Shown: piece after piece, positions 1-64,000 of the stretch
Layout of the letters: each line of letters opens with the position of its first letter
How positions within the stretch are numbered: position 1 is the first letter of the stretch
Origin: Weissella sagaensis
GTDB lineage: Bacteria; Bacillota; Bacilli; Lactobacillales; Lactobacillaceae
Direction of reading: 5' to 3'
DNA length: 64,000 nt
NCBI RefSeq assembly: GCF_005405285.1
Contig: NZ_BJDT01000003.1
Location: 1 to 64,000 of the forward strand
The notes under the pieces: generated by a model
Told to the model about the DNA's origin: nothing
Databases searched by the model: none
The model's input: the letters and a program-made list of their open reading frames with translations, nothing else
Program-made: the position numbers and the translations under genes

Positions 1-127
1 TAGAAATAATAATTTGAAGATTGTGATTGATAGCACATATCCGCTTACAACTGAGGGAATACAATCTGCCCAAAAGCGTAGTGAAACACATCATGCTCGC
101 GGAAAAGTTATTGTTAAGATAAAATAA
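1..127 (+). CDS. C-terminal end of a zinc-type MDR oxidoreductase (partial)
   Basis: An open frame enters from the left edge and ends at a TAA at 125-127. The last 41 residues contain IVIDSTYPL, then a helix, then HHARGKVIVKIK. A terminal H-x-x-G-K-hydrophobic-V motif is the usual end of NADP-dependent quinone oxidoreductase/alcohol dehydrogenase-like MDR proteins, where the segment closes the catalytic domain. Only the tail is visible, so substrate and length are unknown. The stop overlaps an ATG (TAATG), but the next gene more likely starts at 160. Confidence 0.6.
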   Translation, partial: RNNNLKIVIDSTYPLTTEGIQSAQKRSETHHARGKVIVKIK

Positions 128-159
128 TGCACCTAGGTCGTGGTGTAGGAGAAAAATTG

Positions 160-516
160 ATGATTGAAACTATTTTGGTGACTATTGTTGGCATTGAGGC
201 AATAGGTATTATGTTTTTAGAGATTTTTGGGTCACCTAAACAACAGGCTAATGCGTTTGAATTAGATGAATCTTTTGTAAAAAAGCCTGAAGTCAAAACA
301 TTATTAGCCAATCAAGGAATATATAATGGCCTTTTTGGTGCATTGATTATTGGAACACGAGTACTTTTAAATGGCCCACAGCTAACACTAATGTTGGAAT
401 TAGAAATGTTGTTTGTGGTTTTAGTAGCAATTTATGGTAGTTTAACCGCTGCTAAAAAAATAATTTTTATACAAGGATTACCTGCTTTTTTAGCTCTTAT
501 TTTTTTGATTTTGTAG
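160..516 (+). CDS. DUF1304 family small integral membrane protein
   Basis: The 118-residue hydrophobic protein has about four membrane segments, and the N-terminus MIETILVTIVGIEAIGI runs into the DUF1304-typical LEIFG motif and then an N-Q-G-x-Y-N-G motif (NQGIYNGLFGA). I chose the ATG at 160 because GGAG at 148-151 lies upstream of it; the in-frame ATG at 127 overlaps the previous stop and has no ribosome site. The family has no established biochemical function. It is the last gene before the decayed prophage. Confidence 0.75.
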   Translation: MIETILVTIVGIEAIGIMFLEIFGSPKQQANAFELDESFVKKPEVKTLLANQGIYNGLFGALIIGTRVLLNGPQLTLMLELEMLFVVLVAIYGSLTAAKKIIFIQGLPAFLALIFLIL

Positions 517-619
517 GCTGCGTTCAGATTAGAATCGAGTCTGTAGATAATGCCTCAAATTAGTAGTATGTCTGCATTTGTTATAGAAACGTTTGAGAAA
601 ATATAATGGTTACTAACTA

Positions 620-680
620 AAATTAAGCCCGCTAGGTTATGTTTAATTGCATAATTTGGTGGGCTTGTTTTCATGTTTCA
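620..680 (+). repeat. Hairpin repeat copy 1 (terminator-like)
   Basis: A stem AAGCCCGC / GTGGGCTT encloses a second stem GGTTATG / CATAATT, followed by a T-rich run. A near copy lies at 6470-6536 on the far side of the prophage remnant. Both share the loop and the flanking TTTTCATGTTTCA. It could act as a terminator for the DUF1304 gene. Confidence 0.6.
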
Positions 681-693
681 ATAAGATAATAAA

Positions 694-740
694 TAAAAAG
701 CAAGAAAACATCGCTATATCAACGATTTTCTTGCTTTTAT
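694..740. terminator. Bidirectional hairpin terminator
   Basis: AAAAGCAAGAAAA (696-708) pairs with TTTTCTTGCTTTT (726-738), giving a 13 bp stem with A and T runs on either side. It lies between the plus-strand DUF1304 gene and the 3' end of the minus-strand membrane gene, so it can serve both. Confidence 0.7.
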
Positions 741-848
741 GTGTTTGATAAAATTAGCTAAATACAATGTCTAAAATACTCAGTGTTGAATGACATTAAA
801 AACTTTCAACGAGGATCATTATTACATGTATGTGTATGCAGGGGTCTT

Positions 849-1340
849 TTATTTTAATGACAGAGGATGCGATTGTCTTAATCTTTTGAATATGGTAATT
901 AGAGTAGGGCGAACGACAAAGAAAAATACAGGAATGGCAACAAAAAAGGTTTTCATCCAATTGCCTAAATAGCCAGGTAAAAATTGTGGGTATAGTTGAC
1001 GATGTATTTCTGTAAACCAAACCATCATAATTGAAACATTGAATGTAATGACAAGCGTAGGCACGCTAATATGTCTTGGAATACTATTGGTTATAATAGT
1101 TGGAAAATAGTTATGTACCTTCAAAACAAGTGGTAAAGTAACGTATGTACGTAAGGCATATATAAATATAACGATTAAAGGATATATAATGAAAACTTTT
1201 TCAAGCATTTGTTCCGAAAAGCCATAACGAATGATGGTGTTATAACTAGCCATTATTGCAACCATAATACTGATAAAAGCCCAAGACATAGTATTGGGGT
1301 GATGTAACATTCTTTTTAATAAAAATTTGATAGATTCCAT
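849..1340 (-). CDS. Tandem DUF2798-like membrane protein
   Basis: The 163-residue protein has four membrane segments arranged as two similar halves: MSWAFISIMVAIMASYNTII in the first and a matching VPTLVITFNVSIMMVWFTEI block in the second, each followed by a second helix. This matches the DUF2798 repeat layout, whose function is unknown. The ribosome site GGAG lies just upstream of the ATG, directly after a conserved inverted-repeat box at 1354-1381. The gene lies downstream of the DUF898 gene on the minus strand within the phage-like island. Confidence 0.65.
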   Translation of the reverse strand: MESIKFLLKRMLHHPNTMSWAFISIMVAIMASYNTIIRYGFSEQMLEKVFIIYPLIVIFIYALRTYVTLPLVLKVHNYFPTIITNSIPRHISVPTLVITFNVSIMMVWFTEIHRQLYPQFLPGYLGNWMKTFFVAIPVFFFVVRPTLITIFKRLRQSHPLSLK

Positions 1341-1353
1341 TTATTGCTCCTAT

Positions 1354-1381
1354 AGCTTTTAACGTGGTTCTTCTGCACGTA
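1354..1381 (-). repeat. Conserved pre-RBS inverted-repeat box, copy B
   Basis: On the minus strand this reads ACGTGC, a 7 nt stretch, CACGT, then TAAAAGCT, and it is followed by the GGAG that serves the gene starting at 1340. The ACGTG/CACGT arms can pair in RNA. Three related copies lie at 1770-1799, 2904-2933 and 3014-3042. Confidence 0.6.
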
Positions 1382-1427
1382 TATGTATGCCACCAGTATG
1401 GTGGCTTTTATTTTGATTGATAACCAT
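1359..1427 (-). CDS. Small ORF, 22 residues, coupled to the DUF898 gene
   Basis: The ATG overlaps the stop of the preceding gene (TGATG), which suggests translational coupling. The peptide ends GGIHIRAEEPR, related to the GGIIHIRAERIHVKS ending of the small ORF at 2902-3024. Compared with that copy, two bases are missing in the box, which changes the last residues. It contains a perfect palindrome (1389-1405) in its coding sequence. It may be a real peptide or only a by-product of the conserved box. Confidence 0.3.
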   Translation of the reverse strand: MVINQNKSHHTGGIHIRAEEPR

Positions 1428-1753
1428 CAGTTTACAAAGCTAGTATTTTTAGCCTTCCAATCTTCAAGTTTTATGCCAACCCAGAAACTGTAAATTCCAA
1501 GTGTTATGATGATTAAGAATAGCCACTTAATCCAATTTCCAAATAAAGCGACAGCTGATCCACTGAATTGCATACGGTGTCCATCAATAACAGTATGATT
1601 AATTTTCCAGCCATAGACCATGACTAACGACCAAGGATACAAAATTCCAATGGATAGTGTAGTTACTAAGAAACCTAAAATTGTCCATCCAATTAAAGCT
1701 AGTAGACCGCCATCAAAAAATGATGCTCTACCAAATTTTCTTTCTGGTCCCAT
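1427..1753 (-). CDS. DUF898 family membrane protein
   Basis: The 108-residue protein has two or three membrane segments. The pattern G-R-A-S-F-F-D-G near the N-terminus, YPWSLVMVYGWKINHTVIDG in the middle and LGIYSFWVGIKLEDWKAKN at the end is typical of DUF898 (YjgN-like) proteins, here in a short one-repeat form. Function is unknown. AGGAG precedes the start (ATATG), after box copy C. On the minus strand a TATAAT-like -10 lies near 1830-1840. Confidence 0.7.
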   Translation of the reverse strand: MGPERKFGRASFFDGGLLALIGWTILGFLVTTLSIGILYPWSLVMVYGWKINHTVIDGHRMQFSGSAVALFGNWIKWLFLIIITLGIYSFWVGIKLEDWKAKNTSFVN

Positions 1754-1769
1754 ATTGATTCTCCTGACT

Positions 1770-1799
1770 AGCTTTTTACGTGGATCACTATTGCACGTT
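1770..1799 (-). repeat. Conserved pre-RBS inverted-repeat box, copy C
   Basis: On the minus strand: ACGTGCA, a spacer, CACGTAAAAAGCT, then an AGGAG serving the DUF898 gene. The peptide frame seen in copy A is interrupted by a stop here, yet both arms of the inverted repeat remain intact. Confidence 0.55.
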
Positions 1800-1906
1800 A
1801 TATAATCATCAATAATAGATGCTATATATTATAGGTATAATGTTCTTTGATAACAGAATTAACAATGACCGGTTTTTATGGTTAGTAATTTTTATCAATA
1901 AATTAT

Positions 1907-2137
1907 TTGATATCTGTAGATTTTAATAATATTTTTATTACTTTAGCAATTTTAGTCATAGCAACATTTTTTGTTGCCTCTGTAAATAACTATAAATTAG
2001 AAAATAAGATTCGCAAATGGATTGATAAGTATTTTGCTTCTGACCAGAACGTTTGGGATTTATTTTGGGAAGATGTTACAAATACTTATTTAGTATTGGC
2101 TTTTAGTGAAACAGGTCGTCAAACACTGTATATTTGA
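1907..2137 (+). pseudogene. Probable remnant of a one-helix membrane protein
   Basis: A TTG-started frame of 76 codons has one N-terminal membrane helix (IFITLAILVIATFFVASVNN) and a soluble part with VWDLFWEDV and a following beta-rich stretch. The layout is faintly like DUF6338 proteins. After the stop the same frame continues with RIISAWTMS before a second stop, as if a Gly codon had become TGA. No ribosome site is evident. I treat it as a decayed gene of the prophage region; it could also be chance. Confidence 0.3.
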
Positions 2138-2265
2138 CGAATCATTTCTGCATGGACCATGAGTTGATGTATTTATATATTCTGTTTTTCTACTCTTAGA
2201 TTTTGTTCTGGATTTTTCATTTTTATTTCTTCTTCATGCCACTTTAACGGGTGGATTTTTACTTA

Positions 2266-2896
2266 CTAATCTTCAGCTGGTTCGTCATCCAGGCTACTTT
2301 TATTAATAGCATTACCAGAATCGTCATATTGATCATCGTCAGAGTAATAATAATCATCATCTTCTTCTGAAGGGGATGACTGGTCTTATATCATTATCTG
2401 ATACCATGGAATCGTGAGTACCTTGCTTATAAGCCCATTCAGTTTGTAGCTCACCAGATGTTTCTTGTTCATCAGGCGTTGCATATAAAGCATCTTCAAT
2501 TGACATACCTTTGTTTTGAACTAACCATTGAGCAGGGCTCACACCATATTTATTTAAAAATGCAGTTAATGCTGTGTTTGAAGTAGGCTGACCTTCAGCG
2601 AAACCAGAATCAGTTGTGTCATCAGTTATCACTGATGAGCTTGCTTGTGGTTGAGAAGAATTAGAATTGATAGAACTTGAATCAGTATTTTGGCTTGATG
2701 ATTTTGAACTAGAATTTTTCTTCATATTATGTTTTTTAGTTTTATTTGATCTGGAACTAGATGATTTGACATTTTTATGAGTTTCAGTAACTTTTTCGTT
2801 ATTATTATGATTAATAGCAATGCCCGTGCCCCCACCAATTAGCAATAATACTGCTAAACCAATTACATAATACTTCCCACGCTTCATTTTGCCCAT
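2266..2896 (-). pseudogene. Frameshifted Ser-rich membrane-anchored protein
   Basis: Reading from 2896, the protein has a basic start, one membrane helix (YVIGLAVLLLIGGGTGIAI), a Ser/Lys-rich linker of about 70 residues and a small domain with FLNKYGVSPAQWLVQNKGM and SIEDALYATPDEQ, ending early at 2357. Removing one G from the GGGG run at 2372-2375 opens a further acidic tail (about 38 residues, rich in D, E and Y) that stops at 2266. A single-base slip therefore best explains the short end. It may still make a nearly complete protein. Function unknown; the anchored small domain looks like a phage-borne accessory protein. Confidence 0.5.
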
Positions 2897-2901
2897 ACTC
2901 C

Positions 2902-3024
2902 TTAGCTTTTAACGTGAATCCTTTCTGCACGTATATGTATGATGCCACCAGCTAAACTGACAGTAACTAAAGAAATTACACCCATTTTGATTATTATTCC
3001 TAAAACTCCTACAACATTTAACAT
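2902..3024 (-). CDS. Small single-pass membrane peptide candidate
   Basis: A frame of 40 codons (or 27 from the second ATG at 2985) encodes a hydrophobic stretch GVISLVTVSLAGGIIHI and a basic tail RAERIHVKS. The stop is followed directly by GGAG of the next gene, so the two would be translationally coupled. The inner ATG has AGGA about 12 nt upstream; the outer ATG lacks a ribosome site. The last nine codons are box copy A. I do not recognise the family. It could be a real peptide or an artefact of the box. Confidence 0.4.
   Translation of the reverse strand: MLNVVGVLGIIIKMGVISLVTVSLAGGIIHIRAERIHVKS
2904..2933 (-). repeat. Conserved pre-RBS inverted-repeat box, copy A
   Basis: On the minus strand: ACGTGC, a spacer, CACGTTAAAAGCT, followed by the GGAG of the Ser-rich protein gene. 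About 18 further bases upstream are also shared with copy B, ending in a CTGGTGGC motif. Confidence 0.6.
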
Positions 3025-3042
3025 GGTTCAGGTTTGCACGTA
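3014..3042 (-). repeat. Conserved pre-RBS inverted-repeat box, copy D
   Basis: On the minus strand: ACGTGC, a spacer, CATGTTAAATGT, then TAGGAG. The arm change CACGT to CATGT keeps pairing with ACGTG through a G-U pair. It lies just upstream of the small membrane peptide ORF. Confidence 0.45.
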
Positions 3043-3159
3043 AATAGAAGGTATTAGTGTCTAATTTTTATTAATTTCAGATGTAATCTCTGAAATATCT
3101 CACCATAAATGTCTTTCAACTGTTCTTTTATTTTCTAAAAAGTAGGGGATAGTGTACAA

Positions 3160-3500
3160 AACATGATGTCATAGTGATTTGGTGACCAACCATTAAAACA
3201 ATGAGCGTTCAGAGTGCGACTGATAACTTTTTTATTTGCTTCAGCTCTTTATTAAAATTTCTTTCATCATACTGGTACCATGATATGCGACCAATATAAT
3301 GTTTTTCTATTATGATTAATTTCATGTGTTAAGTCTAATACAGTGATTGTATCTTGGTTGATAATCAAAACATTTCAGTTTAAATATAAGCTCGCATGTA
3401 ATAAGGGAACAGGCCTGATACTTTAACGCAGTCATATCCTAAATTTTTTTCTAATTAAGTTGCCTTGGATTTCTTCAATACTAAATTGACTATCAAACAT
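3160..3500 (-). pseudogene. Degraded ImmA/IrrE-like metallopeptidase
   Basis: Directly after the repressor on the minus strand, pieces of a protein lie in different frames: MFDSQFSIEEIQGNLIRK, then NLGYDCVKVSGLFPYYMRAY, then INQDTITVLDLTHEINHN with an HExxH-like motif. In many phages of Firmicutes a cI repressor is followed by an ImmA/IrrE-type peptidase that cleaves it. Stops and shifts make the gene non-functional. The identity rests on position, the order of pieces and the HEINH motif. Confidence 0.4.
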
Positions 3501-3503
3501 CCA

Positions 3504-3893
3504 TTATTGATCCTTTCGTGGGTACTTAGAAAGGACTGCCTTAATAATGGCCCAGTCTTCATCACTTATAGGGACACCACCAGCATTGATTGCTTCGTCA
3601 CGTTTACTGTCATCAACAGCGTATTGTTGTAAGTCGATTGATTTTTTGGCGGATGTGTTACTTGATTCCTCTTCATTTTTAGTTACACTATCCTCACCAA
3701 CTAACTGGCTTAAAGTAACCCCGTATATATTTGCTAATTGACGAGCAACATCCATTCGTGGTTTAGCAGCACCACGTTCCCATGTAGAAACTGTTGTTTT
3801 AGCTACCTTTAAAAGGTTTGCTAGCTCTTGTTGTGTATACCCTTGTTTTTTACGCAATTCTTTTAAATTTTTAGAAACATTTATTTCACTCAT
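3504..3893 (-). CDS. Phage cI-like XRE-family repressor
   Basis: The 129-residue protein has an N-terminal helix-turn-helix of the XRE type at residues 8-62 (LKELRKKQGYTQQELANLLK, then KTTVSTWERG, then MDVARQLANIYGV). A polar linker and a short C-terminal helix follow; no peptidase domain is present. It sits divergently from remnants of a Cro-like gene, the usual phage lysogeny switch. The upstream region has several TAAACGTTTA-like sites, including a perfect palindrome at 3921-3930, as expected for autoregulation. The gene looks intact while its neighbours are broken. Confidence 0.8.
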   Translation of the reverse strand: MSEINVSKNLKELRKKQGYTQQELANLLKVAKTTVSTWERGAAKPRMDVARQLANIYGVTLSQLVGEDSVTKNEEESSNTSAKKSIDLQQYAVDDSKRDEAINAGGVPISDEDWAIIKAVLSKYPRKDQ

Positions 3894-3914
3894 CCCTAAT
3901 ACCTCTTTTTAAAA

Positions 3915-4022
3915 GTGATATAAACGTTTACTTTTCACTTATTTTATACAATAATGTTACCGTTTAATGATAAAAACTACAACATAAACGTACAAAAATG
4001 TTAATTATACGCTTTAATCGTA
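3915..4022. promoter_or_regulatory. Repressor operator region of the lysogeny switch
   Basis: The stretch between repressor and Cro-like remnant holds a perfect palindrome TAAACGTTTA (3921-3930) and variants: TACCGTTTA near 3959, ATAAACGTAC near 3984 and TACGCTTTA near 4008. Repeated half-sites AACGT/CGTTT suggest binding of the divergent XRE proteins. The assignment to the repressor is inferred from position. Confidence 0.5.
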
Positions 4023-4075
4023 CTGCATTGTATATATAGCGTGGAAAAGATACATTGGCTTAACTTAGAGCAGGA

Positions 4076-4212
4076 ATGCAGTTGTCGCAAAAGGAAACGA
4101 CCATAGCACTAAATATCAGTACTGATTCCTGTCATAAGTGGGGAAATTGGGAGTTAATTTCTACCCAAGTGGTTTGAAACCAGCTCAAATGATTTTGGAT
4201 CACAAGGACTAG
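4076..4212 (+). pseudogene. Cro-like XRE regulator remnant
   Basis: One frame reads MQLSQKETTIALNIST..CHKWGNWE, a helix-turn-helix with the W-x-N-W/E pattern, and stops. The other frame then continues YPSGLKPAQMILDHKD, the normal following helix, to a stop at 4210-4212. A frameshift near 4150 splits the gene. Divergent placement against the repressor supports a Cro-like role before decay. Confidence 0.55.
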
Positions 4213-4218
4213 ATTATT

Positions 4219-4323
4219 GAGGAGATGAAGTCTAAAGTACTGTTTGCTGATGCAGTAAACACTGGAAAGCAATCAATTTTAGTTGGTGACTTAGCCAAGT
4301 TAATTTCACAAAGGATTAATTAA
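4219..4323 (+). pseudogene. Phage antirepressor KilAC-domain fragment
   Basis: The open stretch reads EEMKSKVLFADAVNTGKQ, then SILVGDLAKLISQ, before stopping. The pattern K-V-L-F-A-D-A-V, ..S-I-L-V-G-x-L-A-K-L-I is the start of the KilAC DNA-binding domain of phage antirepressors. The N-terminal Bro/Ant part and the rest of KilAC are missing, so this is an internal fragment. Confidence 0.55.
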
Positions 4324-4413
4324 TAAAATACTTATTAGCGGTCGACCTAAATTTGACCCGAAAGAGTTAGATAAGTTAATTGGGGGCTGGAAAGTCACAG
4401 GTAGAGTGATTTA
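4324..4413 (+). pseudogene. Unidentified phage gene fragment
   Basis: A short frame reads KILISGRPKFDPKELDKLI, then GGWKVTGRVI, and ends at a TAG. It has normal codon use and directly follows the antirepressor fragment. No start or ribosome site remains. I do not recognise the family. Confidence 0.3.
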
Positions 4414-4506
4414 GGAAGAATGAAATATGTATTGAGAAAACGTAAGATTGATGTTTCAATTTTTTTGTGTCGCTTTTGAGACTTTCTTATTACCATTTTT
4501 CGCAGT

Positions 4507-5005
4507 AATGTCTCATCTGTTGATTCTGATAGACCCGTTGATATTGATTTTATAAACAAGTCCGATGCTGATTTAATTCAAGAACATTTCTTAGACCGAG
4601 CAATTGATGCGATTTATACTAAGTCAAATGTTGCGAATTTTAATGATGATGTATTTGGTAATGCATCAGGTACAACATTAGAGTTTAAATTACAATCAAT
4701 GAGCAATACAGCTAACATGAAAGAACGTAAGTTTAAGTTAGCCTTTGCGATTGGTGCAACATTGCCACTTGATATGACTGGTGAGCTTGCTAAGAATTTT
4801 AAAGTAACGTTTAAGATGAAGCTGCTACTGCAAAGACAATGTTAGATGTTGTTGATAATAAGACCGCTATTTCTGCGATTTCAACAGTTGATGACCCTGA
4901 TGCCGTTATAAGGCACGAGATGAGGAGCAACGCAACAATGCGAACAACGTCTATAAGACTCTAGGGGATGTTAGTGAGAATGATTTTAAAGGTGGTGATA
5001 AGTAG
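4507..5005 (+). pseudogene. SPP1-type portal protein, C-terminal part, frameshifted
   Basis: Three frames in succession carry the C-terminal third of a gp6-like portal protein: a first part with DDVFGNASGTTLEFKLQSM and KERKFKLAFAIGA, a second with TAKTMLDVVDNKTAISAIST and VDDPDAV, and a third with ARDEEQRNNANNVYKTLG ending at TAG (5003-5005). The 'G-N-A-S-G-x-x-L-x-x-K' and 'V-D-D-P' motifs are typical of SPP1-like portals. At least two frameshifts are present and the N-terminal two thirds are deleted. The stop overlaps the GTG of the following gene, as in intact phage head clusters. Confidence 0.7.
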
Positions 5006-5859
5006 TGAAAGCTGTTGACGAAAAGCGCCACATGTTAGAAACCTTGAAACAAGATTATGATATTAATGTCGGCCTTGAACGGGCAGCAGATAAGCATATT
5101 AAACGAATTAGCGCTGAATTAAGCGCTTTTTTTGTTGCCCATCAAAAAGATGATCATATCGACACATCAATCTTACGTAAATTGCCCACAATTCATGATT
5201 TAACGCAGTTAAGAAAGTTAGCTAAGGAATTATCCAAGATTAATGAAATCAACGTTAAAAAGCGAAAAATGATGTATTTGAGTATGGGTACAACTGATAT
5301 GGAATTGTACATGCAAGCATTAATGGGGTTAATGATGTTACCAATGGCTAATAATGCTTTTCAACTCATGGAAAAGACATTGTTAAATGAGTTTCGCGAC
5401 GAGTATCAACGCCAATCAGATGATTTGGGTATTGATAAGCCAGAGAGTAATCCAATCACAGATGCAGAATTACAAGATGTATCAGAATGGTTTACATCAA
5501 CAGACGGACTTATTATAACTGATGATGAATCTGTCAGAATGTTGGATTATTTTGGTATTGAGGCATCTGCTCATGATGGGTACACTATTTCACTTCGTCC
5601 AAATACTAATAGAGCAGCAGTTTATGAGGAGCTTTATCACGCAAAGCAATATCGAGATGGTATAATTGTGGATACAGGAGAGTCTAGATTAAAAGCTGAA
5701 ATAATGACTCAACATTATTTGTTAGATAATGCAAAAAAATTGAAACTTTCCGACTATGAAATAATGTCGACAGAAAAGGCACTTAAGGATTGGGAGGCAG
5801 ATTTAAATGAGTTTTACAATAAAAACGGTATTTCCAATCGCTGGGAATACGATAATTGA
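5005..5859 (+). CDS. Minor head (MuF/gp7-like) N-terminus fused to a toxin-like C-terminus
   Basis: The 284-residue protein starts with GTG overlapping the portal stop. Residues 1-143 are helical and charged, like the beginning of SPP1 gp7-type minor head proteins of Firmicute phages. The usual central MuF fold seems absent or shortened. From about residue 165 a different domain begins: residues 208-212 are EELYH in the context AVYEELYHAKQYRDG, followed by ESRLKAEIMTQHYLL (E232). E-E-x-x-H followed by a helix with A-E-I is seen in toxin-like C-terminal domains of phage minor head proteins and resembles a zincin helix with the first His replaced. I infer a MuF-type polymorphic toxin. The frame is intact although the genes around it are broken. 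Confidence 0.55.
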   Translation: MKAVDEKRHMLETLKQDYDINVGLERAADKHIKRISAELSAFFVAHQKDDHIDTSILRKLPTIHDLTQLRKLAKELSKINEINVKKRKMMYLSMGTTDMELYMQALMGLMMLPMANNAFQLMEKTLLNEFRDEYQRQSDDLGIDKPESNPITDAELQDVSEWFTSTDGLIITDDESVRMLDYFGIEASAHDGYTISLRPNTNRAAVYEELYHAKQYRDGIIVDTGESRLKAEIMTQHYLLDNAKKLKLSDYEIMSTEKALKDWEADLNEFYNKNGISNRWEYDN

Positions 5860-6010
5860 GCTTAACGATATGCCAACTATTTCGTTGGGGCAATTTGTTA
5901 CTATTGATGACATAAACGCTAAAGTTGTTGGCATACCGATGTTGCCATCTGGAAAATATGCAATTGAGGTTGATAAACCAATTAATATCGGACAAAAATT
6001 ATACTTATAA
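5807..6010 (+). CDS. Small beta-barrel protein, candidate immunity partner
   Basis: The 67-residue protein overlaps the toxin-like gene by 53 bases in another frame and has its own strong GGGAGG at 5791-5796. The pattern VFPIAGNTIIEL, then LGQFVTIDDINAKVVGIPML, then INIGQKLYL resembles domain II of EF-Tu-like translation factors (a six-strand barrel), but it is far too short to be one. A small intact gene overlapping the end of a toxin gene is the usual place for an immunity gene. Function as an immunity protein is my inference. Confidence 0.5.
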   Translation: MSFTIKTVFPIAGNTIIELNDMPTISLGQFVTIDDINAKVVGIPMLPSGKYAIEVDKPINIGQKLYL

Positions 6011-6018
6011 AAATTACT

Positions 6019-6052
6019 AAAACGCTTAGTTATTGCAACTAGGCGTTTTTAT
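6019..6052 (+). terminator. Hairpin terminator after the small barrel gene
   Basis: AAACGCTTAGTT pairs with AACTAGGCGTTT around a five-base loop, followed by TTATT. It would end the toxin-like/immunity-like transcript before the scaffold remnant. Confidence 0.6.
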
Positions 6053-6127
6053 TATGCCCAAAACGTGCTTATGGCTTAAAACTGTGCAAGGAAATATAGG
6101 CGACGGCCTTAAAACGGAGGTGAAAAC

Positions 6128-6442
6128 ATGGCTGATGAGAATACTGGCACACAAAATGCGAACGAAGGACAATCGCAAAACCAAAATAAGCCTGGAGATA
6201 ATCGTGAAGTAACGTTTACTGAAGAGCAGCAAGCGCATATTGATTCATTAGTGGCTGATCGCTTATCTCGTGCAGATAAAGCTAATGATCAAAAATTGCA
6301 ACAAGCCTTGGCAGATGCACGCACTAAGTGGGATGAAGAACAAAAAGAAGCAGCTGACATTGCCAATACGTCTGATAAGCAACGTAAGGAACATGAACAA
6401 GAAAAAGCCAATGACATAACACAAGCAGTGACTGATAAATAA
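6128..6442 (+). pseudogene. Truncated phage scaffold protein (DUF4355)
   Basis: The 104-residue acidic, Gln-rich protein has an unstructured start, then VTFTEEQQAHIDSLVADRLS, and a coiled-coil stretch. This is the pattern of DUF4355 scaffold/capsid assembly proteins, which are normally near 200 residues; the C-terminal half is missing. AACGGAGG precedes the ATG. It is the last phage gene, and the hairpin repeat copy 2 follows within 30 bases. Confidence 0.65.
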
Positions 6443-6469
6443 TTTTGAAAGATCTAACTAAACTTAAAT

Positions 6470-6536
6470 AAAATTAAGCCCACTGAGCTATGCTAAATTG
6501 CATAACTTGGTGGGCTTTTTTTCATGTTTCAGATAA
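6470..6536 (+). repeat. Hairpin repeat copy 2 (terminator-like)
   Basis: This copy has AAGCCCAC / GTGGGCTT as outer stem and an inner stem GCTATG / CATAAC-like, then TTTTTTTC. It matches copy 1 (620-680) over about 65 bases with a handful of differences. It follows the scaffold remnant and could act as its terminator. Confidence 0.6.
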
Positions 6537-6667
6537 GATAGTATAGTAGATATTAGAATAAAAAATGCAAGGTTAAACTTAATCAAGTTCTTTTATAAAA
6601 AAACTTAGTTAAGATTTTTGTTAATATTAATTTTTAAAACGTTGATATAAAGGGGTTTACAAGAGAT

Positions 6668-7504
6668 ATGCCAGAGCTACCAGAAGTAGAAACTGTCCGT
6701 CGTGGACTTACAAATTTAGTTGCCGGACGAACTGTACAAAGCACAGAGGTTAGATGGGAAAAGACTGTTGGTGGTCTTACTGCAGCAGAATTTAATGATG
6801 CATTGCGTAATCAAAAAATCATAAAAATTGATCGACGTGGTAAATATTTATTATTCCGTTTTACAAATGATATCACAATGGTTTCACATTTAAGAATGGA
6901 AGGTTCTTACTATACGGTGCCAACCGGGACACAGCCTGGTAAGCATGATTTAGTCACTTTTCACTTAGATGAGGGCATAGATTTGTTTTATCGTGATACC
7001 CGTAAGTTTGGTCGTATGAATGTTGTACCGAATGATAAGGTAATGACTGTTGCTGGATTAGCAACAATCGGTCCTGAACCAACTGAAGAGACGTTAACTC
7101 TTGACTATATGATTAGTGAATTTGGTAAGTCAAAAATGCATGTAAAACCATTCTTACTAAATCAAAACCATATTGCTGGTTTAGGTAATATTTATGTTGA
7201 TGAAACGCTTTGGCAATCAAAAATTCATCCCCTAACATCCGCTAATAAAATAACAACTGAAGAGTTAGCGATTTTACGGGAAAATATTATTCATGAACTA
7301 GCCCGGGCAACTGAACACCATGGAACAACTGTACATAGTTTTACTAATGTATTTGGTAATGCTGGTGAATTCCAAAATGAACTACAAGTATACGGTCGCG
7401 CTGGTCAACCTTGTTTACGTTGTGGCGAACCGTTGCTTAAAACAAAAGTAGCGCAACGTGGTACAACTTATTGTCCAGTTTGCCAGGTAGAGAGGTTAAA
7501 ATAA
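6668..7504 (+). CDS. mutM: Formamidopyrimidine-DNA glycosylase
   Basis: The enzyme removes 8-oxoguanine and other oxidised purines and cuts the abasic site. The 278-residue protein begins MPELPEVETVRRGL, which supplies the catalytic Pro and Glu, has the conserved Lys at about residue 59 (RRGKYLLF) and ends with a C4 zinc finger at C249, C252, C269 and C272. Length fits the family. The stop overlaps the start of coaE (TAATG), so the two are translationally coupled, as in many lactobacilli. Confidence 0.95.
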   Translation: MPELPEVETVRRGLTNLVAGRTVQSTEVRWEKTVGGLTAAEFNDALRNQKIIKIDRRGKYLLFRFTNDITMVSHLRMEGSYYTVPTGTQPGKHDLVTFHLDEGIDLFYRDTRKFGRMNVVPNDKVMTVAGLATIGPEPTEETLTLDYMISEFGKSKMHVKPFLLNQNHIAGLGNIYVDETLWQSKIHPLTSANKITTEELAILRENIIHELARATEHHGTTVHSFTNVFGNAGEFQNELQVYGRAGQPCLRCGEPLLKTKVAQRGTTYCPVCQVERLK

Positions 7505-8097
7505 TGTTTAAGCTAGGGTTAACGGGTGGTATTGCAACTGGGAAATCAACAATTTCAGATTACTTAATTTCTAAAAATATCCCTGTATTGGATGCTGATA
7601 AGTTTGCCCGACTAGTGGTAGAACCAGGTACGCCAGGGCTATCTGAAGTTGTTGCATATTTTGGTGATGCCATTTTACAAGATGATCATACACTTAACCG
7701 TAAAGCACTCGGTCAAATTGTGTTTAGCGACGCACAAGCGCGAGAAAAATTAAATGCCATCACGCATCCACGTATTCAGAAAATGATGACAGATCAATTA
7801 GCACTACTAGCGGCACAAAACACGCCGTTAGTGGTGCTAGATATTCCATTATTGTTAGAAAATCATAATGTTGCTGGCGCTGATGCAGTCATGCTAGTAA
7901 CCATACCAAAACAAATTCAATTAGAACGGTTAATGGCGCGTAATCAATTAACACTAACCGAAGCAGAGGATCGTGTTGCTGCACAAATGCCATTATCCGA
8001 AAAGGAAAAACTAGCAGATTATATTATTGATAATTCAGGGTCAGTTGCTGATACATACAAACAAGTTGACCAGGTTATAGAACAAATCTTATTTTAA
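7504..8097 (+). CDS. coaE: Dephospho-CoA kinase
   Basis: It phosphorylates dephospho-CoA in the last step of coenzyme A synthesis. The 197-residue protein has the P-loop GGIATGKST at residues 8-16, followed by VLDADKFARLVVEPG and the HPRIQKMM and LDIPLLLE motifs of the family. The start at 7504 overlaps the mutM stop; an upstream in-frame ATG lies inside mutM and would add a non-homologous extension. The gene lies in a mutM-coaE-dnaB-dnaI unit as in Bacillus. Confidence 0.95.
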   Translation: MFKLGLTGGIATGKSTISDYLISKNIPVLDADKFARLVVEPGTPGLSEVVAYFGDAILQDDHTLNRKALGQIVFSDAQAREKLNAITHPRIQKMMTDQLALLAAQNTPLVVLDIPLLLENHNVAGADAVMLVTIPKQIQLERLMARNQLTLTEAEDRVAAQMPLSEKEKLADYIIDNSGSVADTYKQVDQVIEQILF

Positions 8098-8121
8098 TAT
8101 TCAGAAAGGAGTAATAGATTC

Positions 8122-9474
8122 ATGGCAGATTTTTCAAATCAACAACGCTATCGCTTAATTTATGATGACTTAATTGACATGACGTCTGTACGGTCATTGA
8201 CTAAGGTATATTTACCCATTATTGGTCGAGATGCTTATACACTATATTTGGCATGGGCAACAATGGGGGAAACAGCACAACCCAAGCACCGCCATGTTGA
8301 TATACTAGATCAACTTGCAATGAATCAACATTCTTTTCTTACTGCACGACAAAAATTAGAAGCAATGGGGTTAGTCAAAACCTTTAAACAGACGACAAAT
8401 TTTGCGACACAGTGGGCTTATCAAATATTTCCACCTTTGACAACTCGTGCCTTCTTATCTGACGTATTACTATCGAGCTTATTAGCCCATTATTTGGGGG
8501 ATGAATTATTTAATGATCTAGTTAGTGAAGAGAAAGTTAATAATACTAATATTCCTGGGGATGATGTTTCTACCACATTTTTTGATTTAGTTGGACAAGA
8601 AAGTTTTATTAAACGTAATCATGCGCCGTTAGCGGAAACGAATGAAAAAAATACTTTATCATCGAATATTCGAAAAGCAACGAAATCTTTAGACATTAAT
8701 CTATTGAGTGATATGTTGCAGTCATATAATATTAAACAAAATGTACTCCAAAAAAATGAAGTTGACTTAATGATTTATAAATCATTATATGGATTAACTG
8801 ATTTGGAACTTGTTCGCGTTATACAAGCGACAACAACGCCAACTCAGCAAATTAATTTGCCAGCTATTAAAAAATATTTAGAAAATAATTTTAAGCAGTC
8901 TCAAATTTCACAGGTTCGTACAGCTAAAATTGAGACGACTGAACCCGCAAAAGCGTCATCTTCAGTTAATAATGCTGATGATCCTGCAAGTAAAATCGTA
9001 CAAATTGCACAAACAACTTCTCCTTTAAGTTTTTTGAAAAATTTACGCCAAAAGAAAAATGGCTTTGTCGCGGATAATGAAATTAAAGCCTTGTCTGATA
9101 TTGTACAAATGAAGCTTGTCACACCAGAAGTATTAAATATTATTTTGTATGAACTAACAGTTATTGAGAAAAGAACAACCTTAAATAAAACGATTTTACA
9201 GACACTAGTCAATGATTGGCTACAAAACGGGGTTACAGATGCAGTAAGTGCACTTCAATACTTACAACGCCGTAATAAAAAGCAACAAGCACGCACAACA
9301 CAGTCGTCAAATAAGAAATGGTCAAACACTAATAAAAATTCAAAGCAAGAAACGCGTCCAGATTGGGAAAATCAACATGGAACATCTGTTTCACAATCAG
9401 ATGCGAAATCAGCACGGGCGGCACTTGAAGCTATTAGAGCACGTCGTAACAAAAATAACCCAAAGGAGACATAA
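8122..9474 (+). CDS. dnaB: Replication initiation and membrane attachment protein DnaB
   Basis: DnaB of Firmicutes helps DnaD and DnaI load the replicative helicase at the origin. The 450-residue protein has an N-terminal winged-helix-like region (RSLTKVYLPIIGRDAYTLYL), a second domain with YGLTDLELVRVIQ, and a DnaB/DnaD-2 type C-terminal domain (PLSFLKNLRQKKNG to TLVNDWLQNGVTDAVSALQY). A low-complexity Gln/Asn/Lys tail follows. AGAAAGGAG precedes the ATG. It is followed by dnaI with six bases between stop and start. Confidence 0.88.
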   Translation: MADFSNQQRYRLIYDDLIDMTSVRSLTKVYLPIIGRDAYTLYLAWATMGETAQPKHRHVDILDQLAMNQHSFLTARQKLEAMGLVKTFKQTTNFATQWAYQIFPPLTTRAFLSDVLLSSLLAHYLGDELFNDLVSEEKVNNTNIPGDDVSTTFFDLVGQESFIKRNHAPLAETNEKNTLSSNIRKATKSLDINLLSDMLQSYNIKQNVLQKNEVDLMIYKSLYGLTDLELVRVIQATTTPTQQINLPAIKKYLENNFKQSQISQVRTAKIETTEPAKASSSVNNADDPASKIVQIAQTTSPLSFLKNLRQKKNGFVADNEIKALSDIVQMKLVTPEVLNIILYELTVIEKRTTLNKTILQTLVNDWLQNGVTDAVSALQYLQRRNKKQQARTTQSSNKKWSNTNKNSKQETRPDWENQHGTSVSQSDAKSARAALEAIRARRNKNNPKET

Positions 9475-9480
9475 GAAACG

Positions 9481-10461
9481 ATGAGTGATCAAAATTTTAA
9501 AAGTCATGACTCACAAACTTCTGATACACCGATGAATATGGGGCAAGCGCTACGTGATTTTATGGATAAAAAACAATTAAATGGTCGATTTCAAACTTTA
9601 AAGAGGGCTGTTTACCAAGATTCGGAAATCCGTCAATTTTTTAATGAATATAAAAATAGTCTGTCAAAGGATATTGTAGAACGCGATTTTGCTGTTTTGT
9701 ACGAGTTTTATTCTCAGCAACATAAAGCTAAAAAGGGGCAAAAAATAGTTCATCAAGGTTATGTCCCTGCTTTAAAAGTTGTTGAAAATCGTATTGTGAT
9801 TATTTATGAACCCGACGAAGCAACGCAACTAGCACAACGTATGAGTATGCAAGCCAATTTGGTCAAATCCATTGGGATGCCTAAACTAATTAAAAGGGCC
9901 CGTTTGGATGATTTTTCCGATGAAGATTCTGATCGTTTGGCTGCACTTACGGGAACATTAAGTTTCATTGATGCCTACATTAAAAGGCCAGACGATTTCC
10001 ATCGTGGCATGTATCTTCACGGAGCGTATGGCATTGGCAAAACGCATTTAATGGGTGCCATGGCTAATGAATTAGCCCAAGAGGGTATTCCAGTTACACT
10101 TATTCATTTACCAAGTTTTGTGGTAGAAGTACGTAGTGCTATTGGAACTGATGAACAACCGCAAGACAAAATTAATGCGATTAAACAAGTACCAATTCTC
10201 GTTATTGATGATATTGGGGCAGAATCATTAACAGCATGGGTTCGTGATGATATTTTAGGTGTTATTTTGGAATATCGTATGCAAAATGAATTGACAACCT
10301 TTTTTACATCGAATTTCTCAATGAAACAATTAGAAAAAGAACATTTTACAATCACTAAAGACGGGGCTGAACCCGTAAAAGCAGAACGTTTAATGCAACG
10401 CATTAGATATTTATCAAAAGAAGTGCAAATGGCTGGCGATAATCGTCGGGAGCTTGATTAA
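9481..10461 (+). CDS. dnaI: Primosomal helicase loader DnaI
   Basis: DnaI is an AAA+ ATPase that loads the replicative helicase. The 326-residue protein has the Walker A motif GAYGIGKTH at residues 181-189 and Walker B VLVIDDIGAESLT. The N-terminal helicase-binding part (residues 1-115) keeps the GYVPALKV motif. In Bacillus subtilis DnaI this part binds zinc through cysteines and a histidine; no cysteine is present in residues 60-115 here, so that zinc site seems lost. It overlaps the following membrane gene by one base (TAATG). Confidence 0.9.
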   Translation: MSDQNFKSHDSQTSDTPMNMGQALRDFMDKKQLNGRFQTLKRAVYQDSEIRQFFNEYKNSLSKDIVERDFAVLYEFYSQQHKAKKGQKIVHQGYVPALKVVENRIVIIYEPDEATQLAQRMSMQANLVKSIGMPKLIKRARLDDFSDEDSDRLAALTGTLSFIDAYIKRPDDFHRGMYLHGAYGIGKTHLMGAMANELAQEGIPVTLIHLPSFVVEVRSAIGTDEQPQDKINAIKQVPILVIDDIGAESLTAWVRDDILGVILEYRMQNELTTFFTSNFSMKQLEKEHFTITKDGAEPVKAERLMQRIRYLSKEVQMAGDNRRELD

Positions 10462-11576
10462 TGAACACAAAAAAAATTAACCACTTTTTTTTAAAGTTAC
10501 TAGTTTTACTAATATTGATGCTTACCAGCTTTGTTGTCTTACGTCATAATGCAAGTTGGTATCAAGATAGTATCGGTGAAGTGACATCAGTCAAGCAAGT
10601 ATCTTCTAAGACGCTTCAAGATCAATATGGCAATAAAGTAACGCAACATCACCAAAAAGTGTCTGTTAAACTGTTAAATACCCAAAATAAAGGTAAAACA
10701 GTTTCATTTATTAATAGTTATGACGATGCCCAAGCTATTACACAACCATTAAATAAACATGATCAGATTTTTTTAGCTAAATCCGAAAAAGCTTGGGGCC
10801 TTAAAAATTTTAAACGTGATAGTTTTTGGATTCCTATTTTAATTATGGTAATGGGGCTTTTGATTATATCAATGGGTAAAGCTGGTAGTTTCATGATATT
10901 GTCACTTATAATCAATGTCATCTTATTTATTGGAACAATTTATTTGAACTTCGTAACCAAAGAGGCAAATATTTTTTGGCTATTTATTCTATTTAGTATT
11001 GTTGCATCAATGTTAACGCTAATCTTTGTTATGGGCATCAAGAGTCGGTTAACCTGGACTGTTTTGTTAACCGTCATAACATCCACAACTGCTGCAATGT
11101 TAATTGGCTTATTGGTCTTTAATGTCACTAACGGGAAAGGCTTGCACTTTGAATTAATGTCTTTTATCACGCAATTGCCACAGCCAATGTTTCTATCAAT
11201 GACATTAGTAGGTGTCTTAGGAGCTGTCATGGATGAAGCCACTGATATGATAGCAACTTTGTTTAGTTTGGAACGTGAGCACCCAGAAATTGGTATTAAA
11301 GAGCTTTTAATTACTGGTCGTCATGTTGGACAAGAAATTTTTGGAGCTTTAAGTAATACGCTGTTCCTAATTTTCATTGCTGAACAAATTCCAATGGCCA
11401 TTTTATATTTAAGAAATGGTAATAATTGGGGGTTCACTTATACAATGAATTTATCGTTAGGCATGGTACAAACGTTGATTAGCGCAATTGGTATTGTGTT
11501 AACTGTGCCAGCTGGTATTTTTTGGGTATGGATTTTACATAAGTGGCGACAAAAGAAAATGGGGGCAAAAATATAA
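10461..11576 (+). CDS. YibE/F family membrane protein
   Basis: The 371-residue protein has one N-terminal helix, an extracytoplasmic part of about 100 residues (beta-rich, VTSVKQVSSKTLQDQYGNKV) and then seven or eight membrane helices with the family motif GVLGAVMDEATDMIATL. The family is often proposed to be a transporter; the substrate is not known. It begins on the dnaI stop and is followed by a second, related protein, so the two probably form a heteromeric complex. Confidence 0.8.
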   Translation: MNTKKINHFFLKLLVLLILMLTSFVVLRHNASWYQDSIGEVTSVKQVSSKTLQDQYGNKVTQHHQKVSVKLLNTQNKGKTVSFINSYDDAQAITQPLNKHDQIFLAKSEKAWGLKNFKRDSFWIPILIMVMGLLIISMGKAGSFMILSLIINVILFIGTIYLNFVTKEANIFWLFILFSIVASMLTLIFVMGIKSRLTWTVLLTVITSTTAAMLIGLLVFNVTNGKGLHFELMSFITQLPQPMFLSMTLVGVLGAVMDEATDMIATLFSLEREHPEIGIKELLITGRHVGQEIFGALSNTLFLIFIAEQIPMAILYLRNGNNWGFTYTMNLSLGMVQTLISAIGIVLTVPAGIFWVWILHKWRQKKMGAKI

Positions 11577-11578
11577 GC

Positions 11579-12355
11579 ATGAGTGTTTTATTGATGTTAT
11601 CAATTATTCTATTTGTCTTAATGTTAGTTGTAGGTGGTGTAAAAGGTATTGGTGCCTTTATTAGTTTATGGATTAGTTTTGCAATCTTGGTTGTCATGAT
11701 GCTTTTAATCAGCTTTCAATTCAATCCTTTTTGGGTACTCTTAATTGGGGGAAGTTGCTTATTGACTGTCACTGTTTTAAGTGCTGGTGCTGATGAACGA
11801 ACCACAACGATTGCACTATTAGCAAGTTTTTTAGTAATGATTATGTTATTAGTTGTTATTTTACCAACTGAACATCTTGCAATTGCCCAAGGGTTTGCTG
11901 AAGAAAATTCAGAAGATTTAGAAGGATTATCTTTAGCAATTAATATTGATTTTGGTACATTGGGGATTGTGGCAGCTTTATTAGCAACATTAGGCGCCAT
12001 TGCAGAAGCATCTGTTGCCATTACAACAGGGGTCGGCGAATTATTAAATGAACGTCCAAATATTAGTAATAAGGATTTAATTGATGTCAGTCAAGTACTA
12101 GGAAAACAGATTATTGGAACGGCTGTTAATACTTTATTGTTTGGATTTTTAGCGGATTTTTTAAGTTTGGCCGTATTGTTTGGTAAGTTGCAATACACTT
12201 TTGGTGAGATTATTAATGCTAAACTATTTACATCTTCAATGTTGTCATTATTATATGCATTATTAGGTGTTTTACTAACATTACCCGTCACAATTGGCAT
12301 TTTTTTACTTTATCAAAAACGGCAAAAACACCATACTAGTGGGGAAAAGCTATGA
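11579..12355 (+). CDS. YibE/F family membrane protein, second subunit
   Basis: The 258-residue protein lacks the extracytoplasmic domain and consists of about seven helices. GTLGIVAALLATLGAIAEAS corresponds to the GVLGAVMDEATD motif of its upstream neighbour, and LGKQIIGTAVNTLLFGFLAD matches GRHVGQEIFGALSNTLFLI. I chose the ATG at 11579 because GGGGGC lies just upstream and the next residues begin the first helix. The start at 11543 would lie inside the previous gene. Confidence 0.8.
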   Translation: MSVLLMLSIILFVLMLVVGGVKGIGAFISLWISFAILVVMMLLISFQFNPFWVLLIGGSCLLTVTVLSAGADERTTTIALLASFLVMIMLLVVILPTEHLAIAQGFAEENSEDLEGLSLAINIDFGTLGIVAALLATLGAIAEASVAITTGVGELLNERPNISNKDLIDVSQVLGKQIIGTAVNTLLFGFLADFLSLAVLFGKLQYTFGEIINAKLFTSSMLSLLYALLGVLLTLPVTIGIFLLYQKRQKHHTSGEKL

Positions 12356-12445
12356 TTTATGAGAAAGTCATGTTATGATAAAAGTAAATATGTCATTATC
12401 GGGATATGATTGTATCCTGTAAGAAAGTAACCAGAGGTATAGCGT

Positions 12446-13135
12446 ATGAGTAGTGTGCTTGTGATTGAAGATGAAGAAAACTTAGCTCGTTTTGTTGAGC
12501 TAGAGTTACAGCATGAAGGGTATGAAACCCATGTTGAAGATAATGGACGTGGTGGTTTAGATGCCGCTTTAGCAAGTGATTATGATTTAATTTTACTTGA
12601 TTTAATGTTACCAGAACTAAGTGGTTTAGAAGTTGCACGTCGTTTGCGTGAAGAAAAAAACACACCAATTATTATGATGACCGCTCGTGATTCCGTTATT
12701 GATCGTGTATCAGGTTTGGACTATGGTGCTGATGATTATGTTGTAAAACCTTTTGCAATCGAAGAATTATTAGCCCGTGTTCGAGCATTGTTACGTCGTA
12801 TTGATATTGAAACAGAAGAACACAGCACGCATCAAAGTGTTGTGCGATATCGTGATTTGACTGTTGAAAAAGAAAATCGTATTGCTCGTCGTGGTAACGA
12901 AATTATCAACTTAACCAAGCGTGAATATGAATTACTTTTGATTTTGATGGAAAACATCAACGTTGTACAATCTCGTGAGGAACTACTAAAAAAGGTTTGG
13001 GGATACGATTCTGAAATTGAAACAAATGTTGTGGATGTTTATATTCGTTATCTTCGTAATAAGATTGATCAACCTGATTCACGAGCATCTTATATTCAAA
13101 CGGTTCGCGGTACTGGATACGTTATGCGTCAGTAA
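12446..13135 (+). CDS. OmpR-type response regulator, ArlR-like
   Basis: The 229-residue protein has a receiver domain (acidic E8/D9, phospho-acceptor D52 in LLDLMLPELSG, Lys in VVKPFAIEELLARV) and a C-terminal winged helix that binds DNA (LTKREYELLLILMENINVVQ, ETNVVDVYIRYLRNKID, VRGTGYVMR). It is followed by its sensor kinase after 15 bases. The pair resembles ArlRS/CsrRS-like systems of Gram-positive cocci that adjust surface and adhesion functions. The target genes here cannot be read from the sequence. Confidence 0.9.
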   Translation: MSSVLVIEDEENLARFVELELQHEGYETHVEDNGRGGLDAALASDYDLILLDLMLPELSGLEVARRLREEKNTPIIMMTARDSVIDRVSGLDYGADDYVVKPFAIEELLARVRALLRRIDIETEEHSTHQSVVRYRDLTVEKENRIARRGNEIINLTKREYELLLILMENINVVQSREELLKKVWGYDSEIETNVVDVYIRYLRNKIDQPDSRASYIQTVRGTGYVMRQ

Positions 13136-13150
13136 TTTGGAGGAAAATTA

Positions 13151-14632
13151 ATGGGTAGATCATCATCCATTATTGAGAAAACACCACAACAAAAGGGGCT
13201 TTCCTTAAAATGGAAATGGGCTCTTGGTTCTGTTGTTGGTGTTTTTTTAATATTTATTATATTTACATGGTTTGTCATGCAAGCATTTGCAACGCAAATG
13301 ATGTCAACAGAAAGACATCAGGTAACTAGTTCATTGAATGCCGTTACAAATCGTTTGCAAAATATTAATGCCTCACAATTGTTACCAACTAAAATTGATC
13401 AAGTATTACAACCGGATAGTAAAGATTTTAATGACGTGGTCAACGATCCGGTATTGCAACAAGTCGCTCGTAAAGACTATACGATTCGTGTGTATGATCA
13501 AAAGCATAACCAAGTTTATCCAGTTGGAGACCAACCAACCCCGTTCCATGAAACGAACAAACGAATTGTTCGTGTTGAACGAATAAAAGGTACTAAAATG
13601 TTAGTTGGTCATCAGGAGCTTCGTGATGCGAATCATAAAATTATTGGTCATGTTGTTATTGAGAATCATTTGACAGCCTATCATAAGACATTTAATCGTG
13701 TTTATTCAATTATTACAATTTTGATTATCTTAGGAATATTTTTAATTGCACTTTGGGGTTATTGGCTCGCTGGTTTCTTTCTACGGCCAATGGATAGCAT
13801 TAAAAAAACAGTTGATACAATTAATCGTGACCCACAAGCCCAAGTCCGCGTTAGTACAGACGGCCGTAAACCAGATGAATTAACCGACTTATCTAATTTA
13901 TTAAATGATATGCTTGATAAAATGCAACGGTTTATCCTACAACAACATCAATTCGTTGAAGATGTTTCTCACGAGCTTCGGACACCAGTTGCCATCGTAA
14001 AAGGACATATGGAATTGTTGAACCGTTGGGGAAAAGATGATCCAAAAATTTTAGATGAGTCAATTAGTGCATCCTTACAAGAAATTAGTCGTATGGAAGG
14101 TTTAGTTTCTGAAATGTTAGACTTAACCAGAGCTGATCAAGTTGAATTGACTTTCCGTGAAGGTGATACTGATGCTAAAGAATTAATAAACGGTATCTAT
14201 ACTAATTTTAAGATGATTCATCCAGATTTTACTTTTAGAATTGATGATGATTTAAAGGGTCCAACTATTGTTAATATGAATCGTGATCATTTAGAACAAA
14301 TTTTAATCATTTTATCTGACAATGCTGTTAAATATAGTCAAGAACGTCGTGAAATTCATTTTGCTGCCTCACGTTCAGGTAAATTAGTTGAATTAGCAGT
14401 GCAAGATTTTGGTGAAGGAATTAGTCCTGAAGATGCGAGTCGGGTCTTTGATAGATTTTACCGTGTTGATAAAGCACGTTCTCGTAAACAAGGAGGCAAT
14501 GGCTTAGGCCTAAGTATTGCTCAAAAGTTAGTTGAAGGTTATGGTGGTAAAATTCAATTAGAATCTGCTATCGGGCAGGGTTCTATTTTTAGAATTACGT
14601 TGCCTATTAAAAATCAAGATAAAAATAAGTAG
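13151..14632 (+). CDS. Sensor histidine kinase, ArlS-like
   Basis: The 493-residue kinase has two membrane helices (about residues 22-47 and 184-208) around an external sensing domain, a HAMP linker, the dimerisation helix with phospho-acceptor H274 in VSHELRTPVAIV, the N box (ILSDNAVKYS), and the G boxes DFGEGISPED and GGNGLGLSIAQKL. AGGA lies just before the ATG. It forms an operon with the preceding response regulator and ends in a hairpin terminator. Confidence 0.92.
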   Translation: MGRSSSIIEKTPQQKGLSLKWKWALGSVVGVFLIFIIFTWFVMQAFATQMMSTERHQVTSSLNAVTNRLQNINASQLLPTKIDQVLQPDSKDFNDVVNDPVLQQVARKDYTIRVYDQKHNQVYPVGDQPTPFHETNKRIVRVERIKGTKMLVGHQELRDANHKIIGHVVIENHLTAYHKTFNRVYSIITILIILGIFLIALWGYWLAGFFLRPMDSIKKTVDTINRDPQAQVRVSTDGRKPDELTDLSNLLNDMLDKMQRFILQQHQFVEDVSHELRTPVAIVKGHMELLNRWGKDDPKILDESISASLQEISRMEGLVSEMLDLTRADQVELTFREGDTDAKELINGIYTNFKMIHPDFTFRIDDDLKGPTIVNMNRDHLEQILIILSDNAVKYSQERREIHFAASRSGKLVELAVQDFGEGISPEDASRVFDRFYRVDKARSRKQGGNGLGLSIAQKLVEGYGGKIQLESAIGQGSIFRITLPIKNQDKNK

Positions 14633-14635
14633 AAG

Positions 14636-14664
14636 AGCAGGCGAGTTATTAACCTGCTTTTCTA
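14636..14664 (+). terminator. Terminator of the two-component operon
   Basis: AGCAGG (14636-14641) pairs with CCTGCT (14653-14658), followed by TTTCT. Confidence 0.6.
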
Positions 14665-14679
14665 CTGTAAAGGAATAAT

Positions 14680-15681
14680 ATGATTATAAAACACGTTATT
14701 TTGCATGTACTAGATAAAAATAGTGGTAATTTAATTGCATCTCAGGATGAATTAGATCTTAATCAACCTAGTTTGCATGAATACATTGAAAAATTAATTG
14801 AAAAGTTTAAAAATAGTGATTATAAAACAGGACAATTAACGGATAATGATGACATTACCAATAAAATTTCTGATGTTAATAATCAATCGTTTGCCACAAA
14901 AGCAACGATTTTAGCAGAAGAATTATTCGACGTCATTGCGCCAAGTGAAACGATTCCAGCTGGTGACTTATTAGTTATAGAATTTTCAGAGGGTGCTGAC
15001 GATTTTTTCAGCATTTTAAAATTAAATTTTACGCCACGCTACACACATGCAGTAGAATACCAAGATGAAAAGCTTGTTAATAACCTTGTGTTAAACCAAG
15101 CTGTCTTACCCGCAGCAACTCAAAAGGTTGATGAAGGAATCATCATTAATTTAATGAGTGGCATTTATATGTTAATCGAAAAAAAATATCTAATTGACGG
15201 TCATCGAACAAATTATTTTTCTGAAAACTTTTTAAAAATTCATCCTGAAAATTCAACTAAAGATAACATTCAAGTTATCAAACAAGCTGTCAAATCAGTT
15301 GCTAATAAATTCGATATGCCTGAACATGAAGTCTTAGCTGAAACACAAAATACTATTTTTGATACTGTTCAAGATGATGGCGAAATTAAAACTTCAGCAA
15401 TAGCTGAATCCGTTTTTAAAGGCAATATATCTGCACAGCAAGCGTATCAACAAATTATGGATACCAAAAAATTAGAACCTGATATTAATGTTCCCAATAC
15501 CGAACGCATTGAGAAAAAATATCGTTTACAACGATTTAAATTAGATTCAGGAATTGAAATTTCAATTCCAATGGATATCTATCAAGATAAAAGTAAAGTA
15601 GAATTTATTAATAAACCGGATGGCACGATGTCGCTCATTATTAAAGATATTGAGTCGATAATTAATAAATTTAATTCATAA
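14680..15681 (+). CDS. Nucleoid-associated protein, NdpA/YejK family
   Basis: The 333-residue protein begins IIKHVILHVLDKNSGNLI, has ATILAEELFDVI, FFSILKLNFTPRYTHAVEY, INLMSGIYMLIEKKYLIDG, and a C-terminal beta domain with LDSGIEISIPMDIYQDK. This order matches the NdpA (YejK) family, described in Escherichia coli as nucleoid-associated; its exact role is open. AAAGGAATAAT precedes the ATG. It is transcribed alone, between a terminator and the yidC promoter region. Confidence 0.75.
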   Translation: MIIKHVILHVLDKNSGNLIASQDELDLNQPSLHEYIEKLIEKFKNSDYKTGQLTDNDDITNKISDVNNQSFATKATILAEELFDVIAPSETIPAGDLLVIEFSEGADDFFSILKLNFTPRYTHAVEYQDEKLVNNLVLNQAVLPAATQKVDEGIIINLMSGIYMLIEKKYLIDGHRTNYFSENFLKIHPENSTKDNIQVIKQAVKSVANKFDMPEHEVLAETQNTIFDTVQDDGEIKTSAIAESVFKGNISAQQAYQQIMDTKKLEPDINVPNTERIEKKYRLQRFKLDSGIEISIPMDIYQDKSKVEFINKPDGTMSLIIKDIESIINKFNS

Positions 15682-15794
15682 AATAGATGTCGTTTTAATC
15701 ACAATAAAAATTCTAAATATATCATACATTTCATGATATAATTGTTATTTGAAATAAGAGAATACGAAAATGAATAGGTAGGAAAAAATACTTC

Positions 15795-16739
15795 ATGAAA
15801 ATTAAAGGTTTAACCCCGATACTATTAATTGTATTAGTTGTTTTGTTTGTTACAGGACATGCTGACTTCTTAAAAGGGCCACTAACAGACTTTATGCACT
15901 GGTCTGAGACAGCAATTGGTGGTATCAATGCCGTTGGTTGGTCAATTATTATTTTGACATTGGTTGTCCGTTTGATTTTGTTACCAATGATGATACACCA
16001 GCAACGTAACGCAACAATTCAACAAGAAAAAATGCGTTTATTACAACCACAATTAAAAAAGGTTCAAGAAGCACAAAAAAGTGCACAATCTCAAGAAGAA
16101 CAAATGTTAGCATCACAAGCAATGATGACAATATATCGTGAAAATAATGTATCATTGCTTGGTGGTATGAACTTTGCGACACTAATCATTCAATGGCCGA
16201 TTTTCATGGGTCTGTACGCTGCTATTAAAAACTCAAATGAAATTGCGCACGCAACATTTTTTGGTATTAATTTAGCCTCACATGCGCCAATTTTAGCCAT
16301 TGCTACGGCGATCGCTTATGGTATTCAGGCATATCTATCACTAATTGGTATTCCTGCTGAACAAAAGAAGCAAATGCAAATGATGATGTATGTTATGCCA
16401 ATTATGATGCTATTTATGACATGGGTAACCAATGCTGGTATTGCATTGTACTTCTTTGCAGGTGCACTGGTTATGATTCTTCAAACACTAATTATAATTG
16501 TTTGGCGTCCACGCTTGAAGGCCCAAGTTAATGCTACTTTTGAAGTCAAAGATGTCGTTGATGATGCATTAGCTGGTAAAATTCAAGCAAAGCCTTCCGG
16601 TCGTTTTGCAGAAGCAATGCAGGCCGCTCAAGAACAACAACAGCAACAAAACGGTAGCCGTAAAGATATTACGACTACAACCCAAGAACATAATAGTTCA
16701 AAGGGTGGTCGTAATGCGGGTAAACAAAACCGTAAATAG
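15795..16739 (+). CDS. yidC: Membrane protein insertase YidC/OxaA
   Basis: It inserts and folds membrane proteins together with or apart from SecYEG. The 314-residue protein has a signal-like first helix, a conserved helix with AVGWSIIILTLVVRLILLPM carrying the central Arg of the hydrophilic groove, a cytoplasmic coiled coil rich in Gln/Lys, four further helices, and a Gln/Asn/basic tail. Most Gram-positive YidC proteins are lipoproteins with a Cys after the first helix; here the sequence is LFVTGHAD, without Cys, so lipidation is unlikely. Confidence 0.92.
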   Translation: MKIKGLTPILLIVLVVLFVTGHADFLKGPLTDFMHWSETAIGGINAVGWSIIILTLVVRLILLPMMIHQQRNATIQQEKMRLLQPQLKKVQEAQKSAQSQEEQMLASQAMMTIYRENNVSLLGGMNFATLIIQWPIFMGLYAAIKNSNEIAHATFFGINLASHAPILAIATAIAYGIQAYLSLIGIPAEQKKQMQMMMYVMPIMMLFMTWVTNAGIALYFFAGALVMILQTLIIIVWRPRLKAQVNATFEVKDVVDDALAGKIQAKPSGRFAEAMQAAQEQQQQQNGSRKDITTTTQEHNSSKGGRNAGKQNRK

Positions 16740-16745
16740 GTATAA

Positions 16746-16804
16746 TAAAAAAGGTATTGATAATCACAATCATTTACATGATTGGTTATCAATACCTTTT
16801 TTAT
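16746..16804. terminator. Long bidirectional terminator
   Basis: AAGGTATTGATAATCACAATC pairs almost fully with its complement ending in GGTTATCAATACCTT, flanked by A and T runs. It separates convergent yidC and the TetR gene. Confidence 0.85.
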
Positions 16805-16810
16805 TAGGTG

Positions 16811-17362
16811 CTAAATGCTAGCTTGATGTGCACTAGTCATATTATTAGCAATTTGAACCATTTGATTAATTGATTCATGTGCTCCAGTTGCAATCCATCG
16901 AATAGCTAAAGCCAGCATACCAGAAGCAATAAAGTCTGAAACGTAATCAATAGAGCGATTAACAGTTGCTGCATTTTGGATGCCTTTAGCGTATAACCCA
17001 TGTAAGATATCACGTAAAGGTGGGTAGAATTGTTCGCGTAAGCCGGCATTTAGTAGAACAGCAATTGCAATACCATTTGCTTTAATAAAGCCAAAGAAGG
17101 CACGTGAAATAGCTTCTGCATTTAAGGGAAGTTCATCGGCTTCTTTTTCAAAGTCTTGCGTTAACTGCATAACAATAGCTTGGATGACAGCTTCTTTTGT
17201 ACCAAAGTGGCGATAGAAAGCCATCCGTGACACGCCTGCCTTGCGAGTGATTTCAGTAACTGCAAGTTGGTCATAAGATTGGCTTTGCAACAAGGTCAGC
17301 GTTGCATCTATTATTTGATCATCAGTTTGTTGACGAATACTTTCTGTTAACATGTTTTTCAT
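16811..17362 (-). CDS. TetR/AcrR family transcriptional regulator
   Basis: The 183-residue protein has a TetR-type DNA-binding domain in the first 60 residues (DDQIIDATLTLLQSQSYDQL, VTEITRKAGVSRMAFYRHFG, TKEAVIQAIV) and a C-terminal ligand domain with an unassigned effector. No ribosome site is clear before the first ATG; the ATG three codons later is an alternative. Neighbours are yidC and the mevalonate operon, neither an obvious target. Confidence 0.8.
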   Translation of the reverse strand: MKNMLTESIRQQTDDQIIDATLTLLQSQSYDQLAVTEITRKAGVSRMAFYRHFGTKEAVIQAIVMQLTQDFEKEADELPLNAEAISRAFFGFIKANGIAIAVLLNAGLREQFYPPLRDILHGLYAKGIQNAATVNRSIDYVSDFIASGMLALAIRWIATGAHESINQMVQIANNMTSAHQASI

Positions 17363-17394
17363 ATTTTTATTTTACGACATTATCAAGAATGTAA

Positions 17395-17440
17395 GTAAAA
17401 AAAGCAGATAAAATGAAGGTTCACTTTACCTGCTTTAGAA
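17395..17440 (-). terminator. Terminator of the mevalonate operon
   Basis: On the minus strand AAAGCAGGTAAA pairs with TTTATCTGCTTT with one mismatch and is followed by a T run. It lies just after fni. Confidence 0.7.
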
Positions 17441-17471
17441 AAACTTTTAAAACGCTAATAAAACGTTAATT

Positions 17472-18512
17472 TTATAAATGTCGTTGGTCCTTATAATTTA
17501 ATAATTCTGAAGATAAAATATAGGGCACATTTGCTAAATCATCTGCTGATTTAGCACCAACTAATGCGTATAATTTTTTTAATTGTCGTTGCCAATTTAA
17601 AATTTCGTCAACCAATCCGTCAGGACCAGCTTGGAGGACAGTATGTAGAAAATGACCCGCCACACCGACTGCTTTTGCACCCATAATTTGGGCTTTTAAA
17701 ATATCCAAGGGATCTTGAACACCCCCCGTAGCGAAAATAATAGGGGCTTTCGTTAAGGATTGTGCCTCTAATAAACTTTCCGCTGTTGTTTGGCCCCAAT
17801 CATATAGAAAATCAAAACTTTTATGTTGTTCACGATTACGTCTATCTTCAATAACTGCAAAATTAGTGCCAGAACGGCCCCCGATATTAACGTATTCAGC
17901 ACCCATATTATATAAAGTTTGAATGGTTTCAGCACTCATACCAAAACCAACTTCTTTAATGATGACAGGCACATTAACAGTTTGGATAATATCAGCAATA
18001 TTATCTAACCAAATAAATTCTGCATCACCTTCAGGCATCACAATTTCTTGTGGGACATTTAAATGAACTTCTAAAGCATTAGCTCCAATCATATCAACAA
18101 CTTGCTGTGCAGCTTTAGCATGATGTCCAGCACCAATATTTGCCATAATAAAGCCATCAGGGTTAGTTTGACGAGCGACTGTAAAACTTTCAATAGCATC
18201 ACTATCTTTTAGTGCCACACTCTGCGAACCAACTGCCATGGCGATACCAGTTTGACGAGCAACCTGAGCAAGTTGCTGATTGATCTTACCTGTTCGATTA
18301 CTACCACCAGTCATCGCTTCGATATAAAACGGTGTTGTAAAATTAAACTTTTCATCTCTCACAGCAAGAGAAACATCAGCAATGTTTATTTCAGGTAAAC
18401 TATTATGAATGAGACGAACTTGTTTTAACGATGATACTGGTTGCTGTTGTCGATACTCAGCTTCAGATAATGCCAAGTGTTCATCTTTTCGATGTGCGTG
18501 TGCTGATTCCAT
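17472..18512 (-). CDS. fni: Type 2 isopentenyl-diphosphate delta-isomerase
   Basis: The FMN- and NADPH-dependent enzyme interconverts IPP and DMAPP. The 346-residue protein has FYIEAMTGGSNRTGKINQQL, ANIGAGHHAKAAQQVVDMIG, the HLNVPQEIVMPEGD motif, KEVGFGMSAETIQTLYNMGA and IFATGGVQDPLDILKAQIMG, all part of the flavin barrel. It is the last gene of the minus-strand mevalonate operon, five bases after mvaK2. Confidence 0.93.
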   Translation of the reverse strand: MESAHAHRKDEHLALSEAEYRQQQPVSSLKQVRLIHNSLPEINIADVSLAVRDEKFNFTTPFYIEAMTGGSNRTGKINQQLAQVARQTGIAMAVGSQSVALKDSDAIESFTVARQTNPDGFIMANIGAGHHAKAAQQVVDMIGANALEVHLNVPQEIVMPEGDAEFIWLDNIADIIQTVNVPVIIKEVGFGMSAETIQTLYNMGAEYVNIGGRSGTNFAVIEDRRNREQHKSFDFLYDWGQTTAESLLEAQSLTKAPIIFATGGVQDPLDILKAQIMGAKAVGVAGHFLHTVLQAGPDGLVDEILNWQRQLKKLYALVGAKSADDLANVPYILSSELLNYKDQRHL

Positions 18513-18517
18513 ATTGC

Positions 18518-19588
18518 TTATTCTCCTAAAGTTGCGATATGCAAGGGTAGTGGGATAATACCAGAGCGTTGCCAGGCCTTTTGTAATTTTTCTTTATTTT
18601 CATTATGAGTTGTAATTGCGATAACGTTATCACCACCACCAGCCCCTGAAATTTTTGCTGGTATATGTAAGGCATTGGCTATATTAAGGGCATTCGTTAA
18701 GCTGTCTGTTAAATAATTAATTGCCACTGCATTCGTGTAATTAGTAATGTTAATAGCATTTAAAAGGATACTTTGAGATACCATTTCAAAGTCGTTATTT
18801 TCAAGACCCGAAATAAATTTATCAATGAGCGGCTTTGTTGTTAGGACAAGTTCTTCTTTTGCGGTTGCTATTTTTTCAGATGACATAACATGATTCAATA
18901 TCGCTTGTGTGTCAGCGGGTGTTTTTGTCCAACCAATTGCAATTTGCCAATCATCAGGCCATGGCAAAATTTTGATATCCAAACCAGGCCAATCACGTTG
19001 CATAATCGTTGCATAATCTGTGCCATTAGTTAATAGTTGTTTCACAAAGGCATCATCAAATTTACGATAAGACAAAACATCTCCATAAGTTGCCACAGCA
19101 ACATCAGCCATTGATCCTTTAGAAAATTGCGGTAGGGTGAGCATAACAATGGCACCTAATTTAAATTGTTCTTGCTTTGACAATTTTAAATTAAATACTT
19201 TATTAAATGCTTTTATAAGCGCAATCACTACTGCGGCAGATGATCCTAATCCTAATTTTTTACCTTGAAAAGTTAAATCACTTGTAATATTAAGTTTTAA
19301 TCCTTTATAAACAGCAATATTTTTAAAATAATATTGATATAAAACAGCTATCGTTCTTTTTACTAATTGCCAATTATCCATGGTAAGTGATTTTTGTAAG
19401 TGTTCAAAAGGTATTTTTAAGTTGCCGAGTTGGTCACTTGTGATATCTACCACTCGTGTATCATTTGCTTCAGCTGTTACGGTAACATACTTATCAACTG
19501 CAAAGGCGACTGCACTTTGGAAAGGGAATGTTATCGCATATTCACCAATTAAAAATAATTTACCAGGCGCTTGTGCCGTCACTAACAT
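18518..19588 (-). CDS. mvaK2: Phosphomevalonate kinase
   Basis: This GHMP kinase makes diphosphomevalonate from phosphomevalonate. The 356-residue protein starts APGKLFLIGEYAITFP and has the ATP-binding loop KKLGLGSSAAVVIALIKAFN and a C-terminal AKISGAGGGDNVIAIT glycine loop. The KLFLIGEYA start is typical of phosphomevalonate rather than mevalonate kinases. It overlaps mvaD by seven bases. Confidence 0.9.
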   Translation of the reverse strand: MLVTAQAPGKLFLIGEYAITFPFQSAVAFAVDKYVTVTAEANDTRVVDITSDQLGNLKIPFEHLQKSLTMDNWQLVKRTIAVLYQYYFKNIAVYKGLKLNITSDLTFQGKKLGLGSSAAVVIALIKAFNKVFNLKLSKQEQFKLGAIVMLTLPQFSKGSMADVAVATYGDVLSYRKFDDAFVKQLLTNGTDYATIMQRDWPGLDIKILPWPDDWQIAIGWTKTPADTQAILNHVMSSEKIATAKEELVLTTKPLIDKFISGLENNDFEMVSQSILLNAINITNYTNAVAINYLTDSLTNALNIANALHIPAKISGAGGGDNVIAITTHNENKEKLQKAWQRSGIIPLPLHIATLGE

Positions 19589-20565
19589 ATGGAGTCTCCT
19601 GCATTGATTTGAATTCCCGGTCCTGGGTGCGCATTAATAACTTGATTATCTGAAACAATTGCTAACAGCGCTTCTTTAATGACCTCAGTATCAGCAGGAT
19701 TAGAAATTAATTTGACATTTGGTCCGGCATCCATTGTGGCATAAACAGGAATTCCTTTTTGTCGTAATTCTTGAGCCATCAAAATAACTTCCCAACTTTT
19801 ATCAGTTAAATAGTTAAATGGGGGAACGGCTGTCATATTAGTTGCATGCATTTGAAGCGCATTAGCTTCTGCTATTTGGCCAATAGTCATTAAATCATGC
19901 TCATGAATTGCAGTTATCATTTGATTGACTTGTTCATTAGCTGTTTTCACCCATAAATCGTAAAAAGGGGAAGTTGTCATAGCATGTTGCATGCCGGCAC
20001 GAGAACCAACTTCTTTTTGTTGATCATTAATAACAACCGTCATCAACTGAATTGGCCAATCTGCATCAGCTAGTAATGGAGAACCTACTGATGTTAAATC
20101 ATTGCCTGGTGTCCACTGCGCGAAGCCACCAAAAATTGATCGGGTTGCCGAACCCGATCCTTGACGGGCTAGACGCGAAAGTTCTGTTAAAGTTAAATCT
20201 AACCCAGCTGCTTTACTAGCAGCACCAGCTAAGGCTGCAAATGCTGAAGCTGATGATGCTAAGCCAGCTGCCGTTGGCACATGATTAGTTGAAATGACTG
20301 ATGCATAACTAGCAATACCTGCTTGTTGTCGCACAATGTTAAGGAAACGACTAACTTTTTGCAGGGCATGTCCAGTTATAATTTCATTATCTAAGATAAA
20401 TTTATCAGCTGTTAAACTTTCATCAAACCAAACAGTTGTATCTGTATAAAATTCATCAAGCGTCAAAGATATTGATGTCGTCGTAGGTGTTATGATAGCA
20501 GTATCTGCTTTACCCCAATATTTTAATAATGCGATATTTGTATGCGCACGTGCTGTAAAATGCAT
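19582..20565 (-). CDS. mvaD: Diphosphomevalonate decarboxylase
   Basis: It decarboxylates diphosphomevalonate to isopentenyl diphosphate with ATP. The 327-residue protein has ARAHTNIALLKYWGKAD, the ATP loop PTAAGLASSASAFAALAGAA, RQGSGSATRSIFGGFAQWTPG and YATMDAGPNVKLI, all strong family signatures. The gene lies between mvk and mvaK2 in the operon. Confidence 0.95.
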   Translation of the reverse strand: MHFTARAHTNIALLKYWGKADTAIITPTTTSISLTLDEFYTDTTVWFDESLTADKFILDNEIITGHALQKVSRFLNIVRQQAGIASYASVISTNHVPTAAGLASSASAFAALAGAASKAAGLDLTLTELSRLARQGSGSATRSIFGGFAQWTPGNDLTSVGSPLLADADWPIQLMTVVINDQQKEVGSRAGMQHAMTTSPFYDLWVKTANEQVNQMITAIHEHDLMTIGQIAEANALQMHATNMTAVPPFNYLTDKSWEVILMAQELRQKGIPVYATMDAGPNVKLISNPADTEVIKEALLAIVSDNQVINAHPGPGIQINAGDSIC

Positions 20566-20592
20566 CTTAAAAACTCCTAATGCTAAAAATGA

Positions 20593-21573
20593 TTAATGAC
20601 TATACGTTTGTGTCCAAACCTCATGCGCACCGGCAGCTTCTAACGCGGTTAAAACATTAGTTGTTTGCTCGGCATTTTGAGTTAGTGCAATCATTGTGCC
20701 ACCAACACCACCACCAGTAAGTTTAGCGCCTAACGCACCAGCATTGCGAGCTGCTGAAATTAACTCATCCAATTTAGGATGAGAAATACCCAAAGCTTCT
20801 AAATGCTTTTGTGCTTTATTCATAAATTGCCCTAATTTAAGGACGTTATTCTCCGAAATAGCAATACGAGTATTTTTAACAATTTCCCCAATTTTATCAA
20901 TATGGTGCTGTGTCGTTTTAGGTTCATTAAAAAGATGTTCACGCACAACTGCCACGGCCATTCCTGTTTGTCCTTGAATACCTGTGTCGGCAATGATAAG
21001 TGTTGCATCTAGTGATACATTTATTTTTTGGGGTTGTTCGCCTTTAACAAACCAAATTGCTTGGTCATTAGCAACCGTTGCAGTGTCTAGACCTGAAGGT
21101 GACCCATGAGTAATTGATTCTTCAATACTTGCCCAACGTTGTAATTCTGATTTTGAAAGAGGCTTATTGAAAAAATCAAACAAACCACGAACAATTGCAA
21201 TAGCTGTTGCTGCGGATGAACCCATACCACGTTCTTGTGGAATGTTAGAAGTAATGGTCATCGTAAAAGGCAAATCTGCTGCATCAAAGTACCGTAATAA
21301 TCTGATGATCAGCTGACGAATACCTTCATAAACTTCTGCCATTGCTTCTAATGAACCGCGATAGGATTGAGACAAGATTACCTGTCCTGCTTCGCGTGGT
21401 TCTATTTTGACAGTCATTGCCAAATCCGGTAAGGGAAGTGCAATGGCTGGTTGGCCATAAACGACCGCATGTTCGCCAAGTAAAATAACTTTGGCATGGC
21501 TTACGCCGATTCCTGGTTTTTTCACTTTGAAATTACCAATCCATTCTATTTTTATTGTAGCTTTTTTAATCAT
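20593..21573 (-). CDS. mvk: Mevalonate kinase
   Basis: First kinase of the lower mevalonate pathway. The protein has GVSHAKVILLGEHAVVYGQP, the ATP loop PQERGMGSSAATAIAIVRGL and a C-terminal AKLTGGGVGGTMIALT loop. The 326-residue frame from 21573 has a 16-residue N-terminal extension and no ribosome site; a GTG at 21525 giving VKKPGIGVSHAKV fits the family start better. The gene is the first of the operon; the 200 bases upstream are shared with divergent dinG. Confidence 0.93.
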   Translation of the reverse strand: MIKKATIKIEWIGNFKVKKPGIGVSHAKVILLGEHAVVYGQPAIALPLPDLAMTVKIEPREAGQVILSQSYRGSLEAMAEVYEGIRQLIIRLLRYFDAADLPFTMTITSNIPQERGMGSSAATAIAIVRGLFDFFNKPLSKSELQRWASIEESITHGSPSGLDTATVANDQAIWFVKGEQPQKINVSLDATLIIADTGIQGQTGMAVAVVREHLFNEPKTTQHHIDKIGEIVKNTRIAISENNVLKLGQFMNKAQKHLEALGISHPKLDELISAARNAGALGAKLTGGGVGGTMIALTQNAEQTTNVLTALEAAGAHEVWTQTYSH

Positions 21574-21729
21574 ATCAAATTCATAGGCTAATTACATCAT
21601 ATAATTATAAGCTTAAATATATGTATCCCTTTTAATTTTACACGATTCTTAACAAAGTATATTAGAATATGCTTTATATGATTGTGACATAATCCAATAG
21701 CAGATTACATAAATATAGCTGTATAAATA

Positions 21730-21738
21730 TGCTATAAT
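21730..21738 (+). promoter_or_regulatory. dinG promoter, extended -10
   Basis: TGCTATAAT is a perfect extended -10 (TGN-TATAAT), 38 bases before the dinG ATG. No good -35 lies at standard spacing; TTACAT at 21705 is too far upstream. Confidence 0.55.
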
Positions 21739-21776
21739 TTACCTAAGATTATAAGAGAAAGTCGTGGTGCGTTTCG

Positions 21777-24608
21777 ATGCTAAATAAAGACATCTATGCA
21801 GTTGTTGATCTAGAAACAACTCGTACAACGAGCGAATCAGGTCGCATCATTCAAATTGCGATTGCGTTCGTACAAAACAAAAAAATTATTAATCAATTTT
21901 CAACTTTAATAAATCCAAGGGAAATTATTCCACGAAATATTGTGCAGTTGACAGGTATCACACAAAATATGGTAGAAGGGGCGCCATTGTTTTCAGATAT
22001 TGCTGAATCAATTCATACCATGTTGTCAGGAACCATTTTTGTCGCGCACAATGTCAATTTTGATTTACCATTCTTAAATGCCGAATTTAAAAGAGCAGGG
22101 TTGCGTGAATTAGACTTGGTAGCTTTAGATACTGTTACCTTAAGTCAAATTGTGTGGCCAACAGCGCCAGGCTTTCGCTTAGTAGATTTGACAACTTATT
22201 TATCCTTAACTCATGGGCGACCTCATCAAGCAGATAGTGACGCTTTAGCAACAGCTGCTTTATTAATTAAAATCATCACTCGGCTAGAATCATTACCGAT
22301 AGTGACCTTACAATCTTTAGTAGATTTACCTTTGGTATTACCAAAGGATTCTAAAGAATTGTTTGAAAAAGCACTGTTAAAAGCAAAGTCATTACGTCAA
22401 CCGTTATCAAAACACTTACAAGTAATAGATGGGCTAGCAATTCATCGTTTCAGTGATCCTGAGCCATTAAGTAACACAAAAAATATGTCTTATCCGGCTA
22501 AACGTGCAGCTAAACAACAACTGTATGGCGAAACTTTAACGTACCGTGAGCAACAAGCTAAATTGATGAATGCCATAAAGAAACACTATACAAAGCCAAC
22601 GTTTTCAACAGTGCCAGGAGAATCTGCTTTTGTTGCAGAAGCACCAACTGGTATGGGCAAAACACTCGGCTTTTTGTTACCTTTTGCTTATTTAGCTAAT
22701 GATTCAGACAAACAAGTTATTATTACGGAACCAACTATTACCTTGCAAACACAGGTTACTGAAACGATTAATACGACATTACATGATATTTTACCTTTTG
22801 AAGTTCGGGCAGTTAGTCTAAAAGGACGGCGTCAATATTTGAATTTGCAAAGTTTTAAACGCTCATTGCAAATTGATGAAGGGACTACATCATTACAGTT
22901 TATTAAAGCACAAATTTTAGTGTGGTTAACCGAAACAGTTCGTGGTGATTTTGATGAGTTGCATTTAATGAATGCACAACAAAAATTTATCGCAAAGCTA
23001 TCACAAAATGCTAATAATCCGACAGGCTCACCATTCTATGGTTACGAATTTTTTGAAAGACAACATGTTTTAGCAAAACAAGCGCAATTTTTAGTCGTTA
23101 ACCATAATTATTTAGCAGAATATGCAAGTGAATTAGGTGATCAAAAAAATAAGCCTTATTTAGTAATTGATGAAGCGCAAAACTTACCTTCAGCTGTTTT
23201 AGATCAAAGTCGCCATCAGCTACCAATTCAAACATGGCTAGCTCGAGTGCAAACAGCAATCAATTTAATTCTACAAGACACTAAACCAGCTATTGGTGAT
23301 ATTTTGCACCGTATTATTGGTGGTGAACGATTAAAAAATCATTTATTGCAATCTTTAGAAATCATCTCAAATGAAATTCCGCAATTACAAGTTGCTTTAT
23401 ACCGACGTTTTTTATTAAATAAAAAAATGCCAGCAACACAGGGCCAATACGAAATTGCTTTGGCCAATAATGATTTTGCTCAGTTTTGGGTTGATCAAGC
23501 AAATCATGTCACTAGTATCCATAAAGAAGTATTGCATTTAGAAGATTCATTACAAATTTTATTAGGACAATTTAGTTATTCTAAAATTGCATTTTCACTA
23601 GGAGAAAGACAACAATTAGCTGATTTTAGGCGTTTATTAGATAGTATTAGTCAATATGAAAAACAATTGACAATTTTCCAACAAGACTTGGTTGATTTTC
23701 CGAAGGCCAGTATTTTTTGGTTAACTGATGCGCCAAATCATGATAGTAGTAATTTAAAGTTAAGTGGTGGATTATTACATACATTAAATTATTTTGAAGA
23801 AAAAGTTTATCCTCATTTCATGCCACCAACAATTATCGGTGCAACTTTATTTACATCAACGAAATCAGGTTATTTATATGATCGATTAAATATAGATAAA
23901 GAAACAGCAACGGTACGTCATTATCCTGATATTTTTGATTTTGAAAAGCAGGCTAGACTTTTGATGGTTAAAAATGCACCAGCACCAACAGATAAGCATT
24001 TTGTAAACTATTTAGCAAATCAATTAGTCAACGTCACAACAGCTGTAAATAAAAATACACTAGTTTTGTTTAATTCTTTGGAAATGATTCAACAAGTGTA
24101 CAATCAAATGCAAGCTAACCCAAAACTACAGCAAAGTAAGTTAACAATTTTGGCGCAAGGCGTAACTGGGACGCGTGGTAAAATTAGGAAACGTATGCAG
24201 TCCGAAAAAAATATTGTGGTGTTAGGCGCTGCCAGTTTCTGGGAAGGCATTGACTTACCAGGTGACCAATTACGATTACTTGTTATTGCACGATTACCAT
24301 TTGACCGTCCAGATACAGTGCTACAAAAAGCAGAGGAAGCGGTTTTAACTGCTCAAGGTAAGCAACCATTTTACCAAAGTACCTTACCTAAAGCAGTTCT
24401 TAGATTAAGGCAAGGTATTGGTCGTTTAATAAGAACACCAGAAGATTATGGTGCCATTATTATTTATGATGTTCGTATTTTAACGAAGGCATATGGTAAA
24501 ACATTACGCAAAATGTTACCAACAAATCTACCGCAAAAAGAACTAACTGATGATAAAATCGTCCCAACTTTACAGAATTTTTTTGCAGAAGAACATAAAC
24601 AACTTTAA
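21777..24608 (+). CDS. dinG: DinG-family helicase with N-terminal exonuclease domain
   Basis: The 943-residue protein joins a DnaQ-like 3'-5' exonuclease domain (VVDLETT, FVAHNVNFDLPFL, HQADSDALATA; residues 1-170) to an XPD/DinG-type superfamily 2 helicase (Walker A EAPTGMGKT near residue 290, DEAQ box VIDEAQNLPS, motif SFWEGIDLPGDQLRLLVIAR and QGIGRLIRTPED). As in other Firmicute DinG proteins the iron-sulfur cluster cysteines are absent. Its position before ypmB-asnS-dnaD matches Bacillus. It probably acts in DNA repair. Confidence 0.92.
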   Translation: MLNKDIYAVVDLETTRTTSESGRIIQIAIAFVQNKKIINQFSTLINPREIIPRNIVQLTGITQNMVEGAPLFSDIAESIHTMLSGTIFVAHNVNFDLPFLNAEFKRAGLRELDLVALDTVTLSQIVWPTAPGFRLVDLTTYLSLTHGRPHQADSDALATAALLIKIITRLESLPIVTLQSLVDLPLVLPKDSKELFEKALLKAKSLRQPLSKHLQVIDGLAIHRFSDPEPLSNTKNMSYPAKRAAKQQLYGETLTYREQQAKLMNAIKKHYTKPTFSTVPGESAFVAEAPTGMGKTLGFLLPFAYLANDSDKQVIITEPTITLQTQVTETINTTLHDILPFEVRAVSLKGRRQYLNLQSFKRSLQIDEGTTSLQFIKAQILVWLTETVRGDFDELHLMNAQQKFIAKLSQNANNPTGSPFYGYEFFERQHVLAKQAQFLVVNHNYLAEYASELGDQKNKPYLVIDEAQNLPSAVLDQSRHQLPIQTWLARVQTAINLILQDTKPAIGDILHRIIGGERLKNHLLQSLEIISNEIPQLQVALYRRFLLNKKMPATQGQYEIALANNDFAQFWVDQANHVTSIHKEVLHLEDSLQILLGQFSYSKIAFSLGERQQLADFRRLLDSISQYEKQLTIFQQDLVDFPKASIFWLTDAPNHDSSNLKLSGGLLHTLNYFEEKVYPHFMPPTIIGATLFTSTKSGYLYDRLNIDKETATVRHYPDIFDFEKQARLLMVKNAPAPTDKHFVNYLANQLVNVTTAVNKNTLVLFNSLEMIQQVYNQMQANPKLQQSKLTILAQGVTGTRGKIRKRMQSEKNIVVLGAASFWEGIDLPGDQLRLLVIARLPFDRPDTVLQKAEEAVLTAQGKQPFYQSTLPKAVLRLRQGIGRLIRTPEDYGAIIIYDVRILTKAYGKTLRKMLPTNLPQKELTDDKIVPTLQNFFAEEHKQL

Positions 24609-24691
24609 TAAGGAACAAAAATTTGGTAAAGTAATAAGTGGTTTGTTTTTATAGTGGGTAAAGAGTATTTATTATAAAGGAGCTTAGTGAC

Positions 24692-25210
24692 ATGGAGATG
24701 CGTATGCGATCAACAATTCACGGATATCGTGGTAAGCGGCTTCGACACTGGTTACTTGGTATCTTAATATTTTTAGTCATCATTTTGATTGGTATATCAA
24801 TTTTAGAAAAAGCACAAAGCCCTATTGATACTGCCAAAGAGCGCATAACAAAAGTTGCTAAGCAATCGAATAAGTTATCCTCTGTATCAAAATTTTATCG
24901 TATTTCACGGCAAAACACATATTATAGTGCAATCGGTGAAAATAAAAAGCACGAACAAGTTGGTGTTATTGCTCGTGGAAAATCAAATAAACTAACAACT
25001 ATAAATATGGCCGATGGTTTGTCAGAAAAAGACGTTCGAAAATTAGTAGATAAACAATTTAATCCACAAAAAGTAACTAGTATTGGTTTAGCAATATATG
25101 AAAAAGTGCCAGTTTGGCAAGTTACTTTTATTGACAAAGATGACAATTTAAACTTTATCACATACCAATTTTCAAATGGTAAACAAGTACAGACTATTCG
25201 TCATTTATAA
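24692..25210 (+). CDS. ypmB: YpmB-like membrane-anchored protein (DUF5590)
   Basis: The 172-residue protein has a basic start, one membrane helix ([18 protein letters not shown]) and an external domain with tandem PepSY-like folds ([39 protein letters not shown]). Size and position between dinG and asnS match ypmB of Bacillus. AAAGGAGC lies upstream of the ATG at 24692; ATGs two and four codons later are alternatives. No function is established. Confidence 0.75.
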
Positions 25211-25242
25211 AATATTTATTAACCATAAAGGAGCTCAAAATA

Positions 25243-26538
25243 ATGGAAACAATTCGCATTGAAGACGCGAAAAATTATGTTGGCCAAGAAGTCCGTTTAG
25301 GTGCATGGCTAAGAAATAAACGTGGATCAGGTAAGATGCAATTCTTGCAATTACGTGATGGTACGGCTTTCTTCCAAGGTGTTGTTGTTAAAGCTAATGT
25401 TGGTGAAGATATTTTTTCTAAAGCAAAGGCTCTTACACAAGAAACAAGCATGTATTTAATTGGGACAATTGTTGCTGATGAGCGCTCACCATTTGGTTAC
25501 GAGATGCAAATCAAAGATTTAACAGTTGTTGGTGAATCAGAGGGATACCCAATTACACCAAAAGAACATGGAACAGAGTTCTTAATGGATCATCGTCATT
25601 TATATTTACGTCACATTCAGCCATTTGCTGTACTACGTATCCGTAATACTTTGATTGCTGCGACATACGAATTCTTTAATAAAGAAGGGTTTATTAAAAT
25701 TGATTCACCATTAATGACAGGTTCAGCACCTGAAGGAACAACCGAATTGTTCCACACTGAATATTTTGACGAAGATGCATACCTTTCACAAACAGGTCAA
25801 TTATATGCCGAAGCTGGTGCCATGGCTTTCGGACGGGTTTTCACTTTTGGGCCAACTTTCCGTGCCGAAAAGTCAAAGACACGTCGTCACCTAACAGAAT
25901 TTTGGATGATTGAACCTGAAATGGCTTGGATGACTCAAGAAGATTCATTAAAAGTTCAAGAACGTTACATTGCTTACTTAATTCAAGCTGTCTTGGACCG
26001 TAATGAATATGAATTGGATCTATTAGGTCGTGATAAAGATCTATTAAAGTCATATACACAATTACCATATCCACGTGTCTCATATGATGATGCTATTAAG
26101 TTATTGCAAGATAATGACTTTGATGTGCAATGGGGGGTTGATTTTGGTTCACCTGAGGAAACTTTCTTAGCAAACCATTTTGCAAAGCCGGTATTTATTA
26201 CTAATTTCCCTAAGGCCATTAAAGCCTTTTATATGAAACGCCATCCTGATCGTGATGACGTTGTTATTTCTGCTGACTTGTTAGCACCTGAGGGTTATGG
26301 TGAAATCATTGGTGGCTCTGAGCGTGATACTGATTATGATTATCTAGAGAAGCGCATTAAAGAGCAAGGTCTTGATCTTAATGAATACTCATGGTACCTA
26401 GATTTACGTAAGTATGGTTCTGTACCTCATTCTGGATTTGGACTTGGACTAGAACGTGCTGTAACTTGGATCACTGGCGAAGAGCATATTCGTGAAGCAA
26501 TACCGTTTCCACGCACAATGAACAGACTATGGCCATAA
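25243..26538 (+). CDS. asnS: Asparaginyl-tRNA synthetase
   Basis: Class II synthetase charging tRNA-Asn. The 431-residue protein has an OB-fold anticodon-binding domain (residues 1-110, [20 protein letters not shown]), motif 2 ([26 protein letters not shown]) in part, and motif 3 [15 protein letters not shown] at the C-terminus. AAAGGAGC precedes the ATG. It ends the dinG-ypmB-asnS unit with a strong terminator. Confidence 0.95.
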
Positions 26539-26557
26539 GCTGAATACAAATACTATT

Positions 26558-26606
26558 AAACCGCTACAAACTCTGTTATGGCAATGTTTGTAGCGGTTTT
26601 TATTTG
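26558..26606 (+). terminator. Terminator of asnS
   Basis: AAACCGCTACAAAC pairs with GTTTGTAGCGGTTT around a 14-base loop, followed by TTATTTG. Confidence 0.85.
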
Positions 26607-27151
26607 TTCTGTAATGTACGATAATATTCGACAAAATACGCTAAAATTCCCACAATTTTCCCACAAAAAAGTAACCAAGTTTTTACTATATTTTATCTAA
26701 AAATTTAGTTGGTTGATAACTTTATTATGCCTAACAACCAAATTAGTGATTTTTATTTTAGGTATAATAACAAGGGAACATGTAGAAGACTTTAGTAATT
26801 ATTTTATACAATGGGACTTAAAATAAAAAATTATCAAAAGTCCATCATAAATTCAATATCTATAGTTGTTTAACTAAAAATAACGTGTGTTACTAGTATG
26901 ATCTATAACTCATCATTCGAATCACCATTTCTTAACATAATGATATATGGTATGCTAGATGGTATTATTTTAATAAGGGTTGTTAATCAACAAACTATTC
27001 ATTTACCAATATTAGTCGGTATTAATTGTTACTACTATTGGTAATTTATTTAAAAATACGTAATGAAAATTAACAAATCAAGGTTTTCCATTTGGATAAT
27101 CTTATTATTTTATGAACAAATTTAAGTATTATATTGAAAAGGTGTCAAAAA
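26607..27151. other. AT-rich intergenic stretch upstream of dnaD
   Basis: About 545 bases without a convincing gene. It has a TATAAT at about 26763 and several short inverted repeats but no frame of length or ribosome site. It probably carries the dnaD promoter; I see no recognisable RNA. Confidence 0.4.
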
Positions 27152-27892
27152 ATGGAAATTGATCAAAACAATTTGATGTCGTTTTTAAAGTCAGGTCAAA
27201 CAACGTTGAATAATTTTTTATTACAACATTATCGTGAAATCGGCCTGAACAATGATGAATTATTAGTATATATTCAAACCAAAATGGGCGCTGATCATGG
27301 TGATTTAGAACCTAGCACAGAACAAATTGGTCAAGTATTAGGTTGGTCAGCTAAAAAGGTATTTTCTCATTTAGAAGAAATGCGCAAGAAAGGCTTAGTT
27401 AAATTTAATAGTCGTCATGCTAATGATGGTAGGGTTACTACTGAACTAGATTTTATGCCCCTTTACGTTGCCTTATTTAAGATTAAAGTGAATCAAGAAA
27501 GTACAAACGATCGTATTGATAAACAGGGATTACCCGCAACTGAAGAGGGTCAAATTAAGCGGGCAGACATTTATAATTTAATTGAGCAAGAATTTGGACG
27601 TCCATTAAGCCAAATTGAAATGGAGACAATTAAAAACTGGTTTGATATTGACCATTTTAAGCCACTATTTATTAAAGCTGCTGTCCAAGAAGCTGTTTTG
27701 AATGGTGCCTTAAACCTAAGATATATTGAAACTATTTTGGTATCATGGCAGAAAAAAAATTATCATTCATTAAATGATATTACGAATGAAAAAAATAAAC
27801 ATCAGCAGTACAAACAATTACAGTCAGACGAAGCAATTGATATCCCGCTTGACATCGATATATTTAATGTTGATTGGAATAAATTCAAATAA
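27152..27892 (+). CDS. dnaD: Replication initiation protein DnaD
   Basis: The 246-residue protein has an N-terminal winged helix (residues 1-105, with EPSTEQIGQVLGWSAKKVFS) and a DnaD domain (YNLIEQEFGRPLSQIEMETI, KAAVQEAVLNGALNLRYIET, ILVSWQKKNY), the YxxxIxxxW pattern needed for DNA binding. I chose the ATG at 27152 with AAAGGTG upstream; the TTG at 27134 has none. It works with DnaB and DnaI in primosome assembly at the origin. Confidence 0.9.
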   Translation: MEIDQNNLMSFLKSGQTTLNNFLLQHYREIGLNNDELLVYIQTKMGADHGDLEPSTEQIGQVLGWSAKKVFSHLEEMRKKGLVKFNSRHANDGRVTTELDFMPLYVALFKIKVNQESTNDRIDKQGLPATEEGQIKRADIYNLIEQEFGRPLSQIEMETIKNWFDIDHFKPLFIKAAVQEAVLNGALNLRYIETILVSWQKKNYHSLNDITNEKNKHQQYKQLQSDEAIDIPLDIDIFNVDWNKFK

Positions 27893-27929
27893 AAAACGAG
27901 ACAACCAAATTTTTAGTTGTCTCGTTTTT
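27893..27929. terminator. Bidirectional terminator between dnaD and ponA
   Basis: AAAACGAGACAAC pairs with GTTGTCTCGTTTT. A and T runs on both sides serve the convergent genes. Confidence 0.9.
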
Positions 27930-27934
27930 ATTAA

Positions 27935-30265
27935 CTATTGTGATACTGACTCACTTGGCTGCTCGTTTTCACCTGAACTTGATGAAGGCGTGCTGTCACT
28001 TGAGGTTGTTTCTGAATTCTCATCACTGCTAGTTGATGAGGAGGTTGGTTCACTAGATTCTGATGAACTCTCCGGTTGTTCTGAGGTTGATGATGAGGCT
28101 GGTTCTTCAGCCTCAGATGAACTACTTGATGGTTCTTGAACGACTGATGAAGATGAACTACTGCTTCTTCTAGGCGTTGTAGGTGTTCGTCTTACAGGTT
28201 GACTAATTACCTTTTCTGCTGAAGTATTAGCACCAACGACTGAATACTCTTTAATACCATTAATCGTTGTACTCTTAACACTATTTGGCATTTCCCAATC
28301 AGTGCCATCGGCATTAGCATTTGACATAATATAATCCATCAGCGCCTTGTATACACGTAATGGGATAAATTGTTGTTCACCTGCAGCTAGAGAATGACCG
28401 GGTTCATTAGGTTGATCGTAACCAGTCCAAACAGAGATTGCTGCTTGCTTTGTATACCCAGTAAACCAAGCATCCGATGCAGACCCATCCGGCATATTTA
28501 ATTTATCATCATAGGCTGTCACACCAGTTTTACCAGCTTGTGCATAATCAGAAGTATTAATTATCTTAGCATATGAATCAGTAATAACTGACTTCATCAT
28601 GTTAGTTAGCATAAATGCTGTTGAGCCTTTCATTGCCTGTTTACCAGAATCTTTAAATTCCTTAACGGCGCCACTTTGATCTGTAATTTTAGAAATATAC
28701 TGTGGCTCATAATAAGTCCCACCATTATCAAAGGCTGAAAAAGCTGCTGCTTCCTGTTCACTAGATACATTGATACCAATTGCACTAGAAGCAACTAGTT
28801 CGTCACTTTTAATGGGAATTCCCAAGCCATTTAAGAATTTAGCCGAATTATCATAGCCGACTTCTTGTAATGTTTTAATTGCCGGAATATTTCGTGATAG
28901 AGCAAGTGCTTTACGCATCGTAATATTACCTTGATATTGACGATCAGCATTATAAACCGGTATGTTTGAACCTGGATACACGTATGGTGCATCATTTAAT
29001 GAATGATTAGTTGACCAATCTAAGTTTTCAACTGCTGGACCATAATCAACTAATGGTTTAGCAGTTGAACCAGAAGAACGACCAGTATTTGTTGCACGAT
29101 TAGTTCCTTGCAAAGAACTTTGCTTACGACCACCAATTTGTGCAATAACTTGTCCGTTATTAGGGTCAGTAACCGTCAAACCAACTTGCATCATATCATC
29201 AGTCCATTGTACATAATCATTAGTATTCGTTACATCATATGCACGTTGTTGTACCTTAGAATCCAAATTAGTTTGTACAACTAAACCATCTTTATTCAAA
29301 TCATAACCAAGATCTGTTAATTTATTACGAACCGAAGTGATATAAGCATCATCCACTTTATTATCTTCAGTATCTAATGAAGCGTGTTCTTTAGCTAAAC
29401 CATCTGTGATAGGTGTATTGCGATATTCTTTCGCTTCAGTTTGAGAAATCACACCATTATTTGCCATAGCCGTTAATACTTCATTGCGGCGATTAGTTGC
29501 ACCCTTTGGATTAGAATAGGGATCATATCCAGAAGGGGACTGTGGCAAACCAGCTAAGAAAGCTATTTGTGGTACGGTTAAGTCAGAAAGATCTTTATTA
29601 AAGTAATAATCAGCAGCAGTCTTCATACCATAAACACCGTTACCCATATAAACTTTATTCATATATAAGGTTAAAATTTGATTCTTTGAATATTGCTTTT
29701 CAAGTTTTAGAGCTAGCCACGCTTCTTGCGCTTTACGCTTCAATGTTTGATCACTAGACTTCGTTGAAAAAGCCGTCAACTTAATCAATTGTTGGGTTAG
29801 GGTAGACCCACCTTGTAATCCCAAAGATGAACCAGTGACGTTCGCAAAAGCGGCACCAAGAATTCGACGAGGATCTACACCATGGTGCTTATAGAAACGT
29901 CGGTCTTCAATTGAAACGATTGCCATACGCATCTGTTTAGGAATCTCACTTTGACGCGCACTTTCACGTTTTGAACCAGTCGAATAAAAAACATTACCAT
30001 CACGATCTAAAAACTTAGTTTGTGATGTACCCACTAACGCCGCATTCGTAACTTTTGGGGCAGATGATGCATAATAAGCAAATAATCCAGCACCACTCAA
30101 ACCACCAACAACAGCTAAAATGATTAAACCTAAAATGGTGTACTTTGCAATACGTTTAAATTTAGAATTAGTCTTCTCATTATTTGTTTTCTTAGGTTGA
30201 GACGGCCGTTTATTATTATTCGTGTTCTGCTGTCCTCGCGAAACACGTGGCATTTTCTCTGTCAT
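27935..30265 (-). CDS. ponA: Class A penicillin-binding protein 1A
   Basis: It polymerises and crosslinks peptidoglycan. The 776-residue protein has a cytoplasmic basic start, one membrane helix (YTILGLIILAVVGGLSGAGL), a GT51 glycosyltransferase domain (VSIEDRRFYKHHGVDP with the catalytic Glu, LQGGSTLTQQLIKLTA), and a transpeptidase domain with SGSTAKP (SxxK), SRNIPA (SxN) and AGKTGVT (KTG). The last 90 residues are Ser/Glu/Pro-rich and probably span or bind the wall. It overlaps recU by four bases, the conserved recU-ponA pair. Confidence 0.95.
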   Translation of the reverse strand: MTEKMPRVSRGQQNTNNNKRPSQPKKTNNEKTNSKFKRIAKYTILGLIILAVVGGLSGAGLFAYYASSAPKVTNAALVGTSQTKFLDRDGNVFYSTGSKRESARQSEIPKQMRMAIVSIEDRRFYKHHGVDPRRILGAAFANVTGSSLGLQGGSTLTQQLIKLTAFSTKSSDQTLKRKAQEAWLALKLEKQYSKNQILTLYMNKVYMGNGVYGMKTAADYYFNKDLSDLTVPQIAFLAGLPQSPSGYDPYSNPKGATNRRNEVLTAMANNGVISQTEAKEYRNTPITDGLAKEHASLDTEDNKVDDAYITSVRNKLTDLGYDLNKDGLVVQTNLDSKVQQRAYDVTNTNDYVQWTDDMMQVGLTVTDPNNGQVIAQIGGRKQSSLQGTNRATNTGRSSGSTAKPLVDYGPAVENLDWSTNHSLNDAPYVYPGSNIPVYNADRQYQGNITMRKALALSRNIPAIKTLQEVGYDNSAKFLNGLGIPIKSDELVASSAIGINVSSEQEAAAFSAFDNGGTYYEPQYISKITDQSGAVKEFKDSGKQAMKGSTAFMLTNMMKSVITDSYAKIINTSDYAQAGKTGVTAYDDKLNMPDGSASDAWFTGYTKQAAISVWTGYDQPNEPGHSLAAGEQQFIPLRVYKALMDYIMSNANADGTDWEMPNSVKSTTINGIKEYSVVGANTSAEKVISQPVRRTPTTPRRSSSSSSSVVQEPSSSSSEAEEPASSSTSEQPESSSESSEPTSSSTSSDENSETTSSDSTPSSSSGENEQPSESVSQ

Positions 30266-30888
30266 ATTAAATTATCTCCTTCTTTTTTACATTCTATGAG
30301 TAATTTATCAACTGCTTGTAAATAGGGAGTAGTTGGATTATATTGTTGTTCAACTAATGCACCAAATTTAGCAATCTCTTCATAGGGAATAGATTTCCGA
30401 CCGGTTTCTCTATTATCCCAATATTCAAAAATTAATTTTGCCCATACAACGTAAGTTTCTTGCAAAACGGTAAATCTAATAATCATAAAAGCTAATCCAT
30501 TTTGTTTAACAATTGCCTTTAGATGTTTAACTTGGTGCTCATGAATATTATTTAAAGGAAACGATCGTTTGTGGGTTGTCTCCTTAGCATCAAAGTCAAT
30601 ATAATAGCCTTTATAGATACCATTATAATCTGTTGTTGAAGCTTGCCGAAAATAAGCTTCGGTAATTTTCGCTGCTGCACGAGCAGGGTAGCTAACATTT
30701 ACTATTTGGACTGGTGTTGGTTTTTTATGAATAACCGCCTGACCCATTGCCAAATAATATTTATTCGCTTCATTAATATCATGTTCTAATGACATTCCCC
30801 GATTGCTCTGTGAAGCACCATAGCTTACAATTGGTTTTTGAAATGCTTTTTGATTAAAAGAATGTCCATTCGGATAATTGAAAGCCAT
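30262..30888 (-). CDS. recU: Holliday junction resolvase RecU
   Basis: RecU cleaves Holliday junctions in recombination and repair. The 208-residue protein has NRGMSLEHDINEANKYYL, the catalytic core YKGYYIDFDAKETTHKRSFP with acidic D and E and Lys, and FMIIRFTVLQETYVVWAKLI. Coupled to ponA by a four-base overlap, and divergent from ypsA. Confidence 0.93.
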   Translation of the reverse strand: MAFNYPNGHSFNQKAFQKPIVSYGASQSNRGMSLEHDINEANKYYLAMGQAVIHKKPTPVQIVNVSYPARAAAKITEAYFRQASTTDYNGIYKGYYIDFDAKETTHKRSFPLNNIHEHQVKHLKAIVKQNGLAFMIIRFTVLQETYVVWAKLIFEYWDNRETGRKSIPYEEIAKFGALVEQQYNPTTPYLQAVDKLLIECKKEGDNLI

Positions 30889-30996
30889 TATGAACTCCTA
30901 TAATTAAACTTTATCTTTGTTATTATACCAAATGTAGCAGGATAGTAACAGGTTCAATGAATTTAATAGCCATCGTCAGATAAAAGGAGGCAAGAG

Positions 30997-31560
30997 ATGA
31001 ATCGTATATGGATAACTGGATTTCGTGACTACGAATTAGGAATATTTAATAACAAAGATTCAAAATTAACTGTCATCAATTATGCATTAAATAAGATTTT
31101 GACTAACGCTATCAATGACGGTTGTGAGTGGCTAATTACAGGTGGCCAGCTTGGCATTGAGCAATGGGCGGTTGAACAAGCTCTACAATTAAAAGAAACA
31201 ACCTTTCCTGAATTTAAAATTGCGATGATGACACCCTTTATTGATTTTGGGAAAAATTGGAAAGAAACTAAGCAATTAAAGTTGAATGCTTTAAAAGAGG
31301 GCGTTGATTTTAATAGTTCTGTATTTAATACCCCTTATAAAAACCCGCAACAACTCAAAGACTATCAAAATTTTATGCTAGCACATACTGAACATTCTGT
31401 TATTTTTTATGATACGGAAGTGCCTAATTCACGGGCGAAATTTGAATATAATGCAATGCAAAATCATGCAAACAATCATGAATATCCTGTTCGTTTAATT
31501 GATTTTGAGCGTTTACAAGAATATGCTGATGAATATCAATTAGAAAATTATGACTATTAA
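30997..31560 (+). CDS. ypsA: DUF1273 family protein YpsA
   Basis: The 187-residue protein starts NRIWITGFRDYELGIF and has WLITGGQLGIEQWAVEQALQ and FMLAHTEHSVIFYDTEVPN, the SLOG/Rossmann-like nucleotide-binding fold. In Bacillus and Staphylococcus YpsA affects cell division and oxidative stress; the ligand is unknown. AAAGGAGG precedes the ATG. It lies next to gpsB as in Bacillus. Confidence 0.85.
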   Translation: MNRIWITGFRDYELGIFNNKDSKLTVINYALNKILTNAINDGCEWLITGGQLGIEQWAVEQALQLKETTFPEFKIAMMTPFIDFGKNWKETKQLKLNALKEGVDFNSSVFNTPYKNPQQLKDYQNFMLAHTEHSVIFYDTEVPNSRAKFEYNAMQNHANNHEYPVRLIDFERLQEYADEYQLENYDY

Positions 31561-31594
31561 TCATCACAAAAATCATTTATTTATACAAGTAATT

Positions 31595-31623
31595 TTGTCA
31601 TCTAGTTGAAAAGCTGTTAAACT
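31595..31623 (+). promoter_or_regulatory. gpsB promoter
   Basis: TTGTCA (31595-31600) and TAAACT (31618-31623) are separated by 17 bases. The gpsB ATG follows 31 bases later. Confidence 0.5.
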
Positions 31624-31654
31624 AGTATTAGAAGAAAACTAAGGAGTGCAAGTG

Positions 31655-32086
31655 ATGGAAAACGTGCAACATACTCGGGAAGAAATTCTAAACAAGGATT
31701 TTAAAAAGACACGCATTGGTACTGGTTATGATATTACAGATGTTGATGCTTATTTAGATGAAATTATTTCTGATTACCAAGCTTTTCAGAATAATATTGG
31801 TGAATTGACGAATCAAAATCAAAAGTTAAAGGATCAAGTTGCCGAATTAACAAAGCAAGTTTCAGCAACACCAACTTCTGAACCGAAAGCATCGCCTGCA
31901 CCTGCTGTGAATACTAATATGGATATTTTGAAGCGACTATCTAACTTAGAACGTCGTGTATTTGGTAAAGCTTCATCTGAGCAATTTAAAAAGCCACAAG
32001 AAAAAGCTGATGATCAACCAGATGAACAAGCACATGATATTGAAGATGTAATTATTTCAGAAAGCACTACACAATCTACAGATTAA
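31655..32086 (+). CDS. gpsB: Cell division protein GpsB
   Basis: GpsB links PBP1 and other wall enzymes to the division site. The 143-residue protein has a DivIVA-like N-terminal coiled coil (LNKDFKKTRIGTGYDITDVD, AYLDEIISDYQAF), a disordered linker and a C-terminal helix (MDILKRLSNLERRVFG). AAGGAG at 31641-31646 fits the ATG at 31655; the GTG at 31646 overlaps this site. The ponA gene lies close by and is its likely partner. Confidence 0.9.
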   Translation: MENVQHTREEILNKDFKKTRIGTGYDITDVDAYLDEIISDYQAFQNNIGELTNQNQKLKDQVAELTKQVSATPTSEPKASPAPAVNTNMDILKRLSNLERRVFGKASSEQFKKPQEKADDQPDEQAHDIEDVIISESTTQSTD

Positions 32087-32089
32087 GTG

Positions 32090-32095
32090 TATAAT
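32090..32095 (+). promoter_or_regulatory. -10 element of rnpB
   Basis: TATAAT lies about ten bases before the start of RNase P RNA. No clear -35 is present at 17 bases. Confidence 0.5.
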
Positions 32096-32104
32096 GGATA
32101 TTTG

Positions 32105-32492
32105 TGATGTATTGGTGGGTAATTGCGTGCAGCTTATGTTGCATGAGGAAAGTCCATGCTCGCACTAACTGTGATGTTAGTAGTGTTCGTGCTAGCTGAA
32201 AAAATAAGGCTAGGCAATTCTTGTAATTGACGGCCAGTGAAATTATCTACGGGCACTGCCTATGATTTTAGTAGCTGTTAAGGTGCCACAGTGACGAACC
32301 ATCAAAGAAATGCGATGGGTGGAACGCGGTAAACCCCACGAGCGGGCAACCCAAACTTTGGTAGGGGCGTTTGATCTAGCGAAACGAAGCGATGGTCGAG
32401 GAAACAGAAATGTTTGAGATAGATGATTACCACCAAATAGATTTTGCCAATTTTTATTTGGAACAAAACATGGCTTACAGCCAATACATTAG
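32105..32492 (+). ncRNA. rnpB: RNase P RNA, type B
   Basis: The catalytic RNA that processes tRNA 5' ends. Conserved blocks are visible: GAGGAAAGTCCATGCTCGC near the 5' end, AGTGCC-like and CACAGTGACGAA, GGAACGCGGTAAACCCC, GAGCGGGCAACCCAAA, TAGATGATTACC and GAACAAAACATGGCTTACAG near the 3' end. The P1 stem pairs GATGTATTGG at the start with CCAATACATT at the end. Position between gpsB and ypsC is the Bacillus arrangement. Confidence 0.95.
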
Positions 32493-32495
32493 GTA

Positions 32496-32528
32496 GCCGG
32501 CGTCCTTGTGGCGTCGGTTTTATTTTGC
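32496..32528 (+). terminator. Terminator of rnpB
   Basis: CCGGCG pairs with CGTCGG (one G-U) around a short loop, followed by TTTTATTTT. Confidence 0.7.
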
Positions 32529-32584
32529 CCAAAATTTCAAACTACTTTATAATAAAACGTATAAACTTAGAAAGAGAACTAAAC

Positions 32585-33718
32585 ATGAAAAATTTTAAAT
32601 TAATGGCAACAATGGGTGCCGGTATGGAAGCTTTAGTCGCTCGTGAATTAAAAGAAATGGGATATGCTACCCAAACAGAAAATGGTCGTGTATTTTTTGA
32701 CGGCACTGTTGAAGATATTTATCGTGCTAACTTATGGTTGCGTGTAGCTGACCGTATTAAAATAGTTGTACAAGAGTTTGATGCCAAAACCTTTGACCAA
32801 TTATTTGAACAAACTAAAGCTTTCCCTTGGGAAGATTTACTACCTTATGATGCTGTTTTCCCAGTTAACGGGCGCTCAAAGAATTCTATTTTACACTCTG
32901 TTCCAACGGTACAGGCAATTACTAAAAAAGCAATCGTGAAACGCTTATCTGAAGCATATCATACACATAGTTATCTACCTGAGACTGGTCAACGCTACGT
33001 TTTAGAAACTGCTATTGATAAGAACCACGTTATGATTACTTTAGATACAACTGGTGATTCTTTATTTAAACGTGGTTATCGTACTGAAAAAGGGGGCGCA
33101 CCATTAAAGGAAACAATGGCTGCAGCCCTAGTTAAATTAGCACACTGGTTTACTGATAATCCTTTCGTTGATCCAACAACTGGTTCAGGAACTATTGCAA
33201 TTGAAGCTGCACTAATTGGTCGAAATATTGCACCTGGATTAAATCGTGAATTCGACATTACTGATTGGGATTGGTTTGACAAAAATATTGGCCAAACGTT
33301 AAAGGCACAAGCTCGCAGTATGATCAATTTTGAGGAATCATTAGATATTACTGGTTATGATATTGATGAAAACATGATTGAAATTGCTAAAAATAATGCC
33401 CAGGCTGCTGGTGTTGGTGACGATATTACCTTTAAGCAATTAGCCGCTGCTGACTGGTCCACTGACAAAATTAATGGTGTCTTGATTGCTAATCCTCCAT
33501 ATGGAGAACGTCTAGGTGATGAGACCGCTGCCCGTCAGTTATATAGTCAAATGGGTTATATTTATAATAATATGCCAACTTGGTCAAAGTATATTTTGAC
33601 CTCAGATGAAGAATTTGAAACTGCATTTGGTAAAAAAGCCACTAAGAAACGTAAATTATATAACGGTGCACTAAAAGTTGACTTATATCAATACTGGGGT
33701 AAAAAAATTCGTCATTAA
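32585..33718 (+). CDS. ypsC: THUMP-domain rRNA methyltransferase (RlmL/YpsC-like)
   Basis: Class I SAM-dependent methyltransferase acting on 23S rRNA guanine by family. The 377-residue protein has an N-terminal ferredoxin-like/THUMP part (residues 1-165), the SAM-binding region DPTTGSGTIAIEAALIGRN and the catalytic NPPYGERLGD motif. I chose the ATG at 32585; upstream in-frame codons lie within rnpB. AGAGAAC precedes it. Follows rnpB as in Bacillus. Confidence 0.88.
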   Translation: MKNFKLMATMGAGMEALVARELKEMGYATQTENGRVFFDGTVEDIYRANLWLRVADRIKIVVQEFDAKTFDQLFEQTKAFPWEDLLPYDAVFPVNGRSKNSILHSVPTVQAITKKAIVKRLSEAYHTHSYLPETGQRYVLETAIDKNHVMITLDTTGDSLFKRGYRTEKGGAPLKETMAAALVKLAHWFTDNPFVDPTTGSGTIAIEAALIGRNIAPGLNREFDITDWDWFDKNIGQTLKAQARSMINFEESLDITGYDIDENMIEIAKNNAQAAGVGDDITFKQLAAADWSTDKINGVLIANPPYGERLGDETAARQLYSQMGYIYNNMPTWSKYILTSDEEFETAFGKKATKKRKLYNGALKVDLYQYWGKKIRH

Positions 33719-33749
33719 TTATTACACGTAGATTAAGAGGAGATATGAT

Positions 33750-36023
33750 ATGAATCCGTTACTTTCGGGTATGAATGATAAACAAGCTGAAGCAGTTATT
33801 ACAACAGAAGGCCCACTTCTAATAATGGCTGGTGCGGGTTCAGGAAAAACACGTGTGTTAACCCATCGCGTTGCGCACTTGATTAAGGACCTAAATGTTA
33901 TGCCATGGCGAATTTTGGCAATTACATTTACTAATAAAGCTGCCCGTGAAATGAAAGAACGTATCAGCCAATTAATTGACGAAAATGAAGCTGATGCTGT
34001 TTGGGTATCTACATTTCATGCTTTAGCTGTTAGAATTCTTCGTCGTGATATTGATAAATTGGGTTACAAAAAAGATTTTTCAATCATTGATGCCAGCGCC
34101 CAACGCACATTAGTAAAAAGAATTTTAAAAGATCAAAATGTTGATATTGAAAAATTTACACCACGTTCAGTATTAGGTGCTATTTCCAATGCGAAAAATG
34201 CTATGGAAAGGCCCGAAAATTATTTAAAACGTGCATCAGGTCCTTTTGAGGAAATTGTTGGTAAAACATATAAAGAATATCAACATCGCTTAGCACTTGC
34301 ACAATCTCTTGATTTTGATGATTTGATTATGTTAACAATTGAATTGCTACATAAAGATCAAGAAGTTTTATCTTATTACCAAGAAAAATTCCTTTATGTT
34401 CACGTTGACGAATATCAAGACACTAACGATGCGCAATATGAATTAGTGACCTTACTTTCAGCAAAACATCGTAATTTAGCAGTTGTTGGTGATTCAGATC
34501 AATCAATTTATGGTTGGCGTGGTGCTAATATGCAGATTATTTTGAACTTTAGTAAAGAATATCCTGATGCAAAAACCGTTATGCTTGAGCAAAATTATCG
34601 TTCAACACAAACTATTTTAGATGCTGCTAATAGCGTTATTCGAAATAATGATGAGCGTATCGTTAAAAAATTATGGACTGATAATGGTGACGGTGATAAA
34701 ATCACTTATTATCGTGGCCAATCTGATCGTGCTGAAGCACTTTTTGTAATTAAAGAGATTAAAAAAGCATGTCATGATAATAAATTTGATTATCGTGATT
34801 TTGCTATTCTATACCGAACCAATGCACAATCACGTGGTGTTGAAGAGGCTTTAGTTAAAGCTAATATGCCCTATACAGTAGTTGGTGGTTCAAAATTTTA
34901 TGATCGTAAAGAAATCCGCGATGTACTTGCTTATTTAGCGTTGGTTACAAATTCTGCAGATAATGAAAACTTTTTACGTATTGTTAATGAGCCTAAACGT
35001 GGCATCGGCCAAACTTCATTAGAAAAGTTACGTCGTTTTGCATTAGAAAAGGATTGGACATTATTGGATAGTGCTGCTAACGCATTGCTGATTCCAGGAC
35101 TACCGGCACGTGCTGCAAATAAATTAGTTGCGTTTGCCAATATGATTGAAACCTTTAGAAAGCAAATGCAATTTGATTTAAGCATTACAGATTTGACCAA
35201 GGCTATTCTAGATAAATCTGGTTATGAAGAACAGTTAAAAAAGGTTGCAACGCCAGAAAATGAAGGCCGTCTAGAAAATCTAGCGGAATTTTTATCAGTT
35301 ACTGCAGAATTTGATAAAAACTATCAACCAACTGAAGAAAGCATTTCTAAATATGTTGATTTCTTAGGTGAGTTAGCCTTAGTATCTGATTTAGACAGTG
35401 TTGATGAAAACACTAATAATCAAGTTACATTAATGACATTACATGCTGCTAAGGGGCTAGAATTCCCAGTTGTCTTTTTGATTGGTATGGAAGAAAATAT
35501 TTTCCCATTATCAAGAGCAGCAGCTGACGATGATCAATTAGAAGAGGAACGACGTTTAGCTTATGTTGGTATTACGCGTGCTAAAGAAAGGCTCTATCTA
35601 ACAAACGCTTATTCTCGTTTACTATATGGACGCACAACTAATAATCCAGCATCAAGATTTATTGATGAAATTGACGGCAAGCTTATTAATGAAGTATCCA
35701 GTGGTACTGGGTTACAAATAAATGAGCATGATTTCCCATTTAATCACCGTGTCACACCTGCACAAGGGGTAACATTTAGTGGACGTAGTCGTCAAACAGC
35801 AGCCCATACAGTCAGTCAAGCAAAACCAAGTACTATTAGTACTGGTGCTGAAAAAAAAGATTGGGTTATTGGTGACGCTGTAGCGCATAAAAAATGGGGC
35901 ATTGGCCATGTTGTCAAAATAAGTGGTGATGGTGAAGATAAAGAATTAGATATTGCGTTTCCTAATCAAGGAATTAAACGTTTATTAGCGGCATTTGCAC
36001 CCATTAATAAAGTTGAAAAATAG
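33750..36023 (+). CDS. pcrA: ATP-dependent DNA helicase PcrA
   Basis: Essential UvrD-like superfamily 1 helicase. The 757-residue protein has Walker A MAGAGSGKTRV (about residues 26-36), VDEYQDTNDAQYELV, GDSDQSIYGWRGA, the QNYRST motif, LMTLHAAKGLEFPVVFLIGM and YVGITRAKERLYL. A C-terminal Tudor-like tail (VAHKKWGIGHVVKISG) is known to bind RNA polymerase in family members. AAGAGGAG precedes the ATG. First gene of pcrA-ligA-camS. Confidence 0.96.
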   Translation: MNPLLSGMNDKQAEAVITTEGPLLIMAGAGSGKTRVLTHRVAHLIKDLNVMPWRILAITFTNKAAREMKERISQLIDENEADAVWVSTFHALAVRILRRDIDKLGYKKDFSIIDASAQRTLVKRILKDQNVDIEKFTPRSVLGAISNAKNAMERPENYLKRASGPFEEIVGKTYKEYQHRLALAQSLDFDDLIMLTIELLHKDQEVLSYYQEKFLYVHVDEYQDTNDAQYELVTLLSAKHRNLAVVGDSDQSIYGWRGANMQIILNFSKEYPDAKTVMLEQNYRSTQTILDAANSVIRNNDERIVKKLWTDNGDGDKITYYRGQSDRAEALFVIKEIKKACHDNKFDYRDFAILYRTNAQSRGVEEALVKANMPYTVVGGSKFYDRKEIRDVLAYLALVTNSADNENFLRIVNEPKRGIGQTSLEKLRRFALEKDWTLLDSAANALLIPGLPARAANKLVAFANMIETFRKQMQFDLSITDLTKAILDKSGYEEQLKKVATPENEGRLENLAEFLSVTAEFDKNYQPTEESISKYVDFLGELALVSDLDSVDENTNNQVTLMTLHAAKGLEFPVVFLIGMEENIFPLSRAAADDDQLEEERRLAYVGITRAKERLYLTNAYSRLLYGRTTNNPASRFIDEIDGKLINEVSSGTGLQINEHDFPFNHRVTPAQGVTFSGRSRQTAAHTVSQAKPSTISTGAEKKDWVIGDAVAHKKWGIGHVVKISGDGEDKELDIAFPNQGIKRLLAAFAPINKVEK

Positions 36024-38087
<2,064 letters not shown>

Positions 38088-38119
38088 TAGGCAGTTTAGA
38101 CGATTAAAGGAGAACACGT

Positions 38120-39313
38120 ATGCGTGCAGTAAAATGGATTTCCTCAGTTGTTGCTGTTATTGTGCTGATTTCGGCATTAGTTTTCTTTGGGAATTTCTTC
38201 TCTAAGAATTCTTCTTCTGTTTCAAACACACATAATAATAAAACAGCGCCTGCAACAACGAAGTCAAATTCAAAAAAAGGGATTCAAGTAACTAGTAAAA
38301 ATGACAACTCATCTTATCAAACAGTAATTAAGAATGGTCGTTACCTAACTAGTAAAGCGCGTGGTGTTACAGCATCACAAGAAAGCAATACTTTTAATCA
38401 AGTTAGTTTTGAAAATGGCTTACTAAATTTTTCAAAGGAACACTTTAGTACATCAAAGTATATTTTCCAAGAAGGACAATTTTTGACAGCTAATCAAGCT
38501 AATGAATGGTTAGGTCGTCAATCTGATGATAATAAAGACGGACTAAACCCTCGTGATAATGGTAAATTTAACAACGAACGTAACCCAATTTATCTACAAA
38601 CTATTGAAGAACAAGACTTCATGACTAAAGAGGGTAACAATCTTAAACTCCATGGTATTGTTCTTGGTCTAGCAATGAATACACAAGATACCTATCAAAA
38701 AGAACAATACGGTGCTAATTTTACCCAAGACATTAGTAAGGATGATCGTATTAAACAAGGTCAAAATATGGCTAATGAAATTGTTAAGCGTTACCGTAAT
38801 ATAAATGGTATTAGTAATGACACACCAATTTATGTTGCAATGTACGCACAAGCAAAATATGATTCATTGGCAGGTGGTAATTTTTATAGTTGGAATGTTT
38901 CAAAGTCAGGTGATAGCTTAAGTAATTGGACAAATATTGATAATCAAACTGTTGTTTTACCAATGCAAGAAAGTACAGCTGATGATAAGTCTGTTAGTGC
39001 CAAGCTTAATTCAAGCTTTGTTAACTTCTCAAATAACATTGAAGGTTTCTTCCCTAACTTGTCTTCTGTTACGGGACAAGCCTCATACGATGGTAATAAT
39101 TTAGAAGGTCTAATTGTTTCAATTTCAACACAGTTCTATTCAGCAACTGAAATTGAAAGTTTCGCTAATTATATTGCACAAAGCGCACCAAATTACTTAC
39201 CTAGTGGTGTACCAATTAAAATTAAAATTGAAGCATCGACAGGTATGCAAGCATACTTAACTAAGAGCGCTGATAGTGATAAATATAAAGTTACTATTTT
39301 AGGTTCATACTAA
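38120..39313 (+). CDS. CamS-family sex-pheromone-like protein without a lipobox
   Basis: The 397-residue protein has a signal helix and then a CamS domain (YQTVIKNGRYLTSKARGVTA, FLTANQANEWLGRQS, PRDNGKFNNERNPIYLQTIE, LHGIVLGLAMNTQ). CamS proteins are usually lipoproteins whose signal peptide yields a pheromone in enterococci. Here the helix region VVAVIVLISALVFFGNFFSK has no Cys, so the protein would be membrane-anchored instead. The function of the main domain is unknown. Follows ligA as in many Firmicutes. Confidence 0.85.
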   Translation: MRAVKWISSVVAVIVLISALVFFGNFFSKNSSSVSNTHNNKTAPATTKSNSKKGIQVTSKNDNSSYQTVIKNGRYLTSKARGVTASQESNTFNQVSFENGLLNFSKEHFSTSKYIFQEGQFLTANQANEWLGRQSDDNKDGLNPRDNGKFNNERNPIYLQTIEEQDFMTKEGNNLKLHGIVLGLAMNTQDTYQKEQYGANFTQDISKDDRIKQGQNMANEIVKRYRNINGISNDTPIYVAMYAQAKYDSLAGGNFYSWNVSKSGDSLSNWTNIDNQTVVLPMQESTADDKSVSAKLNSSFVNFSNNIEGFFPNLSSVTGQASYDGNNLEGLIVSISTQFYSATEIESFANYIAQSAPNYLPSGVPIKIKIEASTGMQAYLTKSADSDKYKVTILGSY

Positions 39314-39353
39314 TGCAAGAAAAAGTCACAGAAATGTGGCTTTTTTTCTTGCA
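39314..39353 (+). terminator. Terminator of pcrA-ligA-camS
   Basis: TGCAAGAAAAAGTCACA pairs with TGTGGCTTTTTTTCTTGCA around GAAA; a T run lies within the 3' arm. Confidence 0.75.
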
Positions 39354-39413
39354 TTTCTATACTGAGACACGTAATATGATTAAAATGTTTATTTTATTAG
39401 GAGGAATAAATCA

Positions 39414-40049
39414 ATGGGAATGCATCAATATTTATCTGGCCTAAATGAGTTAGAAATGATTTCACGTGCACCTGGATATTTTAAATATCAACCACACTCG
39501 GTTGCTGCCCATTCGTGGAAAGTTACTCAAGCAGCTCAGTTTCTTGGGGACATTGAAGAAGCTAGTGGGAATGAGGTTGATTGGCGTATGTTATATGAAA
39601 AGGCGCTAAATCATGATATTACAGAACGCTTTATTGGTGATATCCGAACTCCTGTTAAATATGCATCAGCTACATTGCGTCATATGTTAGCTGACGTTGA
39701 AGATACGTTGTCTGATAACTTTATTCGCACAGAAATACCCAAAGAGCTCCAAGCTGTGTATACGCGTCGTTTACACGAAGGAAAAGATGATACCTTAGAA
39801 GGGCGTATTTTATCTGTTGCTGACAAAGTTGACTTATTATACGAAGCATTCGGTGAACTACAAAAAGGTAATCCAGAACCTGTATTCACTGAAATATACA
39901 AGGAAAGCTTGGAAACAATTTTTGCTTTCCGTGACTTGCCTAGTGTCGCTTACTTTATTAAGGAAGTCTTGCCTGAACTGTTAAATGAACAATTCCCAGG
40001 ATCCGAAAAATTACAACGTATTTATATTGGTATTTTTAATGCTGATTAA
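39414..40049 (+). CDS. HD-domain 5'-nucleotidase, YfbR-like
   Basis: The 211-residue protein has PHSVAAHSWKVTQAAQFLG, KALNHDITERFIGDIRTPVK and RILSVADKVDLLYEAF, giving the H...HD...D metal site of HD-domain phosphohydrolases of the YfbR type, which dephosphorylate deoxyribonucleotides. GGAGG lies upstream of the ATG. Transcribed alone between two terminators. Confidence 0.8.
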   Translation: MGMHQYLSGLNELEMISRAPGYFKYQPHSVAAHSWKVTQAAQFLGDIEEASGNEVDWRMLYEKALNHDITERFIGDIRTPVKYASATLRHMLADVEDTLSDNFIRTEIPKELQAVYTRRLHEGKDDTLEGRILSVADKVDLLYEAFGELQKGNPEPVFTEIYKESLETIFAFRDLPSVAYFIKEVLPELLNEQFPGSEKLQRIYIGIFNAD

Positions 40050-40096
40050 TAGCTATTTTGTTATATAATAACGTTAGCGTACACAATTCATAATAA

Positions 40097-40143
40097 AAAG
40101 GCAGCTGAAACATCATTTACCGCCTCAGCTGCTCTTTTTATTT
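40097..40143 (+). terminator. Hairpin terminator before uvrB
   Basis: GCAGCTGA (40101-40108) pairs with TCAGCTGC (40125-40132), followed by TCTTTTTA. Ends the YfbR-like gene transcript. Confidence 0.75.
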
Positions 40144-40162
40144 TTAAGGGGGGATAAGTTTA

Positions 40163-42178
40163 ATGATTACTCGTCATGAAGATAATAAATATGAACTAGC
40201 GTCTAGGTATCAGCCTACTGGTGATCAGCCCAAGGCAATTACAAAATTAATTAACGGTTTAAGTAATGGCGTAAAAGAACAAATTTTGCTTGGTGCTACC
40301 GGGACAGGAAAAACGTTTACTATTTCCAATGTTATCGCTCAAGCAAATAAACCTGTTTTAGTTTTATCACATAATAAAACCTTAGCAGGTCAATTATATG
40401 GTGAGTTCAAAGAATTTTTTCCAAACAATGCAGTTGAATATTTTGTTTCATATTATGACTATTATCAGCCTGAAGCTTATGTACCTTCATCTGATACATA
40501 TATTGAAAAGGATTCTTCTATTAATGATGAAATTGATAAGTTACGTAATTCAGCAACAGCATCTTTATTGGCTCGTAATGATACTATTGTTGTTGCATCA
40601 GTATCATCTATTTTTGGATTAGGTAGTCCAGAACAATATCATGACCACGTAATCAATGTAAGAGTGGGTGATATACTAGAACGAAATGATTTAATGCATC
40701 GATTAATTGATATTCAATTTCAGCGTAATGATATTGATTTTCAACGTGGTCGTTTTCGGGCACGTGGTGATGTGTTAGAAATATTCCCAGCTTCCTCTGA
40801 CGCGAAAGCTTTACGCATTGAATTCTTTGGTGATGAAGTTGATCGTATTAGAGAAATTGATTCATTAACTGGTGAAGTGACAGCAGAATTAGATTTGGCG
40901 ACAATTTTCCCGGCAACACATTTTATGACCAACGAAGATATCCGCGCACGTGCTCTAAAAACAATTCAAGCCGAACTTGATGATCAATTAAAGCATCTTG
41001 AAGGCGAAGGTAAATTACTTGAGGCACAACGTCTAAAACAACGTACTGAGTACGATATTGAAATGATTCGTGAGATGGGATTTACGACTGGTATTGAAAA
41101 TTATTCACGTCATATGGATGGGCGCGCACCTGGCGAGCCACCGTTCACATTACTAGACTTTTTCCCTGATGATTTTATTATTATTGTAGATGAATCACAT
41201 GTCACAATGCCTCAAGTACGTGGCATGTACAAGGGGGACCGTGCGCGCAAAGAAACTTTGATTAATTATGGATTCCGTCTACCATCAGCGTTAGATAATC
41301 GACCTTTGCGTTTAGAAGAATTTGAAAAACATGTCAATCAAATTATTTATATGTCTGCCACCCCGGGTGATTATGAGAATGAACGTGTTGCAGAAGATAA
41401 TGTGGCACAACAAATCATTCGACCAACTGGCTTGTTAGATCCTGATATTGAGGTACGACCAGTAATGGGCCAAATTGATGATTTAATTGGTGAAATCAAT
41501 CAACGTGTTGAACAACAAGAACGAGTTTTCATAACGACATTAACTAAAAAAATGGCTGAAGATTTGACAGATTATTTAGAAGATGTAGGTATTAAAGTTA
41601 AATACCTACATTCAGATATCAAAACACTAGAACGAACAGAAATCATTCGTGATTTACGAATTGGTAAATTTGATGTACTAATTGGTATTAATTTGTTACG
41701 TGAAGGAATTGACGTACCTGAGGTATCATTAATCGCAATTCTTGATGCTGATAAGGAAGGCTTTTTACGTAATACACGTTCATTAATTCAAACAATTGGT
41801 CGTGCAGCTCGAAACGAACATGGGCATGTCATTATGTATGCAGATAATGTCACGGCATCTATGCAAGCAGCGATGGACGAAACAGCTCGTCGTCGCCGTA
41901 TTCAAATGCAATATAATAAAGATCACAATATTGTGCCACATACTATAAAGAAAGATATTCGTGATTTAATTGCAATTAGTCATGGTATAGAAAATAAAGA
42001 TGACGAACAGGGAAGCTTTACTGAAGTTGCCTTTAAAGATATGGCTCGAGATGACCAAGAAGCAATGCTTGCTAATTTAGAGGACCAAATGCGTGCTGCT
42101 GCTAAACGTCTTGATTTTGAAGATGCTGCTAATTTACGCGACACCGTTATGGAATTAAAATTGCAAATAGGTAAATAA
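40163..42178 (+). CDS. uvrB: Excinuclease ABC subunit B
   Basis: Damage-verification helicase of nucleotide excision repair. The 671-residue protein has Walker A GATGTGKT (residues 44-51), the beta-hairpin [24 protein letters not shown] box, and SATPGDYE; the helicase end has [16 protein letters not shown] and [13 protein letters not shown] motif near the C-terminus ([18 protein letters not shown]) would contact UvrC. AAGGGGGG precedes the ATG. No uvrA follows here, unlike in Bacillus. Confidence 0.97.
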
Positions 42179-42183
42179 AAAAG

Positions 42184-42264
42184 AAGTATTGTCATTTGTA
42201 AATGCGCCATGCCTATCAAATAATAGTTGATAAGCATGGCGTCTTTTTACTAATGACAATACTT
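42184..42264. terminator. Nested two-stem terminator
   Basis: An outer stem AAGTATTGTCATT / AATGACAATACTT encloses an inner stem GCCATGCCTATCAA / TTGATAAGCATGGC with a T run after it. It lies between convergent uvrB and the coiled-coil gene. Confidence 0.8.
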
Positions 42265-42276
42265 CTAGTTGATGTG

Positions 42277-42531
42277 TTACTTTTTCTTTTTTGGAAAATT
42301 TTCTAATGTTTTTTGAATATGTTCTTGTGCATCACTGATTCTATCTAAATGTGGTTTGTTTTTAAAATTTAATTTATTAACTTGAATTTGTAAGTCATCG
42401 ACAAGTTTATTGATATTAACCATCGAATCTTGAATATCTGAAATTGATTTTTTGAGATTATCAACAGCCTCTTTTTCAGATTGAATGGCATCTTTCACAC
42501 TATGAAAACGATTCTTTGCTCTTTCAAACAT
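42277..42531 (-). CDS. Small coiled-coil protein next to HIT
   Basis: The 84-residue highly charged protein is predicted to be almost entirely helical, with heptads in KEAVDNLKKSISDIQDSMVN and INKLVDDLQIQVNKL and a KKKK end. No membrane segment or known domain is visible. It lies two bases after the HIT gene in the same direction and probably shares its mRNA. I do not recognise the family. Confidence 0.7.
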   Translation of the reverse strand: MFERAKNRFHSVKDAIQSEKEAVDNLKKSISDIQDSMVNINKLVDDLQIQVNKLNFKNKPHLDRISDAQEHIQKTLENFPKKKK

Positions 42532-42533
42532 AA

Positions 42534-42959
42534 TTAATCCTTTTTAAATTGATCAGCAATTTTTTGCGCACGGGCTTGATAAATTTGTTCTGTCATATCA
42601 TCTGTATGGTCTAATACGGGAATATCAAAGCCATCATCTTCATAACGGGGTAACAAATGGAAATGCGAATGAAATACTGATTGACCAGCGTACTCACCAT
42701 TATTATTAATAATATTTAATCCTACGATGCGCTCATCACTAGCTTTAATAGCTTGTGCAATTTTTGGTAAAACACCCAAAACTTGTGCTGCTAATTCATC
42801 ATCATATTCGAAAATATCAGCAACATGTTTTTTAGGAACAACTAGTGTATGTCCAGGTGTTGCTTGAGTTAAATCTAGGAATGCTAGTACATTATCATCT
42901 TCATATACTTTGTATGAGGGTATGCTACCATCAATAATTTTATCAAATATATCTGACAT
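42534..42959 (-). CDS. hit: HIT family nucleotide hydrolase/transferase
   Basis: The 141-residue protein has IFDKIIDGSIPSYKVYEDD, LDLTQATPGHTLVVPKKHV and the catalytic triad HSHFHLLPRY (H-x-H-x-H). HIT proteins cleave phosphoramidate or dinucleotide bonds. It is divergent from ecsA, the arrangement found in Bacillus and other Firmicutes. Confidence 0.92.
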   Translation of the reverse strand: MSDIFDKIIDGSIPSYKVYEDDNVLAFLDLTQATPGHTLVVPKKHVADIFEYDDELAAQVLGVLPKIAQAIKASDERIVGLNIINNNGEYAGQSVFHSHFHLLPRYEDDGFDIPVLDHTDDMTEQIYQARAQKIADQFKKD

Positions 42960-43078
42960 ATTTATATTCCTCCTCTAATTAACTTCATTATACATTTAAT
43001 TAGAGTTTCTGTCTGGTATAAATATGTGGTTATTTTTTGTTAAAATAGAGTAAACGATAAGAAATACAGGTAATTATT

Positions 43079-43777
43079 ATGAGTTTAAAAATTAAAAATT
43101 TATCAGGTGGATATGGTCAATTAACCGTCTTAAAAGATGTTAGTTTTACAGTACCAGATGGTACGCTAACTGCCTTAGTTGGGCTTAATGGATCTGGAAA
43201 ATCAACAACCATTAACCATATTATCGGGTTATTAAATCCTAAACAAGGGGACATTACGTTAAACGACTACTTATTGACGCAAAAACCAATCACCTACAAG
43301 GCACAAATTGCGTACATTCCCGAACAACCCGTTGTTTATGAAGAGTTAACGCTTAAAGAACATTTATCATTAACAATGGCTGCTTATCATCTTGATGAAA
43401 AAGTTGCTTGGCAACGCGCTGATAAACTGCTTAAAATGTTTCGCTTAGAGGATAAACTAAACTGGTTTCCAACACATTTTTCAAAAGGTATGCGCCAAAA
43501 AGTAATGATTGTGATGGCTTTTATTACTGACGCAAAACTATTTATTATTGATGAACCTTTTTTGGGACTTGATGTCATCGCTGTCAATGATTTACTTGCT
43601 CTAATTGATGAACGCAAACAACAGGGGGTAACATTCTTACTTACTACGCATGTTTTACATACAATTGAAAAACATGCCGATCAATTTGTTTATTTAAAAG
43701 ACGGTCAGGTAGCTGCACAAGGGGCAATGACAGATTTTGCAACTCTTGTACCAGAACTAACTGTAGATGAGGGCTAG
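43079..43777 (+). CDS. ecsA: ABC transporter ATPase EcsA
   Basis: The 232-residue ATPase has Walker A GLNGSGKST (residues 35-43), the signature FSKGMRQKVMIVMAF and Walker B LFIIDEPFLGLDV. In Bacillus EcsAB influences intramembrane proteolysis by RasP and secretion. It lies six bases before ecsB, its membrane partner. The ribosome site (ACAGGTAA) is weak. Confidence 0.92.
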   Translation: MSLKIKNLSGGYGQLTVLKDVSFTVPDGTLTALVGLNGSGKSTTINHIIGLLNPKQGDITLNDYLLTQKPITYKAQIAYIPEQPVVYEELTLKEHLSLTMAAYHLDEKVAWQRADKLLKMFRLEDKLNWFPTHFSKGMRQKVMIVMAFITDAKLFIIDEPFLGLDVIAVNDLLALIDERKQQGVTFLLTTHVLHTIEKHADQFVYLKDGQVAAQGAMTDFATLVPELTVDEG

Positions 43778-43782
43778 GCATT

Positions 43783-44892
43783 ATGAAACTAACCCACTTA
43801 TTTAAATACCGTTACAATAACCGTTGGCAAGCATATTTTAAATATCTCCGCTATGTCTTTAACGATCATGCAGTATTAGCATTATTTTTCTTGCTTGGTG
43901 CAGCTGGTCTAGCTTATCAATCATTATGGCAAACAACTGTCATTAATTTATGGACACAAACAATATTAATCATTGTTATTTTATTAACCCTGACAATTTT
44001 TAAAGAACCTGCTAATTTCACAAAACCCGCTGATGCAACAACCCTTTTAGGTGATGAAAAGGCATTAAGACATATGCTCAAGCAAGCCACTTATTATAGT
44101 ATGATTATTAATGGTGTTGTAGAGGGGGGGCTTATTTTAATCCTTTGGCCTATGATTTTTAGATTGTTTACACATTCAATTTTAATAATGACTTGTTTGA
44201 CATTTTTATTAATTCTATTAAAAATGCTGTTAACATATCGGATTGCTCGACGGAACATGCAATTTGAAAATCAAAGTAATACTAAATTGATTAATTGGCG
44301 CCGGTTGATTACTGCTGAAGAAGCCCACCAATTTATTGTGTTATCATTTTATAATTTATTTATTGATGTACCTGGTATTACACCAAGGGTTAAACGTCAA
44401 AAATGGGCTGACATACTGATTAAGTATTGGCCAGAAAACAAGAACCTACAATTAACAAAGCTTTTTGTCACAGCATTTATACGACGAACACAATACATTA
44501 AGTTATGGTTACGTCTAACATTAATTGGCGTTGGTGTTGCTTGGTTTACAACTGGATGGCTACAAACTATTTTGTTAATGATTTTATTGTATTTACTAGT
44601 CCTTCAATTAATACCATTATATGATGTTCATCAGCACATAGTCTTTAATTTTTTATATCCAATTACACAGAAACAACGACTAAGAGCATTCCAGCTTGCT
44701 ATCTTGCCTTGGATTGTGACAACACTAATTATCTGGTTAATGGTTGTATTTATAACGACGTTTAATCTTAATTTGTTAATACAAAATATTTTAAGCCTTG
44801 TCCTATTAGGGTGCATTTTGGTATTCTGGTATACGGAACAAAAAACTACTAGAAACACACAAAGGAGACACACTCGTGCGTTTACGAAATAA
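43783..44892 (+). CDS. ecsB: ABC transporter permease EcsB
   Basis: The 369-residue protein has about six or seven membrane helices in two blocks with a cytoplasmic stretch between them (RNMQFENQSNTKLINWRRLI, VPGITPRVKRQKWADILIKY). Layout and partner match EcsB. It overlaps trmB by 17 bases. Confidence 0.9.
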   Translation: MKLTHLFKYRYNNRWQAYFKYLRYVFNDHAVLALFFLLGAAGLAYQSLWQTTVINLWTQTILIIVILLTLTIFKEPANFTKPADATTLLGDEKALRHMLKQATYYSMIINGVVEGGLILILWPMIFRLFTHSILIMTCLTFLLILLKMLLTYRIARRNMQFENQSNTKLINWRRLITAEEAHQFIVLSFYNLFIDVPGITPRVKRQKWADILIKYWPENKNLQLTKLFVTAFIRRTQYIKLWLRLTLIGVGVAWFTTGWLQTILLMILLYLLVLQLIPLYDVHQHIVFNFLYPITQKQRLRAFQLAILPWIVTTLIIWLMVVFITTFNLNLLIQNILSLVLLGCILVFWYTEQKTTRNTQRRHTRAFTK

Positions 44893-45538
44893 AAAATGGG
44901 CTCAGCCTTGGTTAGAGAACCATACTGATCTTGTTATTGATCAAGAACATGCTGTTGCCCTTAAAGGTAATTGGCAAAACATCTTTGCAAAAAAGCAACC
45001 TTTACAAATTGAAATTGGCACTGGAAAAGGTCAATTTATTATTGGCATGGCTAAAAAGTATCCTGAAATTAATTTTATCGGTATGGAAATTCAAGAAGCT
45101 GCTATCGCTGTTGCAGCTCGAAAAGCTGATGAAGATGAAGCATCATTACCAAACTTAAAATTCATTTATGGTGATGGTGCTGGTGTGGATACTTATTTTG
45201 CAAAGGGGGAAGTAAGTAAACTATTCCTTAATTTTTCTGATCCATGGCCTAAAAATCGTCATGAAACTCGTCGGTTAACTTATAAAAGTTTCCTAAAAAG
45301 CTATCAAGCTGTCTTACCAGCAGGTGGTGAAATCGAATTTAAAACGGATAACCGTGGCCTTTTTGAATATTCACTATATTCATTTGCAAATTATGGCATC
45401 AAATTTGATCCAACTGGTATTTCATTGAATCTACATGAAGATACCGATAAAATGGTCAACAATGTCGAAACTGAATATGAAGAAAAATTCTCATCTAGAG
45501 GTTTCCCCATTTATAAATTTATTGGGTCATTTAATTAA
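44876..45538 (+). CDS. trmB: tRNA (guanine-N7-)-methyltransferase
   Basis: Makes m7G46 in tRNA. The 220-residue protein has the SAM motif IEIGTGKGQFIIGMA, IEIQE-like MEIQEAAIAVAARKA, FSDPWPKNRHETRRLTYKSF and FKTDNRGLFEYS, all family signatures. It starts with GTG, with AAAGGAG at 44861-44867. It is the last gene of the ecsA-ecsB-trmB unit. Confidence 0.95.
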   Translation: MRLRNKKWAQPWLENHTDLVIDQEHAVALKGNWQNIFAKKQPLQIEIGTGKGQFIIGMAKKYPEINFIGMEIQEAAIAVAARKADEDEASLPNLKFIYGDGAGVDTYFAKGEVSKLFLNFSDPWPKNRHETRRLTYKSFLKSYQAVLPAGGEIEFKTDNRGLFEYSLYSFANYGIKFDPTGISLNLHEDTDKMVNNVETEYEEKFSSRGFPIYKFIGSFN

Positions 45539-45554
45539 CTAATCACCGTAAAAT

Positions 45555-45660
45555 AAAAAACACCAGCTTAATACTGGGCATTGAGGTGTTCCCCGAAAGT
45601 TAAATTTTTACTTTCGGGGAACACCTCACATCAAGCCCTAATATTAAGCTGGTGTTTTTT
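45555..45660. terminator. 106-base near-palindrome between trmB and yslB
   Basis: Outer arms AAAAAACACCAGCTTAATA at both ends and perfect inner arms GAGGTGTTCCCCGAAAGT (45583-45600) and its complement (45610-45627) with a short loop. A bulge separates the two stems. It can terminate both convergent genes but is far longer than a usual terminator. Confidence 0.75.
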
Positions 45661-45672
45661 ATAACATCATTA

Positions 45673-46098
45673 TTATTCAGGTAGGGTTACTGGCACTTCA
45701 GTAACAACGCGAATCGTAACGGTTGTTTTCGTTTTTGACCATTGCGCTTCAGTACCACATTCGCTTAACTGTTGTATTTGTTGTGCTAAAAATCCTGTTT
45801 CCAATGAGAAACTTGCATCTAAATTATTTTCTAAACGTTCTTTGATAACAGGTCCATCTAATATCCAAGTTTGTTCAATTGATTTTTGATCGGTTTTAGT
45901 TAAATTGCCGAAACCAGCTGAGATAAAGAAACGTTGTATGTCATCAATACTAGTTAGTTTAAATTTCATTGCCAATGATTTACCAGCCCAATAAATAATT
46001 TCAGATTCATCATTTTGTAATAATTCAGGTAACAAATAATCACGCAATAAGATCAAAGAAAAGTTATCAAACTCTTGGTTTTGTATGGATTCTGTCAT
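45673..46098 (-). CDS. DUF2507 protein, YslB-like
   Basis: The 141-residue protein has LILLRDYLLPELL, EIIYWAGKSLAMKF, and a C-terminal FSLETGFLAQQIQQL followed by beta strands, the V4R-like fold of DUF2507 (YslB). It may bind a small hydrophobic ligand by fold; no role is known. AAAAAGGAG precedes the ATG. Confidence 0.75.
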   Translation of the reverse strand: MTESIQNQEFDNFSLILLRDYLLPELLQNDESEIIYWAGKSLAMKFKLTSIDDIQRFFISAGFGNLTKTDQKSIEQTWILDGPVIKERLENNLDASFSLETGFLAQQIQQLSECGTEAQWSKTKTTVTIRVVTEVPVTLPE

Positions 46099-46205
46099 GA
46101 TTTACTCCTTTTTACATTCACAGATAATTATAGTGTATTCATAGGTTATTTGCCAATAGTTTACATGAGTGTTACAATAAAAATCTTGAAAGGATGGCAC
46201 GTTAC

Positions 46206-47102
46206 ATGGTTTTACCGTATAATCCCTTAAATAATAGTACACTTGGTTTAGTTACTGGTGATTTGATGGCACAACAAGTTGATGGTCATGACACATCTTG
46301 GAGTGGCGACTCTGCGCTAACATTAGCAACAATTAGTAGCTTGTCACATGGTTACAGTTTAACCGATTTGATGGATCGATATTTAAACTGGTATCAATCT
46401 GGTGAATATAATAATCAAAATAAACGACCAAAAAAAGTTGGTGAAACAACGTTTTTTGCCTTAAATAAATATGCACATACCAAAGATCCGTTTAATTCAG
46501 GTGGTCGTGACATATCTGACAATGGTAATGGCGCTTTAATGCATATTACACCCGTAATTTTATATCTTCGCGCCAAGTATGGTGAAGATTTTATTTTACA
46601 TGATCCGGCTATGTTAGTTTTGCATCAAGTTACTGGGTTGACTCATAATCATCCCCAATCATTGATTGCTAGTGGCATTTATGCCTTAATCATTAATAAC
46701 TTATTACAAAATATTCCACCTGTAGAAGCAGTTGATTTAGCCGTCAGCAGCTCTTATGAGTATTATGCGCAACACAAAATTTTTGTAGATCACTTATCCG
46801 CATTTCAAGGTTTAAATAAACCTGATTTAAAAAGTGTGGCTGAAAATTCATTACGAACATCAGGCTACGTAGTAGATACGTTAGAAGCCGCAATTTGGGT
46901 TATCCTGAATAGTAACAGTTTTAAAGAGGCATTAGACCTGGCTAAATCATTACCAGGTGAGCCTCAATGTGTTATGCCATTAGTTGGCGCATTAGCAGGC
47001 GTTTTATATCATCAAGAACTTATTGAAGGTATTGATGATCCTATATTTGAACCCGTTCTGAAAGTACTTAAAATAGCTGAGCAAAGTCATAATTTTAATT
47101 AA
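46206..47102 (+). CDS. ADP-ribosylglycohydrolase-fold protein with altered metal sites
   Basis: The protein of about 298 residues has the DraG fold: NSTLGLVTGDLMAQQVDGHD, DISDNGNGALMHITPVILYL, VVDTLEAAIWVILNSNSFKE and LVGALAGVLYHQELI. The usual first metal motif (T-D-D-T) is SGDS here, and the C-terminal D-x-D-T motif is replaced by GEPQC. The enzyme may therefore not bind the two Mg ions that ADP-ribose cleavage needs. AAAGGA before the ATG at 46206 supports this start over that at 46194. Transcribed alone. Binding without catalysis is an inference. Confidence 0.75.
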   Translation: MVLPYNPLNNSTLGLVTGDLMAQQVDGHDTSWSGDSALTLATISSLSHGYSLTDLMDRYLNWYQSGEYNNQNKRPKKVGETTFFALNKYAHTKDPFNSGGRDISDNGNGALMHITPVILYLRAKYGEDFILHDPAMLVLHQVTGLTHNHPQSLIASGIYALIINNLLQNIPPVEAVDLAVSSSYEYYAQHKIFVDHLSAFQGLNKPDLKSVAENSLRTSGYVVDTLEAAIWVILNSNSFKEALDLAKSLPGEPQCVMPLVGALAGVLYHQELIEGIDDPIFEPVLKVLKIAEQSHNFN

Positions 47103-47177
47103 GTATTAAAGTAAAGTTGGCTTATAACCATCTTTTTTTAAATTTATATTGTTAGGAAAGAAGGTATCAACAATCTA

Positions 47178-48125
47178 ATGGACGCATTAGTTAGTAGTAT
47201 TACCGGCGTTTTAATGATCTTAGGTTTGGTTGCCCTAGGATTTTTTTTGGTCAAAGGAGGAATATTTAACGATGATGATGGGCGCATCAGCAATTTTTTA
47301 TCTGGTTTCATTACCAAAGTTGCAATGCCAGCGTACTTAATCGTACATATTCCACAAGACTTTACACCTAAAACATTAATAGCGATGGGCGGAAATCTAT
47401 TTTTTCCCATTGCTAGTATGCTGTTATTACTAGTCTTATCATTTTTTATCGTCAAGTTAATCCATGTAGATCCTAAACATAGGGGGCTTTTTCAGTCATT
47501 ATTGTTTAATTCCAATACAATTACAGTTGGACTACCAGTCAATATGGCCTTATTTGGTACAAAAAGTCTGCCATACATTTTAATTTATTATATGGCGAAT
47601 ACCACTATTTTTTGGACTATTGGTGTTTATATGATTTCTATCGATGGTAATCACAGCAAACACTTCAATTGGCGTGAAACTTTATCAGGTATCTTTAATC
47701 CACCAATGGTTGCGCTAGTCATTTCATTGGCATTTGTATTCTTAAACATTAAATTACCAGCTTTTTTAGTGACAGATTTAACTGAATTAGGTAATACTAA
47801 TGTGCCATTAGCGCTTATCTTTATTGGTTTTGCGATTGCCAAAACACCACGTAAAGACTTGTTACCTAACCTAGAAACAATAACCTTATCTTTAAGTCGA
47901 TTTGTTTTAGCTCCCATAACAATGGCATTGATTATGCTGCCTTTTGATTTACCTGTCTTGCTAAAACAAGTATTCATCGTACAAGCAGCCATGCCTGCGA
48001 TGACCAATGCTGCTATTATGGCATTACATTATAATGCTGACTATAAGTTTGCCTCTATTACCATTACTCAGACAACTTTATTAATGTTAATCGTTATTCC
48101 AATAATTATGTTCATTATTACGTAA
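47178..48125 (+). CDS. AEC family transporter (auxin efflux carrier-like)
   Basis: The 315-residue protein has ten or so helices in the two-halves AEC layout with a conserved FLSGFITKVAMPAYLIVHI near the start, SLLFNSNTITVGLPVNMALF and VFIVQAAMPAMTNAAIMALH. In lactic acid bacteria members move malate or other organic acids; the substrate here is unknown. AGGAAAG lies upstream. Confidence 0.85.
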   Translation: MDALVSSITGVLMILGLVALGFFLVKGGIFNDDDGRISNFLSGFITKVAMPAYLIVHIPQDFTPKTLIAMGGNLFFPIASMLLLLVLSFFIVKLIHVDPKHRGLFQSLLFNSNTITVGLPVNMALFGTKSLPYILIYYMANTTIFWTIGVYMISIDGNHSKHFNWRETLSGIFNPPMVALVISLAFVFLNIKLPAFLVTDLTELGNTNVPLALIFIGFAIAKTPRKDLLPNLETITLSLSRFVLAPITMALIMLPFDLPVLLKQVFIVQAAMPAMTNAAIMALHYNADYKFASITITQTTLLMLIVIPIIMFIIT

Positions 48126-48311
48126 TTTATAAGTACAGACTGTGGTTGTTCTCTCATGAACAACCACTTTTTTTATACAAAATAACATTCAATATACAAT
48201 TTATATGTATATTTTCTCTTTTTTAATCTTTTTTATTGTCATATATTGCATATTTTTACATTTATTGTTAGTATGATGATAACATTATCAAATATTTTTT
48301 TGGGGACTATT

Positions 48312-49733
48312 ATGATGAATACAATACAAACACAGCTTTACTATGCAGACTGGTTAAAAGACTTAAAAAATTTACTAGCAATTCCCTCCGTTCGTGATGA
48401 TGCGTTAGCCACTATAGATGCACCTTATGGTCCAGGACCAAAAGCTGCATTAGATTTCATGATGGCTATTGCTGAGCGTGATGGCTTTGAAAATATTGGC
48501 ACTGTGGGGAACAGAGCTGGTTTTATCTATGTTGGACCAGAAAATGATACACAACCTATTGGTGTCATCGTCCATGTTGATGTGGTTCCCGTTAATGATC
48601 TTGATCAATGGCAAACAGATCCATTTACGCCAACAGTTAAAACAGATAATCACTTATATGCACGCGGTGCTGATGATATGAAGTCAACTGTTATGTTAAC
48701 TTATTATGCAATTAAGGCCATTCAAGATGCAAAAATACCATTGAAACATCAAATCCGTTTTATCATTGGTACCGATGAAGAAAGTGAATGGGCTGATATG
48801 CACCAATATTTTGCAGAAGAGGGTCCTTTGCATTACGGATTTTCTCCTGATGGTTCAGCCAATTTATCATATGGGGAAAAGGGGATTAGTCAATTAGATT
48901 TATACTTTGATTCTTCAAATAATGCTGATAATCCGGTACAACTTTTGAATTTTCATAGCGGTACTGCAACCAATGTGCTTCCTGGGTTTGCAACTGCAAC
49001 GGTAGCTGGTATTGAGGTTGATACATTACAACCACTGTATAATCATTATCTTAAAACGGTAAACTTATCTGGAAATATTAGTGCTGTAGATGATTTTGTG
49101 AAACTTAACTTACAAGGTGTTGCAACCCATGCTGCTCGACCTGAAACTGGTAAAAATGCTGCAACCTACTTAGCTCATTTTTTAAATAACTTTGATTTTA
49201 GTAGCAATGCAACTAAATTTTTACAATTTATTGGTCAGACTCTACATGAAGATCCATTTGGTGAGAAGTCAGGATATGGTAAAGCAGAACCGAAATTAGG
49301 TAAAACTAGTCAAAATATTGGTATTACGGATTTTGTTGCGACTAAAACAGGGCACATCAACCTAAACTTCCGTTATTCATTAGCCTTTAATGAACCCAAA
49401 ACTGTTAAACAAATATTACAAGATGAACCATGGTTATCTAAAATCACGCGTGATCCAGCAGGTTTAACACCACATTATGTTAGTCAGGATAATAAATTGG
49501 TTACTTTATTAGCGCAAGCATATCAATCAATTACAGGTGAGTTACCAAAACAAGGAATTAATGGTGGCGCTTCATTTGGTCGTTTAATGCCTAACGGTGT
49601 CGGCTTTGGTATTATTCCAACATCTGAACCTTCTCTAGCTCATCAAGCTAATGAATCATTTAACTTAGACAACTATGATACAGGTATGCATCTTTTAATT
49701 GCAGAAATCTTAGCACTAGCCGATAACTTATAA
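48312..49733 (+). CDS. pepV: Dipeptidase PepV
   Basis: M20 metallopeptidase that cleaves dipeptides. The 473-residue protein has VIVHVDVVPVND (metal His), ARGADDMKS (bridging Asp), IGTDEESEWADM (catalytic Glu) and a C-terminal NGGASFGRLMPNGVGFG with lid-domain sequence between. TTGGGGAC upstream supports the ATG at 48312 (the next codon is also ATG); the frame open from 48246 would add a non-homologous stretch. Confidence 0.93.
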   Translation: MMNTIQTQLYYADWLKDLKNLLAIPSVRDDALATIDAPYGPGPKAALDFMMAIAERDGFENIGTVGNRAGFIYVGPENDTQPIGVIVHVDVVPVNDLDQWQTDPFTPTVKTDNHLYARGADDMKSTVMLTYYAIKAIQDAKIPLKHQIRFIIGTDEESEWADMHQYFAEEGPLHYGFSPDGSANLSYGEKGISQLDLYFDSSNNADNPVQLLNFHSGTATNVLPGFATATVAGIEVDTLQPLYNHYLKTVNLSGNISAVDDFVKLNLQGVATHAARPETGKNAATYLAHFLNNFDFSSNATKFLQFIGQTLHEDPFGEKSGYGKAEPKLGKTSQNIGITDFVATKTGHINLNFRYSLAFNEPKTVKQILQDEPWLSKITRDPAGLTPHYVSQDNKLVTLLAQAYQSITGELPKQGINGGASFGRLMPNGVGFGIIPTSEPSLAHQANESFNLDNYDTGMHLLIAEILALADNL

Positions 49734-49786
49734 TTAATATTGACCCGCATTAAAACCCATGTCATAATTAAATAACAATTAAATAA

Positions 49787-49877
49787 TTTACTAGGGGAGC
49801 ATTCTGCTGAGACGATTTATTATCGGACCCTTTGAACCTGTTTAGTTAGTGCTAACGAAGGAAAGTAATGGTAAAAT
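49787..49877 (+). promoter_or_regulatory. TPP riboswitch
   Basis: Thi-box elements are clear: GGGGAGC, TGCTGAGA, GACCCTTTGAACCTG, TTAGTTAGTGCTAACG and AAGGAAAGTAATGG. A short P1 pairs TTTAC with GTAAA. Upstream of thiD and followed by a terminator, so thiamine diphosphate binding should cause early termination. Confidence 0.95.
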
Positions 49878-49886
49878 GCGATTTAG

Positions 49887-49927
49887 AACACAGAGACCAG
49901 ATATTTCCTGGTAGCTGTGTTTTTTTA
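49887..49927 (+). terminator. Riboswitch-controlled terminator
   Basis: ACACAG / CTGTGT and ACCAG / CTGGT form one hairpin with a bulge, followed by TTTTTTT. The ThiD ATG lies 23 bases after. Confidence 0.85.
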
Positions 49928-49949
49928 TTGTCATATTTGGGAGGAAATC

Positions 49950-50765
49950 ATGTTAGAAGTACCACAAGTTATTACAATTGCATCAACTGATTCAAGTGGC
50001 GGTGCCGGCATTAATGCTGATTTAAAAACTTTTCACAATCAACAAGTTTATGCCGCAACGATTGTCGTAGGTTTAACTGCTCAAAACACATATGGTGTCC
50101 AAAACCAGTATGCAATTCCAACAGATTTTATTAGTGAACAGTTTAAAAGTATTGCTGATGATTTAAACATCAAAGCTGCCAAAACAGGTGCATTATTAGA
50201 TGCAAATCGTGTTCATATCGTTGCGAAAGAGTGGCGACATTATGAGCTAGGAAAACTAGTGATTGATCCTGTTATGGTAGCTAAAGGTGGGGCGCAATTA
50301 TTAAGCGATGAGGCAATTTCGACGATGATTAACGAATTAATTCCCCAAGCATATTTAATCACACCTAATTTACCTGAAGCCCAAGTTCTTGTTAATCAAA
50401 CTATCATAACAGATGATGATGTTAAGCAAGCTGCCAAAAAAATTCAAAAAATGGGCGCTAAAAACGTCTTAATTAAAGGCGGTCATCGCAGTAATTCTGA
50501 AAACAACTATGCAGATTATATTTTATATGAAGATGGTTCTTTTGAATGGCTCGTCATGCCTGGTGTTAATACAAACCGTACACATGGTACAGGTGATACC
50601 TTATCAGCCTTTATTACGGCCAATTTAGCCAAAGGATATGACCTTAAAATAATTATGCCAAAAGCTAAAAAGTTTACTTATGAAGCCATTCGACAAACAA
50701 TTAATGTTGGTCATGGACACGGACCATTAAATCATTGGGTTAAAACAACCATGGAGAGTGAATAA
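49950..50765 (+). CDS. thiD: HMP/HMP-phosphate kinase ThiD
   Basis: Phosphorylates hydroxymethylpyrimidine for thiamine. The 271-residue protein has IASTDSSGGAGINADLKTF, KTGALLDANRVHIVAK-like substrate loop, VIDPVMVAKGGAQLL and the anion hole THGTGDTLSAFI. GGGAGG precedes the ATG at 49950. No thiC, thiE or thiM is seen, so this is a salvage operon. Coupled to the next gene by a TAATG overlap. Confidence 0.92.
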   Translation: MLEVPQVITIASTDSSGGAGINADLKTFHNQQVYAATIVVGLTAQNTYGVQNQYAIPTDFISEQFKSIADDLNIKAAKTGALLDANRVHIVAKEWRHYELGKLVIDPVMVAKGGAQLLSDEAISTMINELIPQAYLITPNLPEAQVLVNQTIITDDDVKQAAKKIQKMGAKNVLIKGGHRSNSENNYADYILYEDGSFEWLVMPGVNTNRTHGTGDTLSAFITANLAKGYDLKIIMPKAKKFTYEAIRQTINVGHGHGPLNHWVKTTMESE

Positions 50766-51385
50766 TGAAATTTCACAATTATTTATTAAAACAAGCTGAA
50801 CCAATATTAAATGACATTTATCAATCATCATTTGTAAAGGGCATTGGTTTTAATAATTTATCACAGCAACAACGCGATTATTATGTTGCACAAGATAGTT
50901 ATTATACAGATGAATTTAGTCATTTATTTGATTTGACGATTACTAAATTAACAACAGAGCAACAAAGTACACAACCACAAACTTTAGACGAAACAGTAGC
51001 GCATGATGCTCTATTAGCTAGTCCAAATATGCTTAATATCCCACCAGATGATCATAATTTAGCTTATTTAGACCATATGAAAACAGAAATTATGTCTGGT
51101 GACGCAACTAATGCAATGTTGGCTCTATTACCATGTACTGAATCATATCATCTCATTGGTAAGCGTTATTTAAATACGACCGCTCATAACACTTATTCAC
51201 CTTGGTTAGAGTACTACACGAGCTCAGCATACCAAGATTTTACACAGTGGAGTTGGCAAGTTATTGATGCTCAGATACCTGATTGGCAAAAATTACCAGT
51301 AAATGACCAAAAACGTTATTTAAATACTTATTTAACTTCGTATCAGTTTGAATTATCATTTTGGGAACATGCTGCCCAACAATAA
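50765..51385 (+). CDS. tenA: TenA-like thiaminase II
   Basis: Releases HMP from thiamine-degradation products for salvage. The 206-residue all-helical protein has FVKGIGFNNLSQQQRDYYVA, QDSYYTDEFSHLFDL and the catalytic-type LLPCTESYHLIGKRY (Cys in P-C-x-x-x-Y). Acidic residue and Tyr patterns fit TenA. It starts at the stop of thiD under the TPP riboswitch. Confidence 0.88.
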   Translation: MKFHNYLLKQAEPILNDIYQSSFVKGIGFNNLSQQQRDYYVAQDSYYTDEFSHLFDLTITKLTTEQQSTQPQTLDETVAHDALLASPNMLNIPPDDHNLAYLDHMKTEIMSGDATNAMLALLPCTESYHLIGKRYLNTTAHNTYSPWLEYYTSSAYQDFTQWSWQVIDAQIPDWQKLPVNDQKRYLNTYLTSYQFELSFWEHAAQQ

Positions 51386-51443
51386 ACTATGCAATGAATG
51401 CTATAATAAAAATATGTTGATTACAGAAAAGGAGAAAATTTAA

Positions 51444-51743
51444 ATGAATACATTAATTTCAGTCGCAATCGCACCATTTGGTGTTGGTGATGAACTAAGT
51501 AGTTATGTTGATGAAATCATTGGTGTCATTGAAACCTCTGGTCTAACATACAAAACAACAGCTATGGGCACGGAAATGGAAGGTGAATGGACTGATGTGA
51601 TGAATACAGTTCAAAAAGCAATTGAAACATTAACTGATAAGGGTATTCGTGCTTATGTTTCTTTAAACGCTGATATTCGTCCAGGACATACAAATACTAT
51701 TGAAACCAAATTGCAAAAGATTAATCATAAATTAGAAGGTTAA
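51444..51743 (+). CDS. Thiamine-binding protein, MTH1187/YqgV family
   Basis: The 99-residue protein has LISVAIAPFGVGDELSSYVD, SGLTYKTTAMGTEMEGEW, and VSLNADIRPGHTNTI, a ferredoxin-like fold of the MTH1187 (YkoF-related) family which binds thiamine. AAAGGAG precedes the ATG. It ends the riboswitch operon and may serve in thiamine capture or delivery. Confidence 0.85.
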   Translation: MNTLISVAIAPFGVGDELSSYVDEIIGVIETSGLTYKTTAMGTEMEGEWTDVMNTVQKAIETLTDKGIRAYVSLNADIRPGHTNTIETKLQKINHKLEG

Positions 51744-51786
51744 AAATAGCGCTACTAATCTGCCAAATTAGTAGCGCTATTTTTAT
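51744..51786 (+). terminator. Terminator of the thiamine operon
   Basis: AAATAGCGCTACTAAT pairs with ATTAGTAGCGCTATTT, followed by TTATA. Confidence 0.9.
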
Positions 51787-51876
51787 AGTAAAAGCATTTT
51801 TTTCTTTTAATTATATATACATCATGTATATTATTTTACAATAATATTAAAATTCCGCTTTTTTATGCTTTTTTTA

Positions 51877-51925
51877 TAGACAAATCCTAAATTTGGCACT
51901 ATATTAGTAAAGGTAAACGCTTACA
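51877..51925 (+). promoter_or_regulatory. Promoter with cre-like site for the OxlT-like gene
   Basis: TAGACA (51877-51882) and TATATT (51900-51905) are spaced by 17 bases. GGTAAACGCTTACA (51912-51925) directly after matches the CcpA cre consensus except for the first base, so carbon catabolite repression by blocking initiation is likely. Confidence 0.6.
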
Positions 51926-51971
51926 CACAAGCGTTCGCAATTATTTTAAGGGTTTAGGAGATTTTTTTATT

Positions 51972-53246
51972 ATGCAAACTACAATGTCGTCATCAAAGGG
52001 GCAGCCAAAAGTTGTTAATCGTTGGCTAGTCATCTTTGGTACTATTCTTGTGCAATTGGGTGTGGGAACTTTTTATGCATGGAGCATTTTTAATACCCCA
52101 ATATTACAAATGTTTGATCAATTAGTTATTGACGTTAAAACAGGTAATCCTGCTGCCGTTCAACCTCATCTGGGTTCAATTTCACTTATTTTTTCAATTG
52201 GGGCATTATCATTATCATTATCAACTATTTTTGTGGGTACGCTAGTTAAAAAATTTGGTGTTCGTAAGGTGACGATTACGGCAGGAATTATATTTGGATT
52301 AGCAACAATTATTGCATCAAGAGTTAATTCGGCAGATCAACTATGGCTATACTACGCTTCTGTTGGCGTTATGCTAGGGGCAGCTGATGGAATTGCTTAT
52401 ATGGCAACTCTTTCAAATGCTATTAAGTGGTTCCCTGAAAAAACAGGATTAATTTCAGGTATTTCTGTTGCTTTCTATGGTTTGGGTTCATTTATTTTTA
52501 AATACATTGATTCAGCTATTTTAGGCGATAACATTGTCCATAACTTACCATATGCTTTAATTGGTTGGGGTGTGTTATCAATGCTACTAATTGTTGGTGG
52601 TGCAATGCTTATTCATGATGCACCTGAAATCAAGACGACAAATGCCACAGACGATCCAACTCATCACGAATTTACAACTCGTGAGATGCTTCGCACACCG
52701 CAAGCTTATCTATTATTCATTACCTTGTTAACAATTTCTTTGTCAGTTTACCTAACTGGAATTGCAGCTAATTTGGGAACCAACTTAGCTGGATTAGACA
52801 TTGCACAAGCTACGAATATTGTTGCTTTAGTTGCAATTGCTAATACTGTTGGTCGTTTCGTAATTGGATCATTATCTGATAAATTTGGTCGTAAGCCAAT
52901 GTTTATTCTTTCATACGCTGTTACATTTATTGCAGTTGCAACATTAGCATTTAGTAGTCATTTGAGCGTTCCAGTATTCTATACAGCCATGATGGCAGTT
53001 GGTTTCTTCTTCGGTGGAACAATTACAGTTTATCCTACAATGGCCGGTGATTACTTTGGGCTAAAGAATCATAGTCAAAATTATTCTTTGATTTATCAAG
53101 GATTTGGTTTTGGAAGTTTAGCTGGTGCTGTTATTCTTTCATTAGCTGGCGGAAATCTATCTGTTGTCTTTAATGTTTATCTTGTGATGTTGGTTATTTC
53201 ATTACTAATTTGGTTATTCATTAAAAAGCCAGTTTATCGTGGTTAA
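51972..53246 (+). CDS. OxlT-like MFS antiporter
   Basis: The 424-residue protein has twelve helices with the OxlT-type N-terminus (VNRWLVIFGTILVQLGVGT, FYAWSIFNTPILQMF), the NAIKWFPEKTGLISGI and GRFVIGSLSDKFGRKPMF motifs. Members exchange oxalate/formate or other carboxylates; the substrate here is open. A cre-like site lies in its promoter. TTTAGGAG precedes the ATG. Confidence 0.85.
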   Translation: MQTTMSSSKGQPKVVNRWLVIFGTILVQLGVGTFYAWSIFNTPILQMFDQLVIDVKTGNPAAVQPHLGSISLIFSIGALSLSLSTIFVGTLVKKFGVRKVTITAGIIFGLATIIASRVNSADQLWLYYASVGVMLGAADGIAYMATLSNAIKWFPEKTGLISGISVAFYGLGSFIFKYIDSAILGDNIVHNLPYALIGWGVLSMLLIVGGAMLIHDAPEIKTTNATDDPTHHEFTTREMLRTPQAYLLFITLLTISLSVYLTGIAANLGTNLAGLDIAQATNIVALVAIANTVGRFVIGSLSDKFGRKPMFILSYAVTFIAVATLAFSSHLSVPVFYTAMMAVGFFFGGTITVYPTMAGDYFGLKNHSQNYSLIYQGFGFGSLAGAVILSLAGGNLSVVFNVYLVMLVISLLIWLFIKKPVYRG

Positions 53247-53315
53247 TTAATTTATATAATATAAAACTTCTACGTCAAATAGCGTGAAAAATCGCAAAAT
53301 TGTCCAGAAGAAATA

Positions 53316-53360
53316 AAGCTTATGAATTTAACAATTTTGTTAGATTCATAAGCTTTTTTA
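53316..53360 (+). terminator. Terminator of the OxlT-like gene
   Basis: AAAGCTTATGAATTTAACA pairs with GTTAGATTCATAAGCTTT, followed by TTTTA. Confidence 0.85.
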
Positions 53361-53539
53361 GTTAGTAAATCCATAAAATTAGCATTTAATAATCCTATTC
53401 GTTGCTTGCCATCTTCTGACCATATTTTATTAGGCGGCCTATCTCCAAGTAGTAATCTAATAATGCGTAACGGCTTTGTAATTAACGTTGTGTAATTTAC
53501 CTAAGTGTAGGGGGGTATCATATATCTATAGTTGCCATA

Positions 53540-53601
53540 TTAAAACTATCCTCATTGCTACGACCATTTGAAGCAAAAGTTTACCGTTATACACAATTAT
53601 A
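53540..53601 (+). pseudogene. 3' remnant of a GH13 alpha-glucosidase
   Basis: A frame reads LRPFEAKVYRYTQL and stops at 53599-53601. The intact glucosidase on the opposite strand ends VLRPFEAKVYRYTK. The DNA of this end (about 42 bases, CTACGACCATTTGAAGC on) is almost identical to that at the intact gene's 3' end. Only the last ~14 codons survive, in inverted orientation. A small hairpin (53601-53636) with T run follows, possibly its old terminator. Confidence 0.65.
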
Positions 53602-53636
53602 AAAAGCTATTTTTATGAAAAAAAGGTAGCTTTTTA
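53601..53636 (+). terminator. Hairpin after glucosidase remnant
   Basis: AAAAAGCTA pairs with TAGCTTTTT around an A/T-rich loop; probably the terminator of the lost gene. Confidence 0.5.
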
Positions 53637-53721
53637 TATGTTATTTCTTGTATAATATCATTTGTGATAAGCTTTGATTCAAAATAATTATTTTAGATGA
53701 TATTTCAATAGGAGATTTTTT

Positions 53722-54516
53722 ATGTCAACACAAACAAAAAAAGGACATTTGTTCCAGTTAACAACCTTTGATATTAAAGTTATTGGTTTAATTTTAATGG
53801 TCATTGACCATTTTCATCAAACTTTTGCGCCACTAGGTGCACCTAATTGGTTAGATTGGTTTGGTCGTCCTGTCGCAACATTATTCTTTTTCACAACCGT
53901 TCTTGGCTATTCATACACGCATAGTAAAAAGGGGTATATGCTTCGCCTATATATTAGCATGGTTGTAATGGCAATTTTAATGAATCTAACACAACATATT
54001 ATTGGTTTTGAACAAGTACAACTAATTAATAATATTTTCCGTGATTTATTTATTGGAACGATTTTTATGGCTGGTATTGATCAATTCGAAAAAGTAAAAC
54101 AAGGACAGGCAGCTAAACATATTGCACTTGGTATTGCACTATTCTTAATACCATTTTTGTTATCAGTCATTATGTTACCTCTCATGTCATCAGCCGGTTC
54201 AACTGGTCAAATGTTACTTATGCAAGTCTTGCTTGCATTAAACCCAGCCATTCTACTAGCAGAAAACAGTATTATGGTACTCCTAATTCCTGTACTGTAC
54301 ATTTTTCGTAATGTTCGTTGGGCACAATTATTAAGCATTGCTGTTGTGGCGCTTATTTACGGTTTGCTAGGATTGTCACAATGGATAATGATTTTTGCTA
54401 TTATCCCGATTGCATTATACAGTGGGGCAAAGGGACGCGGTATGAAGTACTTCTTCTATATTTTCTATCCAGCCCATATCATTATTCTATACGCACTTGC
54501 CGCATGGCTTTATTAA
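53722..54516 (+). CDS. TraX family membrane protein
   Basis: The 264-residue protein has about eight helices with the TraX start TTFDIKVIGLILMVIDHFHQ and WLDWFGRPVATLFFFTTVLG, YIFRNVRWAQLLSI and the end FFYIFYPAHIIILYAL. TraX acetylates pilin in F plasmid, but chromosomal members in Firmicutes have unknown roles; the fold is acyltransferase-like. AGGAG precedes the ATG. Confidence 0.8.
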   Translation: MSTQTKKGHLFQLTTFDIKVIGLILMVIDHFHQTFAPLGAPNWLDWFGRPVATLFFFTTVLGYSYTHSKKGYMLRLYISMVVMAILMNLTQHIIGFEQVQLINNIFRDLFIGTIFMAGIDQFEKVKQGQAAKHIALGIALFLIPFLLSVIMLPLMSSAGSTGQMLLMQVLLALNPAILLAENSIMVLLIPVLYIFRNVRWAQLLSIAVVALIYGLLGLSQWIMIFAIIPIALYSGAKGRGMKYFFYIFYPAHIIILYALAAWLY

Positions 54517-54524
54517 TTAATTGC

Positions 54525-54571
54525 AAAAAAGTAAGCAATACACGACATTTTGTCATGTATTGCTTACTTTT
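54525..54571. terminator. Bidirectional terminator between TraX-like gene and glucosidase
   Basis: AAAAGTAAGCAATACA pairs with TGTATTGCTTACTTTT around an inner GAC/GTC stem, with A and T runs on either side for the convergent genes. Confidence 0.9.
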
Positions 54572-54583
54572 ATTTATATATAA

Positions 54584-56269
54584 CTATTTTGTATAACGGT
54601 AAACTTTTGCTTCAAATGGTCGTAGTACTGAACCTTGATCGTCCTTATAATTACTGATCAATACTTCTGCATTTTCAGGAACTTCATACTCACGTGTTTG
54701 TTCGTTCTCAGTAAAGTTATTAATAACTAATAACTCTTCATTATCACCGACACGCTTATAAGCGTAGACTTCAGCATCTTCTGGATCTAATAATTGGTAG
54801 TGACCTGTTGTGATAATTGGTAAGTCATGACGCAATTGAATCAACTTTTGATAGTAATAGAATACTGAATCCTCATCAGACAATGCAGCTTCTACGTTAA
54901 TTTCATCGAAATTATTATTCATCTTTAGCCAAGGCGTACCATCGGTAAAGCCAGCATTCTTACCATCAGTCCATTGCATTGGGGTACGTGCGTTATCACG
55001 ACCTTTATAATGAACATACTGTAGCAAAGTATCATCGTCAATCAAGTGTTCTTTATTAACCAGATATTCACGAGCATTTAAGATTTCAATGTCATTAAAG
55101 TCATCCCAGCCTAAGTTATAAGCATTTGTCATCCCAATTTCTTCACCTTGATAAATATAAGGAGTTCCTTGCATAAAGTGTAGGAGGGTAGCTGCCATTT
55201 TAGCTGATACAACACGGAATTCAGGCTTATCACTTCCATAACGGCTAACCGCACGTGGTTGATCATGATTATTCCAGTATAGTGAATTCCATGCTTTGCC
55301 ATCCAATTCATATTGCCATTTGCTTAAGTTTTCCTTTAGCTTAGGTAATGAAACACGTTCATCATACCACTTACCTAAGGCATCATTTGGATTACCATCT
55401 AATTCAACGTGCTCGAATTGGAATACCATGTTTAGTTCTGAACCATCATTAGTAGCATATTGCTTGGCATTCTCAATATCAACACCAGATGCTTCACCAA
55501 CCGTCATCATATCAGCGTTATTCAATACCTTATCACGCATTTCTTGCAAGTATTGGTGAACGCGAGGACCGTTAGCAACAGCATGATTTGAGTTACCATA
55601 TACATCACCTTCAGGCACTTTTCCATCAGGGTAACCATCAGGCTTTGAAATCAAAGAGATAACATCCATACGGAAACCGTCAATTCCCTTATCAACCCAC
55701 CAATTCATCATATCCCAAATAGTATCACGCAACTTTGGGTTTTCCCAATTCAAATCAGGTTGTCCCTCAGCAAAGAGGTGAAGGTAGTATTGCCCGGTTT
55801 CTTCATCAAACTTCCATGCAGAACCTGAGAAGAATGATCCCCAGTTATTTGGTTCATGACCATCAACAGGGTCACGCCAAATATAGAAATCACGTTTATC
55901 ATTATCTTTGCTTGAACGACTCTCAATAAACCATTGATGTTGGTCAGAAGAGTGGTTAACAACCAAATCCATTACAATTTTCAAGCCACGATCATGTGCT
56001 GCTGCCAGCAAGCGATCAAATTCTGCCATGTCACCGAACTCAGGGTTAATACTTTGGTAATCAGAAATATCATAACCATTATCCTTGTTTGGTGATTCAT
56101 AAACAGGGTTTAGCCAGATAACATCAGCACCTAACTTCTTAACATAGTCTAGATGTTGTTCAACACCCTTCAAATCACCAATACCATCATTATTAGTATC
56201 TTGGAATGAACGAGGGTAGATTTGATAAACAACGGCCTTTTGCCACCACTTAATATTTTCTTCTGTCAT
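54584..56269 (-). CDS. Oligo-1,6-glucosidase-like alpha-glucosidase (GH13)
   Basis: Hydrolyses alpha-glucosides in the cytoplasm. The 561-residue protein has KAVVYQIYPRSFQDTNNDG, GYDISDYQSINPEFG, VMDLVVNHSSDQH, GFRMDVISLI with the nucleophile D202, TVGEASGV with acid/base E259 and NNHDQPR with D336. Residue 203 is Val, which in GH13 subfamily 31 goes with alpha-1,6 (isomaltose-type) rather than alpha-1,4 preference. It lies 60 bases after the transporter in the same direction. AGGAGGTC precedes the ATG. Confidence 0.9.
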   Translation of the reverse strand: MTEENIKWWQKAVVYQIYPRSFQDTNNDGIGDLKGVEQHLDYVKKLGADVIWLNPVYESPNKDNGYDISDYQSINPEFGDMAEFDRLLAAAHDRGLKIVMDLVVNHSSDQHQWFIESRSSKDNDKRDFYIWRDPVDGHEPNNWGSFFSGSAWKFDEETGQYYLHLFAEGQPDLNWENPKLRDTIWDMMNWWVDKGIDGFRMDVISLISKPDGYPDGKVPEGDVYGNSNHAVANGPRVHQYLQEMRDKVLNNADMMTVGEASGVDIENAKQYATNDGSELNMVFQFEHVELDGNPNDALGKWYDERVSLPKLKENLSKWQYELDGKAWNSLYWNNHDQPRAVSRYGSDKPEFRVVSAKMAATLLHFMQGTPYIYQGEEIGMTNAYNLGWDDFNDIEILNAREYLVNKEHLIDDDTLLQYVHYKGRDNARTPMQWTDGKNAGFTDGTPWLKMNNNFDEINVEAALSDEDSVFYYYQKLIQLRHDLPIITTGHYQLLDPEDAEVYAYKRVGDNEELLVINNFTENEQTREYEVPENAEVLISNYKDDQGSVLRPFEAKVYRYTK

Positions 56270-56332
56270 TATGACCTCCTATAAAATCATTGTATTAATA
56301 AACTATTTTTACACTATATAATATAACACTGC

Positions 56333-57706
56333 TTAAACATCATCACGAACTAACCAAATTGCCAAACCCCCAATAAAGAAGGCAATTGCGGCGATAATAA
56401 ACATCTTAGCCATTGAACCACCAAGTGCTGGCAAAATCAAGAAACTAACTGAAGATGCCACAATTTGAGGAATACAAATAAAGCAGTTAAACAACCCTAG
56501 AACAATACCATCATGTTTACCATCTAATGCATTTGTCAAAATTGTAAATGGAATTGTAATTAAAGCAATCCAAGCAATTCCAAACAATGCGAAGGCAATG
56601 ATAGAAGATAGCTTAGTTGTTCCAAATGCTATCATCAAAAATCCGATACCACCTAAAATCAAACTAACTGTATATGCAGGACGCCGTGTTTTCTTAGTAA
56701 GACGTGCAAAGAATAGACCAACAATAATAGCAACAACTGAATAAACTGCTTGTACAATTCCAAACCAGTTACCAGCTTCTTGGTAACCTGCTGAAGCAGG
56801 ATCAGTTACGTGCCAAATATTTTCAGCTAAAGCACCCGTTGAATATGTCCACATATAAGGAATAGCAAACCAAACAAAGAATTCAACAATACCTAGTAAC
56901 CAAAATACCTTTGGTGCACTACGCAAAACATTCATAATTGATGCTTTTTCATTTTGTTCTTCTTCAGAAATGTTGTGGTACTTAGCCATTTCTTCAGGGG
57001 TGTACTCTTTAACATTCTTAATTGTAAAGATAGCTGATAATGCCAAGATAATTGCTGAAGCATAGAATGAAATTTTAACAGACATTGGTACTTCACCACG
57101 TGGCGCAGTATTAGCAATACCTGAAACAGTTAAGATAAATGGGAATACAAAGGCAACCAAACTACCTAAACTACCCCAAACATTTTGCATCGACCATAAC
57201 GAATTTGATTGCTTCTCATTAGCCATATCAGGAATAATCATCTTAAATGGTTGTTGAGAAACGTTTGATGCCAAATCCATAAACAACACTGTAACAGCAC
57301 CAAACCAAAGTGCTGCAGCTGATCCAAATCCAAATCCAAATGAACCAGCATTAGGCAATAGTAACATCACAATAAATGATACTAATGTACCACCAATTAG
57401 ATAAGGCATACGACGACCAAATTTTGGCAACCAAGTCTTATCAGAAAAGTACCCAACTAACGGTTGCATAATCATTCCTGCCAAAGGTGGTAGGATGAAA
57501 AAGAACCCTAAATTATTTGGATCTGCACCAATTGTTTGAAAAATACGACCCATACTTCCAGTCTGCATTGAAAAGGCAATCTGAGTTCCAAAGTATCCAA
57601 ATGTCATCATAAACATTTGTAATTTTGATAGGTCAGGTAACCGATGTTTAACAGTCTGTGACACAGTGTCTTGTGCCACATTTACATCTTTAGTTTGATT
57701 ATCCAT
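56333..57706 (-). CDS. MFS sugar transporter, SLC45/GPH-like
   Basis: The 457-residue protein has twelve helices with LQMFMMTFGYFGTQIAFSMQ, GFFFILPPLAGMIMQPLVGY, SDKTWLPKFGRRMPYLIGG and, near the end, LTNALDGKHDGIVLGLFNCF. These fit SLC45-like MFS carriers for disaccharides. With the glucosidase it probably takes up isomaltose, maltose or related sugars. It is controlled by a strong promoter with LacI-type operators at 57757-57792. AGGGGAT lies before the ATG. Confidence 0.85.
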   Translation of the reverse strand: MDNQTKDVNVAQDTVSQTVKHRLPDLSKLQMFMMTFGYFGTQIAFSMQTGSMGRIFQTIGADPNNLGFFFILPPLAGMIMQPLVGYFSDKTWLPKFGRRMPYLIGGTLVSFIVMLLLPNAGSFGFGFGSAAALWFGAVTVLFMDLASNVSQQPFKMIIPDMANEKQSNSLWSMQNVWGSLGSLVAFVFPFILTVSGIANTAPRGEVPMSVKISFYASAIILALSAIFTIKNVKEYTPEEMAKYHNISEEEQNEKASIMNVLRSAPKVFWLLGIVEFFVWFAIPYMWTYSTGALAENIWHVTDPASAGYQEAGNWFGIVQAVYSVVAIIVGLFFARLTKKTRRPAYTVSLILGGIGFLMIAFGTTKLSSIIAFALFGIAWIALITIPFTILTNALDGKHDGIVLGLFNCFICIPQIVASSVSFLILPALGGSMAKMFIIAAIAFFIGGLAIWLVRDDV

Positions 57707-57756
57707 TCGAAAATCCCCTCATATTATAAAAATCCATCAAATCTCCAAACGTTTTA

Positions 57757-57792
57757 TGCAAACGTTTACGCAATTTATTGTAAGCGTTTGCA
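57757..57792. promoter_or_regulatory. Two LacI/CcpA-type operators
   Basis: TGTAAGCGTTTGCA (57779-57792) fits the cre/LacI consensus and covers the promoter spacer. TGCAAACGTTTACG (57757-57770) is a second site 22 bases away, about two helix turns on the same face. A partial third (CAAACGTTTTAT) lies at 57746. The divergent LacI protein or CcpA are the likely ligands. Confidence 0.75.
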
Positions 57793-57805
57793 TAAAAAAT
57801 GTCAA
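57777..57805 (-). promoter_or_regulatory. Promoter of the sugar transporter/glucosidase operon
   Basis: On the minus strand TTGACA (57805-57800) and TACAAT (57782-57777) are separated by 17 bases. The operator TGTAAGCGTTTGCA lies between and over them. Confidence 0.8.
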
Positions 57806-57903
57806 CTAGTGATTTAAAATAAAAAATAGCAGCACTTAAACGACTTTTGCTATCAAGTCAGTGTATAATAATACCAATAGCATAGTTAATATAGGAGTTA
57901 TAT

Positions 57904-58905
57904 ATGGTAGTTACATTAAAAGACGTCGCCCAGGCGGCAAATTTATCAGTTGCATCTGTATCAAGAATTCTCACTAATCGTGGGCGTTACAGTGAAACTA
58001 CTGCAAAGCGAGTTCGGGAAATTGCCCGAGAAATGGGATATTTTAAAAATCAAAGTGCAGCTGACTTGGCTAGTAAAAAAAGTCGAGCTGTTGGCGTTGT
58101 TGTACCATTAATTCATACAAATTTCGCAGATGAAATTATTAAAGGATTATATGAAGCAACTGTTGCATCCGGATATGAATTATTAATAACATATCTGGAT
58201 GATAACGAAGCGCATCAAACGCAAGTTTTTAACACATTATTAACTCGGCAAGTGGGGGCTGTATTCTTATTATCACTAGATATTCCGGCATGGATGATGG
58301 CGCAATTAACGACACAAAGTATTCCAATCATTTCATTGACCACAATATTAAATGAACATATTTCTGCAGTTACTTCAAATGAATTTATTGTGATGGATAC
58401 ACTAGTAGATCATTTAGTTTCAAAGGGGCACACTAATATTGCACTAATTGGGGATACAAAATTAACAACAAATATTTCAAGTGTTCGTCGACGCAATTTT
58501 ATTGAATCTATGAAACAACACCAATTAACAACTGAAAATGCTTTTTTCTATGGTAATGACCACAGTTATGAAACGGGGTATCAAAGTGTGACAGAGGGGT
58601 ATGATATTAATGCATTACCATTTACTGCAGCAATAGCAACGGCCGATCTTGTTGGTGTCGGCATTGTAAATGCAATGAATGATGCAAATAAAAGTATTCC
58701 AAATAGTTTATCAGTTGTGACAATTGATGGTCTCCAACTAACTGAAATGAGTCGACCACAACTAACGACCATTCAACAAAATTTTGCGGAAATTGGTCGC
58801 ATTGCTATGAATCTTTTTATTGAAAATAGTATCGACCAGCAGCAACAAATTATTTATGTTCCTACTAAATTAATTGAACGTGATAGTGTCTTAGACATTA
58901 AGTAA
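57904..58905 (+). CDS. LacI family transcriptional regulator
   Basis: The 333-residue repressor has a LacI helix-turn-helix (TLKDVAQAANLSVASVSRIL), hinge-type helix NQSAADLASKKSRAVGVVVP, and a periplasmic-binding-like effector domain ending in LTTIQQNFAEIGRIAMNLFI. It is divergent from the transporter/glucosidase operon and most likely represses it through the operators between them. TATAGGAG precedes the ATG; TATAAT at 57864-57869 is its likely -10. Confidence 0.9.
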   Translation: MVVTLKDVAQAANLSVASVSRILTNRGRYSETTAKRVREIAREMGYFKNQSAADLASKKSRAVGVVVPLIHTNFADEIIKGLYEATVASGYELLITYLDDNEAHQTQVFNTLLTRQVGAVFLLSLDIPAWMMAQLTTQSIPIISLTTILNEHISAVTSNEFIVMDTLVDHLVSKGHTNIALIGDTKLTTNISSVRRRNFIESMKQHQLTTENAFFYGNDHSYETGYQSVTEGYDINALPFTAAIATADLVGVGIVNAMNDANKSIPNSLSVVTIDGLQLTEMSRPQLTTIQQNFAEIGRIAMNLFIENSIDQQQQIIYVPTKLIERDSVLDIK

Positions 58906-58924
58906 TAAACAAAAGGGGGCGTTA

Positions 58925-60106
58925 ATGTTTTCAATACTACTACCAATTATCTATATCGCCTTTATCAGTCTTGGATTACCTGATTCACTGATTGGATCAG
59001 CTTGGCCAGCGATGCATGAAACTTTAAATGTGCCAGTTTCATACGCCGGTATTATTACAATGACAATTTCAGTGGGGACTGTCATATCTAGTTTGGCTGC
59101 TGGTTTTTTAAGTAAAAAGTTTCGTGCGAGTACCATTACAGCTGCCAGCATTCTTTTAACAGCCATTGCATTACTGGGGTTCTCTATATTTAATTCATTT
59201 ACAATCATCTGGTTATTAGCATTACCTTATGGTTTAGGTGCTGGTGCAATTGATGCAACTTTGAATAATTATGTTGCCATCCATTATGCATCTAAGCATA
59301 TGAGTTGGTTGCACGCTTTTTGGGGAATCGGAGCTTCATTAAGTCCATACATCATGGGATTTGCACTTACTAATCAACATAATTGGCAACTGGGATACAA
59401 AATAATTGGCATTATTCAACTTATCATTACACTTATTATTGTGATTAGTTTTCCGCAATGGCGTAAAGTAGAACATACGCAATCAGAAACCACCTTAACG
59501 GACAATTTAAAAGAGCCCATGACAATCACAACAAAAAAACCTATTCGTACAATTAAAGGTATCATACCAGCATTATTAACATTTATTGCATATGCTGCAG
59601 TCGAACAAACTAGTGGACTATGGGCTAGTACCTTTTTTGTATCATCACGACATATTAGCATCGATATCGCAGCAATGTTTGCATCTTTATTTTATATAGG
59701 TATTACCGTCGGTCGTTTAATATCAGGCTTTGTTGCCGATTATTTTACGGATAGACAACTTATTCATATTGGTATGTTTAGTGCTTTACTGGGTACAATA
59801 TTATTGTTTATACCTTATCAGATTACAGCATTATTTGGATTATTGGTAATCGGCCTAGGCTGTGCACCAGTTTTCCCATCGTTAATCCATGCGACACCAA
59901 CAACATTTGGTAAGAAAAACTCCCAATCGATTATGGGATTCCAAATGGCTAGTAGCTACTTAGGTACAACGTTTTTGCCACCATTATTTGGCATTATCAG
60001 TAGTCAGTTATCTACGAGTTATTTTCCGTTATATATTTTCATATTTGTGATCATTATGATTATTACCAGCTATAAAATTCCATTTAGTCAATTTTCAAAT
60101 AAATAG
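58925..60106 (+). CDS. MFS transporter, FucP/sugar-like
   Basis: The 393-residue protein has twelve helices with LGLPDSLIGSAWPAMHETLN, GAGAIDATLNNYVAIHYASK, MSWLHAFWGIGASLSPYIMG and LVIGLGCAPVFPSLIHATP. The pattern is typical of MFS proteins related to sugar carriers (FucP/YfkF type), with substrate unknown. It follows the lacI gene by 19 bases with GGGGGC upstream and probably shares its transcript. Confidence 0.85.
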   Translation: MFSILLPIIYIAFISLGLPDSLIGSAWPAMHETLNVPVSYAGIITMTISVGTVISSLAAGFLSKKFRASTITAASILLTAIALLGFSIFNSFTIIWLLALPYGLGAGAIDATLNNYVAIHYASKHMSWLHAFWGIGASLSPYIMGFALTNQHNWQLGYKIIGIIQLIITLIIVISFPQWRKVEHTQSETTLTDNLKEPMTITTKKPIRTIKGIIPALLTFIAYAAVEQTSGLWASTFFVSSRHISIDIAAMFASLFYIGITVGRLISGFVADYFTDRQLIHIGMFSALLGTILLFIPYQITALFGLLVIGLGCAPVFPSLIHATPTTFGKKNSQSIMGFQMASSYLGTTFLPPLFGIISSQLSTSYFPLYIFIFVIIMIITSYKIPFSQFSNK

Positions 60107-60117
60107 GATATAAAAGT

Positions 60118-60157
60118 AAAAAATGATTATACTAGACTACGTATAATCATTTTTTAT
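60118..60157 (+). terminator. Terminator of lacI-MFS unit
   Basis: AAAAATGATTATAC pairs with GTATAATCATTTTT around an eight-base loop, followed by TATT. Confidence 0.85.
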
Positions 60158-60613
60158 TGATAATTAATAATAAAAGAAAAGTTTTTTATTAAAAATATAC
60201 TAGTTTTTAAATTGCTATAAACCGCAATAAATCGGGATACATAAAAGGGGTTATTGGTTAAAATCAATAACAAAATATTCGTCTATAAAAACACGTTTAT
60301 TCTAGTTTACATAATATATATTATCAAAAGTTAATACCTCATAGTTTTGACGTTTTTTTGTCACTTACAAAGTGTGTTTTGTCAGTATTTAGCCATTTTT
60401 TTAACAATTTAATGACATTTTACACTTCATTAGACTGAATTTATACTTTTTACGATAATTTTGTAACTATTTTAGTTCTAATGTAATTAAACTCGTAAAA
60501 ATCAAACTTTTATTTTAAGCACACAAAAATCAACCTCATCATGCTATTTTTTACACATAGCTATCAGGCCGCTTATAAACAATATTTTTTAATAATTCTA
60601 TGATACTGATACT
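60158..60613. other. AT-rich stretch with no gene
   Basis: About 455 bases of low-complexity AT-rich DNA without a frame of length, RNA hallmark or clear repeat. It borders the IS30 fragment and may include old insertion debris. Confidence 0.4.
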
Positions 60614-61249
60614 TTATACCGTCGTTGTTCTAATTCTTAAACGTCTTGTGGCACGTTTAAATAGATAATTTGGTGACCGTTGACTTTTAACGGCATGTGT
60701 CAATGGTTTACTGTTAATCTCATCGATCACTTGATTAACTTGTTGTTGTGTGATCTTACTAAACACTGTCTCCTTAGGAAAATACCACCTGGCGCGTAAG
60801 TTACGATTAGTGCGTTCATTGGTAGCACGTTCATAGGGTGCATAAGTATTGGCAACATATAAATCACCTAAGTAACACAAAATAAACTTCACCACACGAC
60901 TATTCACAAATTCATGACCATTATCACATGTGATTGATTTCACATGCCGCCCATACTGCCGTTCAAATTGACTAAGCACTCTAACGATTTCCAAAGCGCT
61001 TTTGGATTTCGCTTTAATGGCCACTTGATAACGTGCTTTACGTTCAACAAAAGTAATTAATAAGGATCCCTGATGATTTTTACTCTCAACACCATCCATT
61101 TCCCAATGCCCAAAAGCGCGACGTTTATTAATTGACGTTGGTCGTTCATTGATACTTCGTCGTTGTCCAATATAATGACTTGTTTCTTCTGGTGTTACAA
61201 GCGGTCGAAAAGAACGATACTGCCGATGATATTGTTTTGCTATTACATG
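60614..61249 (-). pseudogene. IS30-family transposase, C-terminal fragment
   Basis: From 61249 down, the frame reads VIAKQYHRQYRSFRPLVTPE, then RAFGHWEMDGVES, ITCDNGHEFVN, YAPYERATNERTNRNLRARW and PLTHAVKSQRSPNYLFKR: the DDE domain of IS30 transposases (E-M-D, D-N-G-H-E-F, the E-R-x-x-N-E-R-x-N-R motif with catalytic Glu). A TAA stands directly upstream, and the N-terminal helix-turn-helix half is missing. No terminal inverted repeat pair was found. Non-functional by itself. Confidence 0.8.
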
Positions 61250-61300
61250 TTATATAGTTGTCCGATAGATATAGACTTAACTGAACTTTCTCATTACCCT

Positions 61301-61340
61301 TCTATTGAAATTAAGCCAGCTCTATTGAAATTAAGCCAGC
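61301..61340. repeat. Perfect 20-base tandem duplication
   Basis: TCTATTGAAATTAAGCCAGC occurs twice without spacer, at 61301-61320 and 61321-61340. It lies between the IS30 fragment and the toxin-antitoxin locus. Confidence 0.95.
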
Positions 61341-61371
61341 GGATTTTATGTAGTAATATACTGCTAAGTAT

Positions 61372-61400
61372 TTGGGGATTTTCCACAGCTATGCTATAAT
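61372..61400 (+). promoter_or_regulatory. Promoter of the antitoxin RNA
   Basis: TTGGGG (61372-61377), 17 bases, and TATAAT (61395-61400) preceded by TGC, an extended -10. No coding frame follows, so it should drive an RNA. Confidence 0.65.
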
Positions 61401-61406
61401 TTAGTC

Positions 61407-61518
61407 GTAAACAAAAAGCCCCGTGCTACCAACACGAGGCCCAGGTTGTCTTGACGATGGCTTGAATTTAAATAGTTAAAAACCGCCTTGCTCGTCAAAG
61501 TTTTAGCGGTTTTTTGTT
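61407..61518 (+). ncRNA. Putative antisense RNA of a type I toxin-antitoxin locus
   Basis: From the promoter, a transcript of about 110 bases would have a 5' hairpin (GCCCCGTG / CACGAGGC) and end at a hairpin AAAACCGC / GCGGTTTT followed by TTTTTT. The end hairpin is shared with the terminator of the convergent toxin mRNA, so the two RNAs overlap at their 3' ends, as in par/Fst-type loci. The stretch ACCGCCTT (61482-61489) is repeated at 61700-61707, complementary to the toxin 5' leader. No size or start has been measured. Confidence 0.55.
61478..61516. terminator. Shared bidirectional terminator of the toxin and RNA
   Basis: AAAAACCGC pairs with GCGGTTTTT. A/T runs lie on both sides, so it can stop transcription from either direction. 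Confidence 0.75.
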
Positions 61519-61522
61519 TGCC

Positions 61523-61615
61523 CTACTTCTTGTGATGATTGTCGATATACGTCAACAACATCAACAAGAAGTTTCCAAATAGTATCATCAATGATACTGC
61601 TTGGAAAACAGACAT
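61523..61615 (-). CDS. Holin-like type I toxin peptide
   Basis: The 30-residue peptide begins MSVFQAVSLMILFGNF and continues with a hydrophobic helix, LLTYID, and a basic HHKK end. The pattern MSV-x-x-A-x-S-L-M and a single membrane helix with L-T-Y-I/L-D is that of the 'putative holin-like toxin' family in Firmicutes. A site AAAGGCGGG lies upstream. An extended -10 (TGTTATAAT) at about 61731-61723 could drive it. Its likely action is membrane damage unless checked by the antisense RNA. It is too short for usual gene callers. Confidence 0.75.
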   Translation of the reverse strand: MSVFQAVSLMILFGNFLLMLLTYIDNHHKK

Positions 61616-61650
61616 GTTTAGCTAACCCGCCTTTCTTTAGATTTTGAAGT

Positions 61651-61668
61651 CTACGAACATTCGTTCAT
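61651..61668 (-). CDS. Five-codon leader ORF upstream of the toxin
   Basis: ATG AAC GAA TGT TCG TAG is preceded by GAAAGGAG, a better ribosome site than that of the toxin. It may influence toxin translation or ribosome loading in the leader. It could also be a by-product of conserved leader structure. Confidence 0.35.
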   Translation of the reverse strand: MNECS

Positions 61669-61722
61669 AGGCACCAACTCCTTTCGAATAGGATTAGCCA
61701 CCGCCTTTAAACCTGTACAGTT

Positions 61723-61731
61723 ATTATAACA
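61723..61731 (-). promoter_or_regulatory. Toxin promoter, extended -10
   Basis: On the minus strand TGTTATAAT, an extended -10; no -35 at the usual distance. A transcript would have a leader of about 100 bases before the toxin ATG. Confidence 0.5.
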
Positions 61732-61782
61732 TAAAAAAATGCCACAAGTGCTGTCATAATAGCATTTGTGGCATTTTTTGTA
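61732..61782. terminator. Symmetric hairpin upstream of the toxin locus
   Basis: AAAAAATGCCACAA pairs with TTGTGGCATTTTTT. It closes the toxin locus and may insulate it from leftward transcription. Confidence 0.75.
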
Positions 61783-61839
61783 TTGAGTAATTTATGCTTA
61801 CCATTAACCATTTTTAATCATTTCAGCATCGGTTACTTT

Positions 61840-61995
61840 TTATCTGGGTAACGCTCTAGTTGCACTTTCTAATGCCTCATCTATTTCATCACGTTGTTTC
61901 TCCGTAATGTCTCCTTTTGGATTATTTATTATTTTATGGTATGACAGACTTAGAAAGTACCGAATGAAAATAAAAATAGGCCAGCAAAATCGCTA
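61840..61995 (-). pseudogene. Short unassigned frame, possible gene remnant
   Basis: A frame without ATG reads FIRYFLSLSYHKIINNPKGD, then ITEKQRDEIDEALESATRAL and stops. The helix plus acidic tail looks protein-like, but the start is cut by a TAG and no ribosome site is visible. The stretch between the toxin locus and fusB otherwise holds nothing I can name. Confidence 0.2.
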
Positions 61996-62026
61996 GCCGT
62001 GGTTGAATTATAAATTAATTATTACA

Positions 62027-62671
62027 CTATTGTTTTTTAATTGTTGTCACAAATTTATCAAAAAGAGCACGTTCATGTAGATTACGATTATATTGTAAAC
62101 TATCAACACAAATATAGTTACCTTTTTTTGTATATCTACCATCCCCATGGCGTTTATTTAATGCTAAAAACATTGTTACGTTTTCTTCATGCTGACAAAT
62201 TGAACAATATCCCCGTATAACTGGACTTGAAACATCACCAACTAACCCTAAAAGCTGGTCTTGTTCATAATACAATATATATTTACGTCGTGTCGCAATA
62301 TCATTCCAAGCAAAAAAAGTATAATCACGCCAATCCACTACCGTTAAATCAGGTAGCGTCAATTTCTTAGTCTTGCGGAATGTTTGTTGTATTTGTTTTT
62401 TGTCTGGTGCTACAAAAGGCACGACAAACTCTTGTAATGTTTTGACCATTGTTTCAGTCGCACGGTGTCGCAATCGTCGATCCATGATATTAGAAATTAA
62501 CTGCGTAATGGCAGGGTCATTACCAGGAACTGTATCGTGGATTTCCTCGGCAGCTAAATCTTGAAGGACACCAATTGTCCGTAAGTCATTGACTGATTGG
62601 TATTGATGTACCAAGTTATAGACAATGTCATTAATCTTCATATACTGATAGGGTTGTATTGTTAGTGTCAT
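62027..62671 (-). CDS. FusB/FusC-family EF-G-binding protein
   Basis: Members bind EF-G and free it from the ribosome, which rescues translation from fusidic acid. The 214-residue protein has an N-terminal helical bundle with YQSVNDLRTIGVLQDLAAEE and a C-terminal treble-clef region (GYCSICQHEENVTMF, RHGDGRYTKKGNYICVDSLQ). The zinc finger in the family has four Cys; here the last (in D-S-x-x-C-N) is Tyr, leaving three. Translation is likely controlled by a leader peptide and attenuator upstream. AAAGGA at 62679-62685 is its ribosome site. Confidence 0.85.
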   Translation of the reverse strand: MTLTIQPYQYMKINDIVYNLVHQYQSVNDLRTIGVLQDLAAEEIHDTVPGNDPAITQLISNIMDRRLRHRATETMVKTLQEFVVPFVAPDKKQIQQTFRKTKKLTLPDLTVVDWRDYTFFAWNDIATRRKYILYYEQDQLLGLVGDVSSPVIRGYCSICQHEENVTMFLALNKRHGDGRYTKKGNYICVDSLQYNRNLHERALFDKFVTTIKKQ

Positions 62672-62678
62672 AAATTTT

Positions 62679-62762
62679 TCCTTTCATTTCTCATAATTAG
62701 AATCATTAGAAAGAAAGTTTTTTTCTAGTGATTCGATTAATAGTTATTAACCTTGTCACTAG
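62679..62762 (-). promoter_or_regulatory. Four-segment translational attenuator of the FusB-like gene
   Basis: On the minus-strand RNA: segment 1 CTAGTGA (62762-62756, inside the leader peptide) pairs with segment 2 TCACTAG (62731-62725). Segment 3 TTTCTAATGATTC (62712-62700) can pair with segment 2 as GAATCACTAGAAA (12 of 13). CTTTC-TTTCT (62717-62708) can instead pair with segment 4 AGAAATGAAAGG (62691-62680), which hides the ribosome site. This is the erm-type switch: 1:2 plus 3:4 is off, 2:3 is on. Confidence 0.75.
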
Positions 62763-62781
62763 CAGATACTATACGTACCAT
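62737..62781 (-). CDS. Leader peptide of the FusB-like gene
   Basis: A 14-codon frame MVRIVSASDKVNNY with TAGGAGG eight bases before its ATG, one of the best ribosome sites in the window. It ends 65 bases before the FusB-like ATG. Segment 1 of the attenuator lies in codons 7-9. Stalling of a ribosome here would free segment 2. The peptide itself may have no other role. Confidence 0.75.
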   Translation of the reverse strand: MVRIVSASDKVNNY

Positions 62782-62914
62782 CTGACCACCTCCTAGAGCT
62801 ACCCTAGTTTATCAAACCTTTTAAAAAAAACAAATAAGCCTTATATTGCTTACTGATACCCTAGAAAACAGGATAGCACGGTAACTAGCTACCACTAATC
62901 ATAACCTTTATATG

Positions 62915-63469
62915 CTATAAGTTAGTATTGTTTAAATTATAGAAATAAACTTTTTTATCTGCCCATTCACCAAATTCAAACATAAATTTTTCACGAGTTG
63001 TTTCAAATGAAAAGCCTAATTTTTTTAGTAATTCCTGAGATGGTGTATTTGGGATACTAACATGTGCTTCAATTCTATGAAATCCTAATTGATTAGATGC
63101 TAACTTCAAAATAGCTGTTAATGCTTCAAAAGCATACCCTTTTCGCCATAATTGATTATGAATAAAATAACCAATTTCACCCCAATTCATATTCGCTCTG
63201 GCAAGTGTTGCAATATCAATCATACCAATATGATGTTGCGTTTTTTTATCAAAAATAGCAAAAATATAAGTGTCGTCTGCCTGCCTTAATGTATCATGCT
63301 TTTGAACCAGCTCATTAAACCATTCTTGCGTACAAATACTCATATCTAATAAACCTTCATCAAAGGGATTTTGTGACGGTTGCCGTTGCGAAAACCCCTT
63401 GAACCAACTCTCATAGTCGGTTGTTCTTAATGGCCTAATAATCAATCTATCTGTAGAAATTTCTATCAT
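62915..63469 (-). CDS. GNAT acetyltransferase, RimJ/RimL-like
   Basis: The 184-residue protein has TDRLIIRPLRTTDYESWF, HHIGMIDIATLARANMNWGE, IGYFIHNQLWRKGYAFEALT (acetyl-CoA loop) and HRIEAHVSIPNTPSQELLKK. It is of the RimJ/RimL type that acetylates N-terminal amines of proteins; some members act on small molecules. No clear ribosome site precedes the first ATG. No obvious link to neighbours. Confidence 0.85.
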   Translation of the reverse strand: MIEISTDRLIIRPLRTTDYESWFKGFSQRQPSQNPFDEGLLDMSICTQEWFNELVQKHDTLRQADDTYIFAIFDKKTQHHIGMIDIATLARANMNWGEIGYFIHNQLWRKGYAFEALTAILKLASNQLGFHRIEAHVSIPNTPSQELLKKLGFSFETTREKFMFEFGEWADKKVYFYNLNNTNL

Positions 63470-63610
63470 TATTTATAATATTCTCTTTTCTTTCAAGTAA
63501 TTAAGTTCATTATAATTAATGCAATATTAAATGTGTATATTCTTTATGATATCTTAGAAAAGACTGTTTTTGGAAAGCTTCATATGCTATACGTCTTTCT
63601 ATTAAATCAC

Positions 63611-63651
63611 ATAAAAGCAGCCAAATTTTTATGAATTTGGCTGCTTATTTA
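63611..63651. terminator. Terminator after purD
   Basis: AAGCAGCCAAATT pairs with AATTTGGCTGCTT around a five-base loop; it lies at the 3' end of the minus-strand purD. Confidence 0.8.
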
Positions 63652-63687
63652 TTTCATTCCTTCTCTTAAATAATATAGGATTACTTT

Positions 63688-64000
63688 TTAATTTAAATCA
63701 CGAAATCCAATATCTTTTCGATAATAAAAATTAGTCAAATCCAAATTGGCTAGTGTCGTATTAACAATTGTTTGTGCCTTTTTAAGTGTTAATGCATGCG
63801 CGATCAGTGTAAAAATACGACCTCCCGAGCTATATAATGTTTTATTTTTTGCAACAACGCCACCATAAAAAATATTATCCGGCAAATCAGGTAATGCAAT
63901 ATGCTGTTTAGGATTATCTGGATATCCTGGTGCAGCAACAACTGTACCTATATAATATTCTTGATTTTGCCAAATCATTTTGGGCGTTTTCCCCATAATT
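63688..64000 (-). CDS. purD: Phosphoribosylamine-glycine ligase, C-terminal part
   Basis: The frame runs in from the right edge and ends at 63688. It has VVAAPGYPDNPKQH, LPDNIFYGGVVAKNKTLYSS, GGRIFTLIAHALTLKKA and NFYYRKDIGFRDLN, the ending of PurD, second step of purine synthesis. The ATG at 63996 is internal; about 310 residues lie outside. The other pur genes would be expected further right. Confidence 0.92.
   Translation of the reverse strand, partial: IMGKTPKMIWQNQEYYIGTVVAAPGYPDNPKQHIALPDLPDNIFYGGVVAKNKTLYSSGGRIFTLIAHALTLKKAQTIVNTTLANLDLTNFYYRKDIGFRDLN

Follow-up and report, generated by a model that had tools for sequence, protein, structure and literature searches.

The window that we analysed, 64,000 nucleotides of contig NZ_BJDT01000003.1 of Weissella sagaensis (positions 1 to 64,000), belongs to a 1.93-Mb genome and carries, on the minus strand towards its far end, a gene for a FusB-like protein preceded by a short leader reading frame. 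The features of leader and gene are, in the order in which they would be transcribed:

62806..62814, minus strand: putative extended -10 promoter element of the leader transcript, TGATAAACT, seen by eye only
62789..62794, minus strand: leader Shine-Dalgarno (SD) sequence AGGAGG, read directly (SD score 12.0)
62737..62781, minus strand: leader ORF of 14 codons, MVRIVSASDKVNNY, with its ATG at 62781 and its stop ending at 62737, read directly and matched by related M[IV]RxVS leaders
62765..62779, minus strand: stem 0, GGTAC (62779-62775) with GTATC (62769-62765), starting at the G of the leader ATG
62756..62762, minus strand: segment 1, CTAGTGA, inside leader codons 7-9, read directly and found by the stem-chain search
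62746..62752, minus strand: 5' arm of the inner helix of 1:2, GGTTAAT, from the minimum free energy (MFE) fold and the alignment
62735..62741, minus strand: 3' arm of the inner helix of 1:2, ATTAATC, from the MFE fold and the alignment
62722..62734, minus strand: segment 2, GAATCACTAGAAA, of which TCACTAG (62731-62725) pairs with segment 1, from direct reading, alignment and models
62700..62717, minus strand: segment 3, of which CTTTCTTTCT (62717-62708) pairs with segment 4 and TTTCTAATGATTC (62712-62700) with segment 2
62678..62691, minus strand: segment 4, which holds the SD of the fusB-like gene, GAAAGGA (62685-62679), from direct reading, alignment and models
62027..62671, minus strand: gene for a FusB/FusC-family EF-G-binding protein of 214 aa, from Pfam, NCBIfam and alignment with the FusB structure
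61979..61998, minus strand: intrinsic terminator 3' of the gene, from a terminator scan

The 14-codon leader ORF and its near-perfect AGGAGG, described in an earlier note on this DNA, are present letter for letter (62781-62737 and 62794-62789). Segment 4 can be read as AGAAATGAAAG (62691-62681) or, in the ungapped register, as GAAAGGAA (62685-62678). A sigma-70 consensus scan did not detect the -10 element at 62806..62814; a similar TG-N-TAxACT stands in the same place before the leaders of the nine most similar homologues. The leader has been conserved together with the gene: a block of about 62012-62835 aligns with W. hellenica (84%) and with three other Weissella species (76%), whereas the neighbouring purD is common only to W. 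hellenica within the 4.6-kb stretches compared.

The protein scores above cut-off for both Pfam PF07299 and PF16571, and S. aureus FusB, whose structure is known, aligns with its residues 3-208 (4.8e-46). Its nearest FusB-like relatives among the best 80 of 84 loci, at 83-85% identity, are those of Weissella hellenica, W. fangxianensis, W. paramesenteroides and W. thailandensis. NCBIfam returned near full-length matches to FusF, FusB, FusD and FusC (E from 5.6e-53 for fusF to 6.7e-40), but the cut-offs for the named alleles fusB, fusC, fusD and fusF were not reached (137-180 bits against 375-450), and the protein also departs from these families in keeping only three of the four zinc-ligand cysteines. 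Four cysteines are reported to hold zinc in the FusB family (PMC3352095). Of the corresponding CXXC and CX5C ligands, C156, C159 and C188 are present, and residue 194, which by its spacing is the last of the four, is Tyr where the other 11 members of a 12-member alignment have Cys. Apart from this the reading frame is undamaged, and some relatives retain all four cysteines; the window's copy may be impaired. The description of the product as an EF-G-binding protein of FusB type is borne out by both Pfam domains, but with one zinc ligand missing its part in rescue, by which it would bind EF-G and free it from fusidic acid, rests on homology and may be incomplete in this strain.

Given a leader of this kind, we surveyed its occurrence before other FusB homologues, using the best 80 of 84 loci, 54 of which are from Lactobacillales, some of them belonging to different strains of a single species. 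At 47 of these 54 Lactobacillales loci we found a leader of 13-24 codons that has a strong SD and begins 99-125 nt upstream of the gene; the SD-score threshold, 10.5, was chosen after the leaders had been inspected. Seven loci failed: in L043 and L047 an MxRxVS-like leader starts with GTG or TTG, L071 seems to have decayed, L084 matches only in part, and no leader was seen in L045, L058 and L096. The L071 leader, from Enterococcus viikkiensis, is of SSCIVR type, is cut short by an early stop and lacks a good start. Of the 26 loci in the same best 80 that lie outside Lactobacillales, 8 passed, all of them Sporosarcina with a longer, different peptide. By eye, these Sporosarcina leaders (L081-L083, L086-L088, L093 and L094) and those of L141, L152 and L153, with about 30 codons and often HAK plus LCMG or LYG, have a segment 1 that can pair with 2 or 3, which is another switch layout.

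In a class-wide survey PF07299 matched in 158 of 398 genomes, and a strong-SD leader was present in 3 of the 70 regions inspected (the 30 best-scoring loci and 40 hand-picked for spread). Five of six loci of one genus, which may be the staphylococci (L177, L178 and L180-L182), have leaders like MLHKNATLLIQSVRLT with SD scores of 9.7-10.4, slightly below the threshold. Elsewhere in class Bacilli, the FusB homologues of L197-L199, L207 and L216 are preceded by leader-like ORFs whose ribosome sites are weaker and whose peptides include CSFARK- or SCKA-like stretches. FusB matches are patchy, occurring in 35 of 301 Lactobacillaceae genomes.

The leader peptide had been singled out as unlike known erm leaders. 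It does differ from those of ermC and cat-86, but it is no orphan, with M[IV]RxVS leaders in five genera besides Weissella. Every one of the ten leaders of an alignment selected by protein identity of at least 46% (A1) carries R, V and S at codons 3, 5 and 6. These three codons are likewise invariant in class A, a set of 19 leaders (L040 was omitted as near-identical to L039) that was chosen by motif, so that the invariance is partly by construction. In class A the arginine is written with three codons and the serine with four, the V5 codon is always GTA, and codon 4 specifies eight amino acids. Codon usage at R and S, set against the variable codon 4, leans towards a role for the peptide.

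We folded the minus-strand RNA from 62800 to 62660, a check that the earlier note had proposed, and obtained an MFE of -33.1 kcal/mol against a shuffle mean of -21.81, with none of 200 shuffles as stable. The MFE structure contains 1:2, which consists of 7 bp and the inner 7-bp helix GGTTAAT/ATTAATC, and 3:4; the alternative 2:3 has 12 of 13 bp. A stem-chain search for three exclusive stems ending on the gene's SD returned CTAGTGA/TCACTAG, GAATCACTAGAAA/TTTCTAATGATTC and TTTCTTTC/GAAAGGAA, which recovers the segments already proposed to form mutually exclusive 1:2 (7 bp), 2:3 (12 of 13) and 3:4 pairs, with a score equalled by none of 300 dinucleotide shuffles. The parts and the exclusive pairings 1:2, 2:3 and 3:4 before the fusB-like gene are thus real. 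On the further claim that 3:4 covers the gene's ribosome site the results are divided: 3:4, which takes in the SD, has a probability of 0.99, but only 5 of the 15 nucleotides from SD to start codon are paired in the MFE structure, so that the start codon itself is not occluded. Rfam 15 contains no family that reaches its gathering score at the leader; at a relaxed threshold there were four chance-level matches.

Exclusive hairpins of this kind resemble transcriptional attenuators, and a hairpin that terminated transcription before the gene would be another way to arrive at them. Against this, the scan of 61900-63000 found no terminator-like site between leader and gene, its sole hit being the one at 61979..61998 (1 against 0.3 in shuffles), and we consider transcription attenuation very improbable.

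The stems were also compared with the rest of the genome. Among 180 own-genome upstream regions of at least 100 nt, taken from 384 kb, the window's triple ranks fourth, with three control regions surpassing it. The top-ranked triple belongs to a sugar-transporter gene whose upstream palindrome resembles a LacI-type operator; stems alone are therefore insufficient to define an attenuator. A short ORF with a strong SD stands before 3 of 303 own-genome genes, the fusB-like gene among them; one of the other two is absent from the 12 best triples listed, and the second, with an intergenic distance of 68 nt, lay outside the triple test. When the triple test, which uses ungapped stems, was applied to 31 leaders, 16 passed at no more than 5% of shuffles and 15 failed, the failures including the class A relatives L023, L024 and L047 as well as fusB of the staphylococcal plasmid pUB101 (143/300). 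In some of the leaders that passed, for example L025, the stems found are not the homologous ones.

To model a ribosome stalled on the leader, pairing was forbidden over a stretch reaching 14 nt upstream and 15 nt downstream of the first P-site nucleotide. The free RNA of the window gave 0.99 for 1:2, 0.99 for 3:4 and 0.00 for 2:3 in this pairing model. When the P site held codon 4, 5 or 6, 2:3 rose to 0.67, 0.81 and 0.79 and 3:4 fell to 0.31, 0.17 and 0.18, and the opening cost of the gene's ribosome binding site (RBS) fell by about 4, 3 and 2 kcal/mol, respectively. At codons 7-10, 2:3 was just 0.03-0.24 because segment 2 pairs with the 5' end of the leader, and it was 0.44-0.78 when that end was masked as well, as by a trailing ribosome; at codon 11 it was 0.79, or 0.43 with the 5' end masked. 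At codons 1, 2 and 12-14, 3:4 stayed at or above 0.95. By these codon-by-codon values the switch would need a stall at I4-V5-S6, and the modelled stall site coincides with the conserved V5-S6. In silico, then, a stall on the leader is predicted to free the gene's ribosome site.

As a control we compared the stall gain, taken as the mean over codons 6 and 8, with that of shuffled leaders. The window's gain was reached by 1 of 100 shuffles, and gain and initial cost jointly by none of 100. Across 31 leaders the gain was reached by at most 5 of 100 shuffles in 20, and by none of 100 in both pUB101 fusB and a Listeria homologue. The 11 that failed (shuffles out of 100 in brackets) are L022 (9), L038 (25), L030 (65), L046 (92), L101 (10), L034 (6), L035 (19), L042 (19), L011 (6), L014 (13) and L093 (79); L022, L030, L038 and L046 are class A relatives, and L093, of Sporosarcina type, had passed the triple test (10/300). 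In MFE structures with codon 7 stalled, 2:3, counted as formed when at least 5 nt of segment 2 pair, was present in 20 of 28 leaders and missing in the window, L024, L043, L029, L034, L068, L069 and L011.

Within the genome itself the energetics stand out less. The window's RBS opening cost is reached by 88 of 179 other genes, and cost and stall gain together are equalled by 17 of 179 own-genome upstream regions. We had considered the stall energetics as a stand-alone proof and rejected them as such on account of these 17 regions. The stall model shows that the switch can work in principle, yet not that it is special, and the case for an attenuator rests for that reason on conservation.

Covariation in homologous leaders had been named beforehand as a test of the proposal, and was probed in the ten homologues most similar in protein (at least 46% identity, five genera). 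Taken together, stem 0, 1:2 and 3:4 had 93.7% of their cells paired, against 91.8% with the 3' letters redealt and 37-54% with the partners slid by 1-3 columns. Six cells were changed on both sides against 2.0 in shuffles (0/500), and weaker measures gave 4 pairs changed on both sides against 1.8 (29/500) and 42/500 for pair types. The inner helix of 1:2 has 98.6% of its cells paired in the ten-sequence alignment, with two pairs changed on both sides. Given the tool's own warning that relatedness alone can exceed such shuffles, the covariation of 1:2 and 3:4 appears modest. The outcome favours the proposal for these two helices, with no corresponding signal for 2:3 within class A, where 345 of 500 shuffles do as well; that helix is 87.5% paired and varies too little to judge. 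The pairings 1:2, 2:3 and 3:4 recur in other letters in Enterococcus (L043, E. songbeiensis, and L034, E. lactis), Lysinibacillus (L053) and Lactobacillaceae (L108). A second tight set, of 19 Lactobacillaceae leaders (21 prepared, 2 duplicates dropped), was too alike for covariation and was read by eye.

The both-side changes bear on whether the leader needs to be translated at all. Were the leader ORF dispensable, 3:4 might be a constitutive brake, or the conserved RNA might be bound by FusB for feedback. The 2012 structure paper has FusB binding nucleic acid for an unknown purpose and raises self-regulation of its synthesis (PMC3352095). Against such a scheme, 47 of the 54 loci from the best 80 of 84 keep the near-ideal SD, the 99-125 nt spacing and the 13-24 codons, and 1:2, a helix of consequence only where the leader is entered, changes on both sides. 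We hold it to be improbable.

The free RNAalifold consensus of the ten sequences formed stem 0 and 1:2 but not 3:4, and paired the leader SD, AGGAGGT, with segment 3. That pairing could count against the attenuator reading or could represent a second layer of control, in which leader translation is gated too and the resting RNA closes the leader besides, or instead of, the gene. We nevertheless retained 3:4 because it stands at 0.99 in the window's free ensemble and because the alignment behind the consensus is of poor quality near segment 4, and a gated leader has in our estimate only a slight chance of being correct.

A covariance model was built from the ten sequences; it extends over the first 18 nt of the gene, an aid in finding fusB genes. 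In 295 Lactobacillales genomes it gave a match in 26 at E <=0.1. Nineteen of the 20 loci returned, the window's own included, lie directly upstream of a FusB-family ORF, the exception being L176 (E = 0.015). Six further places with E of 0.022-0.094 fell outside the 20 loci, and one more match was to the opposite strand of the leader itself. On chosen loci the model matched enterococcal leaders with E down to 1.3e-10; at E up to 1 it did not match the leaders of Lactiplantibacillus L060, pUB101 or the other Weissella group, L011. On the view that the structure is a product of chance in AT-rich DNA, one would expect control regions that match the energetics (17 of 179) or have better triples (three), but hardly conservation across several genera, pairs changed on both sides and a covariance model that finds FusB genes, and we give that view practically no credence.

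Stem 0, at the start of the leader, is paired in 50 of 50 cells over ten sequences, with one pair varying between A-U and G-U. Of 71 leaders, 40, including many close relatives, have a hairpin at this place that no more than 5% of shuffles equal; the window's own (17/300) lies just outside that limit. In class A it joins codons 1-3 to codons 5-6, and in the enterococcal VSYLKE leaders and pUB101 it joins nucleotides around the start codon to codons 4-6, with both arms differing in letters. Because GTA is the sole codon at V5 and stem 0 takes in bases of codons 3 and 6, a role for the peptide and a role for the RNA are inseparable from sequence alone. Serine conservation was considered as proof of a peptide signal and rejected, as the serine codons also build the 3' arm of stem 0.

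Taken together, these data suggest that the window's leader is probably a translational attenuator of the fusB kind. The transcript, which would start just before the leader, is proposed to fold into stem 0, 1:2 and 3:4, and 3:4 would sequester the gene's SD so that little protein is made. A ribosome that merely initiates, or that stands at the end of the leader, would leave 3:4 intact. A ribosome stalled with codons 4-6 (I4, V5, S6) in its P site would mask segment 1, allowing segment 2 to pair with segment 3 and leaving segment 4 free for initiation. The likely trigger would be a compound by which EF-G is trapped on the ribosome, fusidic acid or another, since proteins of the product's family free trapped EF-G and the same plan controls S. 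aureus fusB. A promoter, a stall, an inducer and a working protein in this strain are presupposed in this scheme.

O'Neill and Chopra reportedly described the translational attenuation of pUB101 fusB in 2006, according to papers that cite them. Three papers, a review (PMC12493156) and a cryo-EM study (PMC12008383), both of 2025, and the structure paper (PMC3352095), describe pUB101 FusB as controlled by translational attenuation through fusidic acid-stalled ribosomes on the leader, and the review states that how FusB homologues are regulated is unknown (PMC12493156). The staphylococcal case is the only fusB attenuation described in those parts of the literature searched that we could consult, and that search found nothing that brings Weissella, fusidic acid and fusB together. 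The logic of the attenuator is thus already known from S. aureus; what appears new is this member and the spread of members.

The window and pUB101 fusB are alike in gene family, in a leader ORF with a strong SD, in a hairpin at the leader start (1/300 shuffles for pUB101) and in an RBS that opens under a modelled stall. They differ in that pUB101 fusB is plasmid-borne, its protein is 36% identical to that of the window and keeps the fourth zinc-ligand Cys, and its leader, MLKDITYLKLLDLEYKMLCS, is by eye nearer to the enterococcal VSYLKE leaders than to MxRxVS; it was also missed by the Weissella-type covariance model and fails the ungapped triple test. The translational attenuators of ermC and cat-86 combine the four-segment logic of 1:2, 2:3 and 3:4 with a stalled leader ribosome, and the window's leader resembles them in both respects. 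Their genes and leader peptides are different, and presumably also the drug and the step, which would be EF-G release for the window and the peptidyl transferase centre for ermC and cat-86. The earlier note's appeal to erm/cat logic can stand insofar as the attenuator logic survives shuffles, the stall model, modest covariation, recurrence in other genera and the same stall calculation on pUB101 fusB, but the nearest precedent is fusB itself, and the FusB leaders go beyond the erm/cat scheme by their leader-start hairpin and the conserved codons R3, V5 and S6.

Induction by fusidic acid is suggested by analogy with the staphylococcal gene, and the attenuator could be real with fusidic acid as no particular inducer, any slowing of early elongation, by another antibiotic or by a shortage of charged tRNA, opening the leader. 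The sequence names no drug, in the model only the position of the ribosome matters, and lactic acid bacteria of fermentations seldom encounter fusidic acid. On the other hand, 19 of the 20 leader-model loci precede FusB-family genes (with the caveat that 18 nt of the gene belong to the model), and R, V and S make a mixed set of conserved codons, in contrast to the run of a single amino acid in an amino-acid attenuator. The known member, pUB101 fusB, responds to fusidic acid (PMC12493156, PMC12008383). We regard a non-specific inducer as rather unlikely.

If an EF-G-trapping inducer is accepted, a more specific reading can be put forward tentatively, and we consider it possible though doubtful. 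FusB leaders might encode short arrest motifs that are active only with EF-G trapped, namely M[IV]RxVSS here, [ST]YLK in enterococci and S. aureus, and SSCIVRS, ASLFVRKS and SSL elsewhere, with a context-dependent fusidic acid stall near V5-S6 and the leader-start hairpin, whose 3' arm consists of the conserved serine codons, as part of the sensor. If so, FusB leaders would be natural EF-G-dependent arrest peptides, whereas fusidic acid is usually seen as stalling at any codon.

More broadly, the loci suggest for most of the Lactobacillales homologues examined a mode of regulation, that of the pUB101 fusB attenuator plan, often in other letters. If this is right, fusidic acid tolerance in Lactobacillales would look like an old, inducible trait, and the leaders would form a natural set for asking whether fusidic acid stalls at chosen codons.

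Several other features of the window were recorded. About 290 nt downstream of the fusB-like gene and on the same strand, 61545-61738 (minus) matches Rfam rli28, a Listeria sRNA family (64.4 bits against a cut-off of 45). Also downstream, an ORF at 60614-61099 (minus) has an integrase-core (rve) match slightly under the Pfam cut-off (30.5 against 32.6 bits) and is perhaps an insertion-sequence remnant. A TPP riboswitch (49783-49880, plus strand) and RNase P RNA (32111-32482, plus strand), both identified by Rfam, are ordinary. The region 57706-57904, flanked by a divergent LacI-type regulator and a sugar-transporter-like gene, contains a palindrome-like TGCAAACGCTTAC...GTAAACGTTTGCA that is likely an operator.
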